Shown here: piece after piece, positions 1-54,025 of the stretch
Numbering within the stretch: the stretch's first letter is position 1
Layout: every line of letters starts with the position of its first letter
Source of the DNA: a virus
Strand: one strand, 5' to 3'
Virus record (IMG/VR): IMGVR_UViG_3300030049_000021
Location: 1-54,025 of that record
Length of the DNA stretch: 54,025 nucleotides
Program-made: the position numbers and the translations under genes
Notes under the pieces: generated by a model
Database searches by the model: none
Seen by the model: the letters and a program-made list of their open reading frames with translations, nothing else
What the model was told of the DNA's origin: nothing

Positions 1-1292
1 TGACCTTCCAAATTGATTACCCTCAGTTCAACGCGGCCACATCGAAGTTGTTGCTCCAAGAGAATGGGCAGCTCGCAGATGTCCTATACGCGAACGGGCC
101 AGCTATTCGGCTAGGTAACCACGTTTGGTACAACGGATCGTTTAATGATCCGCCGTCTAACAGTGGGCTCGGATACAAAGGAACCGTCATCGACTGGCTT
201 GCCGACAAACGCGGATTGTTCTTGGGAGTCACCCCCACCGGTGGCACTCCCAGTCTGACAACCGAATGCACACAACTTTACGACGCATTTGAAGGGCAAT
301 CGATCGGGCAGGTAGACGACGATTCGAATTACTTTTTGCTCCCGGCAGATCCGTTGCACCCGAACGAATCGGTCTATAAATCCGCTTTGGTTAACTCATG
401 GTCAGAGGTCCCGCCAATGTGCGGGTACCCAACCTTTAACCGCAGTGCGGCTACATGGCTACCTACGGCTAGCCTTTGCCAAAGTTCGTGGAGTTGGGTT
501 CAAGTGCCGAGGCGGTTGACCTCAGCAGCCACAAGGGCTGACCTATTTGCGCCGGACGGCGTGACGATGCTAACAAGCCTTTCATCACTCACGATTGACG
601 GATGGTACGTTACCGAATCGAGCCCTATCATCACAAACACGGAGTCACCTAACTTCTGGATTATTACGGTAGCGGCGGGAAACAAGAAGTGGGCCAAAGT
701 CACGCCTTGGCATGGATGGTTCAGCCTATTGACTGTTGGCGCTCCTGCGGAAGTCGATCTTGCGTGCGATTCTAACGGTATTGTCTATCGGTGCCTTTCC
801 GATGGTTCGCAAATCCTACTACTAAGATTCAACTTTGCCGACGTCAACGATATGTTCACCGCGTTCACGCCGACTAGCAGTGCTCCAACTACGTGCAATA
901 ATGCAAGCATAGCTTGCGGTCCCACCAACAAGCTTCTAATCGTTTTTGACGATGGCACAACTACTTGGATTATCCGGTCGACCAACGCGGGGCAAACGTG
1001 GAGCGCACCGATGAGTGTGGCACCCGGGACGTGGCCAGAACCGGCCATTGATGCAATTTCAGCAACTCAGTTTGTCGCTATTTCAGACGGCGCAAACTAC
1101 AACTGTTGGCGCATGACTACTAGCGACGCTTCCTTTTCGAATGTCGGCACGATATGCGCCGGGTCAGGAGCAAAGGTTGGCCTTACGGTTCGCCAGTCCG
1201 TGAAACGAGAACTAATATTCGAAATATCAATCGCTGGCACCGTCCAAAGGTACATATCGTACAATATGGGCGTGAACTGGAACGCGAGCTAA
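1..1292 (+). CDS. Tail fibre/tip protein with sialidase-like Asp-box repeats, C-terminal part
   Basis: This is the C-terminal part (about 430 residues) of a protein whose N-terminal part lies at 51915-53898 and is joined through the terminal repeat, giving about 1,091 residues in total. No start is needed here because the frame is open to the window edge. The sequence is rich in Ser, Thr, Trp and Asn. It contains an Asp-box-like turn, STNAGQTW, and a second weaker one near the C-terminus (SYNMGVNW). Both are typical of sialidase/BNR beta-propellers, with Asn in place of the usual Asp. Family knowledge suggests host-surface glycan binding or cleavage. The catalytic arginine triad of true sialidases cannot be confirmed by eye. 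It is followed four bases later by another structural gene. Confidence 0.8.
   Translation, partial: TFQIDYPQFNAATSKLLLQENGQLADVLYANGPAIRLGNHVWYNGSFNDPPSNSGLGYKGTVIDWLADKRGLFLGVTPTGGTPSLTTECTQLYDAFEGQSIGQVDDDSNYFLLPADPLHPNESVYKSALVNSWSEVPPMCGYPTFNRSAATWLPTASLCQSSWSWVQVPRRLTSAATRADLFAPDGVTMLTSLSSLTIDGWYVTESSPIITNTESPNFWIITVAAGNKKWAKVTPWHGWFSLLTVGAPAEVDLACDSNGIVYRCLSDGSQILLLRFNFADVNDMFTAFTPTSSAPTTCNNASIACGPTNKLLIVFDDGTTTWIIRSTNAGQTWSAPMSVAPGTWPEPAIDAISATQFVAISDGANYNCWRMTTSDASFSNVGTICAGSGAKVGLTVRQSVKRELIFEISIAGTVQRYISYNMGVNWNAS
2..127. repeat. Terminal direct repeat, left copy
   Basis: These 126 bases are identical to 53900-54025 at the other end. The repeat lies inside one open reading frame that continues in phase across the junction. 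This is the signature of a circular assembly (assembler overlap) or of a circularly permuted or terminally redundant phage molecule. Position 1 (T) differs from its counterpart 53899 (C), so the identity stops exactly at base 2. Confidence 0.95.
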
Positions 1293-1296
1293 GACT

Positions 1297-1950
1297 ATGA
1301 GCGCAAATCTAAACCTGCTTACTCCGAACATGCCGTTCGCGTCGAACATTTTTAACGACAATGTAAATTGCGCTCAGCTAAACATACAGGCGCAGCAAGG
1401 GATTGGCGTCGTTAGCGGAATGACTCTATCGACCGGAGGCGGATCGACTCTAAATATAGCCTCTGGGATAGTCCAGAACCCTCGAACGGTTGCATATTCA
1501 GGAGGGACGTTCACCGTTCCAAGCAACGGCACTTGGTACGTAATGTGTAACTGGGTAGCCGGTACGCCAGACCCTTCGACAGGGCTATCGGCTTACACGT
1601 TTTCATTTAGTGTTCAGTCGGGACCAACACCTCCTGGAGGCCAAGTCTGCCTTGGGCAGATCACGATGGCAGCCGGGACGATTACTAACGTCTCGAATGC
1701 AGGCCTTCTTGTCATCCCGCATGTGTCTGGCTCCCAATGGATTGCAGGCCAAAGCAGGATGGTGATAGACGACTCGACCGGGATAACAACGGTGCAAAAT
1801 CTTCAAGGCAACGTCGCGGTTAAGAATGTTCTTCAACCCGGAGACGCCGCCGTGATCGATGCGAACTATCAGGTCTCCATCTTCAAATCATTCACCGTGC
1901 CACCTGGCGCGACTTTCACTAATAACGGACTTTTTAGGGTAACAACATAA
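1297..1950 (+). CDS. Putative virion structural protein (tail-associated)
   Basis: 217 residues, starting at ATG just after the stop of the large tail protein. The composition is low in charge and rich in Gly, Ser, Thr, Asn and Val, with alternating hydrophobic stretches suggesting beta structure. The motif GGGSTLNIASGIV and a later turn-rich segment resemble carbohydrate-binding or collar-like domains of tail fibres, but no named family is recognised. Its place between the tail-tip protein and the tailspike suggests a tail accessory, trimerisation or receptor-binding role (inference). Confidence 0.75.
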   Translation: MSANLNLLTPNMPFASNIFNDNVNCAQLNIQAQQGIGVVSGMTLSTGGGSTLNIASGIVQNPRTVAYSGGTFTVPSNGTWYVMCNWVAGTPDPSTGLSAYTFSFSVQSGPTPPGGQVCLGQITMAAGTITNVSNAGLLVIPHVSGSQWIAGQSRMVIDDSTGITTVQNLQGNVAVKNVLQPGDAAVIDANYQVSIFKSFTVPPGATFTNNGLFRVTT

Positions 1951-1951
1951 T

Positions 1952-2317
1952 ATGGCTGGAACACTTCAAGCTAACGGCGGCGATTTACTTGTCAATTCTA
2001 TCAGTGGCAATGGCGTACCGTTCACAAAATCGCTATTGACGCTAACATATGCTGACGCTGACATTACGCTTACATCGGGCCAATATCAGAACCCAACGAT
2101 TAACTGCATAGGAACAAATACTGCTCAAAGGAAGCTAGTTTTGCCCTTGGTAGCTGGCGCTGAGTGGTATGTGGCCAACAATGGCACGGGCCAAAACATT
2201 CAGGCTATCGGCTCGACAGGTACCGGCATCATTGTCCCGACTACTGACGGATGCTTCCTTTGGAGCGACGGTGTGAACATCTATCGAAAGACCCCTAACG
2301 CAACGATTACGACATAA
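1952..2317 (+). CDS. Small putative tail structural protein
   Basis: 121 residues. The N-terminus is followed by a beta-rich segment ending in LWSDGVNIYRKTPN. A C-terminal stretch of the type 'W-SDG-N-Y' is common in phage fibre and decoration proteins that end in a small beta domain. It is separated from the previous stop by one base, so the two are probably translated together. No enzymatic motif is seen. Confidence 0.7.
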   Translation: MAGTLQANGGDLLVNSISGNGVPFTKSLLTLTYADADITLTSGQYQNPTINCIGTNTAQRKLVLPLVAGAEWYVANNGTGQNIQAIGSTGTGIIVPTTDGCFLWSDGVNIYRKTPNATITT

Positions 2318-2318
2318 A

Positions 2319-2903
2319 ATGAAAAAACTACTGCAATCGAAACTTACAATCCCGCTTTGCGGGTTTTTTGCTTTGTTGTGCCTGATCGGAGCCGCATATC
2401 AAGGAAACGGTTGGTATTACAACGCATCGCCAATCACATGCTTTCCCGGGTCTGCTTGCGCAGGGCAGACGGACATCAACGGCTACCTCAAGGTCAACGT
2501 GGCAGCAGGCGGGTCGGCTCCTGTCGGTACGACATGGCTGCAAGACAACAGTTCGGCAACGGCTGCATCTCCAGGCGTGACAACTCATACTTCCAAAGCA
2601 TCTGCGGCAACGCTGGATGGCCTACTTGTCTCCAATTACTCGGGCGGTCTACTGTATTTCCAGGTCTGGAACACCGCAAGCGCACTGACAAGTGGAACAT
2701 CAACCGGTCCCGTCCTCGAATACCCGGTTGGCCTTGGTGTCTCATCTTCTCCAACCATCTTCGCGATAGGCGCGGCATATTGGGGTCCAGGTGGGCTAAC
2801 CGGTACTTTTACAACTGGACTGACTTGGAGCTTATCGAGCACAAGCCAGCTCTACACGTCGGTGGCTACGGGCCTAGCATCGGTTGAGGTCGACTACAAA
2901 TGA
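2319..2903 (+). CDS. Secreted or membrane-anchored structural protein with N-terminal signal sequence
   Basis: 194 residues. Positively charged MKKLLQSKL is followed by a hydrophobic core ([16 protein letters not shown]), a classical Sec signal peptide or signal anchor. The rest is Gly/Ser/Thr-rich and looks beta-stranded, with two cysteines soon after the signal (CFPGSACAG). The start follows the preceding stop by one base, and no Shine-Dalgarno site is evident. An intrinsic-terminator-like hairpin lies inside codons 11-17. A signal peptide on a protein in a tail-gene block is unusual: the protein may act at the host envelope (for example superinfection exclusion or surface modification) rather than in the virion. 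Confidence 0.75.
2351..2369 (+). terminator. Intrinsic-terminator-like hairpin inside a coding region
   Basis: The perfect stem CCCGC/GCGGG has a TTT loop and is followed by six T residues. It falls in the signal-peptide codons of the gene starting at 2319. By sequence it would attenuate transcription into the tailspike unless translation or antitermination prevents it. Confidence 0.6.
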
Positions 2904-5248
2904 AAAAGCTATTTACATCTTTGGTTCTCGTTTTCCTTGCTTGCTTGTCGTTTGGGCAGAGCAGCGGGATATCCCTTGGGCTTGGAAATTCTATTGTAAA
3001 AATAATTCCTGGATTGACGCCTAACTTAACATCTGCGGCTGCGGCAAATACATCGGCAATCAATGCAACAATCGCTTCGGGAGGTTCGTGGAGAATCCCT
3101 GTTTCTCCATCACATTCATCTGACATTTATTACGTCAACGGCACGGGTACACCTCTAGCTATTGGATCATTAAGAACCCCATCGACATTAATTGTTGACG
3201 ATGGTGTCTCAATCGTAAACGCTTCTGGATCAAATGGCCCTGTTTTGGTATCTTCGGCATTTAACCGGTCATTCGGCACGTGTTCCGGCACGTCTGGGAC
3301 AAATTCAACACCTATCACGTGGCCCTACGTCGCCGTCAACTTTACAGGCTCAATATCAGGCACCACGCTGACCGTTTCGGCTGTCTCTACCGGCACATTG
3401 GTCGTTGGAATGCCTATTGCTGGATCGGGAGTAACTGCGCCAACTTACATCAATGCGCTCGGAACGGGGGCAGGGGGAACGGGGACATATACTGTGTCTG
3501 TCTCTCAAACGGTTGCATCGGAAGCAATGACAGGTGGAACTGATTACACATCGATTGGTTTTGATCTTACGGGAACTGGTCTATCAACAGGATCAGGCGC
3601 ATCGAATATCCAGCAAGGAGATTATGTTCAAATTACGGGATGGGTAGACAACAGTTCAACTACAACCCCGGATTCCGCCTACTACGGTACCTTCTATGTT
3701 CTGTCGATACCTACGACAACATCCATCATTGTTAGGCTTGTTCGACAACCATCAGCTAGCCCGAGCGTTGCAAACGGTCAATATAGAATCCGTCAAGCTG
3801 ATCAATACACGACCGTAGAAGGCGGACTTTGGAGTTACGGAAGCAACGCTTCTACTGGCTACAATAATCACGCCTTAATTTTCGCGGGCGTTGCTGGACT
3901 GAATATTAAGCACATTCAGATAACAAACTCTGAGAAATTTGCCTTAAATCTTTCGCAGTGCAACGGCGCTTGTGTTGAGGATGTCACGGGCGTTGCGTGT
4001 AACTCGGATCTCGTTAAGGTCTACGGGTCCGTAAACACATACATTCGGCGCGTTTATGGCGTCGGCGGTGATGACAGCGTCTCAATTCACACGATTGAGG
4101 CGTCTCCCTACACCTCGTACAACCTACCAGGCGCGGGGTCCGACTGCGTTAACTGCTGGATAGAGGATTGCGCAGTTCAGAACGGCGCGGGTTTCCGACT
4201 TTACCCCACGCATGGCGCATTCAAAATGCTCAACTGTGGAATGAAACGATGCACCGCAAATGGTGCAATAGGAAACTCTGCGTATAGCGGTAGCTATACG
4301 AGTTCTGAAAATGAAGCCCCTTTTGGTATTGTCACGTCGGGAAGCAGTGCGACCGGAACACCTTATCTCGATGGAATCGTCTTCGAGGATCTTTACGCGC
4401 AGCCGGGAGGACTAAATATATCCCCCATTGTTTATCTAGGGATCAATAATACGTGTAGCATGGGATCGCTGACATTCAGTCGGATTCGGACTGGGTTCAA
4501 GGATCAGTGGTCAGCCGGTGTGAACGCGGGCGAGATAACAATAGCGGGTGGTGGGTCTGGAACTATAAACCAAATGAATTTTAATGAGTGCGAATTCATG
4601 ATGAATGAAGGGTCTCAGTGTGATGCTATTCACTTCGCAACCTCACAACAATACAATCAGATAAACGTTACAAGATGTCTATTCAAGGGCAGTTCGACTA
4701 ATGGTTATGCGTTTAATATGTCATCTATGGTGTCGCAAGCACCAGGTCAAATAAATTTTGTAAATTGCGATTTTGACACCTTAAACGGGTGTGTATATGC
4801 CCCTACGGTCGCGGTTGGCACCCTCTGGTCACTGATGGGATGCAGAGTCTCAAATGTCAATATTGGTTTAACCATTCAAGGCAACTCCCAGGTTAATTTA
4901 ACTGGAAATACTTTCGCTAATATGCACGGGTCCGGAATTATACGAGGATCTGGCAGTTCGCCTACGATTCTCCTATCTAGCGGAGGTGGTAATGTTGGGA
5001 ACACCGCATCGGGAAGCAACGGTCTTTTTGTTATAGGATCTGGATCTCCTACACTAACGTTCACCGGTTGGTGCAGCGATCTGTTGATAGATATCTCGCA
5101 AACAGGCGTCAATCGCGCTAACGGTGCTGTCGTCTGGAACACAAACTCTGCACTTGGAACACTTTTGGTGGCTGGACCGGTGGTAGGGGATTCGACAAAT
5201 ACGACTGGGTCATGGCACCTGCTTTACAATCCATCTGCGATCTATTAA
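2900..5248 (+). CDS. Tailspike-like protein: right-handed beta-helix with signal peptide
   Basis: 782 residues, starting at ATG in a 4-base ATGA overlap with the gene before. Residues 1-20 ([20 protein letters not shown]) look like a Sec signal peptide with cleavage after the Gly-Gln region. Residues about 147-212 carry the widespread phage-fibre module beginning [12 protein letters not shown] and ending [12 protein letters not shown]. The remainder has the repeating Asn, Gly and Cys-rich rungs expected of a pectate-lyase-like parallel beta-helix, including segments such as [15 protein letters not shown] and [12 protein letters not shown]. Such proteins bind or depolymerise surface polysaccharide. 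Catalytic residues cannot be assigned by eye. A secreted tailspike is odd, because virion spikes normally assemble in the cytoplasm. Confidence 0.85.
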
Positions 5249-5300
5249 ATCGGCGCTTATATCAGGTCGCAAAATCCAACGTTGTTCCCATATTAGGGTA

Positions 5301-5789
5301 ATGCTAAACTACATCAAATCACTTTGGCGCTCATTCTCAGTCTTCTTGGAGGATGAGCCGCCAACAATCAGGAGCAACACAAACATCATGGAAACAGTAA
5401 TACCAACCGGTACATCAGGCGAACTCGCTTTGAGTCTCACGTCAACGCCAACGGGCGCTATGCTAAAGAAATTCGCGGGAACGAAGATCTACTCTGAGCC
5501 AATCCCCGACATTCTTGACAGTTACGCTCAAGAAGAGTTACCCGAACCGCAGAAGGTCTCTGTCACCGGGTCAATCGGCATGGAAGGGAACAATTTTGTT
5601 GGCAAACTGGTACTGATTGACGACCTATCCGCGTTCGGTGTGCCCCCGGCGCTCACTGTGCAACTATTCTCGTACAATTGCGGATTCTTTGGCGGCATTC
5701 TAGCCCGCAAAGCGATCGGCGCCGGTGACTCGGAAACAATTGGATCTCAACTTGCTTATGTGCCGCCAGTCACCGAACCGCTAGCGTAA
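5301..5789 (+). CDS. Small structural or membrane-associated protein, function unknown
   Basis: 162 residues. The N-terminus MLNYIKSLWRSFSVFLEDE can form a short amphipathic helix. After a second possible start at ATG 5391 the chain becomes beta-rich and neutral. I keep the first ATG because the preceding codons look coded. It is the last plus-strand gene before a strong terminator. No family is recognised. Confidence 0.7.
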   Translation: MLNYIKSLWRSFSVFLEDEPPTIRSNTNIMETVIPTGTSGELALSLTSTPTGAMLKKFAGTKIYSEPIPDILDSYAQEELPEPQKVSVTGSIGMEGNNFVGKLVLIDDLSAFGVPPALTVQLFSYNCGFFGGILARKAIGAGDSETIGSQLAYVPPVTEPLA

Positions 5790-5812
5790 GTCCGCTACCC
5801 ATAATCGAAAAT

Positions 5813-5847
5813 GCCCCCGGCTCTTAGTGAGTCGGGGGCTCTTTTTT
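5813..5847 (+). terminator. Strong intrinsic terminator between convergent operons
   Basis: An 11-bp stem (GCCCCCGGCTC with GAGTCGGGGGC, one G-T pair), loop TTAGT, is followed by a run of six T residues. It closes the late plus-strand operon. On the minus strand the same hairpin is followed by TTTTC, so it may also stop the leftward early operon. Confidence 0.9.
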
Positions 5848-5860
5848 GTGTTTGGAAGGG

Positions 5861-6022
5861 CTAGTCCGATACGTACAAACCCAGGAGAAGGAATAGTCCG
5901 CAACAGGTAAGGCCCGCGATAAGCCAATGGGCATCGTGAAGTATAGGAGCGGCTATCATGCCTCCCAAAAGCGGAACAAGGGAGAGTGCCGCCATTAACC
6001 GGACTACCTTGCGTTTATTCAC
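5861..6022 (-). CDS. Small two-helix membrane protein
   Basis: 53 residues, GTG start in a GTGA overlap with the stop of the upstream gene. A basic N-terminus (MNKRKVVRLM) is followed by two hydrophobic segments, about residues 9-27 and 33-49, separated by HDAHW. This is the size and topology of small class II holins or accessory envelope proteins. It ends the leftward operon far from the endolysin-like gene, so a holin role is only a guess. Confidence 0.65.
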   Translation of the reverse strand: MNKRKVVRLMAALSLVPLLGGMIAAPILHDAHWLIAGLTCCGLFLLLGLYVSD

Positions 6023-6390
6023 GCCTCATCTCTCAACTCTTCGGGCAACGGAACGTTTGCCGGGTATTCGCGCACGGTGATCCATTCGCCATTTGAGTAG
6101 GCGCTGACCTTTACGCCAGCGCGTCCGTGTCTTCTGGCTTTGAACATAGCTTCTGAGAGCGTAATCGTGGACGCCGGTTTGCCGTTCCATGCCCAGATTT
6201 TGCAGGGAATGCTGGCGTCAGCTTCTGCATCCTCTTTGGAGTAATAAACACGAATGAAAGGCACTGCTCCTAATATTTCCTTCGCCTCTTCGGTAGGTAA
6301 TGCGGTGCCACGGCAAGCCCAATACTCCCTCTTATCGGGCCACAATTCAGCCATAAACGACGGTTCGATTTCTAGTTGCTCTTGGTTCAT
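6019..6390 (-). CDS. Hypothetical early protein
   Basis: 123 residues. Acidic N-terminus, then an alpha/beta stretch containing TLSEAMFKARRHGRAGVKVSAYSNGEWITV. No family recognised. It overlaps both neighbours by four bases (translational coupling). Confidence 0.75.
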   Translation of the reverse strand: MNQEQLEIEPSFMAELWPDKREYWACRGTALPTEEAKEILGAVPFIRVYYSKEDAEADASIPCKIWAWNGKPASTITLSEAMFKARRHGRAGVKVSAYSNGEWITVREYPANVPLPEELRDEA

Positions 6391-6689
6391 ACGGTCACCT
6401 CTAAATTAGCAATATATTTGTCAATCAGCGCGGATTCGTTCTCCACCCGTGGGTAATTCAGTTCACCTAGGTCGAGCAATGAGCGCATCCAGCCTAGACA
6501 CTCGCGCCTGTTGTCGTCGATCTCCGGGTAGTAGATCGGCTTGCCCTCACCATCGAACCAAGCGATAATCTTAGGCTCGTTCGCGGTCGGGATTTCGCGC
6601 CAGAAAATGGCGGTTCCGTAGTCGTCGGTGTCGTGGGAAAAGTGGGTGGGGTCTTTTCGCCATAGGTTGTTGGCATCTGTGATGGTCAT
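6387..6689 (-). CDS. Hypothetical early protein
   Basis: 100 residues, Trp-rich and acidic (DDYGTAIFWREIP, IAWFDGEGKPIYY). No family recognised. It starts at ATG directly after the stop of the DUF4406 gene and overlaps the following gene by four bases. Confidence 0.7.
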   Translation of the reverse strand: MTITDANNLWRKDPTHFSHDTDDYGTAIFWREIPTANEPKIIAWFDGEGKPIYYPEIDDNRRECLGWMRSLLDLGELNYPRVENESALIDKYIANLEVTV

Positions 6690-6998
6690 TTATTGCGCCT
6701 TCCTTAACCACGTTTCGGCCATTTCGCGCGGCATACCGAGTTCAGTTGCAATATGACTTTCGAGACGCGCCCCTTTACTATTGGTCCATCCATCAAGAAA
6801 AGCTACTCCGTCGCATGTGAGCATTTGCGCGATATCTAGCCGCATGTAGTGGCCCCAGGGCTTTCCAGTCTCCGCTCCATTGTCAGCGGGGTTGGCGACA
6901 TCATATCCAACGGCTCTTAATCTAGCGGACATCTGATTGAAGGCAGGAAAATTAAAATCTTTGATACCCGTCATAGGCCCGGCCAAATATAGTTTCAT
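6690..6998 (-). CDS. DUF4406 / nucleoside deoxyribosyltransferase-like protein
   Basis: 102 residues. It opens with the hallmark MKLYLAGPMTGIKDFNFPAF, the [Y/I]xAGPMTG loop of the DUF4406 and nucleoside-2-deoxyribosyltransferase-like superfamily. Further family features are the NPADNG motif and ARLESHIATELGMP, where the Glu sits at the family's catalytic position. Family members cleave or transfer deoxyribosyl groups or bind nucleotides. In phages the exact substrate is usually unknown. ATG starts inside the stop of the upstream gene (ATGA overlap). A role in nucleotide metabolism is likely. Confidence 0.85.
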   Translation of the reverse strand: MKLYLAGPMTGIKDFNFPAFNQMSARLRAVGYDVANPADNGAETGKPWGHYMRLDIAQMLTCDGVAFLDGWTNSKGARLESHIATELGMPREMAETWLRKAQ

Positions 6999-7279
6999 CT
7001 CTCAAACTCCTTAACCGGATATGAGCCGGTCTGTCTCAAATTCTCGAACCGCACGTAATCCTCATGCGATAGGTAAAGCGTGCCGTCTTTCCAGAACCCG
7101 GCGACCGGGATTATCGGATTCTTCGGGTCTGGTTTGAGGCGGTCGGCAAGGGCTTTGACATGCTGATCGTTAAGCATCCATCCAGGATTTTCTGCTGAAA
7201 CATACGCGGCAATAATGCTAAACCACAGGCATAAGCACACTATCCAAATTATCCAAATTAACAAAAAACTATTTTTCAT
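6995..7279 (-). CDS. Single-pass membrane protein, hypothetical
   Basis: 94 residues. ATG 7279 is chosen over an upstream TTG (7291) because it forms an ATGA overlap with the preceding stop. MKNSFLLIWIIWIVCLCLWFSI... is a signal anchor of about 22 hydrophobic residues, followed by a soluble domain with GYxxHEDYVRFENLR-like character. Function unknown; early membrane protein. Confidence 0.65.
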   Translation of the reverse strand: MKNSFLLIWIIWIVCLCLWFSIIAAYVSAENPGWMLNDQHVKALADRLKPDPKNPIIPVAGFWKDGTLYLSHEDYVRFENLRQTGSYPVKEFER

Positions 7280-7566
7280 GCCAACCCCCAAAGTCTAGTA
7301 AATTGCTCCATAGTGTCCTGCATCTCCCGCAAGGCCTCGGCCTCGCTGCACATAGTCTCTACCCACTCCTGGGCTTTGAGAACGGTGTCGAATGGTAGGC
7401 TGTCTTTGTATATGCCGTCGATACACCACACACCCAGCGGCCTTCTTAAACTGCCGTAAAGCACGTATCCGCTTATTGAGTGTGTCGAATGGTAGAAGGC
7501 GTTATTCGGGTAGATCTGCCAACCGTCGCGGGCGACTGCTGGGCCTCCGATTATCTCTGTGTTCAT
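7276..7566 (-). CDS. Hypothetical early protein
   Basis: 96 residues. The open frame extends upstream, but ATG 7566 has an excellent GGAGG site six bases before it, so I start there (MNTEIIGGPAVARDG). Trp/Tyr-rich central region, acidic helical C-terminus. No family recognised. Confidence 0.65.
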   Translation of the reverse strand: MNTEIIGGPAVARDGWQIYPNNAFYHSTHSISGYVLYGSLRRPLGVWCIDGIYKDSLPFDTVLKAQEWVETMCSEAEALREMQDTMEQFTRLWGLA

Positions 7567-7625
7567 TCTTTCCCTCCAATCGTGTCGTGATCGACGAAAA
7601 CAACCAAGTCCAGTCGTTTCCCCAT
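7563..7625 (-). CDS. Possible 20-residue coupled micro-ORF
   Basis: ATG overlaps the stop of the upstream gene (TGATG), and its own stop overlaps the next ATG (AATGA), so it fills the gap exactly. The peptide is MGKRLDLVVFVDHDTIGGKE. It may be a real peptide or serve only to carry ribosomes through to the next start. Confidence 0.4.
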   Translation of the reverse strand: MGKRLDLVVFVDHDTIGGKE

Positions 7626-7888
7626 CACCCCTCCCAATCCAGCGTCCCATCAGCCCGCTTTGGCGCGGCCTTGCAGACGGCTATGATGTCGTGTAGCTGA
7701 ACGTCGGTAAGCCCGTTCATCGTGAGTTTCGGCACGTGCATCCCGGTTCGCTCGTAAAGATATTTGACAACCTTCGCGCGCTTGGTTTCGATCTGCGGCA
7801 TTTTGAACAGATGCTTGTCGGGAAGCCATAGCCTCCGTGCGTGAGTCTGTGCGTCCGCCTTTAGCTTTCGTTCGTCGGCGCGGGTCAT
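7625..7888 (-). CDS. Hypothetical early protein, lysine-rich
   Basis: 87 residues, basic, predicted helical, with MTRADERKLKADAQTHARRLW at the start. A GAGGTGA ribosome site precedes ATG 7888. No family recognised; the basic charge could suit nucleic-acid contact (inference). Confidence 0.65.
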   Translation of the reverse strand: MTRADERKLKADAQTHARRLWLPDKHLFKMPQIETKRAKVVKYLYERTGMHVPKLTMNGLTDVQLHDIIAVCKAAPKRADGTLDWEG

Positions 7889-8094
7889 GGTTTCACCTCA
7901 TGCCGCTCCCTCAGTGGTCGGAACTGATCGAGCATGGAAGCGTCGATGATCCTGAATCGCTCCTTGCCCCGCTTGCCTTTCTGAATGAGGATAGGCAATT
8001 CACCGTTCCACGTAGGCGAGACGGCCCATACCTCGTGCCGTGGGCCTTGTATCTGGTCGCCAGCCTTTAGATGTCTGAATGATGTTTTGGTCAT
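7885..8094 (-). CDS. Hypothetical early protein
   Basis: 69 residues. HLKAGDQIQGPRHEVWAVSP resembles small SH3-like barrel folds of unknown function in phages. Overlaps both neighbours by 1-4 bases. Confidence 0.65.
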   Translation of the reverse strand: MTKTSFRHLKAGDQIQGPRHEVWAVSPTWNGELPILIQKGKRGKERFRIIDASMLDQFRPLRERHEVKP

Positions 8095-8300
8095 TAAATC
8101 CTCGTCCTCTGCAAATACTCAACCTCTTGCGCCAGGTCGCGTAGCTTGGTGTCGAACTCTCCCAGGTTGAAAAATGGCTCTGAGCTTTCGGGCGTAGCAT
8201 CCCAGCAGCTATCAACCATCTCCTTCACAACCTCCGCGATGACTCTGATATCCATGCCGCTTTGAACGATGCGGCGGCTTTCGGTGTAGGGGTTGAACAT
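8094..8300 (-). CDS. Hypothetical early protein
   Basis: 68 residues, mostly helical and acidic. ATG shares its first base position with the stop of the ASCH-domain gene. No family recognised. Confidence 0.6.
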   Translation of the reverse strand: MFNPYTESRRIVQSGMDIRVIAEVVKEMVDSCWDATPESSEPFFNLGEFDTKLRDLAQEVEYLQRTRI

Positions 8301-8944
8301 TATTTCACCCTCTCGACTTCAACCACCATAACCCAGGGGCCATCAGCGAATTTGCAAACCGGTTTTTTGCCGTTGATTGAGTCCCATAGCGCGGCGAAAA
8401 GCTCTACCGGGCCAGTACGTTTAACTTTGCCCATCTCAAAACCTTTGTCTAATCGCTCGTCTCGGTTCTCGTGCCAGCTTGAGGTGCCGCAAAACTCATA
8501 TCGAAAACCAGGTGCGACACCCTCCGCTATCGCGTCCTCTTCGCTGATCTGATTCACCCGTTCGATACGAACGCCGGTCACCTTTAGAGTGATTCGACTT
8601 GCCCACTGGGGCATGAATATTGAGGGTCGCCACCTACCGGCGTGATCTGGTTTTGTGCCTTCTGACGCGAACCATAGCAGTCCGTTGATGGGGATATTCT
8701 TTGGTGACAGACGATCGTAAATTGACGATGTTGCCCACGTCTCACGAACCCAAAGAAGGTCACCGACTTGGTACGGCAAATTGACCATCTCGTACTTTTG
8801 CTCGGTGATCTTGGCGCACCAACCGTTTTGATGTTCAAACCATGAGATGTGAAGCGGTTGAGGCTTGATAACCCTCCGCGTCTGTGTCTTGGCCCCAGAA
8901 AGTAGGGCGCGCACCATCTCGCCTTTGAATAAAATTGGTTTCAT
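8300..8944 (-). CDS. ASCH-domain protein
   Basis: 214 residues. It begins MKPILFKGEMVRALLSGAKTQTRRVIKPQP, where 'ILFKGEMVRALL-GAKTQTRR' is the diagnostic start of phage ASCH/PUA-like proteins. Later family features are VGDLLWVRETWA, ASRITLKVTGVRIERV and QISEEDAIAEGV. ASCH folds bind RNA or modified nucleotides; some are amidohydrolases or nucleases. ATG 8944 is chosen over TTG 8953 because AAGGAG lies about ten bases upstream. Confidence 0.9.
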   Translation of the reverse strand: MKPILFKGEMVRALLSGAKTQTRRVIKPQPLHISWFEHQNGWCAKITEQKYEMVNLPYQVGDLLWVRETWATSSIYDRLSPKNIPINGLLWFASEGTKPDHAGRWRPSIFMPQWASRITLKVTGVRIERVNQISEEDAIAEGVAPGFRYEFCGTSSWHENRDERLDKGFEMGKVKRTGPVELFAALWDSINGKKPVCKFADGPWVMVVEVERVK

Positions 8945-8945
8945 C

Positions 8946-9227
8946 TTAGGCAATCTCCTTTAGGTTTGATGTCTCAAATACATGAAAGAAGTAACCTTCA
9001 ATGAACACCGTCCCGATGAACGTCGGGTTCAGATATGGAATTGGATCACGCGTGCCGAACACCTCGAATCGACGTGGGACGCAATTTCCCAAATCATCGG
9101 GGTCAAGAAACACCCACAATCTAAGGATAATCCCCTGCATCCCGACTGACAAGGGCTTTGCGCCAACCGGGATGTTTAGATAGATCCCCCCACGCTCAAA
9201 CGTCAAATCAAACTTGTAAACAGTCAT
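8946..9227 (-). CDS. DUF7352-like small beta protein
   Basis: 93 residues. The pattern 'ERGGIYLNIPVGAKPLSVGMQ ... LWVFLDPDD ... RRFEVFGTRDPIP ... FIGTVFIEGYFFHVFE' matches a widespread small phage family (DUF7352): early beta-strands, an R-F-V-F-GT turn and a C-terminal HVFE. Function unknown. Overlaps the upstream gene by four bases. Confidence 0.7.
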   Translation of the reverse strand: MTVYKFDLTFERGGIYLNIPVGAKPLSVGMQGIILRLWVFLDPDDLGNCVPRRFEVFGTRDPIPYLNPTFIGTVFIEGYFFHVFETSNLKEIA

Positions 9228-9448
9228 ACTTTCACCCCGTCAAGCATTTGGATAAGCAACCCAGCGAGCTTTTTCACGTCGGGACTCTCGCTTGCCGTCG
9301 TCTGTCGCAACATGGCTTTCGCGCAAGGTATCCCGCCTACCTGAATGGCTTCGACGATCTTTGAACTAATATTCCATGTCGATTGCGTGGGCTGTGCGTT
9401 AAGCCACTTGCCCAGGAACTCGAAAACTTCTTTTGGTACTTCGTGCAT
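9224..9448 (-). CDS. Hypothetical early protein
   Basis: 74 residues, helical (KEVFEFLGKWLNAQP...). GAGAGGAAGATTAAAC precedes the ATG. No family recognised. Confidence 0.65.
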   Translation of the reverse strand: MHEVPKEVFEFLGKWLNAQPTQSTWNISSKIVEAIQVGGIPCAKAMLRQTTASESPDVKKLAGLLIQMLDGVKV

Positions 9449-9464
9449 GTTTAATCTTCCTCTC

Positions 9465-9521
9465 CTAACTCACAAAACAAGGTCGCCCGGTTTCCGCCTC
9501 TACCCGGCGCTTGAAGTTCAT
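9465..9521 (-). CDS. Possible 18-residue micro-ORF
   Basis: The peptide is MNFKRRVEAETGRPCFVS. Its ATG overlaps the stop of the RDF-like gene in an ATGA arrangement, and it lies in an otherwise empty 70-base gap. Coupling is the only evidence. Confidence 0.3.
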   Translation of the reverse strand: MNFKRRVEAETGRPCFVS

Positions 9522-10663
9522 TCCATCACCAAGGGCGGTTGCCCATCAGCAAACGGGTCGGTCTTTTCCTCGACTAATTCGCCTTCAACCGTTTCAAGAT
9601 TTTCCGTTGGTTCGGGTTCTTCCGTTTTTTGTCCGGTCGGTGAGTCGGGATCGAATGACGTGGCGAACGCTTGGAACGCTGGCAAATCGGCGCATCTCGC
9701 ATCAGTCCCGGCTAGATAGACGAGAGCCCAATCCAAATCCCGATCTTTGCAAATGGCCTTGAATTTCTCATAGTCCGATCTGATTGCACCGTCCGAGAAA
9801 TTCCAGCCCGCATCCTTAACCGCTTGAGTCGCAAGAACGAAAACCTCGTCAGTTCGTTTGGCCGTTGGCAAAGCGTTTGCCGTGCCTTGCGTTAGCGCCT
9901 GAGTCTCTTGAGGCAGTTGCAATGCAAGCCGCCTGGCCTGACCTTCCATCGTGTTCTCCATGAGGGCCTTCACGAAGTCGGGAGGGTTCGCGTCTAGTGT
10001 CAGTCGAGCGGTTACCCATCTAGTAACTTCTTCACCAACGGTTTTGCTCATTTTGTGGATGGTAAGCAGACAATAGGCGTGTTTCAGGCCCATAGAGCGC
10101 AAGGTTTCGACCATGCCGTTCACCTCTTTGTTAAATATCACTCCCTTGCTGGTGAGTTGCCAAAGGGTGATATCTTTAGTGGCAGGCAAAATGACGCGCA
10201 ATGTTGTCGAAAGGTCGCATTGACGATCCTGTAGGTCCGCTCCAAGCCCATCTGGGTCGCAAAGGCACGGAACGATCCCGCGATCCTCGCAGAAAATAAT
10301 CTTCTTGGCTTTCCGTCTGATTTCGACGTACTTGCATAGAAGACCGTCGCATTGGTGGGTCCGCGTCTTGCCGTCGTTCTGAGTGAAATTCTCATCCACG
10401 CTTAGCCGAGTGTCCACGATGACGCTAATCTGATTCACTTCGGTCGATAGATCCCACTCGCCAGGACGATCCTTCCATGGGCGAAGAATTCCGGGGTAGG
10501 CCGCTTTCAGATTTTCCATGGCCGCTTTATCCGGACATGTGAATCTGTATGTGCTTCGTCCCTCAGGGTGGGTTCCGTCACCACTCTTGTTCGGCACTAG
10601 CTCACCGATACGGATGTGTCCGACTCTTGTTTGCGATCTTTGGCGTTCAATTGAAATTGGCAT
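9518..10663 (-). CDS. Recombination directionality factor-like protein (Gp3-like family)
   Basis: 381 residues. The start MPISIERQRSQTRVGHIRIG is characteristic of the Gp3-like family named after the phiC31/phiBT1 recombination directionality factor, common in phages of actinobacteria and uncultured hosts. A cysteine-rich region at about residues 104-150 (CDGLLC, FCEDRGIVPCLCDPDG, QCDLS) likely binds a metal. The C-terminal third is acidic and low in complexity. In phiC31 the protein reverses the serine integrase, but no integrase is recognised here, and many relatives occur without one beside recombination nucleases. AAGGAG precedes ATG. Its neighbours (exonuclease, SMC ATPase) suggest a role in phage recombination. 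Confidence 0.8.
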   Translation of the reverse strand: MPISIERQRSQTRVGHIRIGELVPNKSGDGTHPEGRSTYRFTCPDKAAMENLKAAYPGILRPWKDRPGEWDLSTEVNQISVIVDTRLSVDENFTQNDGKTRTHQCDGLLCKYVEIRRKAKKIIFCEDRGIVPCLCDPDGLGADLQDRQCDLSTTLRVILPATKDITLWQLTSKGVIFNKEVNGMVETLRSMGLKHAYCLLTIHKMSKTVGEEVTRWVTARLTLDANPPDFVKALMENTMEGQARRLALQLPQETQALTQGTANALPTAKRTDEVFVLATQAVKDAGWNFSDGAIRSDYEKFKAICKDRDLDWALVYLAGTDARCADLPAFQAFATSFDPDSPTGQKTEEPEPTENLETVEGELVEEKTDPFADGQPPLVME

Positions 10664-10676
10664 GATGATTTTCTCC

Positions 10677-11912
10677 TTAACCGAATGGCGCGGGTCTTAC
10701 CGCTGTCTTGGGCGTCGTTTCCTTCTTGGGTACGCCTAACTGTCGTTGCTGGTGAGCCTTTGGAACGTTGTCCGCGTAGTCAACCCACTGGCAGAGTCCA
10801 CGGAATCCGCGAATAGGCGATTCTGATCTTGGGTAGGTGTAGAGTGCGGCTCCAAGCTGTTTGGCTTTGCTTTCCAGCGTTCCGAACTCTGTTTCGAGTC
10901 CCAGTGCCGATGCGTGGGGGCCGATGTGAAGGGAGGCTATGAAGTCGGACGGCGGCAAGTCGTACTCTTCACCGCTTTCGATAAGCACGATTCTGTCACA
11001 AGCTTCGTATGCCGACACTTGGGCCTGAACCGCCTTATGGTTGATTGCGTTTGAATGCTTAAAATCACACCAGAGGGACACGCTATCTTTGCCCCATGCG
11101 CTCGGCCAGTCATATTTGTAGGTGCTTCTGTCGAGTGAGAAATGAGCGTCAACGGTGCCAGCGTAGCCGGTCTCGCAAACCTCTAAGCACCATCGCTGCA
11201 TGGTCTCAGGGAGTTTGTCAAACTGGGCGCGGGTGAGTCCACAACGTCTTAGCAGGATCTCTTCAAATAGTTCGTGGTCGATCGTAACCGGGATATGAAC
11301 AACCATCGCCTCTTGCCCAACCGTCGTCCATGTCGGGTTGGCTTTCAGAATCCACTCGGACGAGCTGACAGTGTAGGAATAAGCTGCGGCGCAAAGGTCC
11401 TCAAGTTCTTTGATAGTTGGCAGGTAATCCGGATTGTTCTTTGGAACGAATAAATTTAGCTTAATCGCCTCGTGCCTTAACCACTCCATCATGAGGTCCC
11501 GGTCGGGTGCCATTTCAGGGGATGCCCCGTCAATCTTGAGCGCGCACTTGTAAACCCAGTGGTGCCCCAGCGATCCTATGCGGGCCTTGTGGTCGCGGTA
11601 CCGTTCGTGGGCGAGCATTCGAACCTTCCAATCCATGATATGGGCTACCGCTTGCTCCATGCTCATGTGTTTACCTAGCTGACTAGCGCACGATTCCAAG
11701 ATAACCGGGTCGTCGGTTGGTGTACCTGCGGCGATTAGAAAGCCGATGCAGTCCAAAGCCGCTTCTTTGCCAGACCACGGAATAAGATGTTGACCGGGCG
11801 CGTACCCTAGCTTTGTCGTCACACTTTGGAGAGGGATACCGTGGTATCGGTAAGAGCCGCCCGAATCTCTTCGGGCGTAGTAGGGGACTTCGATGGCTGA
11901 GTTTTTAACCAT
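10677..11912 (-). CDS. PD-(D/E)XK exonuclease, Cas4/RecB-like
   Basis: 411 residues. The nuclease core is seen in the C-terminal half: GYAGTVDAHFSLD (the G-T-V-D motif supplies the first Asp), then LWCDFKHSNAIN (D-x-K) and QVSAYEACD, the typical Q-x3-Y helix. The N-terminal part is helical and resembles the lid of phage recombination exonucleases. Family role: 5'-end resection of double-stranded DNA for single-strand annealing. It overlaps the SMC-like ATPase gene by one base and precedes the RDF-like gene, forming a recombination module. No single-strand annealing protein was recognised. Confidence 0.85.
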   Translation of the reverse strand: MVKNSAIEVPYYARRDSGGSYRYHGIPLQSVTTKLGYAPGQHLIPWSGKEAALDCIGFLIAAGTPTDDPVILESCASQLGKHMSMEQAVAHIMDWKVRMLAHERYRDHKARIGSLGHHWVYKCALKIDGASPEMAPDRDLMMEWLRHEAIKLNLFVPKNNPDYLPTIKELEDLCAAAYSYTVSSSEWILKANPTWTTVGQEAMVVHIPVTIDHELFEEILLRRCGLTRAQFDKLPETMQRWCLEVCETGYAGTVDAHFSLDRSTYKYDWPSAWGKDSVSLWCDFKHSNAINHKAVQAQVSAYEACDRIVLIESGEEYDLPPSDFIASLHIGPHASALGLETEFGTLESKAKQLGAALYTYPRSESPIRGFRGLCQWVDYADNVPKAHQQRQLGVPKKETTPKTAVRPAPFG

Positions 11913-13447
11913 TACTCTGAATCAACCTCCTTAGACTCCAAGCTTTCGGCCAGCTTCTTTTCAAGGGCTAGTTGCTCGTCGGCGTAGACCACCTCTGGAT
12001 CGGCTATGCGGCCCTCGTGCAGGAAGTAGTCAACCGTTCGGAATCCTTCGACTACTTCACCAGCGGTAACCGCGATCTCCGTAAAGATGTAGGTTTTGGA
12101 CTCTTCCGCGATCTTGCGAATGATCTCCATATTTTTGGGCGTGATCTTCTCGCCGTCGCCAAGAGCGAATATCCGCATCATCGGCTTTTCCATCACGCCA
12201 AAGCTCGTGGCGAACCGGATCTTGGTTTCAGTGTTGTGCTGCCTCAGCGGTAAACCGTCAATCCAAATCGCATACTCTCTCTTTTCAGATTCAGGCTTCG
12301 ACGTGTCGCGGATCTCAAAGCCAGGGAATGCAAATCCCGATGATTGAGCAGACTCGAATAGTAGTTTTTTCTTAGCGTTGCGGGCATCAAGAAGTTGTTT
12401 CTCAAGATCGGCTCGTCTGGTTTCGGCTTCCTGATATTCGGCCAAAGCCGCATCAATACGCTTGTTCTCCCTAACGTTTGCATTCGTGGTGTCAACCGTC
12501 TTGATTCTCTCTTCAATCTCGGCGGTGGATTCAGGAACGAATGAATCAAGGTTCGTTTGAGCGGTTTGCAAGGATTCCTTTGTCTTCTCGTGGATGCCCT
12601 CGCATCTCTCAATGTCGGCGCGTTGCGCATTGAGCTTGTCTTGAGCCGCCTTTAGCTCATCCTGAAGCTTCTTGATAAGGTCTTTGGTTTCGGTCTCGCT
12701 CGTTTCGCGGGTTTTGATAGCCTCAGATTCGGCTTTCTCCTGGGCTGTCCATTTATCCAAGGCTGATTGCAAAGTGACTTGCTCGGCGTTGTGATTCTGG
12801 AGCTTCTGAAGTTCGGCAATCAGCGCGGATGCATCTTCCTCCACTTCGGGCGCGTCAACCTTTTTCATGCCGGCATTGCGCTTCGTGATTCGGTCGACGT
12901 CGGCGTTAGCTACCTTGCGCTTGTCGACTAACTCAGCCTCAAGTGAATCAAGTTCTGTCGTATCGACCCGGAAAGCGTTGCGGATCGCTTGGACTTGCTC
13001 GGCATCTTTCTTTTTTAGGAAGTCTCCGATATCGAACGTGATTGAGCTAACAAGGCTCTTTAGGCGCTCGGCGGGTGGAGGACTGGCAAGCGTGGCCCAG
13101 CCATCTTCCGTGTTCACCTGGATCTTCACTTCGTAATCGATCTCGCCTTCACGTTTGCCTGACTGCACCTTAAAGCACCTGGCAATCACCTTTAAGCGGT
13201 CGAACACCAATTCAGCGCGGGCCTCATTTGCTCCTTGTCGAATCGGCAAATTATCCGTTGGTTTACCAAGAATCGCCATAGCGATACCCTTGATGAGGCT
13301 AGACTTCCCGGCTGCATTGTCACCGCCAAGAGCGATGAAGTATTTGCCGGGTGGGATGTCTTGCAACAGAACGTCTTTGATTCCCTCGAAATTGGTGAGG
13401 GAATACGCGACTAGGGTTAATGGCTTTTTCTCTTGCTGCTCGATCAT
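11912..13447 (-). CDS. SMC/Rad50/RecF-like ATPase
   Basis: 511 residues. Residues 14-50 give LVAYSLTNFEGIKDV then the Walker A loop GGDNAAGKSSL. A long central coiled coil (about 170-350) is rich in Glu, Lys, Gln and Ala. The C-terminal part has MMRIFALGDGEKIT as the Walker B-like strand (hhhhDGE) and a switch-like FTEIAV. The length fits phage SbcC/Rad50-type ATPases that pair with a nuclease. Here the partner is probably the next gene (PD-(D/E)XK exonuclease). Four-base overlap with the gene upstream. Confidence 0.85.
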   Translation of the reverse strand: MIEQQEKKPLTLVAYSLTNFEGIKDVLLQDIPPGKYFIALGGDNAAGKSSLIKGIAMAILGKPTDNLPIRQGANEARAELVFDRLKVIARCFKVQSGKREGEIDYEVKIQVNTEDGWATLASPPPAERLKSLVSSITFDIGDFLKKKDAEQVQAIRNAFRVDTTELDSLEAELVDKRKVANADVDRITKRNAGMKKVDAPEVEEDASALIAELQKLQNHNAEQVTLQSALDKWTAQEKAESEAIKTRETSETETKDLIKKLQDELKAAQDKLNAQRADIERCEGIHEKTKESLQTAQTNLDSFVPESTAEIEERIKTVDTTNANVRENKRIDAALAEYQEAETRRADLEKQLLDARNAKKKLLFESAQSSGFAFPGFEIRDTSKPESEKREYAIWIDGLPLRQHNTETKIRFATSFGVMEKPMMRIFALGDGEKITPKNMEIIRKIAEESKTYIFTEIAVTAGEVVEGFRTVDYFLHEGRIADPEVVYADEQLALEKKLAESLESKEVDSE

Positions 13448-13812
13448 GCTACTTCACTTTCCTTAACTTCCATGCCTGCCCAAACTTCGGCGGCTTCCTC
13501 GGGAGTTAGTTTCACAAACGGGAACGGATCTTTTCGTAGGCCTACGATGTGTTTCAGCGCATACGATCCTTCTGAACCGATCTTATAGGGCATCGATTCT
13601 TGGCGCTCAATGATCTCCTGTTCGGTCAGCGTTGATGCATAGTCTTTGACCATCGTTAGGCCGTTGAATACGGCCTCTGCAATACCAGGTCGGTGATAGC
13701 TGTACGTTGCGTTAGGAAACTCCAAAAACAGGAGTTCCTTTTCAGCGTCGAGCGCGGCGCGGGTGATCTTGCTGGATGAGTTTATGAGTGTGTGATATCT
13801 GAGTGTTTTCAT
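13444..13812 (-). CDS. Hypothetical early protein
   Basis: 122 residues. The frame is open further upstream, but ATG 13812 (MKTLRYHTLINSSSK) overlaps the stop of the zinc-cluster peptide and is preceded by AGAAGG. The sequence is alpha/beta (AEKELLFLEFPNATYSYHRPGIAEAVFNGL). No family recognised. Confidence 0.7.
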   Translation of the reverse strand: MKTLRYHTLINSSSKITRAALDAEKELLFLEFPNATYSYHRPGIAEAVFNGLTMVKDYASTLTEQEIIERQESMPYKIGSEGSYALKHIVGLRKDPFPFVKLTPEEAAEVWAGMEVKESEVA

Positions 13813-13910
13813 AGTCCTTCTGGCTCCAAATCGCCTGTGAAAATCGGGTCGGGAAAGCAGGTGCATTCTGCGAGGTCGCAGTAGGGGCAGATGTAAATGT
13901 CGTCGTTCAC
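13809..13910 (-). CDS. 33-residue zinc-cluster peptide
   Basis: GTG start within a GTGA overlap with the gene before, and an ATGA overlap with the gene after. The peptide contains CPYC followed by CTC (C-x2-C-x5-C-x-C), a compact likely zinc site, and an acidic tail. Coupling at both ends argues it is real. Confidence 0.7.
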   Translation of the reverse strand: MNDDIYICPYCDLAECTCFPDPIFTGDLEPEGL

Positions 13911-14233
13911 TGCGCCCTCTCAATCCGGTCGTCCCGAATCTGTTCGCGGGTTGGTTGCTCGCCTAGATGCATGGCCGCTACGGTTTTAGCCGCCGCCCTG
14001 TGAGATTCGGACGTCTCCGGGTCTACGCCATCCCATGCCGTATCTAGTGCGAGGGCGAGTCGGTAAATCGTCGCCTCCGCTGATTCGATGGTGTAGCCGA
14101 TATCGGCGCGAAGAATGACTTCGCGAACGTCTTGCTCCACCGATTTGAGTTCTTCCGTTAGCCGCCTCATGTCCTCCCTCGCGGCGATCAAATGACCGAG
14201 GACTTGGAAGGCTAGGTCTAGTTGGCGATTCAT
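13907..14233 (-). CDS. Hypothetical helical early protein
   Basis: 108 residues, predicted coiled helix (LAFQVLGHLIAAREDMRRLTEELKSVEQD). AGGTGA lies eight bases before ATG. No family recognised. Confidence 0.7.
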   Translation of the reverse strand: MNRQLDLAFQVLGHLIAAREDMRRLTEELKSVEQDVREVILRADIGYTIESAEATIYRLALALDTAWDGVDPETSESHRAAAKTVAAMHLGEQPTREQIRDDRIERAQ

Positions 14234-14346
14234 GATCTCACCTGTCGTGGATTCTCAGATCGGGATTTCTGCCAAGTGCGGTAACCCTTGGATCGCTTCA
14301 AATCCGTCTTGGGTCTAACGCCTAATTTGCGTCCGTAAAGGCTCAC
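14230..14346 (-). CDS. 38-residue basic peptide
   Basis: GTG start in a GTGA overlap with the upstream peptide gene, and stop in ATGA overlap with the next. Strongly basic (MSLYGRKLGVRPKTDLKRSK...WQKSRSE), so it may bind nucleic acid or protein. Second gene of the leftward operon. Confidence 0.6.
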   Translation of the reverse strand: MSLYGRKLGVRPKTDLKRSKGYRTWQKSRSENPRQVRS

Positions 14347-14477
14347 TTCTGCCCATCCTCTTTGTTCTCGGTTGCGAGAGTAGCGAGGATCTTGTACAGT
14401 TGGTCGGTGCTTTGGGCGCTGAGAATGTCAGCGAGGGTGAATGATGGGCTCCTTTCAGGGCCGTTTGCGATAAGCAT
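14343..14477 (-). CDS. 44-residue peptide, first gene of the leftward operon
   Basis: ATG 14477 has GGAG eight bases upstream. The peptide is acidic and helical (SFTLADILSAQSTDQLYKIL). It lies directly downstream of the leftward promoter. Unknown function; early small proteins in this position often target host functions (inference). Confidence 0.65.
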   Translation of the reverse strand: MLIANGPERSPSFTLADILSAQSTDQLYKILATLATENKEDGQK

Positions 14478-14515
14478 ATCGTTTGCTCCATGCGCTCCTT
14501 GTTGGGCGCACCACT

Positions 14516-14544
14516 AATATACACGAAATGTTAGGCGAATGTAA
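14516..14544 (-). promoter_or_regulatory. Leftward early promoter
   Basis: On the minus strand, TTACAT (14539-14544) is followed by 17 bases and then TATATT (14516-14521). The predicted transcript starts near 14509 and has a short leader before ATG 14477. The -35 box lies inside an 11-bp repeat array. Confidence 0.7.
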
Positions 14545-14557
14545 GATAAATGTTAGA
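14525..14557. repeat. Three tandem 11-bp operator-like repeats
   Basis: The units GAAATGTTAGG, CGAATGTAAGA and TAAATGTTAGA follow one another with exact 11-base spacing (consensus AATGTTAG), one helical turn each. They cover the -35 and spacer of the leftward promoter and lie just upstream of the rightward -10, a classic place for a cooperative regulator. Confidence 0.75.
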
Positions 14558-14565
14558 TGTCGCTG

Positions 14566-14571
14566 TATACT
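14566..14571 (+). promoter_or_regulatory. Rightward early promoter -10 box (leaderless start)
   Basis: TATACT lies seven bases before ATG 14579, so the mRNA should begin at or next to the start codon. No ribosome site is present. No clear -35 is seen; the operator repeats occupy that region. Confidence 0.6.
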
Positions 14572-14578
14572 ATTTTCG

Positions 14579-14773
14579 ATGGACCAACCACTACACGATC
14601 AACGGAAAAAGCTTTCTTGGGCTGACAAGGTTGAGATTCATAGTCTCTACACAAACCGAACAAAGACAGGGCACACCATGATCAGCCTTGCCGAAAAGTA
14701 CGGCGTCGTGCGCCAGACCATCGCGCTTGCGGTTGACGAAATCGCGAAGACTAAGGAGAAGAAAACCAAATGA
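14579..14773 (+). CDS. Small helix-turn-helix regulator
   Basis: 64 residues from ATG 14579; the open frame upstream overlaps the operator and is unlikely to be coding. The segment KVEIHSLYTNRTKTGHTMISLAEKYGVVRQTIALAVDEIAK matches a Hin/Trp-repressor-like helix-turn-helix (SLAEKYGVVRQTIALAV). It is the first gene of the rightward operon and sits next to the triple repeat, so it is the leading candidate to bind it and control both divergent promoters. Confidence 0.75.
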   Translation: MDQPLHDQRKKLSWADKVEIHSLYTNRTKTGHTMISLAEKYGVVRQTIALAVDEIAKTKEKKTK

Positions 14774-15099
14774 ACAGGCGAGCCGTACCGCTCGAATCAT
14801 TCGTCGAAATGCTTTCCAAATTGGAGCAAGGCGGCGTTGTTGAAGAGATCGAAGATCACCTTCGCAATGTTGTCCGCAAGGTCACTGAGACCAACCAGGC
14901 GGGCAGCGTGACTATCACCCTAAAGGTCATGCCGGGGAACTCTAAGAAGTCCTCTAACCAGATTCGCATTGAAGAGAAAGTAGCGTCATCAGTCCCGAGA
15001 CTGTCGGGCGAATCCATCTTCTTCGCGACCGAAACCGGCGACCTATCTCGCCACAACCCAGAGCAGGGTGCTCTATCATTCGAAAAGGAGATTAGCTAA
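14770..15099 (+). CDS. Hypothetical early protein
   Basis: 109 residues, helical N-terminus and a basic beta segment (SVTITLKVMPGNSKKSSNQIRIEEKV). This small protein commonly precedes DUF2303 in phages, as it does here. ATGA overlap upstream, one-base overlap downstream. Confidence 0.7.
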   Translation: MNRRAVPLESFVEMLSKLEQGGVVEEIEDHLRNVVRKVTETNQAGSVTITLKVMPGNSKKSSNQIRIEEKVASSVPRLSGESIFFATETGDLSRHNPEQGALSFEKEIS

Positions 15100-15920
15100 T
15101 GGCTATTGAAGAAAAATCACTCGCAGATGTTCTTGAATTCGTCCGGGGCATGACGGACGGACAAATTAAACAAATCGACGTTGGCGGCGTAGCATTACTG
15201 CATTCCAAGGAGACAATCGAAGTCGAAGATCTGCAAGCGATCGTCGATAAGTATGCTAAGGGGCCACGACGAATCGAAGCCCACATCCAGCTTACCGACG
15301 TTGATAGTTTGACGTCATATCTCGCGCGTTTTGGCGACCCTTTCGGGGTACCCGCTGACGATCCTATCTTGATTGTGGCCGAAATTAAGGCGGCTAGGAT
15401 CGTTGCCAAGATCGACTACCACACGCATGATTCACCTTCATGGTGTGGGCACACGGCAACCCTTATTTCTCAGCGCACGCCAGAATGGGGCGCGTTCTCG
15501 AATGTCAACGGAAAGTTCCAGACGCAAGACGAATTCGCCAGGTTCTTGGAAAAGTATTCATCCTGGATCATTCAACCCGACGCGGCAACGGTTGTTGAAC
15601 TCGTCGAGAATTTGGAGGGGACCACTACGGGCACATGGTCGGCAAAACCTAACCGAACGAACGGGAACTTTAAGTTCTCGCACGAAGAGGAGACGATAAC
15701 GACGGTGACTGTGCCGGTGAAGCTTCTAATCGAAATTAAGCCTTTCTATCACTCCAAGAGTGAGCCGATAGGTGTGAGAATTCAGCACAAGTTCGTCGGC
15801 GGCAAACCTCAGTTTGCGCTCATCATTGACAACATTGAGGAAGTCGAATACGAGGCCCTTCTTCAAACCATCCAAGAGGTAGAGACCGCGACCGGCTTAC
15901 CGGTTCTCGTCGGGCCTTAG
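15099..15920 (+). CDS. DUF2303 (YfdQ-like) protein
   Basis: 273 residues. Recognisable by IEAHIQLTDVDSLTSYLARFGDP (the VES/VDSLtsYv-rF motif), the DYH motif in KIDYHTHDSP, WGAFSNVNGKFQTQDEFARFLEK, and the late FKFSHEEETIT. Length is normal for the family. DUF2303 proteins are widespread in phages and prophages; function is not established. AAGGAGATTAGCTA precedes ATG. Confidence 0.9.
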   Translation: MAIEEKSLADVLEFVRGMTDGQIKQIDVGGVALLHSKETIEVEDLQAIVDKYAKGPRRIEAHIQLTDVDSLTSYLARFGDPFGVPADDPILIVAEIKAARIVAKIDYHTHDSPSWCGHTATLISQRTPEWGAFSNVNGKFQTQDEFARFLEKYSSWIIQPDAATVVELVENLEGTTTGTWSAKPNRTNGNFKFSHEEETITTVTVPVKLLIEIKPFYHSKSEPIGVRIQHKFVGGKPQFALIIDNIEEVEYEALLQTIQEVETATGLPVLVGP

Positions 15921-15927
15921 TCAATAT

Positions 15928-15945
15928 GGGGCCTTGACTGGCCCC
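15928..15945 (+). other. Intergenic hairpin
   Basis: Perfect GGGGCC/GGCCCC stem with a six-base loop, no T run. Possibly a weak terminator or an mRNA-processing or stability element between DUF2303 and the membrane protein. Confidence 0.4.
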
Positions 15946-15967
15946 TAGCAATTTTAGAGGAAACCCC

Positions 15968-16159
15968 ATGAAAAAACGACCTAACCAACTCCACTGGCCC
16001 GAATCTGGCTACACGCCAGTTGGCCCCTTTCTCGTTGATAATTGGTCTATGCCCTACGTTGTCGGGTTGGCTTTCGCCCTGGGCTTTCTGCTGATTCGTG
16101 AGATAGTGTTCTGGGCGGTACCGGTCATCGACGGTTGGATTCGGGGGGCTGGGTGGTGA
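15968..16159 (+). CDS. Small membrane protein
   Basis: 63 residues with one or two hydrophobic segments (MPYVVGLAFALGFLLIREIVFWAVPVI). AGAGGAAA precedes ATG. Function unknown. Confidence 0.65.
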   Translation: MKKRPNQLHWPESGYTPVGPFLVDNWSMPYVVGLAFALGFLLIREIVFWAVPVIDGWIRGAGW

Positions 16160-16509
16160 ATCCAATCTATCGAACATTAACCGGTGGCATTGAATGCACG
16201 ATGGAGGGCGGCAAGCTCTTTGTCCGTGAATTTAACGAAGAGAAATCCCGGTTTAACCGTGGTCCGTGGGTTGAGAATCCTATTTCTAAGGATGAGGCAT
16301 ACGCGAGTTGGCGTAACGCTGCAATCGATATTGAGCGTTTTAGGTTAGGCTGCATGTACCACTGCCTCACGTCGGAAACCAAGTCGGGCTGGCTTATCGA
16401 ATACCGATCCCAAGAGCTACGCAGAAAAATTGACGCGCTTACTGTTGAATACGAGCAGGCGTTAGCGGACGAGATGGTTGATAGGCCAAAGATTGAGGGG
16501 CAACCATGA
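16156..16509 (+). CDS. Hypothetical early protein
   Basis: 117 residues. GTG 16156 is chosen because it makes a GTGA overlap with the previous stop; an upstream TTG would intrude into that gene. The sequence begins MNPIYRTLTGGIECTMEGGK. No family recognised. Confidence 0.65.
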   Translation: MNPIYRTLTGGIECTMEGGKLFVREFNEEKSRFNRGPWVENPISKDEAYASWRNAAIDIERFRLGCMYHCLTSETKSGWLIEYRSQELRRKIDALTVEYEQALADEMVDRPKIEGQP

Positions 16510-17168
16510 GCCAGCCGTCTATTTTCGATGACAATGGCAACACTAGCCTTTGCGACCTGCCACGTGATCATCCTAACTACGATCCGTTCGAGACGATTAC
16601 CTTGGCTGACTTCCTCGCGCCAAAGGAATCCCGAAAGAGAGCAGCCGAAGAGTCGATGCCAGACGCCCAAGGTGCTTACGATGCGTTTGCGAAGGCACCG
16701 GTTAAGAAAGTGAAGATGAAACGCGATAGCGCCCAATTCTCGCGGGCGATTAGCTATCTGCATGGCCTTTTCCCGGATGTGCCGATGACCGCCTGGGAGA
16801 AAACGGAGCACAACGAAACGCTCTACTCTGGGATGCAATTAAAGCGCGATCTGTGGGGGTTTGCCGACGTGCTTGGCCAGCGAGCGGTTAATCTGCACGA
16901 CTCGTTCGGTAATCCTGCTACCGCTTGCCAGAACATAGCTTGCCAGATCACCACGGTCGACCAGATTGCTCCGCACATCAGGAAATACACGGACGCGACC
17001 ACCAAAAGCCTGAACGAAGTGCCCACGCTAACGAAGCTGCGGCATTTCCTCGACTGCGGCAATATCCTAATCATCCTCGGTTACGAGAAAATTGGGGCGC
17101 GGTGGGTTGGGAAGCACACGACGGTTACGCATGAGATGTTGGACAAAGCGATCCAGCGAAAGAGATGA
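16506..17168 (+). CDS. PD-(D/E)XK-like nuclease or resolvase-like protein
   Basis: 220 residues. After a variable N-terminus come GMQLKRDLWGFADVLG (Asp-rich first motif), IACQITTVDQIAPHIRKY (Q-I-T-T, where many relatives have Q-V-T-S) and FLDCGNILIILGYEKIGARWVGK. This order matches the phage/plasmid family annotated as PD-(D/E)XK nuclease or Holliday-junction resolvase-like. The catalytic Lys is not obvious, so activity is uncertain. Confidence 0.65.
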   Translation: MSQPSIFDDNGNTSLCDLPRDHPNYDPFETITLADFLAPKESRKRAAEESMPDAQGAYDAFAKAPVKKVKMKRDSAQFSRAISYLHGLFPDVPMTAWEKTEHNETLYSGMQLKRDLWGFADVLGQRAVNLHDSFGNPATACQNIACQITTVDQIAPHIRKYTDATTKSLNEVPTLTKLRHFLDCGNILIILGYEKIGARWVGKHTTVTHEMLDKAIQRKR

Positions 17169-17797
17169 GCGAAATGATGGACAGAGCAAAACCGAAATTG
17201 GAATACGGATATGAGTTTTTTGAGCCTAGAAACGTTGACGATTTAGCACCAGGAATGAGGGTCCACACGGTTGATGGATGGCAATGCGTGGAAGGGTTCG
17301 GCCATATCTATTGCGTTTGTGCCATGAGGGTCGGCGCTTATTTCAGCCGCCTTCGGGTTGTGCCGGGGTTCGAGTTGGTTACTGATATGGAGGCGAAGGC
17401 GTTGAAGGGGTGGAAGAGTGACTTCCCTGAGTACGGGCTTCAAGGCCTTGAATATGACGGTGTATATACCATCAAAGAGTGGTATGAAGTGGGAGGCACC
17501 TTTGGCGTTTACCGCCCGATCCAGGCAGAGCCACAAGAGGTTGAGATTGTGGCACCGGTCAAGGTTGATTTCTGGACACCTCCTGTGTTCGATGGCTACC
17601 AACTCGCTTGTGATTCACACCACGCGGTAGCTGAGGACGGTCTCTACGCATTGGAACACGATAATCTGATACCCGTCGCGGATTGGAAACCTAACATTTG
17701 GCTTGGTTACCGAATGGCACATGGTCCTCTTTACCGAAAGGTCCAGCCAACCTGCCCAACGTGCTGGGCTGTCATCGATGGGGAGTGTGGGGAATGA
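17165..17797 (+). CDS. Hypothetical protein with C-terminal Cys pair
   Basis: 210 residues, Trp/Tyr-rich, with repeated blocks of the type 'DGWQCVEGFG' and 'DGLYALEHDNLIPVADW' and a terminal CPTCW. No family recognised. ATGA overlaps at both ends. Confidence 0.7.
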   Translation: MSEMMDRAKPKLEYGYEFFEPRNVDDLAPGMRVHTVDGWQCVEGFGHIYCVCAMRVGAYFSRLRVVPGFELVTDMEAKALKGWKSDFPEYGLQGLEYDGVYTIKEWYEVGGTFGVYRPIQAEPQEVEIVAPVKVDFWTPPVFDGYQLACDSHHAVAEDGLYALEHDNLIPVADWKPNIWLGYRMAHGPLYRKVQPTCPTCWAVIDGECGE

Positions 17798-18075
17798 GGG
17801 CGACATTCAAATCTAAGCCCTGGAAAGGCAAGAAAGGCGCTGCGAAGCACAAGTCTCGCTATATCTGCAAAAGGCTGCGAATACCAAGGGTAACGGCCCT
17901 TCGTATAGGGAATACCACCCTAATTGGAACGCACAGGCAGACGCGAGAGATTTTTCAGAAACTAATAAATGAAACACCGGTTTCTGCGCTACAACGCTTC
18001 AAGGACGATCCGCACTTCATGGCTTTCGACTCTGGTCCGCGAACGATAGCGATTATTACAGGAGACTCCAAATAA
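17794..18075 (+). CDS. Small basic protein, hypothetical
   Basis: 93 residues from ATG 17794 (ATGA overlap). Very basic N-terminus (MRATFKSKPWKGKKGAAKHK), suggesting nucleic-acid binding. No family recognised. Confidence 0.65.
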   Translation: MRATFKSKPWKGKKGAAKHKSRYICKRLRIPRVTALRIGNTTLIGTHRQTREIFQKLINETPVSALQRFKDDPHFMAFDSGPRTIAIITGDSK

Positions 18076-18086
18076 ACCCAGAAACA

Positions 18087-18497
18087 ATGACTGACGAGGA
18101 ACTGAACAGGGCTTGCGCGGAGGTGATGGGGTGGCGCGAAGCTGAATGCGAACACGTTAGAGGCGAAGGTTACTACTACAACGCACCGTCTTACCCGGCA
18201 TTTAGCGTGGGCGTACTGGGAGTGGCTAAACATACTAATAATTGCGACTACAGGCCATGGAAACCCGCCACGGACGCGAATCAAGCCTTAGAGGTAGCGG
18301 AGTTTGTGCGGGTAAACCTCGACGCTCGGTACTTCTCGGCTTCGCCAAGTGACGTGTACAACACTTTTATCGTCAATTGGGAATTTAATGATGGTGAAGC
18401 CCAGGTTGAGGGACCCGCCAAGTACGACGAATCCTTCTCCCGCGCTCTGGTGGTTGCGAGTCTGATGGCGTGGAAAGCGGTTAAGGGAGGGGGATAG
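18087..18497 (+). CDS. Phage ABA-sandwich-like protein
   Basis: 136 residues. It has an early LNRACAEVMGW, a mid 'YRPWKPATDANQALEVAEFV' and a late 'SFSRALVVASLMAWKAV'. This W-x-P-x-x-D-x-x-Q-A and C-terminal A-L helix pattern is that of the phage ABA sandwich domain family, whose function is unknown. GGAGACT lies upstream of ATG. Confidence 0.7.
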   Translation: MTDEELNRACAEVMGWREAECEHVRGEGYYYNAPSYPAFSVGVLGVAKHTNNCDYRPWKPATDANQALEVAEFVRVNLDARYFSASPSDVYNTFIVNWEFNDGEAQVEGPAKYDESFSRALVVASLMAWKAVKGGG

Positions 18498-19277
18498 ATG
18501 AGCTACCAATGCGTCGTGAATTTCTCCGGCGGCGTGTGCTCGTTTATGGCTGCAATTCGGGCGGTTGAGCGATTCGGGAAAGCGCATGTTGTCCTGCTAT
18601 TTGCCGACACCGGTGAGGAGGATGCTGATCTATACAGGTTCGTTTCAGACTGCGTTAGGCACATCGGATGCGATATTGTCACGGTTAAGAATCCGCTTGG
18701 TATGGACGGCATTATTGACTCACACAGGGCGATTCCAAATAACCGAATGGCATTTTGCACCCAAGAGTTAAAACAAGAAATCTGTGATGCGTGGCTTAGT
18801 GCGAACGCGCCAAATGCGGTTCGTGTATTTGGATTCGATTGGACGGAGGGCGGCAGAATTGCACGTATAGTCGCCAGATTGTCACCAATTCCGGTGTGGA
18901 TGCCAATGGCCGATGCTCCGTATCTCATGAAGAACGTGATGTTGGACCGTGTTCGAGAGTTAGGTATCGAACCACCTCGCCTTTATGGGATGGGCTTTCA
19001 GCATAACAACTGTGGCGGAGGCTGCGTTAAAGCAGGTCAAGCTGCGTGGGCATTGACATTAGAAAAGACCCCCGATGTCTACGCCAAATGGGAGGCCAGG
19101 GAGCAACGGGTCAGCGATCTTCGCGGGAAGCCATGCTCAATCCTTCGCGACAGAAGAGGAGGCGTAACGACCCCGCTTTTATTATCCGAGTTTAGAAATC
19201 GCGTTGAACAGAGATCCTTCGATCAACTAGATTGGGGATCTTGCTCGTGCTTTTCAGGAGGGGAATCAAATGAATAA
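18498..19277 (+). CDS. PAPS reductase / adenine nucleotide alpha-hydrolase-like protein
   Basis: 259 residues. VNFSGGVCSFMAAIRAVERF carries the PP-loop (SGGxxS) that binds ATP or PAPS, followed by LLFADTGEEDADLYRF and AFCTQELKQEI. These are hallmarks of the PAPS-reductase/DndC superfamily. Cysteines in NNCGGGCVKAG and the C-terminal GSCSC could bind iron-sulfur or zinc. Phage members are common and their substrate is unknown; some superfamily members modify nucleic acids with sulfur. Confidence 0.85.
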   Translation: MSYQCVVNFSGGVCSFMAAIRAVERFGKAHVVLLFADTGEEDADLYRFVSDCVRHIGCDIVTVKNPLGMDGIIDSHRAIPNNRMAFCTQELKQEICDAWLSANAPNAVRVFGFDWTEGGRIARIVARLSPIPVWMPMADAPYLMKNVMLDRVRELGIEPPRLYGMGFQHNNCGGGCVKAGQAAWALTLEKTPDVYAKWEAREQRVSDLRGKPCSILRDRRGGVTTPLLLSEFRNRVEQRSFDQLDWGSCSCFSGGESNE

Positions 19278-19704
19278 CGAACAGGAAATGCGGGCGGCGT
19301 TTGACCGATGGTTTACGGAACTCGGCAAGATCGGAGATCCGTTGCGACGGCCAGGACTTGTGCGAGAGGCGTTCGAATCCGGTGCCGAGTGGCAGAGATG
19401 CCAAATCAAAACCAAGGAGGCGTTCGCGGTGCTAGACCTGATGGACAAGGAGACCTCACTCAACTTCCCCTCGCCTGAGTGGAGTTTGGAGGTGCCGACT
19501 CATGAAGGTTGGTGGTGGAAGCGTCGAGCCCACCTTGTCCTTGATGATGGATCGTTTACTTGGCATAAGCCGACAGCCGTTTTTGTTAGAGAAATGGAAG
19601 GGGAACTGCGCGATACATCGTGGTCTTGCCCCGAAAATTTGAGGGTGAACAATGGCGAACAATGGTGGCCCATCCCGATCACCCCGCCGACAGGAGGTAA
19701 GTAA
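19270..19704 (+). CDS. Hypothetical protein, Trp-rich
   Basis: 144 residues. N-terminal FDRWFTELGKIGDP and EAFESGAEWQRCQ resemble a short helical domain found in many phage proteins of unknown function. The second half is WWWKR and W-rich beta. Overlaps the gene before by eight bases. Confidence 0.7.
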   Translation: MNNEQEMRAAFDRWFTELGKIGDPLRRPGLVREAFESGAEWQRCQIKTKEAFAVLDLMDKETSLNFPSPEWSLEVPTHEGWWWKRRAHLVLDDGSFTWHKPTAVFVREMEGELRDTSWSCPENLRVNNGEQWWPIPITPPTGGK

Positions 19705-19706
19705 AC

Positions 19707-20282
19707 ATGAAGGAGCGCATACCGCTAGCCGAAGGCGTGAAGCTCGCCAATGAGGTCGTAGCGTTGCTCGAAACGTCGTGCGAGCGGCTAGAGGTCGCGG
19801 GAAGTATCCGGCGCCAAAAGGAAACTGTTGGTGACGTCGAGATCGTTTGCATTCCCCGATTCTCGACAGGCGATCCGCAAGGGCTTTTCGGTGACTATGC
19901 GGAGGATGTAAACCGGCAGTTAGAGCGCGTTCAACACCTTTTGGCTGACGGCACATTCGAGCATCGCCTAGACAAGAACGGCCATAAATGCTGCGGCGAA
20001 GGATGTCAGCGATTGCTTTACAAGGGCTTCGCACTGGACATTTTCCCTTGTGTGGGCACTTCGCAATACGGCGTCATCAAACTTATCCGCACGGGCTCCG
20101 GCGACTTTAACAAGCGGTTCGTGTTGCAGTGGTCGCAGGGCGGAACGATCCTCAATGTTGGGTTGCAGATCAAGGACGGCGGTCTTTATGATCGCGGGGT
20201 TTTGATCCCGACGCCAGAAGAGATTGACGTGTTTAATGCGGTCGGGTTGGCTTATCTTGAGCCGCAGGAGAGAGAATCATGA
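19707..20282 (+). CDS. DNA polymerase beta/X-like nucleotidyltransferase
   Basis: 191 residues. EVAGSIRRQKETVGDVEIVC is the polymerase-X signature (G-S-x-R-R and D-x-E/D), with a third acidic residue in ALDIFPCV. The protein is about half the length of PolX: it has the nucleotidyltransferase palm and thumb (ITxxGDFNKR-like, IPTPEEIDVFNAVGLAY-x-PQERE) but no 8-kDa or PHP domain. Phage members are proposed to fill gaps or repair DNA. Four-base overlap with the next gene. Confidence 0.85.
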   Translation: MKERIPLAEGVKLANEVVALLETSCERLEVAGSIRRQKETVGDVEIVCIPRFSTGDPQGLFGDYAEDVNRQLERVQHLLADGTFEHRLDKNGHKCCGEGCQRLLYKGFALDIFPCVGTSQYGVIKLIRTGSGDFNKRFVLQWSQGGTILNVGLQIKDGGLYDRGVLIPTPEEIDVFNAVGLAYLEPQERES

Positions 20283-20569
20283 CCCAGGAGCAAGCGAAGC
20301 GGTTATGTGAGTTGGAGCCTGAACATTTCAAGTGGCGCGGCCAATTGTTGTGGTCTGAGTACGGAATCTTCACTTCTAAATTCGGCGGAGAGATCTATTG
20401 GTGGATGCTCAAGAAAATGCCAGATGTGGTCCTTTGCGCTCCAATTATGGATGGCAACTGGATGTGCGACGACTCGCGGCTCGAACGGTATGGCGCGTCC
20501 AGGGAAACGCCAGAGGAGGCGGTAATCAGCGCCTACATTGAATGGCTGGAATCGAGGCAAGCGCAATGA
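20279..20569 (+). CDS. Hypothetical protein
   Basis: 96 residues, acidic, Trp-rich (HFKWRGQLLWSEYG, IYWWMLKKMPDV). No family recognised. Translationally coupled at both ends. Confidence 0.65.
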   Translation: MTQEQAKRLCELEPEHFKWRGQLLWSEYGIFTSKFGGEIYWWMLKKMPDVVLCAPIMDGNWMCDDSRLERYGASRETPEEAVISAYIEWLESRQAQ

Positions 20570-20865
20570 CACCTCAAGCGATCCGAAAGTATCGCCTAGC
20601 ATCCGGGCTATCTCAGTCTCAGGCGGCAAAACTTGCTGGCTATCATCAGACCTATTGGTCACACGTCGAACTCGGACGAAAGCCGCCGTCTGAGGCTTTC
20701 CTGACACGCGCCAGGATCGTGTTTGATCTCTACCCGTCGCCGGTTACCGGGATGACACCCTACGCTCAACTTGCGGATCTCCGCAGAGCCGCGCATTTTA
20801 TGGTTGACAATCTCACTGATCAGGATTTACGCTCGGTGTTGGCGATTATGAGGGGGTTGGTGTGA
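20566..20865 (+). CDS. XRE-family helix-turn-helix protein
   Basis: 99 residues from ATG 20566 (ATGA overlap). IRKYRLASGLSQSQAAKLAGYHQTYWSHVELGRKPPS is a clear Cro/cI-type HTH. It is a second regulator in this operon. It lacks a long oligomerisation or peptidase domain, so it resembles Cro more than a full cI repressor. Confidence 0.85.
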   Translation: MTPQAIRKYRLASGLSQSQAAKLAGYHQTYWSHVELGRKPPSEAFLTRARIVFDLYPSPVTGMTPYAQLADLRRAAHFMVDNLTDQDLRSVLAIMRGLV

Positions 20866-21122
20866 CCCGTCTTCAAGCCCAAATCCTAATCTGTGTCGCC
20901 GCGCTTGGTGATGCGCGGATAGGCGGCATCGATACCTGTTTGCGGTCCATGCGGTGGTTTATCCCGTCGATCGACGGGATCTATTCGCACCTTAACGAAC
21001 TGCGAGACATGGGGTACCTGATCAAAGAGGCAACGGAGATTCCTCTTTACAACAGGAAGCACGTTAGGTGGACCTATCGGCTTACAGACAAGGGGCGAGA
21101 GGCTATCAGGGGGAAGGGATGA
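20862..21122 (+). CDS. Winged-helix-like small protein
   Basis: 86 residues, GTG start overlapping the previous stop. 'IYSHLNELRDMGYLIKEATEI ... RWTYRLTDKGREAIRG' fits a winged helix-turn-helix of the MarR/PadR type. The DNA target is unknown. Confidence 0.65.
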   Translation: MTRLQAQILICVAALGDARIGGIDTCLRSMRWFIPSIDGIYSHLNELRDMGYLIKEATEIPLYNRKHVRWTYRLTDKGREAIRGKG

Positions 21123-21532
21123 ACAGAACAAACCAATTCACGCAGATCTACGCAAAGGTGCCGACTGTTAGATGCAAGGGTCTTTGCCAGTCCAATTGCT
21201 CGATTATCAGTTGCTCAAACTGGGAGGCATCCAGAGCCCACGAATGTGCGCAACCCAATGATGTCACTGATCCTTACTGGTGCCCTTTCCTTTCGGATGG
21301 CCGTTGCTCTATCTACGAAATTAGGCCGCTTATCTGTAGGCTCTACGGCGCGGCGGTTGGCCTAGAATGTCCACATGGATGCGAGGTCGATGGTGAGCTA
21401 TTGACTAAGAAGGTCGCGGGTGAACTGGTGAACCTTTCGCTATCGGCTGGGCGCGGACAAACGACGCTCAACAGTTTGGAGGCGTTGGAGACGATTGTTG
21501 ATGCGCTTCCAAAAACTCAATATCGCGCCTGA
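21119..21532 (+). CDS. YkgJ-like cysteine-cluster protein
   Basis: 137 residues from ATG 21119 (ATGA overlap). CKGLCQSNCSII, CPFLSDGRCSIYEIRPLICRLYG and CPHGC reproduce the C-x3-C...C-x-Y-x-x-RPxxCR pattern of the YkgJ/UPF0153 zinc- or iron-chelating family. Role in phages unknown. Last gene before a non-coding segment. Confidence 0.8.
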   Translation: MNRTNQFTQIYAKVPTVRCKGLCQSNCSIISCSNWEASRAHECAQPNDVTDPYWCPFLSDGRCSIYEIRPLICRLYGAAVGLECPHGCEVDGELLTKKVAGELVNLSLSAGRGQTTLNSLEALETIVDALPKTQYRA

Positions 21533-21596
21533 TATGGGATTCACTCAAGTGGGCGGGAAAGGTGATATAGTGAAGATCGAAAACGACCGGATGACG

Positions 21597-21602
21597 TATA
21601 AT
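21597..21602 (+). promoter_or_regulatory. Putative promoter -10 box upstream of small RNA
   Basis: TATAAT consensus hexamer in the gap after 21532. No good -35 is seen at the normal distance. Confidence 0.5.
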
Positions 21603-21608
21603 TAAAGA

Positions 21609-21761
21609 GCCAGTGGAAGCTGGCCCCGAATGGCACCTCGGGCGACGGACTATTACAGCATGAAATTTCATACCGCAATAAGAACCCTACAGGGGGCGAT
21701 GGGCAGCCGAGTAATAGCGGCTTGGGTGCCAACCTTGCCTACGTCCCTTGTAGGCTTTTTT
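21609..21761 (+). ncRNA. Candidate small structured RNA
   Basis: About 150 bases with no ORF, starting just after a TATAAT box and ending in an intrinsic terminator. Stems visible: GCCAG/CTGGC (21610-21626), CCGA/TCGG nearby, a perfect palindrome ATGAAATTTCAT (21660-21671), and GGCA...TGCC around GCCG/CGGC (21702-21730). It could be a stand-alone sRNA or a leader or attenuator of the nuclease gene at 21775. No known riboswitch consensus was recognised. Confidence 0.5.
21737..21761 (+). terminator. Intrinsic terminator
   Basis: GCCTAC/GTAGGC stem with a seven-base loop, followed by six T residues, 14 bases before ATG 21775. Confidence 0.85.
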
Positions 21762-21774
21762 GTGTGTGAATTTT

Positions 21775-22365
21775 ATGGCTGAAAGAAAAGGCATCCCGAC
21801 CTATTACAAAGGGATTCGTATGCGCTCGCGCCTTGAGACATTGTGGGCGCGTGTATTCGACGCAATGAATCTCAAATGGATTTACGAGCCGACGATAGAG
21901 TTCGCGTCTACCTGCTCGGAAAACTATATTCCTGACTTCCTATTGGTTGACCTCGGCGTACTTGTCGAAGTCAAGCCCACTGTTTCTCACCTTGACGAAC
22001 TGAAGGATCACCCGGAAGTGATGCGGGCCGCTAGATGTTGTGGTTCGATCAATATGCCACTACTAGCCGTGGGGCAATCCTATGTCTACTGGTGGATTGA
22101 CGCCGATGCCGTACTGCTTGGATTTACCTTCCATCCTGATCTTATTGGGGCCGGGACAGGCTACCTCCAACTCATGCCTGGCACTAAAAGGCACGTGACT
22201 TTTGTGATTGCTGGCGATTGGGATGGTTCCCGCAACGTTACTGAATGGGAATGCTCATTCTGGCGAGATCACGATATCCCTATGCCTAATGGTCCGGCGT
22301 TCCCGGACCTTTGGAATCACTGCGTAAACGCCAATCAATGGCAACCTAAGAGGCGCATTCCATGA
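21775..22365 (+). CDS. PD-(D/E)XK endonuclease-like protein
   Basis: 196 residues from ATG 21775. RSRLETLWARVFDAMNLKWIYEPTIEF, then YIPDFLLVDLGVLVEVKPT gives the E...PDF-x(8-10)-E-V-K catalytic pattern of TnsA/restriction-type nucleases. The C-terminal half carries HVTFVIAGDWDG. Such proteins occur next to phage primases. Four-base overlap with the primase-helicase gene suggests cooperation in replication or recombination. Confidence 0.8.
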   Translation: MAERKGIPTYYKGIRMRSRLETLWARVFDAMNLKWIYEPTIEFASTCSENYIPDFLLVDLGVLVEVKPTVSHLDELKDHPEVMRAARCCGSINMPLLAVGQSYVYWWIDADAVLLGFTFHPDLIGAGTGYLQLMPGTKRHVTFVIAGDWDGSRNVTEWECSFWRDHDIPMPNGPAFPDLWNHCVNANQWQPKRRIP

Positions 22366-24209
22366 CTCTTGAAGAGTTCGCTGGCCGCATCGAAGAGGCC
22401 AGGTCTAAGCAGTTCAATGGAGGCCCGTGCTACAAAGGCAGGTGCCCTTCTTGCGCGGCGATGGGGCACGATAAGGACTGTTCTCATTTTGTCGTGTGGG
22501 AAGGTGCCGATGAATGGCTGCATGTCAAGTGCATCAAGGGTTGCTCTGAAGATCAAATTTTAGCGGCGATGGGATTGACCGTGGATGCCCGCAGGGTTAA
22601 GCCGTATGAGCCATCCGTTGGGGCCGAGCAGCTACCCATCCACGTTTACGAATTGATAGGCGGCGGCTACGGTGCCGAGAAGCACCGGAAGGTTAAGGAC
22701 GGCAAGAAATATTGCGTATGGAAGGTGCGATTTAAGGATGGCATCCCTTTACCGAAAGTCGAACACAAGATCGAGCGTGGCCCGAGAAAGGGCGAGACGT
22801 TCGTGGACTATCCAACCCCTGAAATGGCCGGGCTTAACGGTGAACTGGATGTTTTGTACCGGTTTCAAGATGTTCGGCGCGCCATTGACCGAGGCGAAAC
22901 GATCTACATTGGTGAAGGTGAGCCCGCGACGGAGGCCGCTAAGAAAAAAGGGATTTGCCACACATGCCAAAGGGCAGGCGCGGGGCCTAACAAGTGGCTG
23001 CAGGCTTACACCGCTCAACTACGCGGTGCGAAAGAGATTGTCATCGTTGCCGATCGCGATTCGGAAGGCGAGAAGTATTCCATTGAGGTATTCCAGCTTC
23101 TTAGGTCTTCGGGCTTTAACGTGCGCGTCGTTCGCTCGAAAACTGTCCGCGAGCACGACGATTTGAGAGACCATCTTGAGGCGGGGTTCGGGGTGGATGA
23201 ACTTATCCCGGCTCCGGATCTGATGCCCCCGCGTGGGCTTGTCACGGTCCCGGTTGAGACTTACACTGTAGAAGATCCCTCGTTTCTGTTTGGCACTTAT
23301 CTGAGGCGAGCACAAATCAACATCGTGGATGGCGACGGGGGAATAGGAAAAAGCACTTTTGTTTGGGCGCTCGCTGCAGCGGCATCTAACGGCTACGACC
23401 CCCTGGCAAAAGCCGCCATAAAACCATTTAGAACACTCTATTTTGGCAATGAGGATGAAGGCGGCGACGTGCGCTATATCTACGAGAAAATAGGCGGCAA
23501 ACCGGGATTCTTGGAGCATTACAGCAGCCCGTTCAATTTCTCACCGGCAAACCTCGCTTTGCTCAAAGACACCATCATTGACGGTAAGTTCGAGATGGTC
23601 ATTTTTGATGTTCTCGCCTACTTCATGAACGGGCTAGTCAAGGACCTGAACAATGCCGTCGACCTTCAAGGACCGCTTGAAAACCTGCGTAATGTCGCGA
23701 TGCAGACGAGGTGCGGGATTGTCAACCTACGGCATATAGGTAAGTCGAAAGATGGGAAGCCGGTAAGCGATCTAGGTATAGGATCGGTCCAGATAAGAAA
23801 CTCGCATAGATCACAGCTTGTTATGCAATGGCACCCCGACAGAGAGAATCATAAAAAATGCCGCGTTGTGTCTCACGAAAAAGGCTCAGCTCGCGTTGAG
23901 AAAGGCGATCCTTTTGGGTGGTCTTACGAGGGTGGGGAATTCGGCTGGATTGATGTTGAGCCGGACGTGTTCGACGAGCAAAAAGACCCGAACTCGAAAG
24001 GGAAGCGCGAAATGTGCGAGAAATGGCTTCAAACGAACCTCACCGGTATGTGGATGGAGTCAAAGGTGATGTTCGACACTCTCACCGCTTACGGCGTCAG
24101 CAAACGGACAATTGAAACTGCTTGCAAAAAGCTGGACGTGAAATACCGCAAGGACTCTGCGGGAAAATGGTGGAAGACCATCGAACAGAAAGACCCTTTC
24201 CCGGATTAG
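22362..24209 (+). CDS. Primase-helicase (zinc finger, TOPRIM, RepA-type ATPase)
   Basis: 615 residues. Zinc ligands: CYKGRCPSC (23-31), the Cys and His around 40-42 (DCSHF), and KCIKGC (56-61). TOPRIM domain about 178-270: IYIGEGEPATEAA (Glu) and IVIVADRDSEG (D-x-D). AAA_25/RepA-like helicase: Walker A GDGGIGKST (324-332), YFGNEDE, VIFDVLAYF (Walker B). The C-terminal 70 residues hold a helix-turn-helix-like segment (VSKRTIETACKKLDVKYRK). This is the main replication protein; no replicative polymerase was recognised in the window. It lies directly before a repeat-rich non-coding region, the probable origin. Confidence 0.9.
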   Translation: MTLEEFAGRIEEARSKQFNGGPCYKGRCPSCAAMGHDKDCSHFVVWEGADEWLHVKCIKGCSEDQILAAMGLTVDARRVKPYEPSVGAEQLPIHVYELIGGGYGAEKHRKVKDGKKYCVWKVRFKDGIPLPKVEHKIERGPRKGETFVDYPTPEMAGLNGELDVLYRFQDVRRAIDRGETIYIGEGEPATEAAKKKGICHTCQRAGAGPNKWLQAYTAQLRGAKEIVIVADRDSEGEKYSIEVFQLLRSSGFNVRVVRSKTVREHDDLRDHLEAGFGVDELIPAPDLMPPRGLVTVPVETYTVEDPSFLFGTYLRRAQINIVDGDGGIGKSTFVWALAAAASNGYDPLAKAAIKPFRTLYFGNEDEGGDVRYIYEKIGGKPGFLEHYSSPFNFSPANLALLKDTIIDGKFEMVIFDVLAYFMNGLVKDLNNAVDLQGPLENLRNVAMQTRCGIVNLRHIGKSKDGKPVSDLGIGSVQIRNSHRSQLVMQWHPDRENHKKCRVVSHEKGSARVEKGDPFGWSYEGGEFGWIDVEPDVFDEQKDPNSKGKREMCEKWLQTNLTGMWMESKVMFDTLTAYGVSKRTIETACKKLDVKYRKDSAGKWWKTIEQKDPFPD

Positions 24210-25009
24210 GGCACCTCCGCAATTCCCGGACCAAAAAGCAACTCCGCAAAACACCTCCGAACTCCGCAAAACGCTCTAAAATTTGCGGAGTTCAGTTCAA
24301 ATCATACCAAAACATTGCGGAGTTCCGCGCGCGCGTGGTTTAGAATCTACTATATAGAGAGACTATACATGCGTATGCGCGTAGTCTCCGGGAAATCATT
24401 GCGGTTTTGCGGAGTTCAGTTCAAATTACTAGGTTTTCGTTTCGGAGTTGATTTGCGGATAGGGCGTTTTGGTATGCTTCGGGTCCTCTCTTTTAACCAA
24501 AAAGTGTGCATAACCCCTGTATGACCGTGCCGGTCAAGCCAAACCTTCCACCGATTCCAAGCGGAAAATAAGCGAGAGACCGCCTTTTTGGTTTTGGCAT
24601 CCTCTCACTGGTTTCAAACAACCCCCGATTTGCCGTCTGCTTGCCGATTCTAGGCCCGTTACCCCGATTTGGCGTGTTTCCGGGCATAGAGGCGGGTATA
24701 GAGGGCACTAAACGCGAAATTTTCGGAGGGCCGCGCTGCGGGAGTCAATGACCCATCAATGACGGGTAGCCGTTTCCCGTTTAATAACCGGCAAAAAACG
24801 CCCGCGCGCGGAGTGAATTATTGTAAATATTCAGTGAGCGTATCATGAACTGTCGGGGAACTTCGGTGAATGCGGGCGGGATATCATGGATATCTCTTGA
24901 AAAACCGTTGAAATTCACAATAAAACCCGAAGAAAAACGCCGCGCCCGCGCGTGTGCGCGAGTCGAGGGCCCCTTCAGGGCCTTCCGCGCGCGTCCGCCA
25001 ACAAAAGTA
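24210..25009. other. Non-coding region, probable replication origin
   Basis: 800 bases without a convincing gene. The first 260 hold clustered short repeats and a 7-bp-stem hairpin (GAGACTA/TAGTCTC, 24357-24387). The rest has AT-rich stretches, CG-alternating tracts (CGCGCGCG) and a GATATC-ATG-GATATC inverted repeat near 24880. Position after the primase-helicase supports an origin. Confidence 0.6.
24215..24460. repeat. Iteron-like repeats (CTCCGCAA / TTGCGGAG)
   Basis: Forward copies CTCCGCAA at 24215, 24242 and 24262. Inverted copies TTGCGGAG at 24283, 24315 and 24407, with partial copies near 24255, 24399, 24441 and 24453. A perfect 21-bp direct repeat beginning TTTGCGGAGTTC occurs at 24282-24302 and 24406-24426. 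Arrangement and position are those of initiator-binding iterons. Confidence 0.75.
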
Positions 25010-25471
25010 TTAAGGGCTCGCGACGGCGGATAAGCATGCTTTAGATTTGCTTTTTGACTCGGTGCGTACAATATTTCGGTAGGCTTGAGCGGTCTTTACT
25101 GGTATGCCAAACTCTGCAGCGACTAGGGCTATCTTCTCTGTGCCGTAAAGCATGCTTTTTGTTGGCTCTTCACGGTACCAGCCTTTGATACGTTTGATCC
25201 TCTTTGGTTTATCTGGTGACTTCCTTTTAGCGTCGTTTATAGCGATACTAGCGGTGATCTTATGCTGTTGATTATCGCGATACCATGCGTCAACCCGGGC
25301 CTTTTCGCATCCCTTGCACTCGCCTTTGTACACCCAGTAAGCTGCCCTAGATCGGCGGCGGCCGAACTGATCTAGCATCTTTATGTCACCGCACTTGATA
25401 CACGGTTTTTCGCTCTGTGTGGCTGCAACGGTAATGTCGAACCCCTCGGGAGTAAGTGGATCTCGATTCAT
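25010..25471 (-). CDS. Zinc-ribbon DNA-binding protein with C-terminal HTH-like segment
   Basis: 153 residues. N-terminal C-x2-C (CIKCGDIKMLDQFGRR) and CKGCEKARVDAWYRDN form the zinc finger seen in many phage HNH-related proteins, but no HNH catalytic motif is visible. The C-terminus (EKIALVAAEFGIPVKTAQAYRNIV) looks like a helix-turn-helix. Likely a DNA-binding protein. ATGA overlap with the gene upstream. Confidence 0.7.
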   Translation of the reverse strand: MNRDPLTPEGFDITVAATQSEKPCIKCGDIKMLDQFGRRRSRAAYWVYKGECKGCEKARVDAWYRDNQQHKITASIAINDAKRKSPDKPKRIKRIKGWYREEPTKSMLYGTEKIALVAAEFGIPVKTAQAYRNIVRTESKSKSKACLSAVASP

Positions 25472-25791
25472 GCGGCCACTTGGCAGCCGACGGGACCTTG
25501 GCAGACTGGGTAGCCTTCCTCATTGATTCGGCTGATCTCAGCGCGGACGATGTAAACGCAGCCATCGATAATCTCAGCGATGGCGCTGGCTTCGGCGAGG
25601 TTAGCTGTGAGGCTGATTTCCTCCATTGTTGGGTGAGCGAGCAGTGCGTCCTCTTCAATCCAATCTCCCCATTTGGCTAACCAGTTCTCTTGAGCCTGCT
25701 CGATCGAAATAACCTCGGAGTTAATCAGATCACCGAGAGTTCGAATCTCGGTCAATCCTTTTGGGCCTGCGTGGTAGTAAGTCGTGCTCAT
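25468..25791 (-). CDS. Hypothetical protein
   Basis: 107 residues starting MSTTYYHAGPKGLTEIRTLG. The 'YYHAG' start recalls small proteins of ADP-ribosyltransferase-like folds, but too little is visible to assign one. No ribosome site; a TATCAT box lies six bases before ATG. Confidence 0.65.
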   Translation of the reverse strand: MSTTYYHAGPKGLTEIRTLGDLINSEVISIEQAQENWLAKWGDWIEEDALLAHPTMEEISLTANLAEASAIAEIIDGCVYIVRAEISRINEEGYPVCQGPVGCQVAA

Positions 25792-25797
25792 GGATCT

Positions 25798-25803
25798 ATG
25801 ATA
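25798..25803 (-). promoter_or_regulatory. -10 box of a leaderless promoter
   Basis: On the minus strand TATCAT precedes ATG 25791 by six bases. The upstream region is AT-rich. Confidence 0.5.
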
Positions 25804-25846
25804 CTACAATATTTCAACCCACAACTATTGTTAGAGTTTTATGCAC

Positions 25847-25873
25847 AAAAAAGGCCCCTCGAATAGAGGGGCC
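25847..25873 (-). terminator. Intrinsic terminator of the 26357-25919 unit
   Basis: Read on the minus strand: GGCCCCTC stem, five-base loop, GAGGGGCC, then six T residues. It isolates the unit upstream from the 25791 gene. Confidence 0.9.
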
Positions 25874-25918
25874 TAGATGGGTTAGTCGGTTGGCTTTTGG
25901 CGGGAGTGGGTAGGGTGG

Positions 25919-26104
25919 CTAGTCGAGTGTATCACCGCCAAGATTCGCCCACATTGTTATACCCGTGATTGACAGATAGCGCTTCCCATTCTCAGAGGCA
26001 TCAAATTCTTGAATTGCATCTCGAGTCGGTTCGATTTTATCGAATTGTTTCTGAGCCCATCGGGCGTCGTTCGCATTTGTTGTTAGTTCGGTTTGAGTGG
26101 GCAT
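25919..26104 (-). CDS. Small hypothetical protein
   Basis: 61 residues, acidic and helical (DARWAQKQFDKIEPTRDAIQEFDA). GGAAGGATGAACACGAA lies upstream of ATG. Part of the unit driven by the operator promoter at 26391-26419. Confidence 0.6.
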   Translation of the reverse strand: MPTQTELTTNANDARWAQKQFDKIEPTRDAIQEFDASENGKRYLSITGITMWANLGGDTLD

Positions 26105-26153
26105 TTCGTGTTCATCCTTCCCAGATTAACGGCTCTGGGTGGCCGGTGGGTGC

Positions 26154-26357
26154 TTAGTTCTCAGCGTAGTAGGTGCAAAGATTTTCAAGCTCTGAAAACT
26201 CGTCGGCGGTCAAATCGCGAACTTGGCCGTCCGCCTCTTCGACATGGTATCTGATCGTTAGTCCGCTGTCTGCGTCGAGCCCGTTTGATGCGATTGCGAG
26301 ACCTTCAAGTCCGTCGTATGCACTTGTTTCGTCGTCGATTGTGAGTAAGTAGTTCAT
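26154..26357 (-). CDS. Small acidic hypothetical protein
   Basis: 67 residues, strongly acidic (DLTADEFSELENLCTYYAEN). AAGGATGAAACGA precedes ATG. First gene after the operator promoter; acidic small proteins of this kind can act as DNA mimics (speculation). Confidence 0.65.
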   Translation of the reverse strand: MNYLLTIDDETSAYDGLEGLAIASNGLDADSGLTIRYHVEEADGQVRDLTADEFSELENLCTYYAEN

Positions 26358-26390
26358 TTCGTTTCATCCTTCCCTTGCGGGTATGCATTC

Positions 26391-26419
26391 ATTATGCAGC
26401 CAAACATCATGCTTGGCAA
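26391..26419 (-). promoter_or_regulatory. Promoter with embedded palindromic operator, copy 1
   Basis: Minus strand: TTGCCA, 17 bases, CATAAT. The spacer region holds the near-palindrome CCAAGCATGATGTTTGG (26400-26416; one mismatch). A nearly identical element lies at 27218-27246. A dimeric repressor bound there would block RNA polymerase directly. Confidence 0.8.
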
Positions 26420-26431
26420 TACTTTCTAAGA

Positions 26432-26659
26432 TTATTTCGACTTTTTATCGTGATCGAACCTGCGATCGTCGGCACCTGGCGCAAGCGGACGGCCACGGGC
26501 TGGAATCACGCGCTTGGCGGGGAAGCCCTCGATGCATATCCGCAGAGATTCTCTGATAATGTCGGTGATCGAAACACCGGAACCCTCCGCCACCTGAGCG
26601 ATTGCGGAGAGCTCGCCCTCAGACCAGTAGATCGTGGTGGATGGGCCGTTTTTTTTCAT
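26432..26659 (-). CDS. Ribbon-helix-helix (CopG-like) protein
   Basis: 75 residues from ATG 26659 (ATGA overlap). PSTTIYWSEGELSAIAQVAEGSGVSITDIIRESLRICIEG has the beta strand and two helices of an RHH DNA-binding fold, followed by a basic, Pro-rich tail. It lies in the transcription unit started by one copy of the palindromic operator and just upstream of the other, so it is the natural candidate for the repressor of both (inference). Confidence 0.75.
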   Translation of the reverse strand: MKKNGPSTTIYWSEGELSAIAQVAEGSGVSITDIIRESLRICIEGFPAKRVIPARGRPLAPGADDRRFDHDKKSK

Positions 26660-27006
26660 GCCAGCACGCTCTGAAAGAATTCGATAGCGGCAGTCGATCC
26701 AACAGAGCAGCACAGCGTGCTTGGGAGGTGGACGTACACACGGTTGTTACCAGCCGTGAATTCGATTTGCGCTGATACCATTGGTGCGGTTAGATATGTC
26801 CTCGGGTCGAACGGAATAATCTTGGTCGCGTAAAGCGTTGCGGTGATCGTCGCGGGTTCGCTTTGGTCTGGGCGTGGGGCAAGCGCAATACTGTCGGCGC
26901 TCAATTCGAGCCTTACACCCTCAATAGCTGGAAGGCTTTGAGTGAAGATTGATTTGATGCCAGCCAATACAAGGGTGTCGATTTCAGTTGCGGTGAGTGT
27001 TTTCAT
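26656..27006 (-). CDS. Hypothetical protein
   Basis: 116 residues, alpha/beta, beginning MKTLTATEIDTLVLAGIKSIF. AAGGACAAAACGAA precedes ATG. No family recognised. Confidence 0.65.
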   Translation of the reverse strand: MKTLTATEIDTLVLAGIKSIFTQSLPAIEGVRLELSADSIALAPRPDQSEPATITATLYATKIIPFDPRTYLTAPMVSAQIEFTAGNNRVYVHLPSTLCCSVGSTAAIEFFQSVLA

Positions 27007-27039
27007 TTCGTTTTGTCCTTGTTTTCAGATCGTAGCTGT

Positions 27040-27210
27040 TCAGTTCCATCCTTTCGGTGCGAGTGGGTCTGCTTGTCTTTCAGCTAACGGGCGGTAGTCG
27101 CCAACGAATCCAGCGGCGTCGATTGAGCATCCTGGAATCGTGAATCCAACCTCTTCCGTTGCCTTAACCATCGTTACCAGTTCTTCGTCGATTGCCTTAA
27201 GTGTATTCAT
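27040..27210 (-). CDS. Small hypothetical protein, leaderless start
   Basis: 56 residues: MNTLKAIDEELVTMVKATEE at the start, ending APKGWN. Its ATG lies seven bases after the CATAAT box of the operator promoter, so the mRNA probably begins at the start codon. No family recognised. Confidence 0.6.
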   Translation of the reverse strand: MNTLKAIDEELVTMVKATEEVGFTIPGCSIDAAGFVGDYRPLAERQADPLAPKGWN

Positions 27211-27217
27211 GTCTCAT

Positions 27218-27246
27218 ATTATGCAGCCAAACATCATGTTTGGCAA
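27218..27246 (-). promoter_or_regulatory. Promoter with embedded palindromic operator, copy 2
   Basis: Minus strand: TTGCCA (27241-27246), 17 bases, CATAAT (27218-27223). The operator CCAAACATGATGTTTGG (27227-27243) is a perfect 8+1+8 inverted repeat. It overlaps the -35 and spacer. Confidence 0.85.
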
Positions 27247-27266
27247 CTAAAAGCGAGAAAATATGC

Positions 27267-27298
27267 AAAAAAAGTCCCCGGCTATCAACCAGCCGGGG
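27267..27298 (-). terminator. Intrinsic terminator of the 28360-27311 unit
   Basis: Minus strand: CCCCGGCT stem, seven-base loop, AGCCGGGG, then AC and seven T residues. Confidence 0.9.
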
Positions 27299-27310
27299 AA
27301 TGCGTGGGCA

Positions 27311-27526
27311 TCAGTAGAGCGGCAGTTGCCGTATGTGAGCGACCGCCGATTGAATACGATCGTGAAACTCCAGACTGTTCAGGTTCGCGAGCGCGGCGGC
27401 CATGCCGTGTGTGGCGATTCGCGCCGCTTTAGCGATATCATCACGGTTTACGGTCACGATCTCGCTCGGATAAAGCCGATCTCCAAACGAGTCCAGCGCA
27501 TCGGTGTTTTCAAACGGCATTGTCAT
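27311..27526 (-). CDS. Small hypothetical protein
   Basis: 71 residues from ATG 27526, with GGAG nine bases upstream; the longer open frame overlaps the previous gene. MTMPFENTDALDSFGDRLYP... then a helical C-terminus. No family recognised. Confidence 0.6.
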   Translation of the reverse strand: MTMPFENTDALDSFGDRLYPSEIVTVNRDDIAKAARIATHGMAAALANLNSLEFHDRIQSAVAHIRQLPLY

Positions 27527-27527
27527 G

Positions 27528-27842
27528 TTATTTGACTCCAAAATACTTCTCAATCTCAGCGGTAAACCCGTGCTCATACAGCCATAGCCGGGCGTCGGAC
27601 GGGCTGAGCGCCAACAGTTTCGTACCGGCCACCTGCAAACCCTTTTCGTCGCGACTCGCGTAAGGCGTGAGGCTCCCGCCGACCCCAACGATAAACCAGT
27701 TGCCAAACATGGACCGATAAAGTTCTTCCGTGCGGTGGTGCAGCTCGCTCACCATCTGGCTGCTAGGGGCCTTTGCCGAGGCGATCATCTTTGTACCAGG
27801 TGCGTCCGTGTCGTATACGCTTTGTTCAATTTTTCGCCTCAT
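27528..27842 (-). CDS. Hypothetical protein
   Basis: 104 residues, alpha/beta (MVSELHHRTEELYRSMFGNWFIVGVGGS). No family recognised. ATGA overlap with the Cys-repeat gene. Confidence 0.65.
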   Translation of the reverse strand: MRRKIEQSVYDTDAPGTKMIASAKAPSSQMVSELHHRTEELYRSMFGNWFIVGVGGSLTPYASRDEKGLQVAGTKLLALSPSDARLWLYEHGFTAEIEKYFGVK

Positions 27843-28360
27843 TCGACTCCCGCTAGGCGCTTAATATCGGCCAACGCAACCTCGTTGGACTCATAAAATC
27901 GCACTGGCGAGATCGGATAGCCAGACGCTTTGTAAATCTGCATAGCGGCAAACTCCGTGGACGTCCGCTTTTCGAGCGCGTAGCCCGCTTCACCCGCCAA
28001 ATGTACGGCCCACCCAGCTCGGCAATGAGTCGTACCGCAGGTATGCCAGGTGGACATTTCCAACCCGACGGTTTGGATTGCATCGTAAATGGCCTTGTGA
28101 ATATTCGGGATTGAGGGTATTTCAGGTGGCTCGATAGGCCGAGGTGCCATACCGCTACAACGGCTACAACCGCTACAACCGCTACAATCGCTACAATCGC
28201 TACAACCGCGACAACGGCTACAACCGCGACAACCGCGACAACCAAGGAGACTCGCTAAAGCTCGCCTCGCGGCGTCCTCCGATCCAAAATAAGCGACCGA
28301 TGCGGTGTTACCGTTGGCGTCGGTTATGACACCATCTACAAATTCAAGTTGTGTTTCCAT
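27839..28360 (-). CDS. Cysteine-triplet repeat protein
   Basis: 173 residues. Residues about 40-70 consist of ten C-x-x triplets with x-x = RG, SR, SD or SG (for example CRGCRGCSRCRGCSDC). The C-terminal domain has MSTWHTCGTTHCRAGWAVHLAGEAGYALE and AAMQIYKASG, a pattern seen in phage proteins of unknown function. The Cys block could bind several metal ions or be crosslinked. The leaderless-type promoter TATGAT lies seven bases before ATG. It leads a three-gene unit. Confidence 0.7.
   Translation of the reverse strand: METQLEFVDGVITDANGNTASVAYFGSEDAARRALASLLGCRGCRGCSRCRGCSDCSDCSGCSGCSRCSGMAPRPIEPPEIPSIPNIHKAIYDAIQTVGLEMSTWHTCGTTHCRAGWAVHLAGEAGYALEKRTSTEFAAMQIYKASGYPISPVRFYESNEVALADIKRLAGVE
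28151..28242. repeat. 9-bp tandem repeat encoding Cys-x-x triplets
   Basis: About ten units of a degenerate 9-mer (plus strand CCGCTACAA and variants such as CGGCTACAA, TCGCTACAA, CCGCGACAA). The array can expand or contract by slippage without changing frame. Confidence 0.85.
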
Positions 28361-28367
28361 CTACCCA

Positions 28368-28373
28368 ATCATA
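28368..28373 (-). promoter_or_regulatory. -10 box of a leaderless promoter
   Basis: TATGAT on the minus strand, seven bases before ATG 28360; no ribosome site. Confidence 0.55.
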
Positions 28374-28428
28374 ACACACCCGACTATAAAAATGTTAAAC
28401 CGTCTATCTATTTTCGGCCAATGGCGAA

Positions 28429-28434
28429 TATAAT
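28429..28434 (+). promoter_or_regulatory. -10 box for rightward unit
   Basis: TATAAT consensus, nine bases before ATG 28444 (and directly before another ATG at 28435). The intergenic segment serves divergent transcription. Confidence 0.6.
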
Positions 28435-28443
28435 ATGGGAGTG

Positions 28444-28842
28444 ATGCCACAAACAGATTGCCGATACGAAGATTCATTTGCGGTCGTGAGTCTCACGCCT
28501 GAATGCGCACGAGAGGTTCGCGCACGGCGTAAGATCGCCGCCATTGCAATCATTCCCAAGAGGGTAAGCACAGCGGCCTACTACGAGTCAATGTTAGGCT
28601 TGGAATCTACGCTGGGCGCTTGTAGCAAAATCACGGAGGTGTATTACCAGCGCGGCGTTCAACGCGCTAAACAGCACCGTGAGCATTTGCGGGGTAGACC
28701 TTGGTGCGAGACTGAGATAACAAAGTCGGGTAGATATTGGACATGGGTGACGTACCGTGAGGGCTACGCGCTGGCATCAGGTTCAGCTAGATCACAAGTG
28801 CAAGCCGAAACCGATGCCCTGGAATCTATTCTATGGACTTAA
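28444..28842 (+). CDS. Hypothetical protein
   Basis: 132 residues from ATG 28444; ATG 28435 in the same frame touches the -10 box and is less likely. Basic and helical (ARRKIAAIAIIPKRVSTAAYYESMLG). No family recognised. Confidence 0.65.
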   Translation: MPQTDCRYEDSFAVVSLTPECAREVRARRKIAAIAIIPKRVSTAAYYESMLGLESTLGACSKITEVYYQRGVQRAKQHREHLRGRPWCETEITKSGRYWTWVTYREGYALASGSARSQVQAETDALESILWT

Positions 28843-28976
28843 CGACACATACCTCTGATGCCTTGAATCGACTCTACTGCGAAGCCGTAGCCACTGGCCG
28901 TTGGTCGCTCTGCGAGCGGATCGAATTGGAGTTCGTTCGTCGGTTGCGGGTGGCTGAGATCTTGAGGGAACTATGA
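28833..28976 (+). CDS. 47-residue hypothetical protein
   Basis: ATG lies inside the end of the previous gene and the stop forms ATGA with the next start. Helical, Arg-rich (CERIELEFVRRLRVAEILREL). Confidence 0.55.
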   Translation: MDLTTHTSDALNRLYCEAVATGRWSLCERIELEFVRRLRVAEILREL

Positions 28977-29182
28977 ACAAGAAACTGGCAGGAACGATAG
29001 GCGAGCAGCGGTTTACCGCGTTGATCACTGACCCGGACTCAGATGGAGATGTTATTTGGCAAATAGAATTTGACGAGATGTATGGCGAGATGGAGCCAAT
29101 CGAAGATTTCCAGGACTCAGCGGCGGCAGAAAAAGATCTTAGATCGGTACTCGAAAGGTTTGGGGCGAAAATCGACGAATAA
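28973..29182 (+). CDS. Small acidic hypothetical protein
   Basis: 69 residues, acidic, beginning MNKKLAGTIGEQRFTALITD. GAGGGAAC ribosome site. No family recognised. Confidence 0.65.
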   Translation: MNKKLAGTIGEQRFTALITDPDSDGDVIWQIEFDEMYGEMEPIEDFQDSAAAEKDLRSVLERFGAKIDE

Positions 29183-29196
29183 GGGCCAAAAAACGA

Positions 29197-29231
29197 AATA
29201 GTCCGCACCCTTGGGGAAGGGGCGGACTATT
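29197..29231 (+). terminator. Long hairpin after the 28444-29182 unit
   Basis: AATAGTCCGC pairs with GCGGACTATT, and inside it CCCTT pairs with AAGGG: about 15 bp with one bulge. No T run follows, so it may be a rho-dependent or processing signal rather than an intrinsic terminator. Confidence 0.5.
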
Positions 29232-29295
29232 CGCGGTGTCTGCTAATGAGGGTGATGGATTCCCAAACATCTTACACCAACTCCCGGTTTTGTGC

Positions 29296-29301
29296 TAGTG
29301 T
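29296..29301 (+). promoter_or_regulatory. Extended -10 box of a leaderless promoter
   Basis: TGC-TAGTGT, seven bases before ATG 29309; a possible -35 TTACAC lies 18 bases upstream. Confidence 0.5.
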
Positions 29302-29308
29302 TGGACCG

Positions 29309-29683
29309 ATGAAGAGATTACTTCTCGCCGCGTCCCTCACCATTTTCGCGCCCGTGGCCTACACTCAGTCGTTGCCAACGCTGACAGCTCCAGCTAACGC
29401 AACCCCGGCGATCTACTACGATGCACGACTGAAAGTCCCCGGCGCTGTCCTGATCTCGCGGCTCGACACCCTCAAAAAGCTGTCGCTGGATGTGCAGGCA
29501 ATCTACGGCGCTGAAAGCTCCGACACTCATTACCGATCGACGGTCGGACTTCTGGGCCTCGGGCTCACTCACACGTTCCCATTACTCTCGCACGTAACTG
29601 GGACATTTGGCGTTGCCGTGACAGTCACGAGCGGCCAGCAGCCGAGCGGCGGGGCTATCGCTTGTCTGGGGTGGAAGTTCTAG
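29309..29683 (+). CDS. Secreted protein with Sec signal peptide
   Basis: 124 residues from ATG 29309. MKRLLLAASLTIFAPVAYTQ is a textbook signal peptide with cleavage near AYTQ. The mature part has alternating beta strands (VGLLGLGLTHTFPLLSHVTGTFGVAVTV) and ends in aromatic Phe (GWKF), as outer-membrane barrel proteins do. A phage-encoded envelope protein suggests superinfection exclusion or lysogenic-conversion-type surface change (inference). Confidence 0.7.
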   Translation: MKRLLLAASLTIFAPVAYTQSLPTLTAPANATPAIYYDARLKVPGAVLISRLDTLKKLSLDVQAIYGAESSDTHYRSTVGLLGLGLTHTFPLLSHVTGTFGVAVTVTSGQQPSGGAIACLGWKF

Positions 29684-29693
29684 TTCGGGCCTG

Positions 29694-29702
29694 TGATATA
29701 AT
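29694..29702 (+). promoter_or_regulatory. Extended -10 promoter of the large RNA
   Basis: TGA-TATAAT extended -10, immediately before the structured non-coding segment. No matching -35 is obvious. Confidence 0.6.
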
Positions 29703-29708
29703 AACCCC

Positions 29709-30319
29709 GTCCCTTCAGGTCGGTGTTCATCGGGCGGTTGTGAGTGGCCGCCCAGTCCTTCGGCTTGGAACGGAAAGGACTATAACAATTTAACCTTTTC
29801 TAAATTACACCAATAGGTTTAAGGAGAGAAAGGCGGAACCGATCACGTAATAGATGGTGAAATAGGTAATAAGCGTGGCCTCTGAAATAAAGTGGTCTGG
29901 CGGGAAGGAAAGACTCCACATTGTTCGTAAAAACAACAGGCCGGTAGGCGATCCGAAAATGGATCATATGCCGAACCGGCCAACAATTTGAACCGAAAGG
30001 TTCGTTAGAGCTGCTAGGGTCGCTCCCTAGATGATGTTGGAGACACGGGGGAAACAACAAAGAATAGGCGAAAGCTAAAGCCCGACCAATTTTGGCCCGC
30101 GAGTTTTATTCACACGCTTGATGAGCGGGCCGATATCCTTCACGTGGAGCGTGTTTGGCTTAATGGCCGATTTACGAGACTCACGATCCAGCCTTTAACC
30201 CCCACGAATTCGAGGGGTTTAATCCGGGTTAAACTAACCGCATCGTTGATGCTGCTTAGTCGGGAATCCTAGTTACTCGAAACTCACTAGAAAGGTCTTT
30301 TTTTGAGTAGCTTTCTAGT
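29709..30319 (+). ncRNA. Large ornate structured RNA candidate (GOLLD/ROOL-like setting)
   Basis: About 610 bases with no credible ORF and many perfect or near-perfect stems. Examples: GGGCGG/CCGCCC (about 29731-29752); AGTCC/GGACT around it; a three-part stem GGCCGGT...ACCGGCC enclosing GGC/GCC and GATCC/GGATC (about 29939-29981); GAACC-GAAA-GGTTC tetraloop hairpin (about 29991-30004); CTAGGG/CCCTAG (about 30014-30030); GGCCCGC/GCGGGCC (about 30094-30137); TAACCCC/GGGGTTTA (about 30197-30220); and ACTAGAAAG/CTTTCTAGT (30286-30319). It has its own extended -10 promoter. Giant RNAs of the GOLLD and ROOL classes occur in phages beside tRNA clusters, as here. I cannot confirm which class, if any, it belongs to. 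Confidence 0.7.
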
Positions 30320-30339
30320 AGCCGTGTTAACCTAACCCC

Positions 30340-30918
30340 ATGCCAACCTACAAAGGTGCCGACACCACCGACCTTCTAACCGCCGACAATATCAGAGGCC
30401 TCGCGTTCATCGGCAAATACTGCGCTGACACCCCATCATTCCCGGACAAGCGATTAACCCACTCTGAGAAGGCGAGCCTCAAAGCCGCTGGTATCCCGTC
30501 GTTTTTTCTCTATGAGCGCGGCAACACCGCCGACTATTTCACCGGCGAGCAGGGTGCAGCCGATGCAGCGGCAACCGTCGCTTATTTCCAAGAGCTAGGC
30601 GTACCTGCGGGAATTCCGTGCTTTGCCTGCTACGACGATGATTTCAGCCCGTCGCAAATCATGGCGTATGCCCTTGCGTTTCACGATGAGATGAAAAGCT
30701 CGGGCTATCTCGCTGGTGCTTACGGTTCCGGACTCGTGCTAGGTGTGCTTCTGGCAGCGGGTATTATTCACTATTCGATGCTATCGAACGCTAAGGGGTG
30801 GCAGGGATACGACGATTTCCTAGGCAAGCAAGATATTCTGCAGCTCACTGGGTCTGCTAATGGGTTAAACTCAGATCCCGACGAGGCGACCAGCCTTGAT
30901 GGGTGGAGTTGGCTTTAG
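30340..30918 (+). CDS. Endolysin-like glycoside hydrolase (DUF1906 family)
   Basis: 192 residues. It starts MPTYKGADTTDLLTADNIRG and has FIGKYCADTP, LYERGNTADYFTGEQGAADA, GIPCFACYDDDF and AGAYGSGLVLG, which is the TIM-barrel pattern of DUF1906 (Rv2525c-like glycoside-hydrolase-like domain) used in phage endolysins and cell-wall enzymes. The acidic residues in CYDDDF and the Glu of LYERG are candidate catalytic groups. No signal peptide, so a holin would be needed. Small membrane proteins follow after the tRNA cluster. Confidence 0.85.
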   Translation: MPTYKGADTTDLLTADNIRGLAFIGKYCADTPSFPDKRLTHSEKASLKAAGIPSFFLYERGNTADYFTGEQGAADAAATVAYFQELGVPAGIPCFACYDDDFSPSQIMAYALAFHDEMKSSGYLAGAYGSGLVLGVLLAAGIIHYSMLSNAKGWQGYDDFLGKQDILQLTGSANGLNSDPDEATSLDGWSWL

Positions 30919-30947
30919 GGAGCCGAGGTGATAAGATAACCCAAAAC

Positions 30948-31022
30948 GGACGGTTCGCCTAGTGGTATGGCCCTAGAATTTGGATCTAGTACGCGGGTGT
31001 TCGATTCACTCACCGTCTGCCA
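30948..31022 (+). tRNA. tRNA-Gln (UUG)
   Basis: Acceptor GGACGGT/ACCGTCT (one G-U), D stem GCC/GGC, anticodon stem CTAGA/TCTAG with loop ATTTGGA, T loop TTCGATT, encoded CCA. Confidence 0.93.
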
Positions 31023-31042
31023 ACTTTCGGTATCATTCACGT

Positions 31043-31120
31043 GCGGTCGTGGCTCAGTGGTATACAGCGCTGGTCTCCAAAACCAGTATTTCGCGCGTTC
31101 GAATCGCGCCGACCGTGCCA
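31043..31120 (+). tRNA. tRNA-Trp (CCA)
   Basis: Acceptor GCGGTCG/CGACCGT, anticodon stem CTGGT/ACCAG with loop CTCCAAA, T loop TTCGAAT, encoded CCA. Confidence 0.93.
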
Positions 31121-31208
31121 ACCTTTAGGGTATAGTCAAGCCCTCATGTTGCAAAACCTGAACCACTCGTATTTATCATCCTCGTACCTCAGTTATTGAC
31201 AACTGACG

Positions 31209-31299
31209 GGAAGGGTGGCAGAGTGATTTATTGCCTTAGTCTTGAAAACTAATAGTCGGTATGACCGACACCAGGGTTTGAATCCCTGTCCTTCCTCCA
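31209..31299 (+). tRNA. tRNA-Ser (UGA)
   Basis: Acceptor GGAAGGG/TCCTTCC, anticodon stem TTAGT/ACTAA with loop CTTGAAA, long variable arm GTCGG/CCGAC, encoded CCA. Confidence 0.93.
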
Positions 31300-31311
31300 A
31301 CTTTATTTCTT

Positions 31312-31397
31312 GCTAGGTTGGCCGAGTGGACGATGGCAGATGCCTGTAAAGCAGATCCGTAAAAAGCACGTAGGTTCGAATCCTACACCTAGCACCA
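31312..31397 (+). tRNA. tRNA-Tyr (GUA), imperfect anticodon stem
   Basis: Acceptor GCTAGGT/ACCTAGC, D stem GCC/GGC, anticodon loop CTGTAAA, T arm GTAGG/CCTAC, encoded CCA. The anticodon stem is weak: GATGC opposite GCAGA pairs at only three positions, or needs a two-base bulge. The region after it (GATCCGTAAAAAGCAC) would be the class II variable arm expected of bacterial tRNA-Tyr. Possibly degenerate. Confidence 0.8.
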
Positions 31398-31407
31398 ACT
31401 ACATTTC

Positions 31408-31485
31408 GGGTCACTGGTGCAACTGGTAGACGCAAAAGGCTTAAACCCTTTCCAAGTCTGAGTTCGAATCTCAGGTGACCCACCA
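31408..31485 (+). tRNA. tRNA-Leu (UAA) with short variable loop
   Basis: Acceptor GGGTCAC/GTGACCC, anticodon stem AAAGG/CCTTT with loop CTTAAAC, T arm CTGAG/CTCAG, encoded CCA. Only six bases (CCAAGT) separate anticodon and T stems, whereas bacterial tRNA-Leu normally has a long variable arm. Confidence 0.88.
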
Positions 31486-31490
31486 CATAT

Positions 31491-31568
31491 CCCCTGCTGG
31501 GCAAATTGGTAAAGTCGTCTGATTTAGGATCAGAAGTTATCTCAGTTCAAGTCTGAGGCGGGGGACCA
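31491..31568 (+). tRNA. tRNA-Leu (UAG) with short variable loop
   Basis: Acceptor CCCCTGC/GCGGGGG, anticodon stem TCTGA/TCAGA with loop TTTAGGA, T arm CTCAG/CTGAG, encoded CCA. The variable region is six bases (AGTTAT), again class I in shape. Confidence 0.88.
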
Positions 31569-31575
31569 ATTTCAC

Positions 31576-31665
31576 GGATGCGTGTCGGAGCGGCTTATCG
31601 AGCTTGATTGCTAATCAAAAGGGCTGAAACACGTCCCCCGAGTTCGAATCTCGGCGCATCCTCCA
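31576..31665 (+). tRNA. tRNA-Ser (GCU)
   Basis: Acceptor GGATGCG/CGCATCC, anticodon loop TTGCTAA, long variable arm with GGG/CCC, T arm CCGAG/CTCGG, encoded CCA. Confidence 0.92.
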
Positions 31666-31728
31666 ATCTTTAGGGTAGCCTTCCCCCGTCCATAGCCGCC
31701 ACGGATGGCAAATAATACCGGCATGGGT

Positions 31729-31734
31729 TAGAAT
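31729..31734 (+). promoter_or_regulatory. -10 box upstream of the lysis/packaging unit
   Basis: TAGAAT, nine bases before ATG 31744; near-leaderless start, although GGGG is also present. Confidence 0.5.
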
Positions 31735-31743
31735 AGGGGCAAC

Positions 31744-32115
31744 ATGCGACACCCGAGAGTAGAGACAGCCGTAGAAGCCAACCAAGAGCGCCACCAATTA
31801 GTAGAGTGGGCTGTTAAGAGCCTCAAGAAGTGGGGGTCGGTCGTTGCGGTTCTAACTGGCCTAGTCACGATCGGCGGCGTCATGATCGATGGCGCGATGA
31901 ACTACAGTGGCAAAGCGGACAAGACCACGGTCGACCTCCTGCGAGAAAAGACCGTAACAAAAGACGACTTTACCGAGTTCAAACTGACTACCGGTAAGCG
32001 GTTCGACAGCATTGACAATAGCTTAAACTCAATCCGCACGTTCCAATCGGACACCCGCGACCATCAAGTAGCGTTCGAAAACTTCCTCAAGGGTCAGATG
32101 TCACGAAATAAGTAA
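31744..32115 (+). CDS. Membrane-anchored coiled-coil protein (holin or spanin candidate)
   Basis: 123 residues. Basic N-terminal helix, one hydrophobic segment (WGSVVAVLTGLVTIGGVMIDGAM, about 30-52), then a charged helical tail. Single-pass with a long C-terminal helix fits phage holin-like or XhlA/hemolysin-XhlA-type proteins. It is the first protein gene after endolysin and tRNAs. Confidence 0.6.
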   Translation: MRHPRVETAVEANQERHQLVEWAVKSLKKWGSVVAVLTGLVTIGGVMIDGAMNYSGKADKTTVDLLREKTVTKDDFTEFKLTTGKRFDSIDNSLNSIRTFQSDTRDHQVAFENFLKGQMSRNK

Positions 32116-32162
32116 CATGCCATTACCGTATCTACGTGTAAAATCGTGGAAGGCGGTGAATA

Positions 32163-32549
32163 ATGGCGAAAATCAGCGAGATCGTTCAAACGTCCACGCT
32201 GATAAGCATTTTAATCGTTCTCATCCTCTGCTATCGCCGGTTCGCGGAAACTGAGGACATTCAGAAATTGCGCCTAAGAGCCCAGCAGCAAGAAGAGCGC
32301 GGGCGGCAGGCAATCGAAATAGGCCAACGCAAAGAGTGGCGCGGCATCCTAGACCAAATCCAGGCGCTTAAAGACACCGCTCATACCCAGCGGACGCAAC
32401 TCCAAACTCAGGAGCAAGAGCTGCATTACATCAGGCTTGAGGCAGAACTACGCACAAAGCGAGATGAGGGTTATAATAAAATCCTAAGCCTAATGGCTCC
32501 CGTGAAACAAAATGACAAGCGAACAGATAGCCGAACTAGTAAGCATTGA
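32163..32549 (+). CDS. Spanin/Rz-like membrane protein
   Basis: 128 residues. N-terminal anchor ISILIVLILCY (about residues 13-24) followed by a long Gln/Glu/Arg coiled coil (LRLRAQQQEERGRQAIEIGQ...). This is the type II topology of inner-membrane spanins. No separate lipoprotein partner was found. GGAAGGCGGTGAATA precedes ATG. Confidence 0.55.
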   Translation: MAKISEIVQTSTLISILIVLILCYRRFAETEDIQKLRLRAQQQEERGRQAIEIGQRKEWRGILDQIQALKDTAHTQRTQLQTQEQELHYIRLEAELRTKRDEGYNKILSLMAPVKQNDKRTDSRTSKH

Positions 32550-32700
32550 CAATTCAAAGGGTGGCACCCTTACCGAATCGATCGTCAGCCAGATCCTTTC
32601 CACCCTCTACGCCGAACTTGAGCAGTGGCAAGCACTCGTGAACTTTTGGCTGGAATACATCAAGGCTAATACGCCAATCTCGGGTGGCGGCGGTGGCTAG
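32512..32700 (+). CDS. Small hypothetical protein
   Basis: 62 residues in another frame overlapping the end of the previous gene; helical, ending ISGGGGG. No family recognised; overlap of 38 bases is long, but the composition is protein-like. Confidence 0.55.
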   Translation: MTSEQIAELVSIDNSKGGTLTESIVSQILSTLYAELEQWQALVNFWLEYIKANTPISGGGGG

Positions 32701-32788
32701 GGCACCCAAAGAACCGAATGACTGGCTAGTGCTGCTGAATCGTGGTGCTAGTCATCATCGGCGGGATTGTGATAGGATCGTGGACTAA
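32693..32788 (+). CDS. 31-residue small ORF (uncertain)
   Basis: GTG start overlapping the previous stop, stop directly before the next ATG. A competing frame in the same segment gives a hydrophobic peptide MVLVIIGGIVIGSWTK that ends in ATGA with the next gene, so the true product is unclear. Confidence 0.35.
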   Translation: MARAPKEPNDWLVLLNRGASHHRRDCDRIVD

Positions 32789-32887
32789 ATGAGAAAACGA
32801 GAATTCCCGATAGTCGGCATTATCATCGTAGTTTTCCTCGTAATCGTTTGGTATGCCCCCCAGGTTTGGGAGATGATGAGTCATTGA
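32789..32887 (+). CDS. 32-residue transmembrane peptide
   Basis: MRKREFPIVGIIIVVFLVIVW is a basic start plus a strong membrane helix, ending QVWEMMSH. TTGA coupling to the next gene. Candidate holin accessory or antiholin. Confidence 0.6.
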   Translation: MRKREFPIVGIIIVVFLVIVWYAPQVWEMMSH

Positions 32888-33036
32888 AAATTGACACGAT
32901 CCTGTACGTCATCATGGGCGGCGTGGCATATGGTTCGACCGTCCCGTATGTCAATTCGATCATGTGGTGGTGCGGCCTGGCGTCGTCTATGCTGATACCA
33001 TGGAAGGCGAAACGTTCGCCGGGGAAGGGGCAATAA
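32884..33036 (+). CDS. Small two-helix membrane protein (holin candidate)
   Basis: 50 residues from TTG 32884, chosen because it overlaps the previous stop (TTGA) and has GGGAG upstream. Two hydrophobic segments (ILYVIMGGVAYGSTVPYV and SIMWWCGLASSMLIPW) then a basic tail (KAKRSPGKGQ), as in small holins. Immediately precedes the terminase genes. Confidence 0.6.
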   Translation: MKIDTILYVIMGGVAYGSTVPYVNSIMWWCGLASSMLIPWKAKRSPGKGQ

Positions 33037-33834
33037 GTGGCGCATGACCCCAACCTTTGGACCGAGATGCGGCAGGCTTATGTCAATCTCCGTGTGGCTG
33101 GCGAATCAATGGAGTCAGCCTTCGAAAAGGCTGGTTATAAGTGCTACAACTCTAAAGGGATTCGCTACGATACTCGTTACATACAAAGCCAAGCCCGGAG
33201 TATTGAAGATGTCCCTTGGGTTAAGCAAGAGATTCGGCGTCTGCGGATCAACAATTCCGAGGTTGCGCTTGAACGACTTCATCAGGTAGCAAACACATCC
33301 CCGACCGAGCTGGTAAACAATGTCATCGACTCGTGCCGGTTCTGTTGGGGCATCGACAATAAATACCAGCGCACGGCAAGAGAAATGGCCGATCAGCGCG
33401 AACAATGGGAAAAGAAGCTCAATCGGCTGTTGAATTCGAAAGACGAAAAAGAGCGAGAGCAGGCTTCCGAGATGGGCGAATTTGACGAAAAGGGCGGCAT
33501 AGGATATAACCCTACGAAAGGGCCTAACCCGAAATGCGAGGAATGTTTCGGACGCGGGGTACCGGTCGTTATTCTTGCCGACACTCGCAATCTCAGTGAC
33601 GGCGCGGTTTCACTCTATGCTGGTGTAAAGCAAACTGATAAGGGTATTGAAATGAAACTCCACGATCAGAACGCAGCTCGAATGGCTATGGCTAAACATC
33701 ATGGGCTGCTAGTTGACAAGGTAGAACACAGCGGGAAAATAGATGTCGAACAACTCACCGCAGATCAGCGAGAAGCTGAAATCAGAGCTATCCTCACCTC
33801 AATCGGTGGAGGCGCTGAAGAAAGCGACGCCTGA
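33037..33834 (+). CDS. terS: Terminase small subunit
   Basis: 265 residues, GTG start directly after the previous stop. N-terminal helical DNA-binding region with AGESMESAFEKAGY and EVALERLHQVANTSPTELVN, a Cys motif (CRFCWGI ... CEECFGRG) that may bind zinc, and a C-terminal helical part. The same Cys-plus-helix layout is seen in terminase small subunits of HK97-like phages, and the large subunit follows with an overlap of 92 bases. Confidence 0.8.
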   Translation: MAHDPNLWTEMRQAYVNLRVAGESMESAFEKAGYKCYNSKGIRYDTRYIQSQARSIEDVPWVKQEIRRLRINNSEVALERLHQVANTSPTELVNNVIDSCRFCWGIDNKYQRTAREMADQREQWEKKLNRLLNSKDEKEREQASEMGEFDEKGGIGYNPTKGPNPKCEECFGRGVPVVILADTRNLSDGAVSLYAGVKQTDKGIEMKLHDQNAARMAMAKHHGLLVDKVEHSGKIDVEQLTADQREAEIRAILTSIGGGAEESDA

Positions 33835-35467
33835 ACAGTTAGAACGCATCAAGCAATTGATTGGCGTGAAGACTTCACGAAATCGGGTTACCTTCGCTGA
33901 CTTAAAGATCCGAACAAAGAGCAAGCAAATAATCCCTTTCGAGCCAAACTACATCCAACGCCAATATCTTAACAAGTTGTGTCCGCGATGGCGTGAAGGC
34001 GTATTTGCCCTAAAGGGCGTGAGAGACATCATACTCAAAGGTCGGCAACAGGGATTTTCGACGCTTATTCAGGCCATTTTCTTTTGCGAGACGCTAAATG
34101 GAGAGAACACCCAAACGGTTGTTCTAGCTCACGATTTAGAGTCGACGGAACGTATCTTCCAAATGGTACAGATTTTCTATGACAATCTTCCAGATCATAA
34201 GAAGCCGTTCGCCAAATATGCCTCGAAACGCATGTTTTATTGGCCGTCGATAAATTCTTACTACTCCGTGGGAACAGCGGGCGCTAAGACCTATGGGCGT
34301 GGCGGGACCATAAATAATGTCCACTTTTCAGAGGTCGCATTTGCCGAGTGTGCGGATTTGGTCGCATCGGCACTTCTCCAAGCGGTTCCGGTCGATGGAA
34401 ACGTTTTCGAGGAATCAACCGCAAACGGAGTCGGCAATTACTTCAGCGACGAATGGGAACTGTCGCGCAATGGAGAAAGCGCGTTTCGCCGCCACTTTTG
34501 CCCGTGGTTTGAAACTTCTGAATATCGGCTGGCAACCGGCGCGGAGTTCGTATGTACGGACGACGAGCAAAAGAAAGCCGAACAGTTCGGGCTTGATGAT
34601 GAGCAACTAAACTGGTATCGGACCAAGCGCAAGGAGCTAAAGGAAAAAGTGGCCCAGGAGTATCCTCACACTGAGGAGGAGGCATTTCTTTCGTCTGGAC
34701 ATCCCTACTTTGATCGAGACAAACTGACAGAGATCCTGGGGATGTGCAAAGACGCTATCCAGATCGAATCGCCCACTCCTACATCGAGGCTCGGTAAAGC
34801 GTGGACTAAACTAAAAGTCTGGAAAGTTCCAGTCGCTGGCCGGGGCTACATAATCAGCGCCGATACCGCCGAAGGACTGCCGGGAAAGAAAGGTGATGAA
34901 TCCGACTTTGATTCCGCATCGGTTTGGGACGCGGAAACATACGAGCAGGTAGCCCACCTCCATGGAAAATGGGATACCCACGAATACGGACTCATTCTCG
35001 CCGAACTTGGGGTCTGGTACAACACCGCATTGATAGGCGTGGAGCGAAATAATCACGGTCATGCTGTCATAAACTCAATTCTCCATGCAGCCAATTACCC
35101 TCCAATGAAGCCTGGATCATTTGGAGGTCTTTACTTCCACGAGGAATACGACGCGCACGGCAAGTTCTCAGCGAGAAAGCCCGGATGGCCAACAACGCCT
35201 AAGACTAAGTATTTCGCACTTGATGGCCTAGCTTCCACGCTAATCGAAGGTGACTCAATCATCAATTGCAAGGAAACCATCGCCGAAATGATGCGGTATG
35301 TTAAACTCCCAGGTGGGCAAGCTGGCGGCGAGGCCGGATCGCACGATGATAGAGTAATGGACGCGGCAATAGGAGATGTACTTTTGAAACTCGGTCTATG
35401 GAAAAAGACAAGAAATCCCGCTGCTGATGCCGTTGAGTTCTTTAAGCTCATGGGTGCCACTAAGTGA
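33743..35467 (+). CDS. terL: Terminase large subunit
   Basis: 574 residues. ATPase: Walker A-like LKGRQQGFSTL (about 99-108), HFSEVAFAE as Walker B region (about 195-202), FEESTANGVG coupling motif. RNase-H-fold nuclease: SADTAEG (Asp about 373), IGVERNNHGH (Glu 434) and HDDRVMDAA (Asp 535/536). Drives DNA packaging into the prohead through the portal. It overlaps the small-subunit gene by 92 bases and the portal by GTGA. Confidence 0.95.
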   Translation: MSNNSPQISEKLKSELSSPQSVEALKKATPEQLERIKQLIGVKTSRNRVTFADLKIRTKSKQIIPFEPNYIQRQYLNKLCPRWREGVFALKGVRDIILKGRQQGFSTLIQAIFFCETLNGENTQTVVLAHDLESTERIFQMVQIFYDNLPDHKKPFAKYASKRMFYWPSINSYYSVGTAGAKTYGRGGTINNVHFSEVAFAECADLVASALLQAVPVDGNVFEESTANGVGNYFSDEWELSRNGESAFRRHFCPWFETSEYRLATGAEFVCTDDEQKKAEQFGLDDEQLNWYRTKRKELKEKVAQEYPHTEEEAFLSSGHPYFDRDKLTEILGMCKDAIQIESPTPTSRLGKAWTKLKVWKVPVAGRGYIISADTAEGLPGKKGDESDFDSASVWDAETYEQVAHLHGKWDTHEYGLILAELGVWYNTALIGVERNNHGHAVINSILHAANYPPMKPGSFGGLYFHEEYDAHGKFSARKPGWPTTPKTKYFALDGLASTLIEGDSIINCKETIAEMMRYVKLPGGQAGGEAGSHDDRVMDAAIGDVLLKLGLWKKTRNPAADAVEFFKLMGATK

Positions 35468-37830
35468 AAATCACCAAGACGCCGCTATTCGCCACATTTA
35501 AGCGCATTTTCCAAGACCTAGGCCCAGGCGCAGTTCAAAGGGCAATTCAGGAAGCCGGACCTAAAATACGTGAACAGGCCCGCATAGAAATGGCCCAGGA
35601 GATAGGGCGCGCCATGACTGGAGACTTCAATCTTCAGTCCATGGTTCCCCAGTCATATCCTGCGACACAAGGCAGCCCCCATCCCTTGTATGGTTACGAC
35701 TTCGCCAACTGGTTTGCAACTCCTTATAGCCCGCGAAGACGCCCAGACTCGCTAATCGACGTTCAAACTATCAGGCGCTTTGCGGACACATACGATATCG
35801 CCAGGTCGTGCATAAACCACCTGAAAAGAGAGGTGCAGGCCCAAAAATTTGCTATCGTTGCAAAAGATACAAAAGACACATCCAGGAGAACGAAATCAGA
35901 TATTGAAGACGCCTACACGTTCTTTACCAAAGACGGTGGGCTCGGCGAGAAGAATGAAGGCCGAAGGCATTACGAATTAAAGATGTTCGAGGACGTGTTG
36001 GTTCTAGGGTGCTACGCCAGTTATTACGAACTTAGCCGGTCCAGCGACATCCTAAGGGTTCTCAACATCGATGCGGCTACGATTAGGCCGCGTATGGACT
36101 ACTACGGATGGCCAGGACCAGGCGAGGATTGGTACGAACAATGGATTCAGGGGCTTATGGTGGGCGCGTTCAAACCTGAAGAAATCGAGTATGACGGCAC
36201 GTGGCCAACATCAAATAGCCCATGGTTCAAGAGTCCTATTGAGTGGCTTTTAGGTTCAATTCTCTCGGCACTCAAGGCCGATGAATGGAATCGGGCGTGG
36301 CTGACAGATGGTACGCAGCCTGGACAAACGATAACACTTCCCGAAGGCGAAGCATGGACGCCTCAAGCCTGCAAAGATTACGTCGAATGGCTGACTGCAA
36401 TGATGTCTGGGGATGCAAAAGCCCGTCAAAAGATGGTTTTTCTTCCCAAGGGCGCGCAAACGAAGGATAACAGCCGAAAGGACCAGGATTTTTCAGATTT
36501 CGAACTTTGGCTTGCCAAGAGAACCGGCGCTGTTTATGGAGTATCGCTCGCATCTATCGGATTTGAAGGATCTCAGTACAAGGTAAGCCAAGAAGGCAGT
36601 CAAAATCAGACATCTCAATTCGGCGCGGGCGCTTTGCTCGACCTTCGGAAAGAACACTACGACGGAATTTTAGCCAAACTCGGGTTCAATCATCTTGAAA
36701 TACTTAACGGCGAGACTGCCGAAGAGAAGCCGATAGAAAAGGCCCAGCGCCTATTTATCGCCACAGGAAACGTCGGATGGATGAGCCCAAGCCAGGCGTC
36801 TCAGGAAATGGGCGGCGAAGCGGTCGAGGGCGCTGATGAGATCATGGTGCTAAACACTTTCCAGCCGCTCAGCCAAGCAATGGCACCCCCTCCGGTCGTG
36901 GTTGATCTGCCTATACCGACAGATCCAACCAAACAGGCACCCGGGCAGCAAGCAGCCGCCCATCCTGGAAATTCAAAGACTACGGCGCATAAGGCGGCAG
37001 CCAAGGCCGATATTAAACGGTGGCAAACGAAAGCGGTGAAAAGGATTAAAGACGGCAGAAGCCCGTCATGTACCTTTGAGTCGGAGTATTTGAGCCCATC
37101 AACTATTGACATGCTTACACGTATTCTCGGCGGTTGCGATTCCCTAGAAATGGTGTCCCGGGCATTTAAGTTGGCCGAAGACCAGATCGACTCTGGCGAC
37201 GATGATTCAGACGATCAAGCAAAGAAAAAGGAGAAGCAAAGGCATCTTGTCGTACTGCTTCTTAACACGGTCGATGGTGCTCCAAGTGCCTTTGGGAATG
37301 CGATATCAAATCTTGAAACACAAAATCTGAGCGTGAAGGGCTTTGCGGACCAGGTAATCGAGGGATTGACGCCGTTGCATATCAAGGCGGCGACACTTGG
37401 ACGCGTTCGCGCAACCGGTGGGACTATGCCTGCGTTGCCATCAGACGCTGATATCGCACTAGGAACTCGTGTCGCAGACTCACAAAGGATTTATCTCGAA
37501 AAGATGGCAACTCAGATCCTAGCCGAAGAACTGAGCGACAAGCAGGTTGCAGACCGAATGAAACTCTACGGACAGCGAACGGTAGGGACGGCAAACGAAT
37601 CGTGGAAGGGCAACGTGGCTGATACAACTCTTATCAACTGGATAGACACGGGCGACAAATCGGAATGCGAAGACTGCCACGTACTTGCTGATAATGGCCC
37701 TTATACGACTGACACATTGCCCAGCGTTCCCGGCGACGGAGCAACCGAATGCCAGGTTCAGTGCCGGTGTTATCTCGAAACCGAGGGCGGTGAACGATCC
37801 TTCTATGATCCGGTCGACGAGATGCCGTGA
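35464..37830 (+). CDS. Portal protein fused to Mu F/SPP1 gp7-like head morphogenesis domain
   Basis: 788 residues, GTG start in GTGA overlap. Residues 1-480 are portal-like: IARSCINHLKREVQAQKFAIVAKD, a stem/clip region, and SQYKVSQEGSQNQTSQFGAGALLDLRKE. A Pro/Ala-rich linker (about 485-520) follows, then a helical region. The last 70 residues (LINWIDTGDKSECEDCHVLAD ... CQVQCRCYLE) carry the C-x2-C...C-x-C-R-C motif of Mu F/SPP1 gp7 minor head proteins. These are usually separate genes; here they form one polypeptide. Confidence 0.9.
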   Translation: MKITKTPLFATFKRIFQDLGPGAVQRAIQEAGPKIREQARIEMAQEIGRAMTGDFNLQSMVPQSYPATQGSPHPLYGYDFANWFATPYSPRRRPDSLIDVQTIRRFADTYDIARSCINHLKREVQAQKFAIVAKDTKDTSRRTKSDIEDAYTFFTKDGGLGEKNEGRRHYELKMFEDVLVLGCYASYYELSRSSDILRVLNIDAATIRPRMDYYGWPGPGEDWYEQWIQGLMVGAFKPEEIEYDGTWPTSNSPWFKSPIEWLLGSILSALKADEWNRAWLTDGTQPGQTITLPEGEAWTPQACKDYVEWLTAMMSGDAKARQKMVFLPKGAQTKDNSRKDQDFSDFELWLAKRTGAVYGVSLASIGFEGSQYKVSQEGSQNQTSQFGAGALLDLRKEHYDGILAKLGFNHLEILNGETAEEKPIEKAQRLFIATGNVGWMSPSQASQEMGGEAVEGADEIMVLNTFQPLSQAMAPPPVVVDLPIPTDPTKQAPGQQAAAHPGNSKTTAHKAAAKADIKRWQTKAVKRIKDGRSPSCTFESEYLSPSTIDMLTRILGGCDSLEMVSRAFKLAEDQIDSGDDDSDDQAKKKEKQRHLVVLLLNTVDGAPSAFGNAISNLETQNLSVKGFADQVIEGLTPLHIKAATLGRVRATGGTMPALPSDADIALGTRVADSQRIYLEKMATQILAEELSDKQVADRMKLYGQRTVGTANESWKGNVADTTLINWIDTGDKSECEDCHVLADNGPYTTDTLPSVPGDGATECQVQCRCYLETEGGERSFYDPVDEMP

Positions 37831-37840
37831 AATTAGGTAG

Positions 37841-37849
37841 TGGTAACAT
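37841..37849 (+). promoter_or_regulatory. Extended -10 box
   Basis: TGG-TAACAT, nine bases before ATG 37859; no ribosome site. Confidence 0.5.
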
Positions 37850-37858
37850 TCACTCACC

Positions 37859-38212
37859 ATGGTAAACCAGTATGTAATCACCTACAAAGACCCGGCAACG
37901 GGGAACGTCGACACAACAACGATTGAGCGACTCGGGCAGCCTCATCCTTCCGAAGTCGGTCAATGGGTTCTGGAAAACGGAATTAAGACAGACGAGTTTT
38001 GGATTCCAGGCGAATATCTCGTTAAGGTTGAACGCGATACCACTCCAGACCCAGTTGCCGAACCGGTGGACGCACCCGTTCCTGCCGAGGTTGGTACGGT
38101 GCCGATTGTTAGCGAAACCCCGCCGGATCCTATTCCAAACACGCAAGCAGCGCAAGTCGTAGACGCGCCGGCAGTGGGAGTCACACCCGAAGATCCGGCC
38201 GCTAATCAGTAG
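37859..38212 (+). CDS. Hypothetical protein with Pro/Val-rich tail
   Basis: 117 residues. N-terminal 60 residues look folded (MVNQYVITYKDPATGNVDTT); the rest is a disordered Pro/Val/Ala/Asp tail. Between portal and protease, so probably a head-assembly accessory protein. Confidence 0.65.
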   Translation: MVNQYVITYKDPATGNVDTTTIERLGQPHPSEVGQWVLENGIKTDEFWIPGEYLVKVERDTTPDPVAEPVDAPVPAEVGTVPIVSETPPDPIPNTQAAQVVDAPAVGVTPEDPAANQ

Positions 38213-38230
38213 CACGACCTTAGTACGTGA

Positions 38231-38261
38231 TACAATGAAAAGGCCCGCAGTCACGCGGGCC
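38231..38261 (+). promoter_or_regulatory. -10 box followed by a hairpin at the expected mRNA 5' end
   Basis: TACAAT (38231-38236) is followed after five bases by GGCCCGC/GCGGGCC (38242-38261, loop six). The transcript would begin with this hairpin, which could protect its 5' end; alternatively the hairpin is a terminator of the upstream unit, but no T run follows. Confidence 0.45.
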
Positions 38262-38288
38262 AAACACCAAGAGCATTAGAGGTGCCCA

Positions 38289-38561
38289 ATGGATGAAAAC
38301 AGTTTAACAGATAAGAAGACCTCCGTAGGTTCAGGAATGGCCTATACGACTGATGCGGATGGCTTGGTACATATTCCGAGTTTTTCCTTAGTGCCGTGCA
38401 AACCCGGATCGTGGAACGAAGCTCACGAAATAGATCCCCTTTCGGGCGCTAGAATCCTTCCGACAGAAGATGCATCCGTCGAATCCGAGTGGCAAAAACT
38501 GCACGAAATTGAGGCTAACCGCATGATCGCAAGCGGCGAGGGAAAGGTTCAAAAGTCGTGA
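38289..38561 (+). CDS. Hypothetical protein
   Basis: 90 residues; contains GLVHIPSFSLVPCKPGSWNEAHEID. AGAGGTGCCCA upstream of ATG. No family recognised. Confidence 0.65.
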   Translation: MDENSLTDKKTSVGSGMAYTTDADGLVHIPSFSLVPCKPGSWNEAHEIDPLSGARILPTEDASVESEWQKLHEIEANRMIASGEGKVQKS

Positions 38562-38893
38562 ACATTATTCTGGTTCCCGCTCATCTTGATGCGCTGTCTA
38601 AAATTCTGGATCAACCATGCGCTCAGCTTGGCGTCCGGGTGCCAATCGTCGAGAGTCAGCGGACTTGGTTCGGAGTTCCGGTAGGCCAACCTGAAAGAGC
38701 GTTCGTAGAGTGCTTCCCGGTCCTATTTGAGACACCTGATGGAGATCAAATACCAGCGTTCCAAGTCGGCGGCGCTAAACCTGGCAGATGGATAACAGAA
38801 TGGGCCGACGCAGATGAGCGGTTAGACATGCCGCTTGGATATTGCCAAGGCCAATGGTTCTACAATCCGTTGCTTTGCGGAGAAGAAAGATGA
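38558..38893 (+). CDS. Hypothetical protein
   Basis: 111 residues, GTG start in GTGA overlap; Trp/Pro-rich (QPERAFVECFPVLFETPDGDQIPAF). No family recognised. Confidence 0.65.
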   Translation: MNIILVPAHLDALSKILDQPCAQLGVRVPIVESQRTWFGVPVGQPERAFVECFPVLFETPDGDQIPAFQVGGAKPGRWITEWADADERLDMPLGYCQGQWFYNPLLCGEER

Positions 38894-39078
38894 TTGAGAT
38901 CCCAGACCCGACAAAAGGAACCGACGAGGAAAAGATAGCTTGGCTTTTGCGCGAGCTTAGCCGCGACTATCGCATCCAAATCTACGCAATCCGCGTGGCC
39001 TTTGGACGTTATGCATATCCTGGCATTGATGTTCGTTACCGTGGTCGGGTCGGATTCTTACCTTACGTAAAGTTCTGA
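38890..39078 (+). CDS. Small hypothetical protein
   Basis: 62 residues from ATG 38890 (ATGA overlap, GGAGAAGAAAG upstream). MIEIPDPTKGTDEEKIAWLL then a basic beta-rich half. No family recognised. Confidence 0.65.
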   Translation: MIEIPDPTKGTDEEKIAWLLRELSRDYRIQIYAIRVAFGRYAYPGIDVRYRGRVGFLPYVKF

Positions 39079-39113
39079 CATAAAGACTAAGATGCCTTTT
39101 TGAACCTAACTAA

Positions 39114-39141
39114 TTGACTTTCCCGTGTTTTAGGATAGAAT
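39114..39141 (+). promoter_or_regulatory. Promoter of the capsid operon
   Basis: TTGACT, 16-base spacer, TAGAAT, then nine bases to ATG 39151. The best-formed -35/-10 pair in the late region; near-leaderless. Confidence 0.7.
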
Positions 39142-39150
39142 GCGGGAACA

Positions 39151-39747
39151 ATGCCGCAGCTTGCAGAGATTTTTAGGGTTTGGAGTGGTAATGCTGCGTC
39201 ACCCGGAAAGACCGTAACCGCAAACGGTAATCTCGTCCAACTTAACGGTTCCGTCAATTCTCCGACGATTCCTGTAGGTTCGCTTGATATGCTCGATATT
39301 AACGCGAACGTGACGAGCCTGCGTGGCGTCTTGCCGACTATTACGTTCGTTTGGTCACGGATAGATCCATTTGGAAACGCCTTTCCGATGGCAACTACCG
39401 GGCTCAGCGCGGCCGGAAAGGCGACACTCGACATTGGCCCAGGTCTTTCGAACGGATTCAGCCCGGGTTCTGTTGGCCAGTTATCGTGGACTTTGGCTGG
39501 TACAGTAATTTCGACAACCGTAGGAACCGGTGCCAACTCTACAACTCAGAATCTGAGTTCAACGACCGGCATACTGGCTGGTGACTCCCTTTTCTTCCAT
39601 ACTGCAAATGTGACGGTGACTGTTGTTAGTGTCACTGATGGCAGTCACCTCGTCGTTAATACAGCGGTCAGTTCAACAAATGGCGAAACTGTGACAGTGC
39701 CAAACACGCCAGCGGCAACCATGACGATCTTCGGAGAAGGCAAATGA
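39151..39747 (+). CDS. Putative capsid decoration or accessory protein
   Basis: 198 residues, beta-rich, low charge. Residues about 124-186 (GTGANSTTQNLSSTTGILAG ... SLFF...VSVTDGSHLVV...ETVTVPN) resemble an insertion in the major capsid protein (its residues 142-200). First gene of the capsid operon, before the protease. Decoration or head-fibre function is an inference from position and composition. Confidence 0.65.
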   Translation: MPQLAEIFRVWSGNAASPGKTVTANGNLVQLNGSVNSPTIPVGSLDMLDINANVTSLRGVLPTITFVWSRIDPFGNAFPMATTGLSAAGKATLDIGPGLSNGFSPGSVGQLSWTLAGTVISTTVGTGANSTTQNLSSTTGILAGDSLFFHTANVTVTVVSVTDGSHLVVNTAVSSTNGETVTVPNTPAATMTIFGEGK

Positions 39748-39854
39748 CGACAAACTTGGTAGACCTCGACCCTCAGTTGTATACGGCTGGCGGAAACTCC
39801 GTATCGTTCGATACCGACAAGCTTGACCACCAGCGAGGTTGTGAACGTTCTTAA
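39744..39854 (+). CDS. Short ORF with apparent +1 frameshift
   Basis: As read, 36 residues (MTTNLVDLDPQLYTAGGNSV...CERS), ATGA overlap with the gene before. At 39822-39828 skipping one base (CTT-G-ACC) would extend it to 39897 with the tail LTTSEVVNVLNTPSVTFSAS, which resembles the end of the preceding protein (VTVPNTPAATMTIFGEGK). Either a sequencing error, a decayed gene, or a programmed +1 frameshift. Confidence 0.5.
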   Translation: MTTNLVDLDPQLYTAGGNSVSFDTDKLDHQRGCERS

Positions 39855-39903
39855 CACGCCATCCGTTACATTCTCCGCAAGCATCCAGGGCCGCTAAACG
39901 ATC

Positions 39904-41475
39904 ATGAGAAAAGAAAAGACAACCGGGCTTAACCTATTCTTCCCGATTACGAGGGTTGACGAAGAAACTCGAATAGTAGAAGGTGTGGCATTCGCTAACG
40001 AACAGGTTCAAGGTGACAAGCGCAAACTCCCTGCGTCGGTACTTGAGCGCGCTACACCTGACTACATGAAGTTCGCGGCTGTCCGTGAGATGCACGGCAA
40101 GAATGCAGCAGGCACCGCTCTACCGCTAGACCCGGAGATCGCCCGTCAGTGCGGCGTATTCTGGGAAGACCGAGACGGAAAGCGCGTGGCCGTCTTACGC
40201 TCGTACATTTCTGACGACGCGGCATTAAAGAAAGCACGCGACGGCACCTATAAAGGCTACTCCGTTGGCGTCATGCCTACCTCGGTTCGTGGAAACAATG
40301 TGGAGTCATGCACTTGGTACGAGACCTCACTTGTTGACCGTCCAGCTGACCCAGACGCTCTGCTTTCGATTGCCCGCGCGGATGGCATTCAAGAAGAGGG
40401 AGAATGCGCCATTCTCGACGATTACACCAGCGACGATGATCTGCTTTCTCGAATGTGGGGTGACGGAGATTTTGAGCCTATTCTAAGAGCCGAGGATGAC
40501 GGTCTGGGTGAAATTATCGAACGGCAAAAGACAAAGTGGACAAAAGAAAAGCGTGATGCCCTGCCGGTTAAGAACTTCGCTTGGCCAGAAAAAAGGAAGT
40601 ATCCAATTGAAGATCAAAAGGATGTCGACGACGCGGCGCGCCTAATCGGTCGAGCGCCCGAAGCAATGCGATCGAAGATCAAGTCGCGTATCATGTCTAT
40701 CGCGAAGAGGCTTGACCTCAAGATTCCAGAGTCTTGGTCAACGGATGCAAGCGAGCGAACCGAGACCGATTTTTCGATCATGCGCGGCGCATTTGCCAGC
40801 ATGATGACGAGCATGATGCCTTGGCGTCTCAGGTACATGGCATTTGACACCCTTTCAGATGCTATCGGGATGATTCAAAGCACCACCTATGCTGATCCGT
40901 CTCAGATGGAACACGACGTTAGGACCGCTCTCGACGAATTCGCGGAATTCATCATGCCAATCGTCAAAGACAAGTCCTGGCCAGACGCCGACTGCTTTGA
41001 TGATATGGATAGTGACGAGGATGCCGAGCGCGGAGCGACGCCGACCCTCCTTCGCTTAATCCAAGCGAGTCGCAATCAGACGTTCCTCGAAAGAAGGGCT
41101 ACTGAATCAGAAGCGGTAGCGATTGAGCGACTAGAAAAGATTTCAACTCTCGAAAGAGAATTGAGTACAGCAAATAGTGAACTCCTTACAGTGCAAGGGC
41201 TTGAAAGAGCCGCAAGAGAAGAAGTAGCGAAGCTGTCAAAAGAGCCACAACGTAGACCACCAGTTCGAATTACCGAAGGTATAGAGCGCAAATGGGGATC
41301 TATGTTGCCAGACGACGACGCAGCGGAAATCAAGCGTCTTCAGGACGAACACGCGGGCATTATGTCCCGCAGACTATCCATGACGGCAGGAGAGCGTGAA
41401 AATGCTTCTCACCGGCTAATCGTGCTCGAACAGCAGATAACCCGCCTCGGCGGCAGAGTCTACGCAAACCAATAG
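39904..41475 (+). CDS. Prohead protease (S78/XkdF-like) with DUF6582 and scaffold-like C-terminus
   Basis: 523 residues. Protease domain 1-155: REMHGKNA (His 64), GYSVGVMP (Ser 120) and WYETSLVDRPADPDA (Glu 140 or Asp 145), the His-Ser-acid pattern of phage serine proteases. Middle segment (about 205-280) with NFAWPEKRKYPIEDQKDVDDA is the DUF6582 domain commonly fused to or following such proteases. The C-terminal third is coiled coil (ERLEKISTLERELSTANSEL), a likely scaffold. No separate scaffold gene is seen, so protease and scaffold are probably one protein. Confidence 0.88.
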   Translation: MRKEKTTGLNLFFPITRVDEETRIVEGVAFANEQVQGDKRKLPASVLERATPDYMKFAAVREMHGKNAAGTALPLDPEIARQCGVFWEDRDGKRVAVLRSYISDDAALKKARDGTYKGYSVGVMPTSVRGNNVESCTWYETSLVDRPADPDALLSIARADGIQEEGECAILDDYTSDDDLLSRMWGDGDFEPILRAEDDGLGEIIERQKTKWTKEKRDALPVKNFAWPEKRKYPIEDQKDVDDAARLIGRAPEAMRSKIKSRIMSIAKRLDLKIPESWSTDASERTETDFSIMRGAFASMMTSMMPWRLRYMAFDTLSDAIGMIQSTTYADPSQMEHDVRTALDEFAEFIMPIVKDKSWPDADCFDDMDSDEDAERGATPTLLRLIQASRNQTFLERRATESEAVAIERLEKISTLERELSTANSELLTVQGLERAAREEVAKLSKEPQRRPPVRITEGIERKWGSMLPDDDAAEIKRLQDEHAGIMSRRLSMTAGERENASHRLIVLEQQITRLGGRVYANQ

Positions 41476-41488
41476 GAAATTTAAGAAC

Positions 41489-42940
41489 ATGAACTTTTCA
41501 GGAGTAAATTTTGACCCTCGGCTTGGCAGCTTCCGAGCTGCACATCTATCGGAAGGATGGGCAACCGGTGCTTCGCCTTTGCCGATTTCGCGCGGCATTT
41601 ATACGGCAGGAATGACCGACGACATCCAGCGGCGAACGGCCATGATGGAGCGCGGAGAATTCGGAGGTGTCGATCCTTCTCAATTCTTGATGCAACTCCA
41701 GATGGACGTGCTTGCAAATATCAGCCGCGCGCAGACATCGGGCAACATCCCAACGCGGCAAGACCTTGAAGCCCCGGCGACGATGATTATTCCGCTGGAT
41801 ACACCGGTGCGAAATAAGTTGCCGCGTTCAATCGGATCGGGTCTTGCGTCTCAGTGGTTCACCGAGACGAGTCTAGGCGGCGGCTACGGCGTCTCCACAA
41901 CCATACCAAGCGGTACAGCGTCTGCGACACAGACATTTGCAAACACCAATGGTATGCAGCCGGGAATGTCTTTGTTCTTCTCGCTCTCGAACATCTATGC
42001 AATTGTTTCCAGCGTCACGAGTTCAACCGTTGCTGTAATGACGAGTTCGATTACGACCACTACGAACGACGTGGTCACCATGGGACCATACGCAGAGCTT
42101 GGACAGAATCCTCAGCAGGCATTCTTTGCGGAGTCTGGCGCCCCTGCCAACGCCTCGGCGGTTTACCTTGAGATCACGAAGAGCTACAAACTGCTCGGCA
42201 CACTCGGCTCAATTACTGGTTTGGCTATGGCGGCTGGTGCCACCTTCGATAATCAGTTGGCTGAAGAGAAGCGGGCGGCTATCTTTCGAACGATGCTTAC
42301 GGAGGAGTTCGCTCTTATCAACGGTAGCTCGACAAGCGTTCTACCTCCGTTTGGTGACGGCACCAACGCTCTTGGATTTGATGGTTTCATCAACCTCATT
42401 AGCACGGCAAACGGTACGCCGGGTTCGCACATCCAAACAGCGGTGGGAGCCTTAACTCTTGCCCACCTAGATGCGCAGACGACCCGAGTTCACAATGACG
42501 GCGGACGCGATCAGTACATCATCTGCAACGCTCAAGAATCCCAGTCGATGGTTCATCTGGCAACCGGGTCTGGATCGACGAATCGAATCGTCACGCAGAC
42601 CGCTAATATCACACTTGGCGCGACGGCGGCGTTCTACATGCAGCCAGTAAGCGGGCAACTTATCCCGATTCTGACATCGAGGTTCTGCCCAGCGGGAACA
42701 ATTTTGTTCTGCTCTGAGCGAGGTCCAGACGGTATGGTCGCGGCTGACGTTCGCGTTCTGCCTCAAGTTCAGTTACCAGAGCTGGCACCTAACCAACCAA
42801 TTCAAGGCTATACCGCGCAGGAACTTGCGCCTGCAATCGCATCGCCGCAGGTATATCCGTTCATCGTGAGTGTCTACGAAGTTCTTCGAATGAAGAACAA
42901 CTACGTGTTCGCCAAGAGCACTGGCGTGACGGCGGTCTAG
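41489..42940 (+). CDS. Major capsid protein (HK97 fold) with inserted domain
   Basis: 483 residues. N-arm-like start, MIERGEFGG-type helix region, then PATMIIPLDTPVRNKLPRS and the spine-helix and A-domain pattern (LAEEKRAAIFRTMLTEEFALING, a long stretch ending VSVYEVLRMKNNYVFAKSTGV). Residues about 142-200 form a Ser/Thr-rich insertion of the same type as in the 39151 product. Follows the protease, as expected. Confidence 0.88.
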   Translation: MNFSGVNFDPRLGSFRAAHLSEGWATGASPLPISRGIYTAGMTDDIQRRTAMMERGEFGGVDPSQFLMQLQMDVLANISRAQTSGNIPTRQDLEAPATMIIPLDTPVRNKLPRSIGSGLASQWFTETSLGGGYGVSTTIPSGTASATQTFANTNGMQPGMSLFFSLSNIYAIVSSVTSSTVAVMTSSITTTTNDVVTMGPYAELGQNPQQAFFAESGAPANASAVYLEITKSYKLLGTLGSITGLAMAAGATFDNQLAEEKRAAIFRTMLTEEFALINGSSTSVLPPFGDGTNALGFDGFINLISTANGTPGSHIQTAVGALTLAHLDAQTTRVHNDGGRDQYIICNAQESQSMVHLATGSGSTNRIVTQTANITLGATAAFYMQPVSGQLIPILTSRFCPAGTILFCSERGPDGMVAADVRVLPQVQLPELAPNQPIQGYTAQELAPAIASPQVYPFIVSVYEVLRMKNNYVFAKSTGVTAV

Positions 42941-42995
42941 TCTGAACAACAACCCGCTTGGAGTGATATCTACGCGGGTTGATACGGAGCAAAAC

Positions 42996-43367
42996 ATGGT
43001 TCAAGAAAGACAATTAGTAAATACATTCAAGGCACCTCCAGTCGGATCTCAGGAAACGGCCGCCAACTTCAAAAAGTTCACCGTAGAACGGTCGGACTTC
43101 ATTGAGTTGCCGGGATGCCTCAGTGTTACCGAGATTCGGTTAGACGGGCACATAATCCCGCCATACGAAGACCGGGAAGTTCTTGCAAATACAACGGGAG
43201 CGACGAAGCCTATCAGGGTCCAACTTTACAGCTTGCAGGATTCGATTCATGGGCCGATCCTTATGAGGTCTGAGCAATCAAACGACGGTGCTTGGCAGGC
43301 AGGATCTACCATCTGGGTTTCCGGTACATGGCAAGACGATCAGCCTGCCACGAGCGGCAAGAAGTAA
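42996..43367 (+). CDS. Head-associated hypothetical protein
   Basis: 123 residues from ATG 42996, chosen over an upstream GTG because GGAG lies six bases before it. Beta-rich; SVTEIRLDGHIIPPYEDREVLANT. Located between capsid and connector genes. Confidence 0.65.
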   Translation: MVQERQLVNTFKAPPVGSQETAANFKKFTVERSDFIELPGCLSVTEIRLDGHIIPPYEDREVLANTTGATKPIRVQLYSLQDSIHGPILMRSEQSNDGAWQAGSTIWVSGTWQDDQPATSGKK

Positions 43368-43376
43368 TACGGCAAC

Positions 43377-44054
43377 ATGGCAGAAAGCGCATACCCCACG
43401 GATAGCCAAATTTCGACATTTGTGACTAACTCTGGGGTTGTTCTGCCATCCGGATACGTTTTCACAAACTACGGAGCGGCGGCGTCCGCGTGGTGGGAGG
43501 AGCAAACCGGCTACCAGCCGTTTTTGCAGACCGCAAGCGCGACTAGGACGTTTAATCCTCCAGGTGATCAACCTAAGAATCGCTCGTGGACTAACCTGCA
43601 GTGGGGCGGCGGCACCATTCTAAACCTCAATGCCGCAATAGCTAATCAGGCCGCCTTTGTGTCTCTCAGCGTTCAAGGCGTTACTGCCGCGTGGACTTTA
43701 GGCACAAATTTTTGGCTTGAGCCAATCAACGCTCCAGCGCAAGGCCAACCTTACACTCGCATTCGATTCTCCTATCCAATATATGGCGCGGCGTACTGCG
43801 TTTCTGTTACCGCTTTATGGGGATGGGGCGCAACAATACCGGAGGATGCTTTCCAAGCCATACTTCGAAAGGGCGCTCAGATGGCGATGGTCGATATTCT
43901 TGAGGGAATCGCCACTGCAACGCTGTCCATCTATCAGGGCGACGAGCGGTTTGTTATTGAACCGCGCATTCTGATGAAGTCGGGTGAGGGATGGGGGCTT
44001 TATGCAGATAGGGCGGCTGAGCGGTACAAATTCCGAAATTGGGGGCTGATTTGA
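43377..44054 (+). CDS. Head-tail connector (adaptor) protein
   Basis: 225 residues. The C-terminal part (WGWGATIPEDAFQAILRKGA, then QMAMVDILEGIATATLSIYQ, then ending in RYK-FRNWGLI) has the helical layout of gp6/gp15-type head-tail adaptors that dock on the portal. The N-terminal part is unusually long. Followed by the closure gene with a TTGA overlap. Confidence 0.7.
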   Translation: MAESAYPTDSQISTFVTNSGVVLPSGYVFTNYGAAASAWWEEQTGYQPFLQTASATRTFNPPGDQPKNRSWTNLQWGGGTILNLNAAIANQAAFVSLSVQGVTAAWTLGTNFWLEPINAPAQGQPYTRIRFSYPIYGAAYCVSVTALWGWGATIPEDAFQAILRKGAQMAMVDILEGIATATLSIYQGDERFVIEPRILMKSGEGWGLYADRAAERYKFRNWGLI

Positions 44055-44416
44055 ACCTTCAGTCAGTGGTTCTGCAGAGATGCCGCGCGGCCAGCACGGG
44101 CAATATGACGAGCACGGGGCAGCAGCTTTTACTTACCACAACGAAGAACCCGGACGGCTCGGATGCGTCAACCTTTACCGCGCAGACGCCGACATTCAAG
44201 TGCAACCTGCAAGAGGTAAGGGGCAACTCTTTGCCGCTTCCGTTCTCAGATATTGATCTAGCGTTCTACAAACTGTTCACGCCTTACACCATCGTGTTTA
44301 AGGCGCGAGATAGGGTCACGGTTGACGGAATAACCTACGAGGTTCAGGACACAGACCTTTACAGATCGCCCGACCAGATTAGTCATGTCTATCTGATATC
44401 GAGAACACAGCTATGA
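44051..44416 (+). CDS. Head closure / head-tail joining protein
   Basis: 121 residues from TTG 44051 (TTGA overlap; an in-frame TTG at 44039 is also possible). The end, FKARDRVTVDGITYEVQDTD...VYLISRTQL, resembles gp16/HK97 gp7-type closure proteins. Position between adaptor and tail completion supports this. Confidence 0.65.
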   Translation: MNLQSVVLQRCRAASTGNMTSTGQQLLLTTTKNPDGSDASTFTAQTPTFKCNLQEVRGNSLPLPFSDIDLAFYKLFTPYTIVFKARDRVTVDGITYEVQDTDLYRSPDQISHVYLISRTQL

Positions 44417-44955
44417 TTGATCTCCAAGTTCAGGCAAACTTTCCAAGGCTAGCCGCTTTCTCAAGGAACCTGCAGGATGCGATGATAGTTGGCGTTCAGG
44501 CGGCAGCGGTTGAGGTTGAGCTCATCGCTATTTCGGAAGTGCTACTTTACGAAGCATACGACACTTACGCTCTCATGGAGTCGATTTACGTCAGCGTCTA
44601 CGGCTATTCGACTTACGAGGAAAAGGCGGACATGGCAGCGGACGCCGCATTAAACAACCCAACGAACTGGCCAGATATTCGGCAGACAAAAATATTTAAT
44701 GGTGATGATCCATATTTAGTTTTGGATCCGAAAGTAGAGAGCCAATCGCGGTACGACGCGTGGGTAGCGGTCGCAGCAGCGCACGGGAAATATGTCGAGA
44801 ACGGCTATCTTTCTTGGTACAACAATTGGGTGCCCGCTCGCCCATTCTGGCAGGCCACAGCAGACCGCGCACGGCCAGAAGTGCTTAGAATACTAAGCGA
44901 AGCGTTAAATCAGGCACAATACGGAAGAGCTACGGCGCTTCCGGCAATTCCTTAA
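44413..44955 (+). CDS. Tail completion protein (HK97 gp10-like)
   Basis: 180 residues. HGKYVENGYLSWYNNWVPARPFWQATADRARPEVLRIL contains the 'V-A-R-P-F-(L/W)-x-x-A' motif of gp10-like neck proteins. Amphipathic N-terminal half. ATG overlaps the preceding stop. Confidence 0.8.
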   Translation: MIDLQVQANFPRLAAFSRNLQDAMIVGVQAAAVEVELIAISEVLLYEAYDTYALMESIYVSVYGYSTYEEKADMAADAALNNPTNWPDIRQTKIFNGDDPYLVLDPKVESQSRYDAWVAVAAAHGKYVENGYLSWYNNWVPARPFWQATADRARPEVLRILSEALNQAQYGRATALPAIP

Positions 44956-44963
44956 AATTCATG

Positions 44964-44969
44964 TAACAT
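44964..44969 (+). promoter_or_regulatory. -10 box upstream of 44979
   Basis: TAACAT, nine bases before ATG; no ribosome site. Confidence 0.4.
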
Positions 44970-44978
44970 AGGCGCAAT

Positions 44979-45395
44979 ATGCACATCTCACGAAGATCGG
45001 TTTTAACTTCAGCTTTCCTGGCCTCTCTCGTCGCGCTTATTCCGCAATATTTCCGAAAGGCGTTCACACCTAAGCACCCAGAGATAACGCTTGCGTCGCT
45101 TGACCGCGAGTCCGACTTCGGTCCCGACGACATCCTCCAATCGATTGTCGTATCGAAGCACGACTCAGACGAAATGGTCGAGATTGCGACAGGAAGGCGC
45201 GGAGGACATGCATCGCGCAGAATCGTTGATCCAGCCACTAACAATTCCATACCTCCGACAGTGACAGGGTTCATGAGTTGGAGACATGGCACCCTTGCAA
45301 AGGTCATTGCAAGCGACGGCATTCAAAAGGGACACGTTCTCTTTGTCGTAAAAGGGAAGGATATTTACACGGTAGAAAAGGAAATCACTGTCTAA
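44979..45395 (+). CDS. Protein with twin-arginine-like signal in the tail operon
   Basis: 138 residues. MHISRRSVLTSAFLASLVALIP matches the S-R-R-x-V-L-T consensus of Tat signals, followed by a hydrophobic stretch. The rest is small and mixed alpha/beta (HGTLAKVIASDGIQKGHVLFVVKGKDIYTVE), resembling short OB-like or S24-like beta proteins. Why an exported protein would sit between neck genes is unclear; the arginines may be coincidental and the segment a membrane anchor. Confidence 0.65.
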   Translation: MHISRRSVLTSAFLASLVALIPQYFRKAFTPKHPEITLASLDRESDFGPDDILQSIVVSKHDSDEMVEIATGRRGGHASRRIVDPATNNSIPPTVTGFMSWRHGTLAKVIASDGIQKGHVLFVVKGKDIYTVEKEITV

Positions 45396-45836
45396 ATGTA
45401 CGATCAGCAAGCAGTCGATACTTGGGTTTACGGGCAACTTTCAGCCGACTCTACGCTGATAGCCATGCTTCCTTCCGGTGCGTCGAGCATCTATAACCAA
45501 AAGCCACCCGCTGGCGTTTTGCCGCCATACATCATTTTCAATGCGGTCCCGTCTCCTGATACAAAGACCAATGGTAACGTCCGCGTGATATCAACGTGGA
45601 ATGTGTCGGCGCAAATGGTTATAATTGATCCAGACACAGGAAAGCCCGTTGCGGACAGTGCGGCGGCTCTCATTGACCAAGACATGTTTACCGGTGGCGT
45701 TTCTCAAAATGGTTTTTGGATCATTTGTTCACGAACCAAGGCAATTAACCTTGCGCCGGACCAAAGGGACCGTCTGTACCGCTATGTCGGCGGGAACTAC
45801 AAGATTGATCTAAGGCCAATGTCTCAGCCGAGCTAG
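45396..45836 (+). CDS. Tail terminator-like protein (DUF3168 type)
   Basis: 146 residues starting at ATG directly after the previous stop. DQQAVDTWVYGQLSADSTLIAML, PPYIIFNAVPSPDTKT, and WNVSAQMVIIDPDTGK...AALIDQD follow the DUF3168/gpU-type order (N-terminal helix, beta sheet, late helix). Caps the tail tube and joins it to the head. Confidence 0.75.
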   Translation: MYDQQAVDTWVYGQLSADSTLIAMLPSGASSIYNQKPPAGVLPPYIIFNAVPSPDTKTNGNVRVISTWNVSAQMVIIDPDTGKPVADSAAALIDQDMFTGGVSQNGFWIICSRTKAINLAPDQRDRLYRYVGGNYKIDLRPMSQPS

Positions 45837-45850
45837 GAAACGAAAACGAA

Positions 45851-46303
45851 ATGGCAATCACTTATGAAGCCGCAGCTAGTCTGCTTGAGGATGTGGTCGG
45901 GACTGTTAGCTATACGGCTGGTACCGGCGATACGGGAGTTTTATCTACTTACGCAACGTCAATAATTGTCAACCTCGACAAGGTGACTATCAAACGCTCG
46001 ATGGACAATTCCGACCATAGCGGAGGACAGAATCCGGAAAAGATCATGCGTGGGACAAAGTTCGACACGCAGACAGACATTGACCTAAAGTTCTACGTTG
46101 ACGCCAATACGGCTGTTTTTTTGCCAGGTCTTCAGGTTAAGTTTGCCGCAGTCGTCACCATCGGAGAGCACAACGTCGCAGTAACGATTTTCGGAATCAT
46201 CACTGATATCGACAATGAATTCGCTGGTCCTTCAACAATGAAGATCAGCATCAAGCCTTATGCTGTTGGCGGAAACGCCTCATACACAGCGGTCTACACC
46301 TAA
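45851..46303 (+). CDS. Major tail tube protein
   Basis: 150 residues, beta-rich, with VNLDKVTIKRSMDNSDHSGG, RGTKFDTQTDIDLKFYVDANT, and ITDIDNEFAGPSTMKISIKPYAVGG. Size and composition fit short siphovirus tube proteins, and it sits between terminator and chaperone genes. No second tube or sheath gene is seen. Confidence 0.8.
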   Translation: MAITYEAAASLLEDVVGTVSYTAGTGDTGVLSTYATSIIVNLDKVTIKRSMDNSDHSGGQNPEKIMRGTKFDTQTDIDLKFYVDANTAVFLPGLQVKFAAVVTIGEHNVAVTIFGIITDIDNEFAGPSTMKISIKPYAVGGNASYTAVYT

Positions 46304-46308
46304 ACATC

Positions 46309-46749
46309 ATGGCAAGTCTCAGGTCGCAACTCGGAAAAAAACTATCCTACAAAACGGCTGTGGCCGAATACCAGGGAGAAACATATCAGTTCGGAGGGTT
46401 CCCTTCGAGTTCCATGGTTCTGGACCAAGGAATGCCTGACGCTAAGGCCGAAGGCATTTGCAAATTGTGGAATGTCCAATTCTGCCCTGAAGGTGCAGAC
46501 GGGCGGAAGATTAGCCCAGTTCCCGAGACATTTACGCCCGGGAACCTTCCTCAAATCAAAGCTGTTCTGCATTATCTAATCCAGGCAGAAGGCGAAGATC
46601 CGCTTCAGCTAACGGACATTGCCGACATCTTTTCGACTTCCCCGGGACTATTTGCAAATCTCTACGCAGCGGCGATGAATGTTATGACCGCATCCAATGT
46701 CGTGGAAGTGGCAGCGGGAAACTTGCCAGCCGAAGAGACTGCGACCTAG
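46309..46749 (+). CDS. Tail assembly chaperone (gpG-like)
   Basis: 146 residues. MASLRSQLGKKLSYKTAVAEYQGE...ALHYLIQAEGEDPLQLTDIADIFSTSPGLFANLYAAAMN: a small helical protein before the tape measure, as lambda G. A GGGAAAC heptamer near its end allows -1 shifting into the T frame. Confidence 0.8.
   Translation: MASLRSQLGKKLSYKTAVAEYQGETYQFGGFPSSSMVLDQGMPDAKAEGICKLWNVQFCPEGADGRKISPVPETFTPGNLPQIKAVLHYLIQAEGEDPLQLTDIADIFSTSPGLFANLYAAAMNVMTASNVVEVAAGNLPAEETAT
46716..46722 (+). promoter_or_regulatory. -1 ribosomal frameshift site
   Basis: GGGAAAC in the phase G-GGA-AAC (X-XXY-YYZ), close to lambda's GGGAAAG. It lies 24 bases before the zero-frame stop. Confidence 0.85.
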
Positions 46750-46910
46750 AGGTATGGGTTGTTAAAACCACTGGCAAACCTACTTCAGTTCTTCGGCGTG
46801 AAGGTTGGACTTCCCAAGAAATAGCGGATGCGGTGGGAGCGGGGTATATATTTCAAGCGGAGTTCGAGCAACGCATGGTTGAAATAATAAAAAGGTTGGT
46901 GCCGAGATAA
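46722..46910 (+). CDS. T extension of the tail chaperone (GT fusion made by -1 frameshift)
   Basis: The -1 frame is open for 62 codons: LASRRDCDLEVWVVKTTGKP...EGWTSQEIADAVGAGYIFQA...EIIKRLVPR. It has no start of its own and is joined to the gpG-like protein at 46716-46722, giving about 200 residues. In lambda-type phages the GT form binds the tape measure. Confidence 0.8.
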   Translation, partial: LASRRDCDLEVWVVKTTGKPTSVLRREGWTSQEIADAVGAGYIFQAEFEQRMVEIIKRLVPR

Positions 46911-48088
46911 CCCCTGATATCCTCGCGATCCTGATCACGGTTCGAGGTGCGCAGCTGGCTGTATCTGCCGTCAATGGCGTTACCGGTGCCTTAACGAGCG
47001 CGCAAGTTGCCGCTCGGGCGTTAATCCCAATTCTTCGCGCTTTGGCGGTTGCCGTCGTCTTTCTTGGCGCTTCGCTAAAGGCCGCTGGCGAGGACGAGTC
47101 GATGCGCCTTCAGCTTCAGGCGCTAACGCATGACGGCAGTATTGCGATGTCCCAGATACGGGCCATACGTGCTGAATCAGAACGCGGGTTGTTCGACAAG
47201 GAGGAACTTTTTCAAGCCAGAAAGATTTTTGATGAAACCGGCGCTTCGATCAAGGAACTTTTGCCGCTATCAGAAGAGTTGGCCCTGCGATCCAACAAGG
47301 GCCTTGATGCTACGTCTCGGATTTTTGCGTCACTAGAAGGCGGCGGTATCGCACGTCTTGGCGCCGTTCTTCGTTCTGCCGGTCTAACCGTCGATGCTTT
47401 GAGAGGCGCTGGACTTGATGTAACCAAGTCGTATCAGGTCAAGAGTTCCCCCCAGGAAACACTAAGGGTTCTCAAAGAGCTTCTAAGCAAAGATAGTCTT
47501 TCCGATGCGCTAGGCGGATCTCTGAACGCTAGTTCTAAGGGAGCAATCGCGGCATTAAAGGATCTGTTCAGAAGCATAGGTGACGGTCTTCTGCCGGTCA
47601 TCAAGCCCGCACTTTACTTGCTAACAGGACTGCTGAAGACCTTCACATATCTCAATGACATTACCCACGGATGGTTCGGGAACATCCTTCTTGCTGTGGG
47701 CGCGCTCAAGACGATCGGTGTTGTTCTGCCCATCATTGTCGATCTAGTCGACTGGTTTAAGGTTCTCGCATTCTGGGACGCGCTTTTGGTGGCGCTCAAT
47801 AACCCTTGGGCTGCAATCGCAAATGCCATTGGCGCAGTCGTAACTGCCATCAAGGCGCTTGCAAGCGCAGAAAAACTGGCTGCTGCATGGGCCGCAATCC
47901 TTGATGCGCTAGATGGAAACTGGGTCGCGCTTGGCGCGGGCGCTGCCGTAGCCGCTGCTGTAGGAATCGCTTGGCATTTTGGAAATGCTCAGGAGGGCGA
48001 GAAAGACGGTCCTGCCGCTGAGCGTCCACGTAGACGCTCCGACGTTGAGAATTTACTACAACGTCAACGGGCTAAGCAGTGGGCCTAG
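46907..48088 (+). CDS. Tape measure protein, start codon uncertain
   Basis: About 393 residues if begun at ATA 46907, which forms a 4-base ATAA overlap with the GT stop. No ATG, GTG or TTG exists in this frame before TTG 47042, although the sequence between is clearly protein-like (ITPDILAILITVRGAQLAVS). Helical, with hydrophobic stretches (LLPVIKPALYLLTGLLKTF, ILLAVGALKTIGVVLPIIV) and a charged C-terminus, as in tape measures. Short length predicts a short tail, about 60 nm by the usual 0.15 nm per residue rule. Confidence 0.75.
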   Translation: MTPDILAILITVRGAQLAVSAVNGVTGALTSAQVAARALIPILRALAVAVVFLGASLKAAGEDESMRLQLQALTHDGSIAMSQIRAIRAESERGLFDKEELFQARKIFDETGASIKELLPLSEELALRSNKGLDATSRIFASLEGGGIARLGAVLRSAGLTVDALRGAGLDVTKSYQVKSSPQETLRVLKELLSKDSLSDALGGSLNASSKGAIAALKDLFRSIGDGLLPVIKPALYLLTGLLKTFTYLNDITHGWFGNILLAVGALKTIGVVLPIIVDLVDWFKVLAFWDALLVALNNPWAAIANAIGAVVTAIKALASAEKLAAAWAAILDALDGNWVALGAGAAVAAAVGIAWHFGNAQEGEKDGPAAERPRRRSDVENLLQRQRAKQWA

Positions 48089-48252
48089 AAACTAATGTAG
48101 GGCTCGCCGTAGTCGCCGTTTGTGAGCGCAAGAACAGTTGCGGTAATAATTGCAAGCGCAAGCAGAATAACCACGGTATCGTGGCTGAGACGCCGATGCA
48201 CGTGGTTTCTAGTCGGTATTGGTATCCTAAAGCCCGGTGGTAGCATACGCAT
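48085..48252 (-). CDS. Small membrane protein encoded antisense in the tail operon
   Basis: 55 residues: Pro-rich basic N-terminus (MRMLPPGFRIPIPTRNHVHR), one hydrophobic helix (TVVILLALAIITATVLAL), short tail ending EPYISF. It fills the only gap between tape measure and next tail gene, convergent with the tape measure by four bases. A leaderless-type box TAAAAT lies seven bases before ATG. Confidence 0.5.
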   Translation of the reverse strand: MRMLPPGFRIPIPTRNHVHRRLSHDTVVILLALAIITATVLALTNGDYGEPYISF

Positions 48253-48259
48253 CTAGGAT

Positions 48260-48265
48260 ATTTTA
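48260..48265 (-). promoter_or_regulatory. -10 box for the antisense membrane protein
   Basis: TAAAAT on the minus strand, seven bases before ATG 48252. Confidence 0.4.
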
Positions 48266-48269
48266 GCCC

Positions 48270-50885
48270 ATGCCAGATATTACGGTTCTTCTTAATTACC
48301 CTCGAAGTGAAAAGTATCATGCACCGTGGAGTGTCCTAAAGACAGCGCACGGGATGTCGTTCTCATATCCTCAGAACGGAGTGTTCTTCAATACCGACAC
48401 ACTTGCGCCTTTTCTTTGGCAAGAACCAAATAGCGGAATCATCATAATCAAGCCAACATTCTTGACAGCAAAGCGATTTGATCCAGCTTACGTTTCTAAG
48501 ACATGGTTGATTCCGACTAGCCTAAACTATGGTGGAACTGCCGCAGGCGGGAGACTTTTCACTTATTTTGGATCGACAGGCACCGACACCGCCGCGCAAT
48601 CCGAATATGTGATGTCCAGTCCTAAGCTTACGACCATTACAGACACACGCACTGGATTGGCTGTTGACGGCAACCTTCAGAACTTTATCAACCGCGCTAA
48701 CTACTCCGCTCAAAGTATGGTATGGAGCCTTCAAACGCAGGTCCAACTTGCCGCTAACCAGGCATGGTCATTTTTAATCGCTCCTAGCTCCATCCCTCCT
48801 GATTTCGCCGACACGTTCTTTATGATCGCGTTTGGAGGGAAATTCATCCTTGAGATCACCATGGCCGGAATTGCTTACATGTGGGGCGACGTTGACGGCA
48901 ACGGCACCTACGTTCACATTGACACCTACGTGATGAGAGACGGCGGCGTGAACATGAACCAAGCCTTTCAGGTGTCCGTCATCCCGCTTTCTAAGCGATT
49001 CCTTAGTGTTAGTTTCACGCAAGCGACGGCACCAGGAGTTCACGGCAGGGCCTCGACTTATGCCAGCAAACCCGACAGTTTCTTGACCGTACTTCGCGGA
49101 CAAGGCCCTCAGAATCCTGCCGACAACAACCTTGAGCCTCAGTGGGATGCAGGTCTGGCGCAATGGGTGAAATATCCAGCAGCGCCAATAACAATAGGAC
49201 TCGTCAGCAACGATTTTGACTATCATTTCGTCATCGCAACCGGATATTTCCCTGGGTCTGCGACGGCTTACATGGCCAAGGAATATCCGCCTGAAAAGGC
49301 GACGTGGAGCGGGATTAACTATACAATCTCGTCATGTTATTACAACCAATATGAAGCCGTAGGTGGCACACCGACCGCGATAGGTGTCATTCTGGTTGAC
49401 CAAAACGGGACGCCGTATGATCCTGCTTCGGGAAATGCGCTTGTATCCGAAATAAGTCTTTCCCCTTCTTATCCCCTCCAGATCTACACCCCTGAAATTC
49501 ACGCGTATGGCGTTAGCTACCCGCCATACGTTCAAACTCCGGACTGGACGCCTATTGATGTCTCGGAGGACTGGCAACTAATTCGATTCATCCTTTCGAC
49601 CGATCTAAATGCGCAACGCGTCGAGATGAAGTTGCTGCGAGACAATGACTGGCTAAATCTCATGAAAATGGCGGGGCCATGCCGCATTTCGGCACTCAAT
49701 AATAGCGGAGTATCCCAAGTGCTTTGCGACTTCTACGCAGAACGCCAGCAGCCGACCGTAGAGGGTTCAAATCAGCTTATCGTAGACCAGTTTGAAGGTC
49801 TTGACATGTGGGATCGACTGAATAACTCGCCGCTTCTCATCGAGACCGTACTTGAAGGCGACCAAGTGGCAGTTCAGATACAGCAGGCAATTATAGACGC
49901 TGGATTCCTTTCGTCTGAGGTGTTCATAGACTATGCCGCGAGCCCAGAACTAACGTCGATGACGTTCGGACTTTTAACCAATCCGAACGACATTTTGAGG
50001 CCGAATTCAGATACCTCGTGCGGTGACTTCATTCGTAATTGTGCCGAGAAAATAGGAGTCCAATTCTCTCCGCCGATTCGCGTTCGATGGGTTTCAAACG
50101 GGACCGGGGGAATGTGGTGGCGGATCTACCTTGGCCCGATTTACACCGTGAATACCGGCTACGCTCACGGCAATTGCCAGTTGCGATTCTTTCTCGACGA
50201 CTCGCTGGTTTCAACCGACACGTACGGTAGCGATCAGGCTAGGTGGCAAGCTGGCGACTTCATTGTAGTCGGAAATGATGAGTGGACAGTTACCAGACCG
50301 ATATTCAACGCGATCCTGGCGAGCGCGGCCAAGGGAGTGGACGGCAAAGAAGGGTCCGAAGTCCGCTACATACCCGCACCTGCCCGCGTGTTAAACGATC
50401 CGTCGTATATAGGATTCGAAGGAGGGGAGCGGATAAAGCAACTTGCGACCGAGGAGCTTCAGATTTCCCAGACAGCAAATTCAGTCGAGGTGATCGCGCG
50501 GCAATACTATGAGCAGAATTACAATCTGAAACGATTGCGGCACCGCGAATTTCCCGGCGAGTGGCAACCTGAAGTTGACGTTGATATGTTCGTTGCGATT
50601 ATCGGCGTTGCTCCTTTTGATAACTCGACAATGGGATACAGCGCGGGAGATCCGATCAGTTACGGCGCTTATCGAATTGAGCATATAGACACCGAGATAC
50701 GCCATGATTTCACCGTCGAGGGCTCCGCTTCGTCGCGTTGGGAGTGGGAGGGATCATACACTTTGACTTATGTCGGGCCGTACACTGATGCAGGTTTCAC
50801 AATTAACGGAACAGTAACGCCGCTCAAGATGTGGACGTCTGCGGCAAATCTGCCCGATGATTACGACTTGCCAGCGAACTGGTAG
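48270..50885 (+). CDS. Large tail tip/distal tail protein
   Basis: 871 residues, immediately after the tape measure region. N-terminal half beta-rich (MPDITVLLNYPRSEKYHAPW, GGKFILEITMAGIAYMWGDV). C-terminal half has features of baseplate hub proteins, such as GLDMWDRLNNSPLLIETVLE, QIQQAIIDAGFLSSEVFIDY and NWNLKRLRHREFPGEWQPEV-like segments leading to GAYRIEHIDTEIRHDF. Probably the tail hub that contacts the fibres (inference from order). Confidence 0.75.
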   Translation: MPDITVLLNYPRSEKYHAPWSVLKTAHGMSFSYPQNGVFFNTDTLAPFLWQEPNSGIIIIKPTFLTAKRFDPAYVSKTWLIPTSLNYGGTAAGGRLFTYFGSTGTDTAAQSEYVMSSPKLTTITDTRTGLAVDGNLQNFINRANYSAQSMVWSLQTQVQLAANQAWSFLIAPSSIPPDFADTFFMIAFGGKFILEITMAGIAYMWGDVDGNGTYVHIDTYVMRDGGVNMNQAFQVSVIPLSKRFLSVSFTQATAPGVHGRASTYASKPDSFLTVLRGQGPQNPADNNLEPQWDAGLAQWVKYPAAPITIGLVSNDFDYHFVIATGYFPGSATAYMAKEYPPEKATWSGINYTISSCYYNQYEAVGGTPTAIGVILVDQNGTPYDPASGNALVSEISLSPSYPLQIYTPEIHAYGVSYPPYVQTPDWTPIDVSEDWQLIRFILSTDLNAQRVEMKLLRDNDWLNLMKMAGPCRISALNNSGVSQVLCDFYAERQQPTVEGSNQLIVDQFEGLDMWDRLNNSPLLIETVLEGDQVAVQIQQAIIDAGFLSSEVFIDYAASPELTSMTFGLLTNPNDILRPNSDTSCGDFIRNCAEKIGVQFSPPIRVRWVSNGTGGMWWRIYLGPIYTVNTGYAHGNCQLRFFLDDSLVSTDTYGSDQARWQAGDFIVVGNDEWTVTRPIFNAILASAAKGVDGKEGSEVRYIPAPARVLNDPSYIGFEGGERIKQLATEELQISQTANSVEVIARQYYEQNYNLKRLRHREFPGEWQPEVDVDMFVAIIGVAPFDNSTMGYSAGDPISYGAYRIEHIDTEIRHDFTVEGSASSRWEWEGSYTLTYVGPYTDAGFTINGTVTPLKMWTSAANLPDDYDLPANW

Positions 50886-50917
50886 TTCTAACGGGTTCAG
50901 CCTAAACCGTGACGGGT

Positions 50918-50926
50918 TGTGATAAT
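50918..50926 (+). promoter_or_regulatory. Extended -10-like box
   Basis: TGT-GATAAT in the gap after the tail tip gene, 32 bases before ATG 50959. Confidence 0.35.
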
Positions 50927-50958
50927 ATCTGCCTACGTTCAAGCAAACGTTTGGAGTT

Positions 50959-51138
50959 ATGAGGGTCGGACTGGTGAGCCTGTTTAGGCGAAACGCGCCG
51001 GTCACGAATTGCGCCACAGTTGAGGCGCGGAGGGAGGCAGTCATCAGCGCGGGAATCATTGATCAGTTGACGGACTCGCCAAAAGAGCGGTTACTAAGAA
51101 TTAGCCTTGAGGTTAGCGATCCACGCAATGCATTCTAA
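50959..51138 (+). CDS. 59-residue hypothetical protein
   Basis: GGAGTT precedes ATG. It starts MRVGLVSLFRRNAPV, similar in pattern to the next gene's MIKKLLSLFRANATA; then a helical acidic part (KERLLRISLEVSDPRNAF). Confidence 0.6.
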   Translation: MRVGLVSLFRRNAPVTNCATVEARREAVISAGIIDQLTDSPKERLLRISLEVSDPRNAF

Positions 51139-51156
51139 TTTAGCAAGGAAACAACA

Positions 51157-51321
51157 ATGATCAAAAAACTACTGAGTCTGTTTAGGGCAAACGCGACCGC
51201 GACCGTTATTGTTCACGAATCGTCGGATGAGGTGAAAATAGAGCGCAACGATGATGGCGCATTATCGGCGAAAGATATATCCACAATCCTCCTATCAAAG
51301 CGAGCCAAAGCATTTAAGTAA
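51157..51321 (+). CDS. 54-residue hypothetical protein
   Basis: AAGGAAACAACA precedes ATG. The N-terminal LLSLFRANA motif is shared with the previous gene; the remainder is charged (DEVKIERNDDGALSAKDIST). Stop directly before the next ATG. Confidence 0.6.
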   Translation: MIKKLLSLFRANATATVIVHESSDEVKIERNDDGALSAKDISTILLSKRAKAFK

Positions 51322-51561
51322 ATGAGGTCTACCGATTTTGAATACGCAAAGCAGTCAGAAGGCAAGCTTCGGCATCACCAAAACGTAGCGGGCGAGAGAT
51401 CCCCGTACACCCGGGGGAAGGCGCTTGCACAACTGATAAACGTCGAACAACTTCCGAAGTCGACGTATCTGAATATGGCGTATACGACAGGCACAGCACA
51501 GCCAGTTTTTTTCTTCGTTGCGGGATATTCCCGGGTTGATGGCCCTGACGTGGTGCGCTAA
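51322..51561 (+). CDS. Small hypothetical protein
   Basis: 79 residues, ATG right after the preceding stop. First 50 residues basic and helical (GERSPYTRGKALAQLINVEQ). From residue 52 the sequence MAYTTGTAQ resembles the usual start of a phage structural protein, so the 3' end may belong to, or derive from, the beginning of the tail gene downstream. Confidence 0.55.
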   Translation: MRSTDFEYAKQSEGKLRHHQNVAGERSPYTRGKALAQLINVEQLPKSTYLNMAYTTGTAQPVFFFVAGYSRVDGPDVVR

Positions 51562-51591
51562 TCAAATCACGGGCGGTGCGGGTCCATTTTT

Positions 51592-51994
51592 AATTGTTTA
51601 ACGTGAAACAATTGCCGGTTGCAGGCGAGCGACCGGCTTGGCCGGGTCAGTGTCTCCGTGACGTGGATCATGCGATTCTCGGCGCAACGCGCTCCGAAAC
51701 GTTTGCCCTCACGAATCGACTCCGGTCGATTGTGAACTATAGCCCTTCATAAACAATATTATCGGAGCCCTGGTTCGTGGGTTCAGATAATATTTATTAT
51801 GACAGGGCGAACTTGTCATTGCCGAGGCCCACCAAACCGGTTGCCGCGAACCGGCTCCTGGTAAGGTACAAACAACTTGGAACGAAGCGACAAGTATGGC
51901 GACATGAGGCATAAGGTGACGACATCCCAGTAAACGGACTCATAGCTAGTTGGACGCCTCTTCACGTCCAACTTGGAATCACAAATTGTTGTGA
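51592..51994 (+). ncRNA. Structured RNA segment before and into a start-less tail gene
   Basis: About 400 bases with a chain of perfect stems: AATTGTTT/AAACAATT (51592-51613), GCCGGT/ACCGGC (51614-51637), GTCA/TGAC (51646-51662), AATCGAC/GTCGATT with TCCG loop (51714-51731), AATATTATC/GATAATATT (51755-51794), CCGGTT/AACCGG (51837-51854), ACTTG/CAAGT (51875-51895), GTTGGACG/CGTCCAAC (51949-51972) and TCACAA/TTGTGA (51979-51994). There is no convincing ORF before 51915. It may be an mRNA leader, an independent RNA, or an intron; group I or II core motifs were not found. Confidence 0.6.
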
Positions 51995-54025
51995 CTCGAT
52001 TCTCCAGAGTATTTGGACACCGGACTCGGTAGATATCAACTACTGGCAGATCGAGTGCGCATCGGTTCCTACAGGAGGCGGTACGTGGTCGGTGCAGATT
52101 ACCGAGGTCAACGCATACGGACCAACCGGAGGATATCTTAACCTACCCTTCGGCGGCCTCAGCTATTCCGGGTCTGGCACTTCTGTAACGTGCGATCTCT
52201 ATTTCAACAATTGGAAGGTTTACGGCACTAATAATGCTAAATGGTATGTCGTCTGGGACTCGCTCAGCGTCTACGTCAACGGGTCGCTTATGGCAACATT
52301 ATCGGGAAACAACGTCACATCTGACGCGCTAGGTCCTAGCTGGGTGCCTATATTTTCCGGCATCGTGCAGTTTACGGGTAATGGGCAAGTTAATTATTCC
52401 TCTTCGGTTTTCGGAGGCTGGCGTTATCAGGTAGCAGGTACGTGGTACTCAGCGCCAGTCGCAGGGCTTCCACCGATAGCGGATGCACCATTGAGCGGCC
52501 CAGGAGTGTACTACTCGATACCACCGGTTTATGGAACCTTTACGGCTCCATTTGGTCTGGCTGCTGCGGGTGTTGTCGTCACCAGTTCCACTTATGGAAC
52601 TCAGATGCAGGTTAGCAATATCGCGGGCACACCGATCAAAACGCAGTCGGGAACCTTCGTGATGATTCCAAACCTGCCAAAGTCGATTAACCGCCTCAAT
52701 TCGGATTATGGGGCCACATTCTGGCGATATGCGGTTCCGCAGGTGCAAGCGTCATCAACACGGACATTCAGCGAGATAAAAGTGCCTGTTTCTGCGGGAT
52801 GGCACGCTAGTTCAAGTGCTACAACCAACGTAGTCAGTCGTGCGGGTACGGGCAGCTACGAGGTCGGACCAACCGTTTCGCCTATCGAATCTCAGTTCTT
52901 GCTTCCCAGCTACTGTCTAGGCCAAGTCAGCAACTACGAGCAACTAATTATTACGGTGATCGATGGGGTTGTCGTAGCCAGCAACCAGGAGATATTAAAC
53001 ACTGACTACGCGGTGTCTATGGATTCCGTGACCGGCTCAGAGTCGTGGTCTAGCGGTGCTTATCCTGTTGCACCTTACATGAGCAACGCTGACATTAGGT
53101 GCAACTATTTCAACTCGTGCGTTTGTAACCCTCATTGGTCGATTGGGTATTACACCGGGCCTTGGAACCTTGAGGGCGCACCGACGACGTGGGAGACCTA
53201 TTGGGGGTTCATCCGCGAACAGTTCATGTCAGCGCAGGGAAGGCGCAATCATATCGTTTCGTGCCCACTAGAGACGAGCGGTTACACTCCATTTTTGGAC
53301 ACCTATTTCCAGAGTCCGACAGGCTACGGTATGCGGTGGATTGGCGTTTCAAGGTGGCAGACGGACACAGTTTCCCCTTTAAGCAGCTTAACCCCGGATT
53401 CGTCATCGTCGCCCAATTGGAGTGTGGTTAGCGGTTCGTGTTCGCTCGCTTTCGGTGGGACTGTCACAGTCACCCCGATATCATCGGTTTGCTCTTTCCG
53501 ATTGGCGCTGGAATCGTTCGATTACAGCCCGTTCATGTACGCTCAGATTTGCCAGTCTATTTTGCTGAACTGGCCCGCAACGAACATCACTACAGCTCAG
53601 GTTTATGTCGTTTCGTCTGACGGCACCACACAAACCCTTTTGGAAGTGAGCCCGTCGGACGGATTCACAACCCCAGCACATACCTACAATTTCCCTCAAG
53701 TTCTCGACGCGAAATATGCAGGATCGTGGGGCATTGACAACGGGTACGGCGTTGTATCCGACACCGGAACGGATTACGCCGCAGGTGGCATGTCTGCGTC
53801 GATCATGGGCAGTCCCACTCAGGCAGTTGGATTTGAAATGGAGTTGGGTCGGCAAGGTGCTTATCTGCTATTCGTCTTCACGCCAACTTCGACGGGAACG
53901 ACCTTCCAAATTGATTACCCTCAGTTCAACGCGGCCACATCGAAGTTGTTGCTCCAAGAGAATGGGCAGCTCGCAGATGTCCTATACGCGAACGGGCCAG
54001 CTATTCGGCTAGGTAACCACGTTTG
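51915..54025 (+). CDS. Tail fibre/tip protein, N-terminal part, start codon not identified
   Basis: The frame is open from 51915 to the window end and continues at 1-1292 (1,091 codons in all). No ATG, GTG or TTG occurs in frame before GTG 52092, which has AGGAGG 13 bases upstream. The preceding 60 codons are protein-like (DINYWQIECASVPTGGGTW). Possible explanations are a non-canonical start, a start at 52092, or splicing from upstream. The sequence is beta-rich with many Ser, Thr, Gly, Tyr and Trp, and cysteines around LRCNYFNSCVCN-like positions. Structural tail protein by composition and by the C-terminal Asp-box region. Confidence 0.75.
53900..54025. repeat. Terminal direct repeat, right copy
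   Basis: Identical to 2-127; marks circular closure of the genome (unit length about 53,898 bases). Confidence 0.95.

Follow-up and report, generated by a model that had tools for sequence, protein, structure and literature searches.

Several large phage RNAs, unrelated to one another, share a similar genomic setting next to tRNA and lysis genes. ROOL forms an octameric RNA nanocage. OLE is a large structured RNA of ~600 nt and is not known as a phage tRNA-island RNA. GOLLD often exceeds 800 nt. It is found in phages, often near tRNA islands, and its expression goes up during lysis; ROOL measures ~550-600 nt, folds elaborately and is carried by phages and prophages, in many cases close to tRNA islands (PMC12286853). 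The lncRNAs of phage K, a Kayvirus, were detected by RNA-seq, one of them was described with its own promoter, and location and abundance are the only grounds on which the authors compared them with GOLLD and ROOL (PMC9241854). The names lnc001 and lnc002 are swapped between the text and Table 1 of that paper (PMC9241854); the two loci are identified here by their coordinates, KF766114 13595-14229 and 37679-38832. One of them is followed by tRNA-Asp, tRNA-Phe, tRNA-Trp, a small ORF, holin and endolysin, all on one strand. No Rfam family covers either lncRNA (L350, L351) at gathering score; a DUF3800-I match just short of its threshold (43.4 vs 44.2 bits) overlaps one of the two.

We analyzed the IMG/VR record IMGVR_UViG_3300030049_000021, a virus contig of 54,025 bases, referred to here at its full length as the window. 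The virus is a tailed phage, with PHROG matches for TerL, portal and head proteins. A gene-free gap of 656 bases, 29684-30339, is located between two genes on the + strand. It is bordered on the 5’ side by a 145-aa ORF without family, whose stop is at 29683, and on the 3’ side by the ATG of an endolysin gene at 30340. Seven tRNA genes begin 0.6 kb downstream of the gap, after the endolysin. The genes flanking the gap and the tRNAs are all on the + strand. The longest + strand ORF in the gap has 43 aa and the longest - strand ORF 86 aa; four short gap ORFs searched against Pfam and PHROG gave no significant match. The main features of the locus are as follows.

29694 to 29702, + strand: extended -10 promoter element TGATATAAT (TGA-TATAAT), a sequence motif
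29703 to 30325, + strand: candidate large non-coding RNA, ~600-620 nt (fold z score, no ORF with a family match, no Rfam match)
30340 to 30918, + strand: endolysin with an Rv2525c-like glycoside hydrolase domain (PF08924 Rv2525c_GlyHyd-like, E 5e-19; PHROG 13480 endolysin, E 2e-8)
30948 to 31665, + strand: seven tRNA genes, Gln, Trp, Ser, Tyr, Leu, Leu and Ser (ARAGORN and Rfam)

A sequence-only reading of this DNA had described a 610-base segment without genes, just upstream of an endolysin and seven tRNA genes. Both descriptions hold. There is no convincing gene in 29684-30339, and the downstream genes are confirmed by the PF08924 and PHROG 13480 matches and by the ARAGORN and Rfam tRNAs. 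As with tRNA-island lncRNAs, a long ORF-free segment adjoins tRNA and lysis genes. The closest parallel is phage K, in which long RNAs outside Rfam are also located by tRNA and lysis genes. The phage K lncRNAs were seen by RNA-seq, whereas the RNA here is a candidate predicted from sequence; in addition, here the endolysin is located between the RNA and the tRNAs. The sequence-only reading held that GOLLD and ROOL occur in exactly this setting. The setting does resemble theirs, though it resembles that of the unclassified phage K lncRNAs just as closely.

The promoter element at 29694-29702 is the sole TGnTATAAT on both strands of the window, where shuffles predict ~1.0 anywhere. The chance of finding one within ~40 relevant bases on the correct strand is on the order of P = 0.0004, which is a guide only, as the place was noticed first. 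No good -35 hexamer was seen upstream of the element. Based on the -10 spacing, transcription is expected to start at ~29708-29710. The segment had been credited with its own extended -10 promoter, TGA-TATAAT, and the motif is indeed present and unique in the window. Like tRNA-island lncRNAs, the segment combines a promoter of its own, recognized by its motif, with an excess of secondary structure.

The predicted fold is composed of the following elements.

29705 to 30050, + strand: domain I, with closing stem CCCCGU/ACGGGG (29705-29710 with 30045-30050; pair probability 0.83; domain z -3.51)
29732 to 29753, + strand: hairpin GGGCGGUU-GUGAGU-GGCCGCCC (pair probability 0.96)
29934 to 30039, + strand: multibranch core with a 5-bp closing stem (29934-29938/30035-30039), three hairpins and A-rich linkers (MFE and centroid identical; 29918-30053 z -4.41)
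29939 to 29981, + strand: core hairpin with a GAAAAU loop
29990 to 30003, + strand: core hairpin with a GAAA tetraloop
30014 to 30030, + strand: core hairpin with a UCGCU loop
30067 to 30273, + strand: domain II, with closing stem CCCGAC/GUCGGG (30081-30086/30259-30264; main stems, pair probability 0.65-0.98)
30092 to 30133, 30155 to 30170 and 30240 to 30252, + strand: hairpins of domain II, with a palindrome at 30195 to 30222 (inverted repeats, pair probabilities)
30286 to 30319, + strand: 3’ hairpin ACUAGAAAG/CUUUCUAGU, 9 bp, with a U7 run inside the loop and no run after it (pair probability 0.85)

The closing stem of domain I is doubtful, because its 5’ arm overlaps the expected start site and may lie partly outside the transcript. 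In the 29732-29753 hairpin, every base of the 6-nt GUGAGU loop has its complement in ACUCAC at 30179-30184 and again at 30282-30287, which could allow a pseudoknot or kissing contact. Two copies of ACUCAC are found in shuffles with P ~0.003, a value for one of four loops examined, and the contact is therefore a suggestion and not a result. A loop-stem triple helix at 30286-30319 was also considered and dropped on geometric grounds.

Comparison with shuffled sequences indicated that the segment folds better than expected by chance. On the + strand, the whole segment (29699-30322) reaches -203.3 kcal/mol and a z score of -3.42 (20 shuffles), compared to -1.56 on the - strand. The z score is -3.51 for the domain at 29703-30055, with none of 100 shuffles as good, and -4.41 for the 136-nt core at 29918-30053, with none of 200 as good. 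The 3’ part, 30054-30325, is weaker (z -2.62), and much of the 3’ half exceeds chance by a modest margin only. Since the core was chosen after its fold was known, the entire window was scanned as a check. Among 3080 windows of 140 nt on both strands, windows over the core rank 4th on the - strand and 6th and 9th on the + strand, placing them within the top 0.3% of 140-nt windows in the 54 kb. When the core is taken by itself the two strands score alike, as would be expected where perfect stems dominate; the strand asymmetry holds for the whole segment only. The scan located the folding peak at 29890-30066. Folding is weak near the endolysin start codon, and parts of the segment are no better than shuffles.

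Hairpins are also in excess. The gap contains seven that are strictly Watson-Crick, with a stem of at least 5 bp and a loop of 3-8 nt, compared to 3.0 ± 1.5 in dinucleotide shuffles; seven or more were found in 3 of 200. The sequence-only reading had counted at least eight perfect stems. That count is fair if the long-range stems and the 8-bp stem at 29732-29753, which includes G-U pairing, are added to the seven, and the GAAA tetraloop hairpin that it listed is present at 29990-30003. In the same folding test, a genuine ROOL from pMP118 has a z score of -1.1, and the phage K lncRNAs have -1.4 and -7.2. The score of the segment is thus in the range of real phage lncRNAs, although the score alone is no proof. 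Single-sequence evidence gives good support to reading the segment as a large and highly structured non-coding RNA.

This RNA does not appear to belong to a described family. Rfam gave no match in the segment at the gathering threshold, and cmscan at E<=10 gave none inside it. The one weak sub-threshold match of cmscan at E<=10 is outside the segment, Ms_AS-4 at 29606-29669 (21.4 vs 50 bits). The sequence-only reading had proposed the Rfam GOLLD, ROOL and OLE models as a check. Dedicated searches of the whole record with ROOL (RF03087), GOLLD (RF02032) and OLE (RF01071) returned nothing at E<=10. The same search recovers ROOL in pMP118 with 130 bits and E 1e-29 (gathering score 99.1 bits), a positive control for ROOL and not for GOLLD or OLE. 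The candidate is like ROOL in size, phage occurrence, tRNA-island setting and elaborate fold, like GOLLD as a large phage RNA near tRNAs, and like OLE as a structured RNA of ~600 nt. However, none of the three covariance models, including the conserved 3’ region of GOLLD, matches it, and GOLLD is often the longer RNA. The location is of the ROOL kind (phage, prophage or plasmid, often near a tRNA island) but is not specific. Strongly diverged membership in ROOL, GOLLD or OLE would explain the similar length and the tRNA/lysis setting; given the silence of both the permissive and the dedicated searches, we consider it highly improbable. The earlier suggestion of a divergent GOLLD or ROOL is not borne out, as the models are silent and the ROOL control works. 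The other part of that reading, a large structured non-coding RNA, stands on the fold z scores and hairpin excess of this single sequence. The segment may represent a new RNA class.

Searches for homologues recovered only the phage itself. Three IMG/VR contigs carry the segment at 100% identity, and these are the same phage; within their main aligned blocks, 12-21 kb in length, its contigs show 0-21 mismatches. Only short chance matches were found by blastn against 50,697 INPHARED phages (to E 10) and 72,556 PLSDB plasmids (to E 1). Five 16-base patterns across the RNA, scanned over IMG/VR, rose above background only in the same phage. A covariance model of the 136-nt core matched only itself in ~2.6 Mb of loci and ten whole records, and it has no similarity to the phage K lncRNAs (best 8.5 bits vs 176 for itself). 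The 80 viral and 80 genomic loci that were fetched gave no segment match where searched. By TerL, two phages are related at 64-66% identity; the structural module is syntenic in one of them, and neither contig contains tRNAs, such an endolysin or such an RNA. The relative G002 has the structural module in common with our phage at ~36-70% identity, and its contig is without tRNAs, the Rv2525c-like endolysin and the candidate RNA. Because the copies found are all identical and these searches returned no diverged homologue, there are no compensatory changes to count as covariation.

A KilA-N remnant at 30188-30231 was considered, as the blastn matches there fall in KilA-N genes, and in a pCY360 remnant of one, that carry a similar CGAATTCG palindrome. 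It was rejected because, in tblastn, two KilA-N proteins align over the palindrome motif and nothing beyond it. KilA-N genes of unrelated bacteria (L096, L097, L098 and L099) share a near-palindromic AACCCCTCGAATTCGAGGGGTT-like stretch that encodes KPLEFEGF-like residues.

The main rival to a stand-alone RNA is a long structured 5’ leader, since there is no clear terminator between the segment and the endolysin. The promoter at 29694 would then drive one endolysin-tRNA transcript, and the leader would delay or gate endolysin translation or stabilize the mRNA. A terminator scan before the endolysin reported nothing at 30286-30319, where the hairpin departs from the canonical intrinsic form, and transcription may therefore read through into the endolysin. 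A leader would also suit the endolysin and tRNAs directly downstream on the same strand, the mutually exclusive pairings that the 3’ elements at 30271-30319 appear capable of from their sequence, and the endolysin start, where inspection of the upstream sequence found no Shine-Dalgarno sequence. However, such sequences are also absent from many other genes of the same phage, ~600 nt is long for a phage leader, and the strongest folding, at 29890-30066, is far from the start codon. We regard a leader as unlikely.

The stems could also have arisen by chance in a spacer or decayed sequence, or the segment could function at the DNA level, as a protein-binding or recombination site near the tRNA genes. 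The palindrome at 30195-30222 and the parts that fold no better than shuffles are compatible with this, as is finding neither homologues nor covariation. Against this reading, the segment as a whole folds with strand asymmetry, contains a core with a z score of -4.4 and an excess of hairpins, and has a promoter motif at its edge; the short ORFs tested show no trace of a protein family. This alternative seems quite improbable.

We consider it probable that the segment is a real, orphan, stand-alone large phage lncRNA of the tRNA-island kind, ~600 nt in length. The gap, the promoter motif, the folding excess on the + strand and the setting are direct observations. A host-type polymerase would start the RNA at the extended -10 promoter just upstream, and the transcript would fold into at least two domains between its predicted ends. 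The 5’ domain would have a four-helix junction at its heart, with A-rich linkers and the GAAA hairpin, and the 3’ domain plus the terminal hairpin would complete the fold. Pairing of the GUGAGU loop with a downstream ACUCAC may tie the domains together as a tertiary contact. By analogy with ROOL, GOLLD and the phage K lncRNAs, the RNA could act as a stable, abundant scaffold made during infection; self-assembly of the ROOL or GOLLD sort is a guess. We think it rather unlikely that the RNA founds a new class of large ornate phage RNA, unrelated in sequence to ROOL and GOLLD and convergent with them, in which a scaffold or cage made of RNA only is formed by tRNA and lysis genes. If the stand-alone RNA is real, it would be a further independent example and would add weight to the view that the position reflects a shared job in infection and not the history of one RNA family. 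It would also add one more candidate large RNA for cryo-EM and infection RNA-seq.

Additional elements were observed in the record. On the + strand, 21597-21766 contains TATAAT followed by ~160 strongly folded nt (z -3.8); at the end of this stretch, a hairpin and T run resemble an intrinsic terminator. It looks like a separate small RNA gene, with no Rfam match. Another strongly structured non-coding stretch on the + strand, 51562-51945 (z -3.4; 300-nt windows near -5), separates a short ORF from a long one; G002 lacks it at the syntenic position, so it looks like an insert. Repeated AACTCCGCAAAA and TTGCGGAGTT motifs in both orientations are found at 24210-24480, just after the primase/helicase gene. 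They are origin-iteron-like, and the best-folding 140-nt window of the record is located among them. In the - strand ORF at 27839-28360, a long tandem repeat rich in Cys (CRGCSDCSDCSGCSGCS) precedes a PHROG 31265-like domain.
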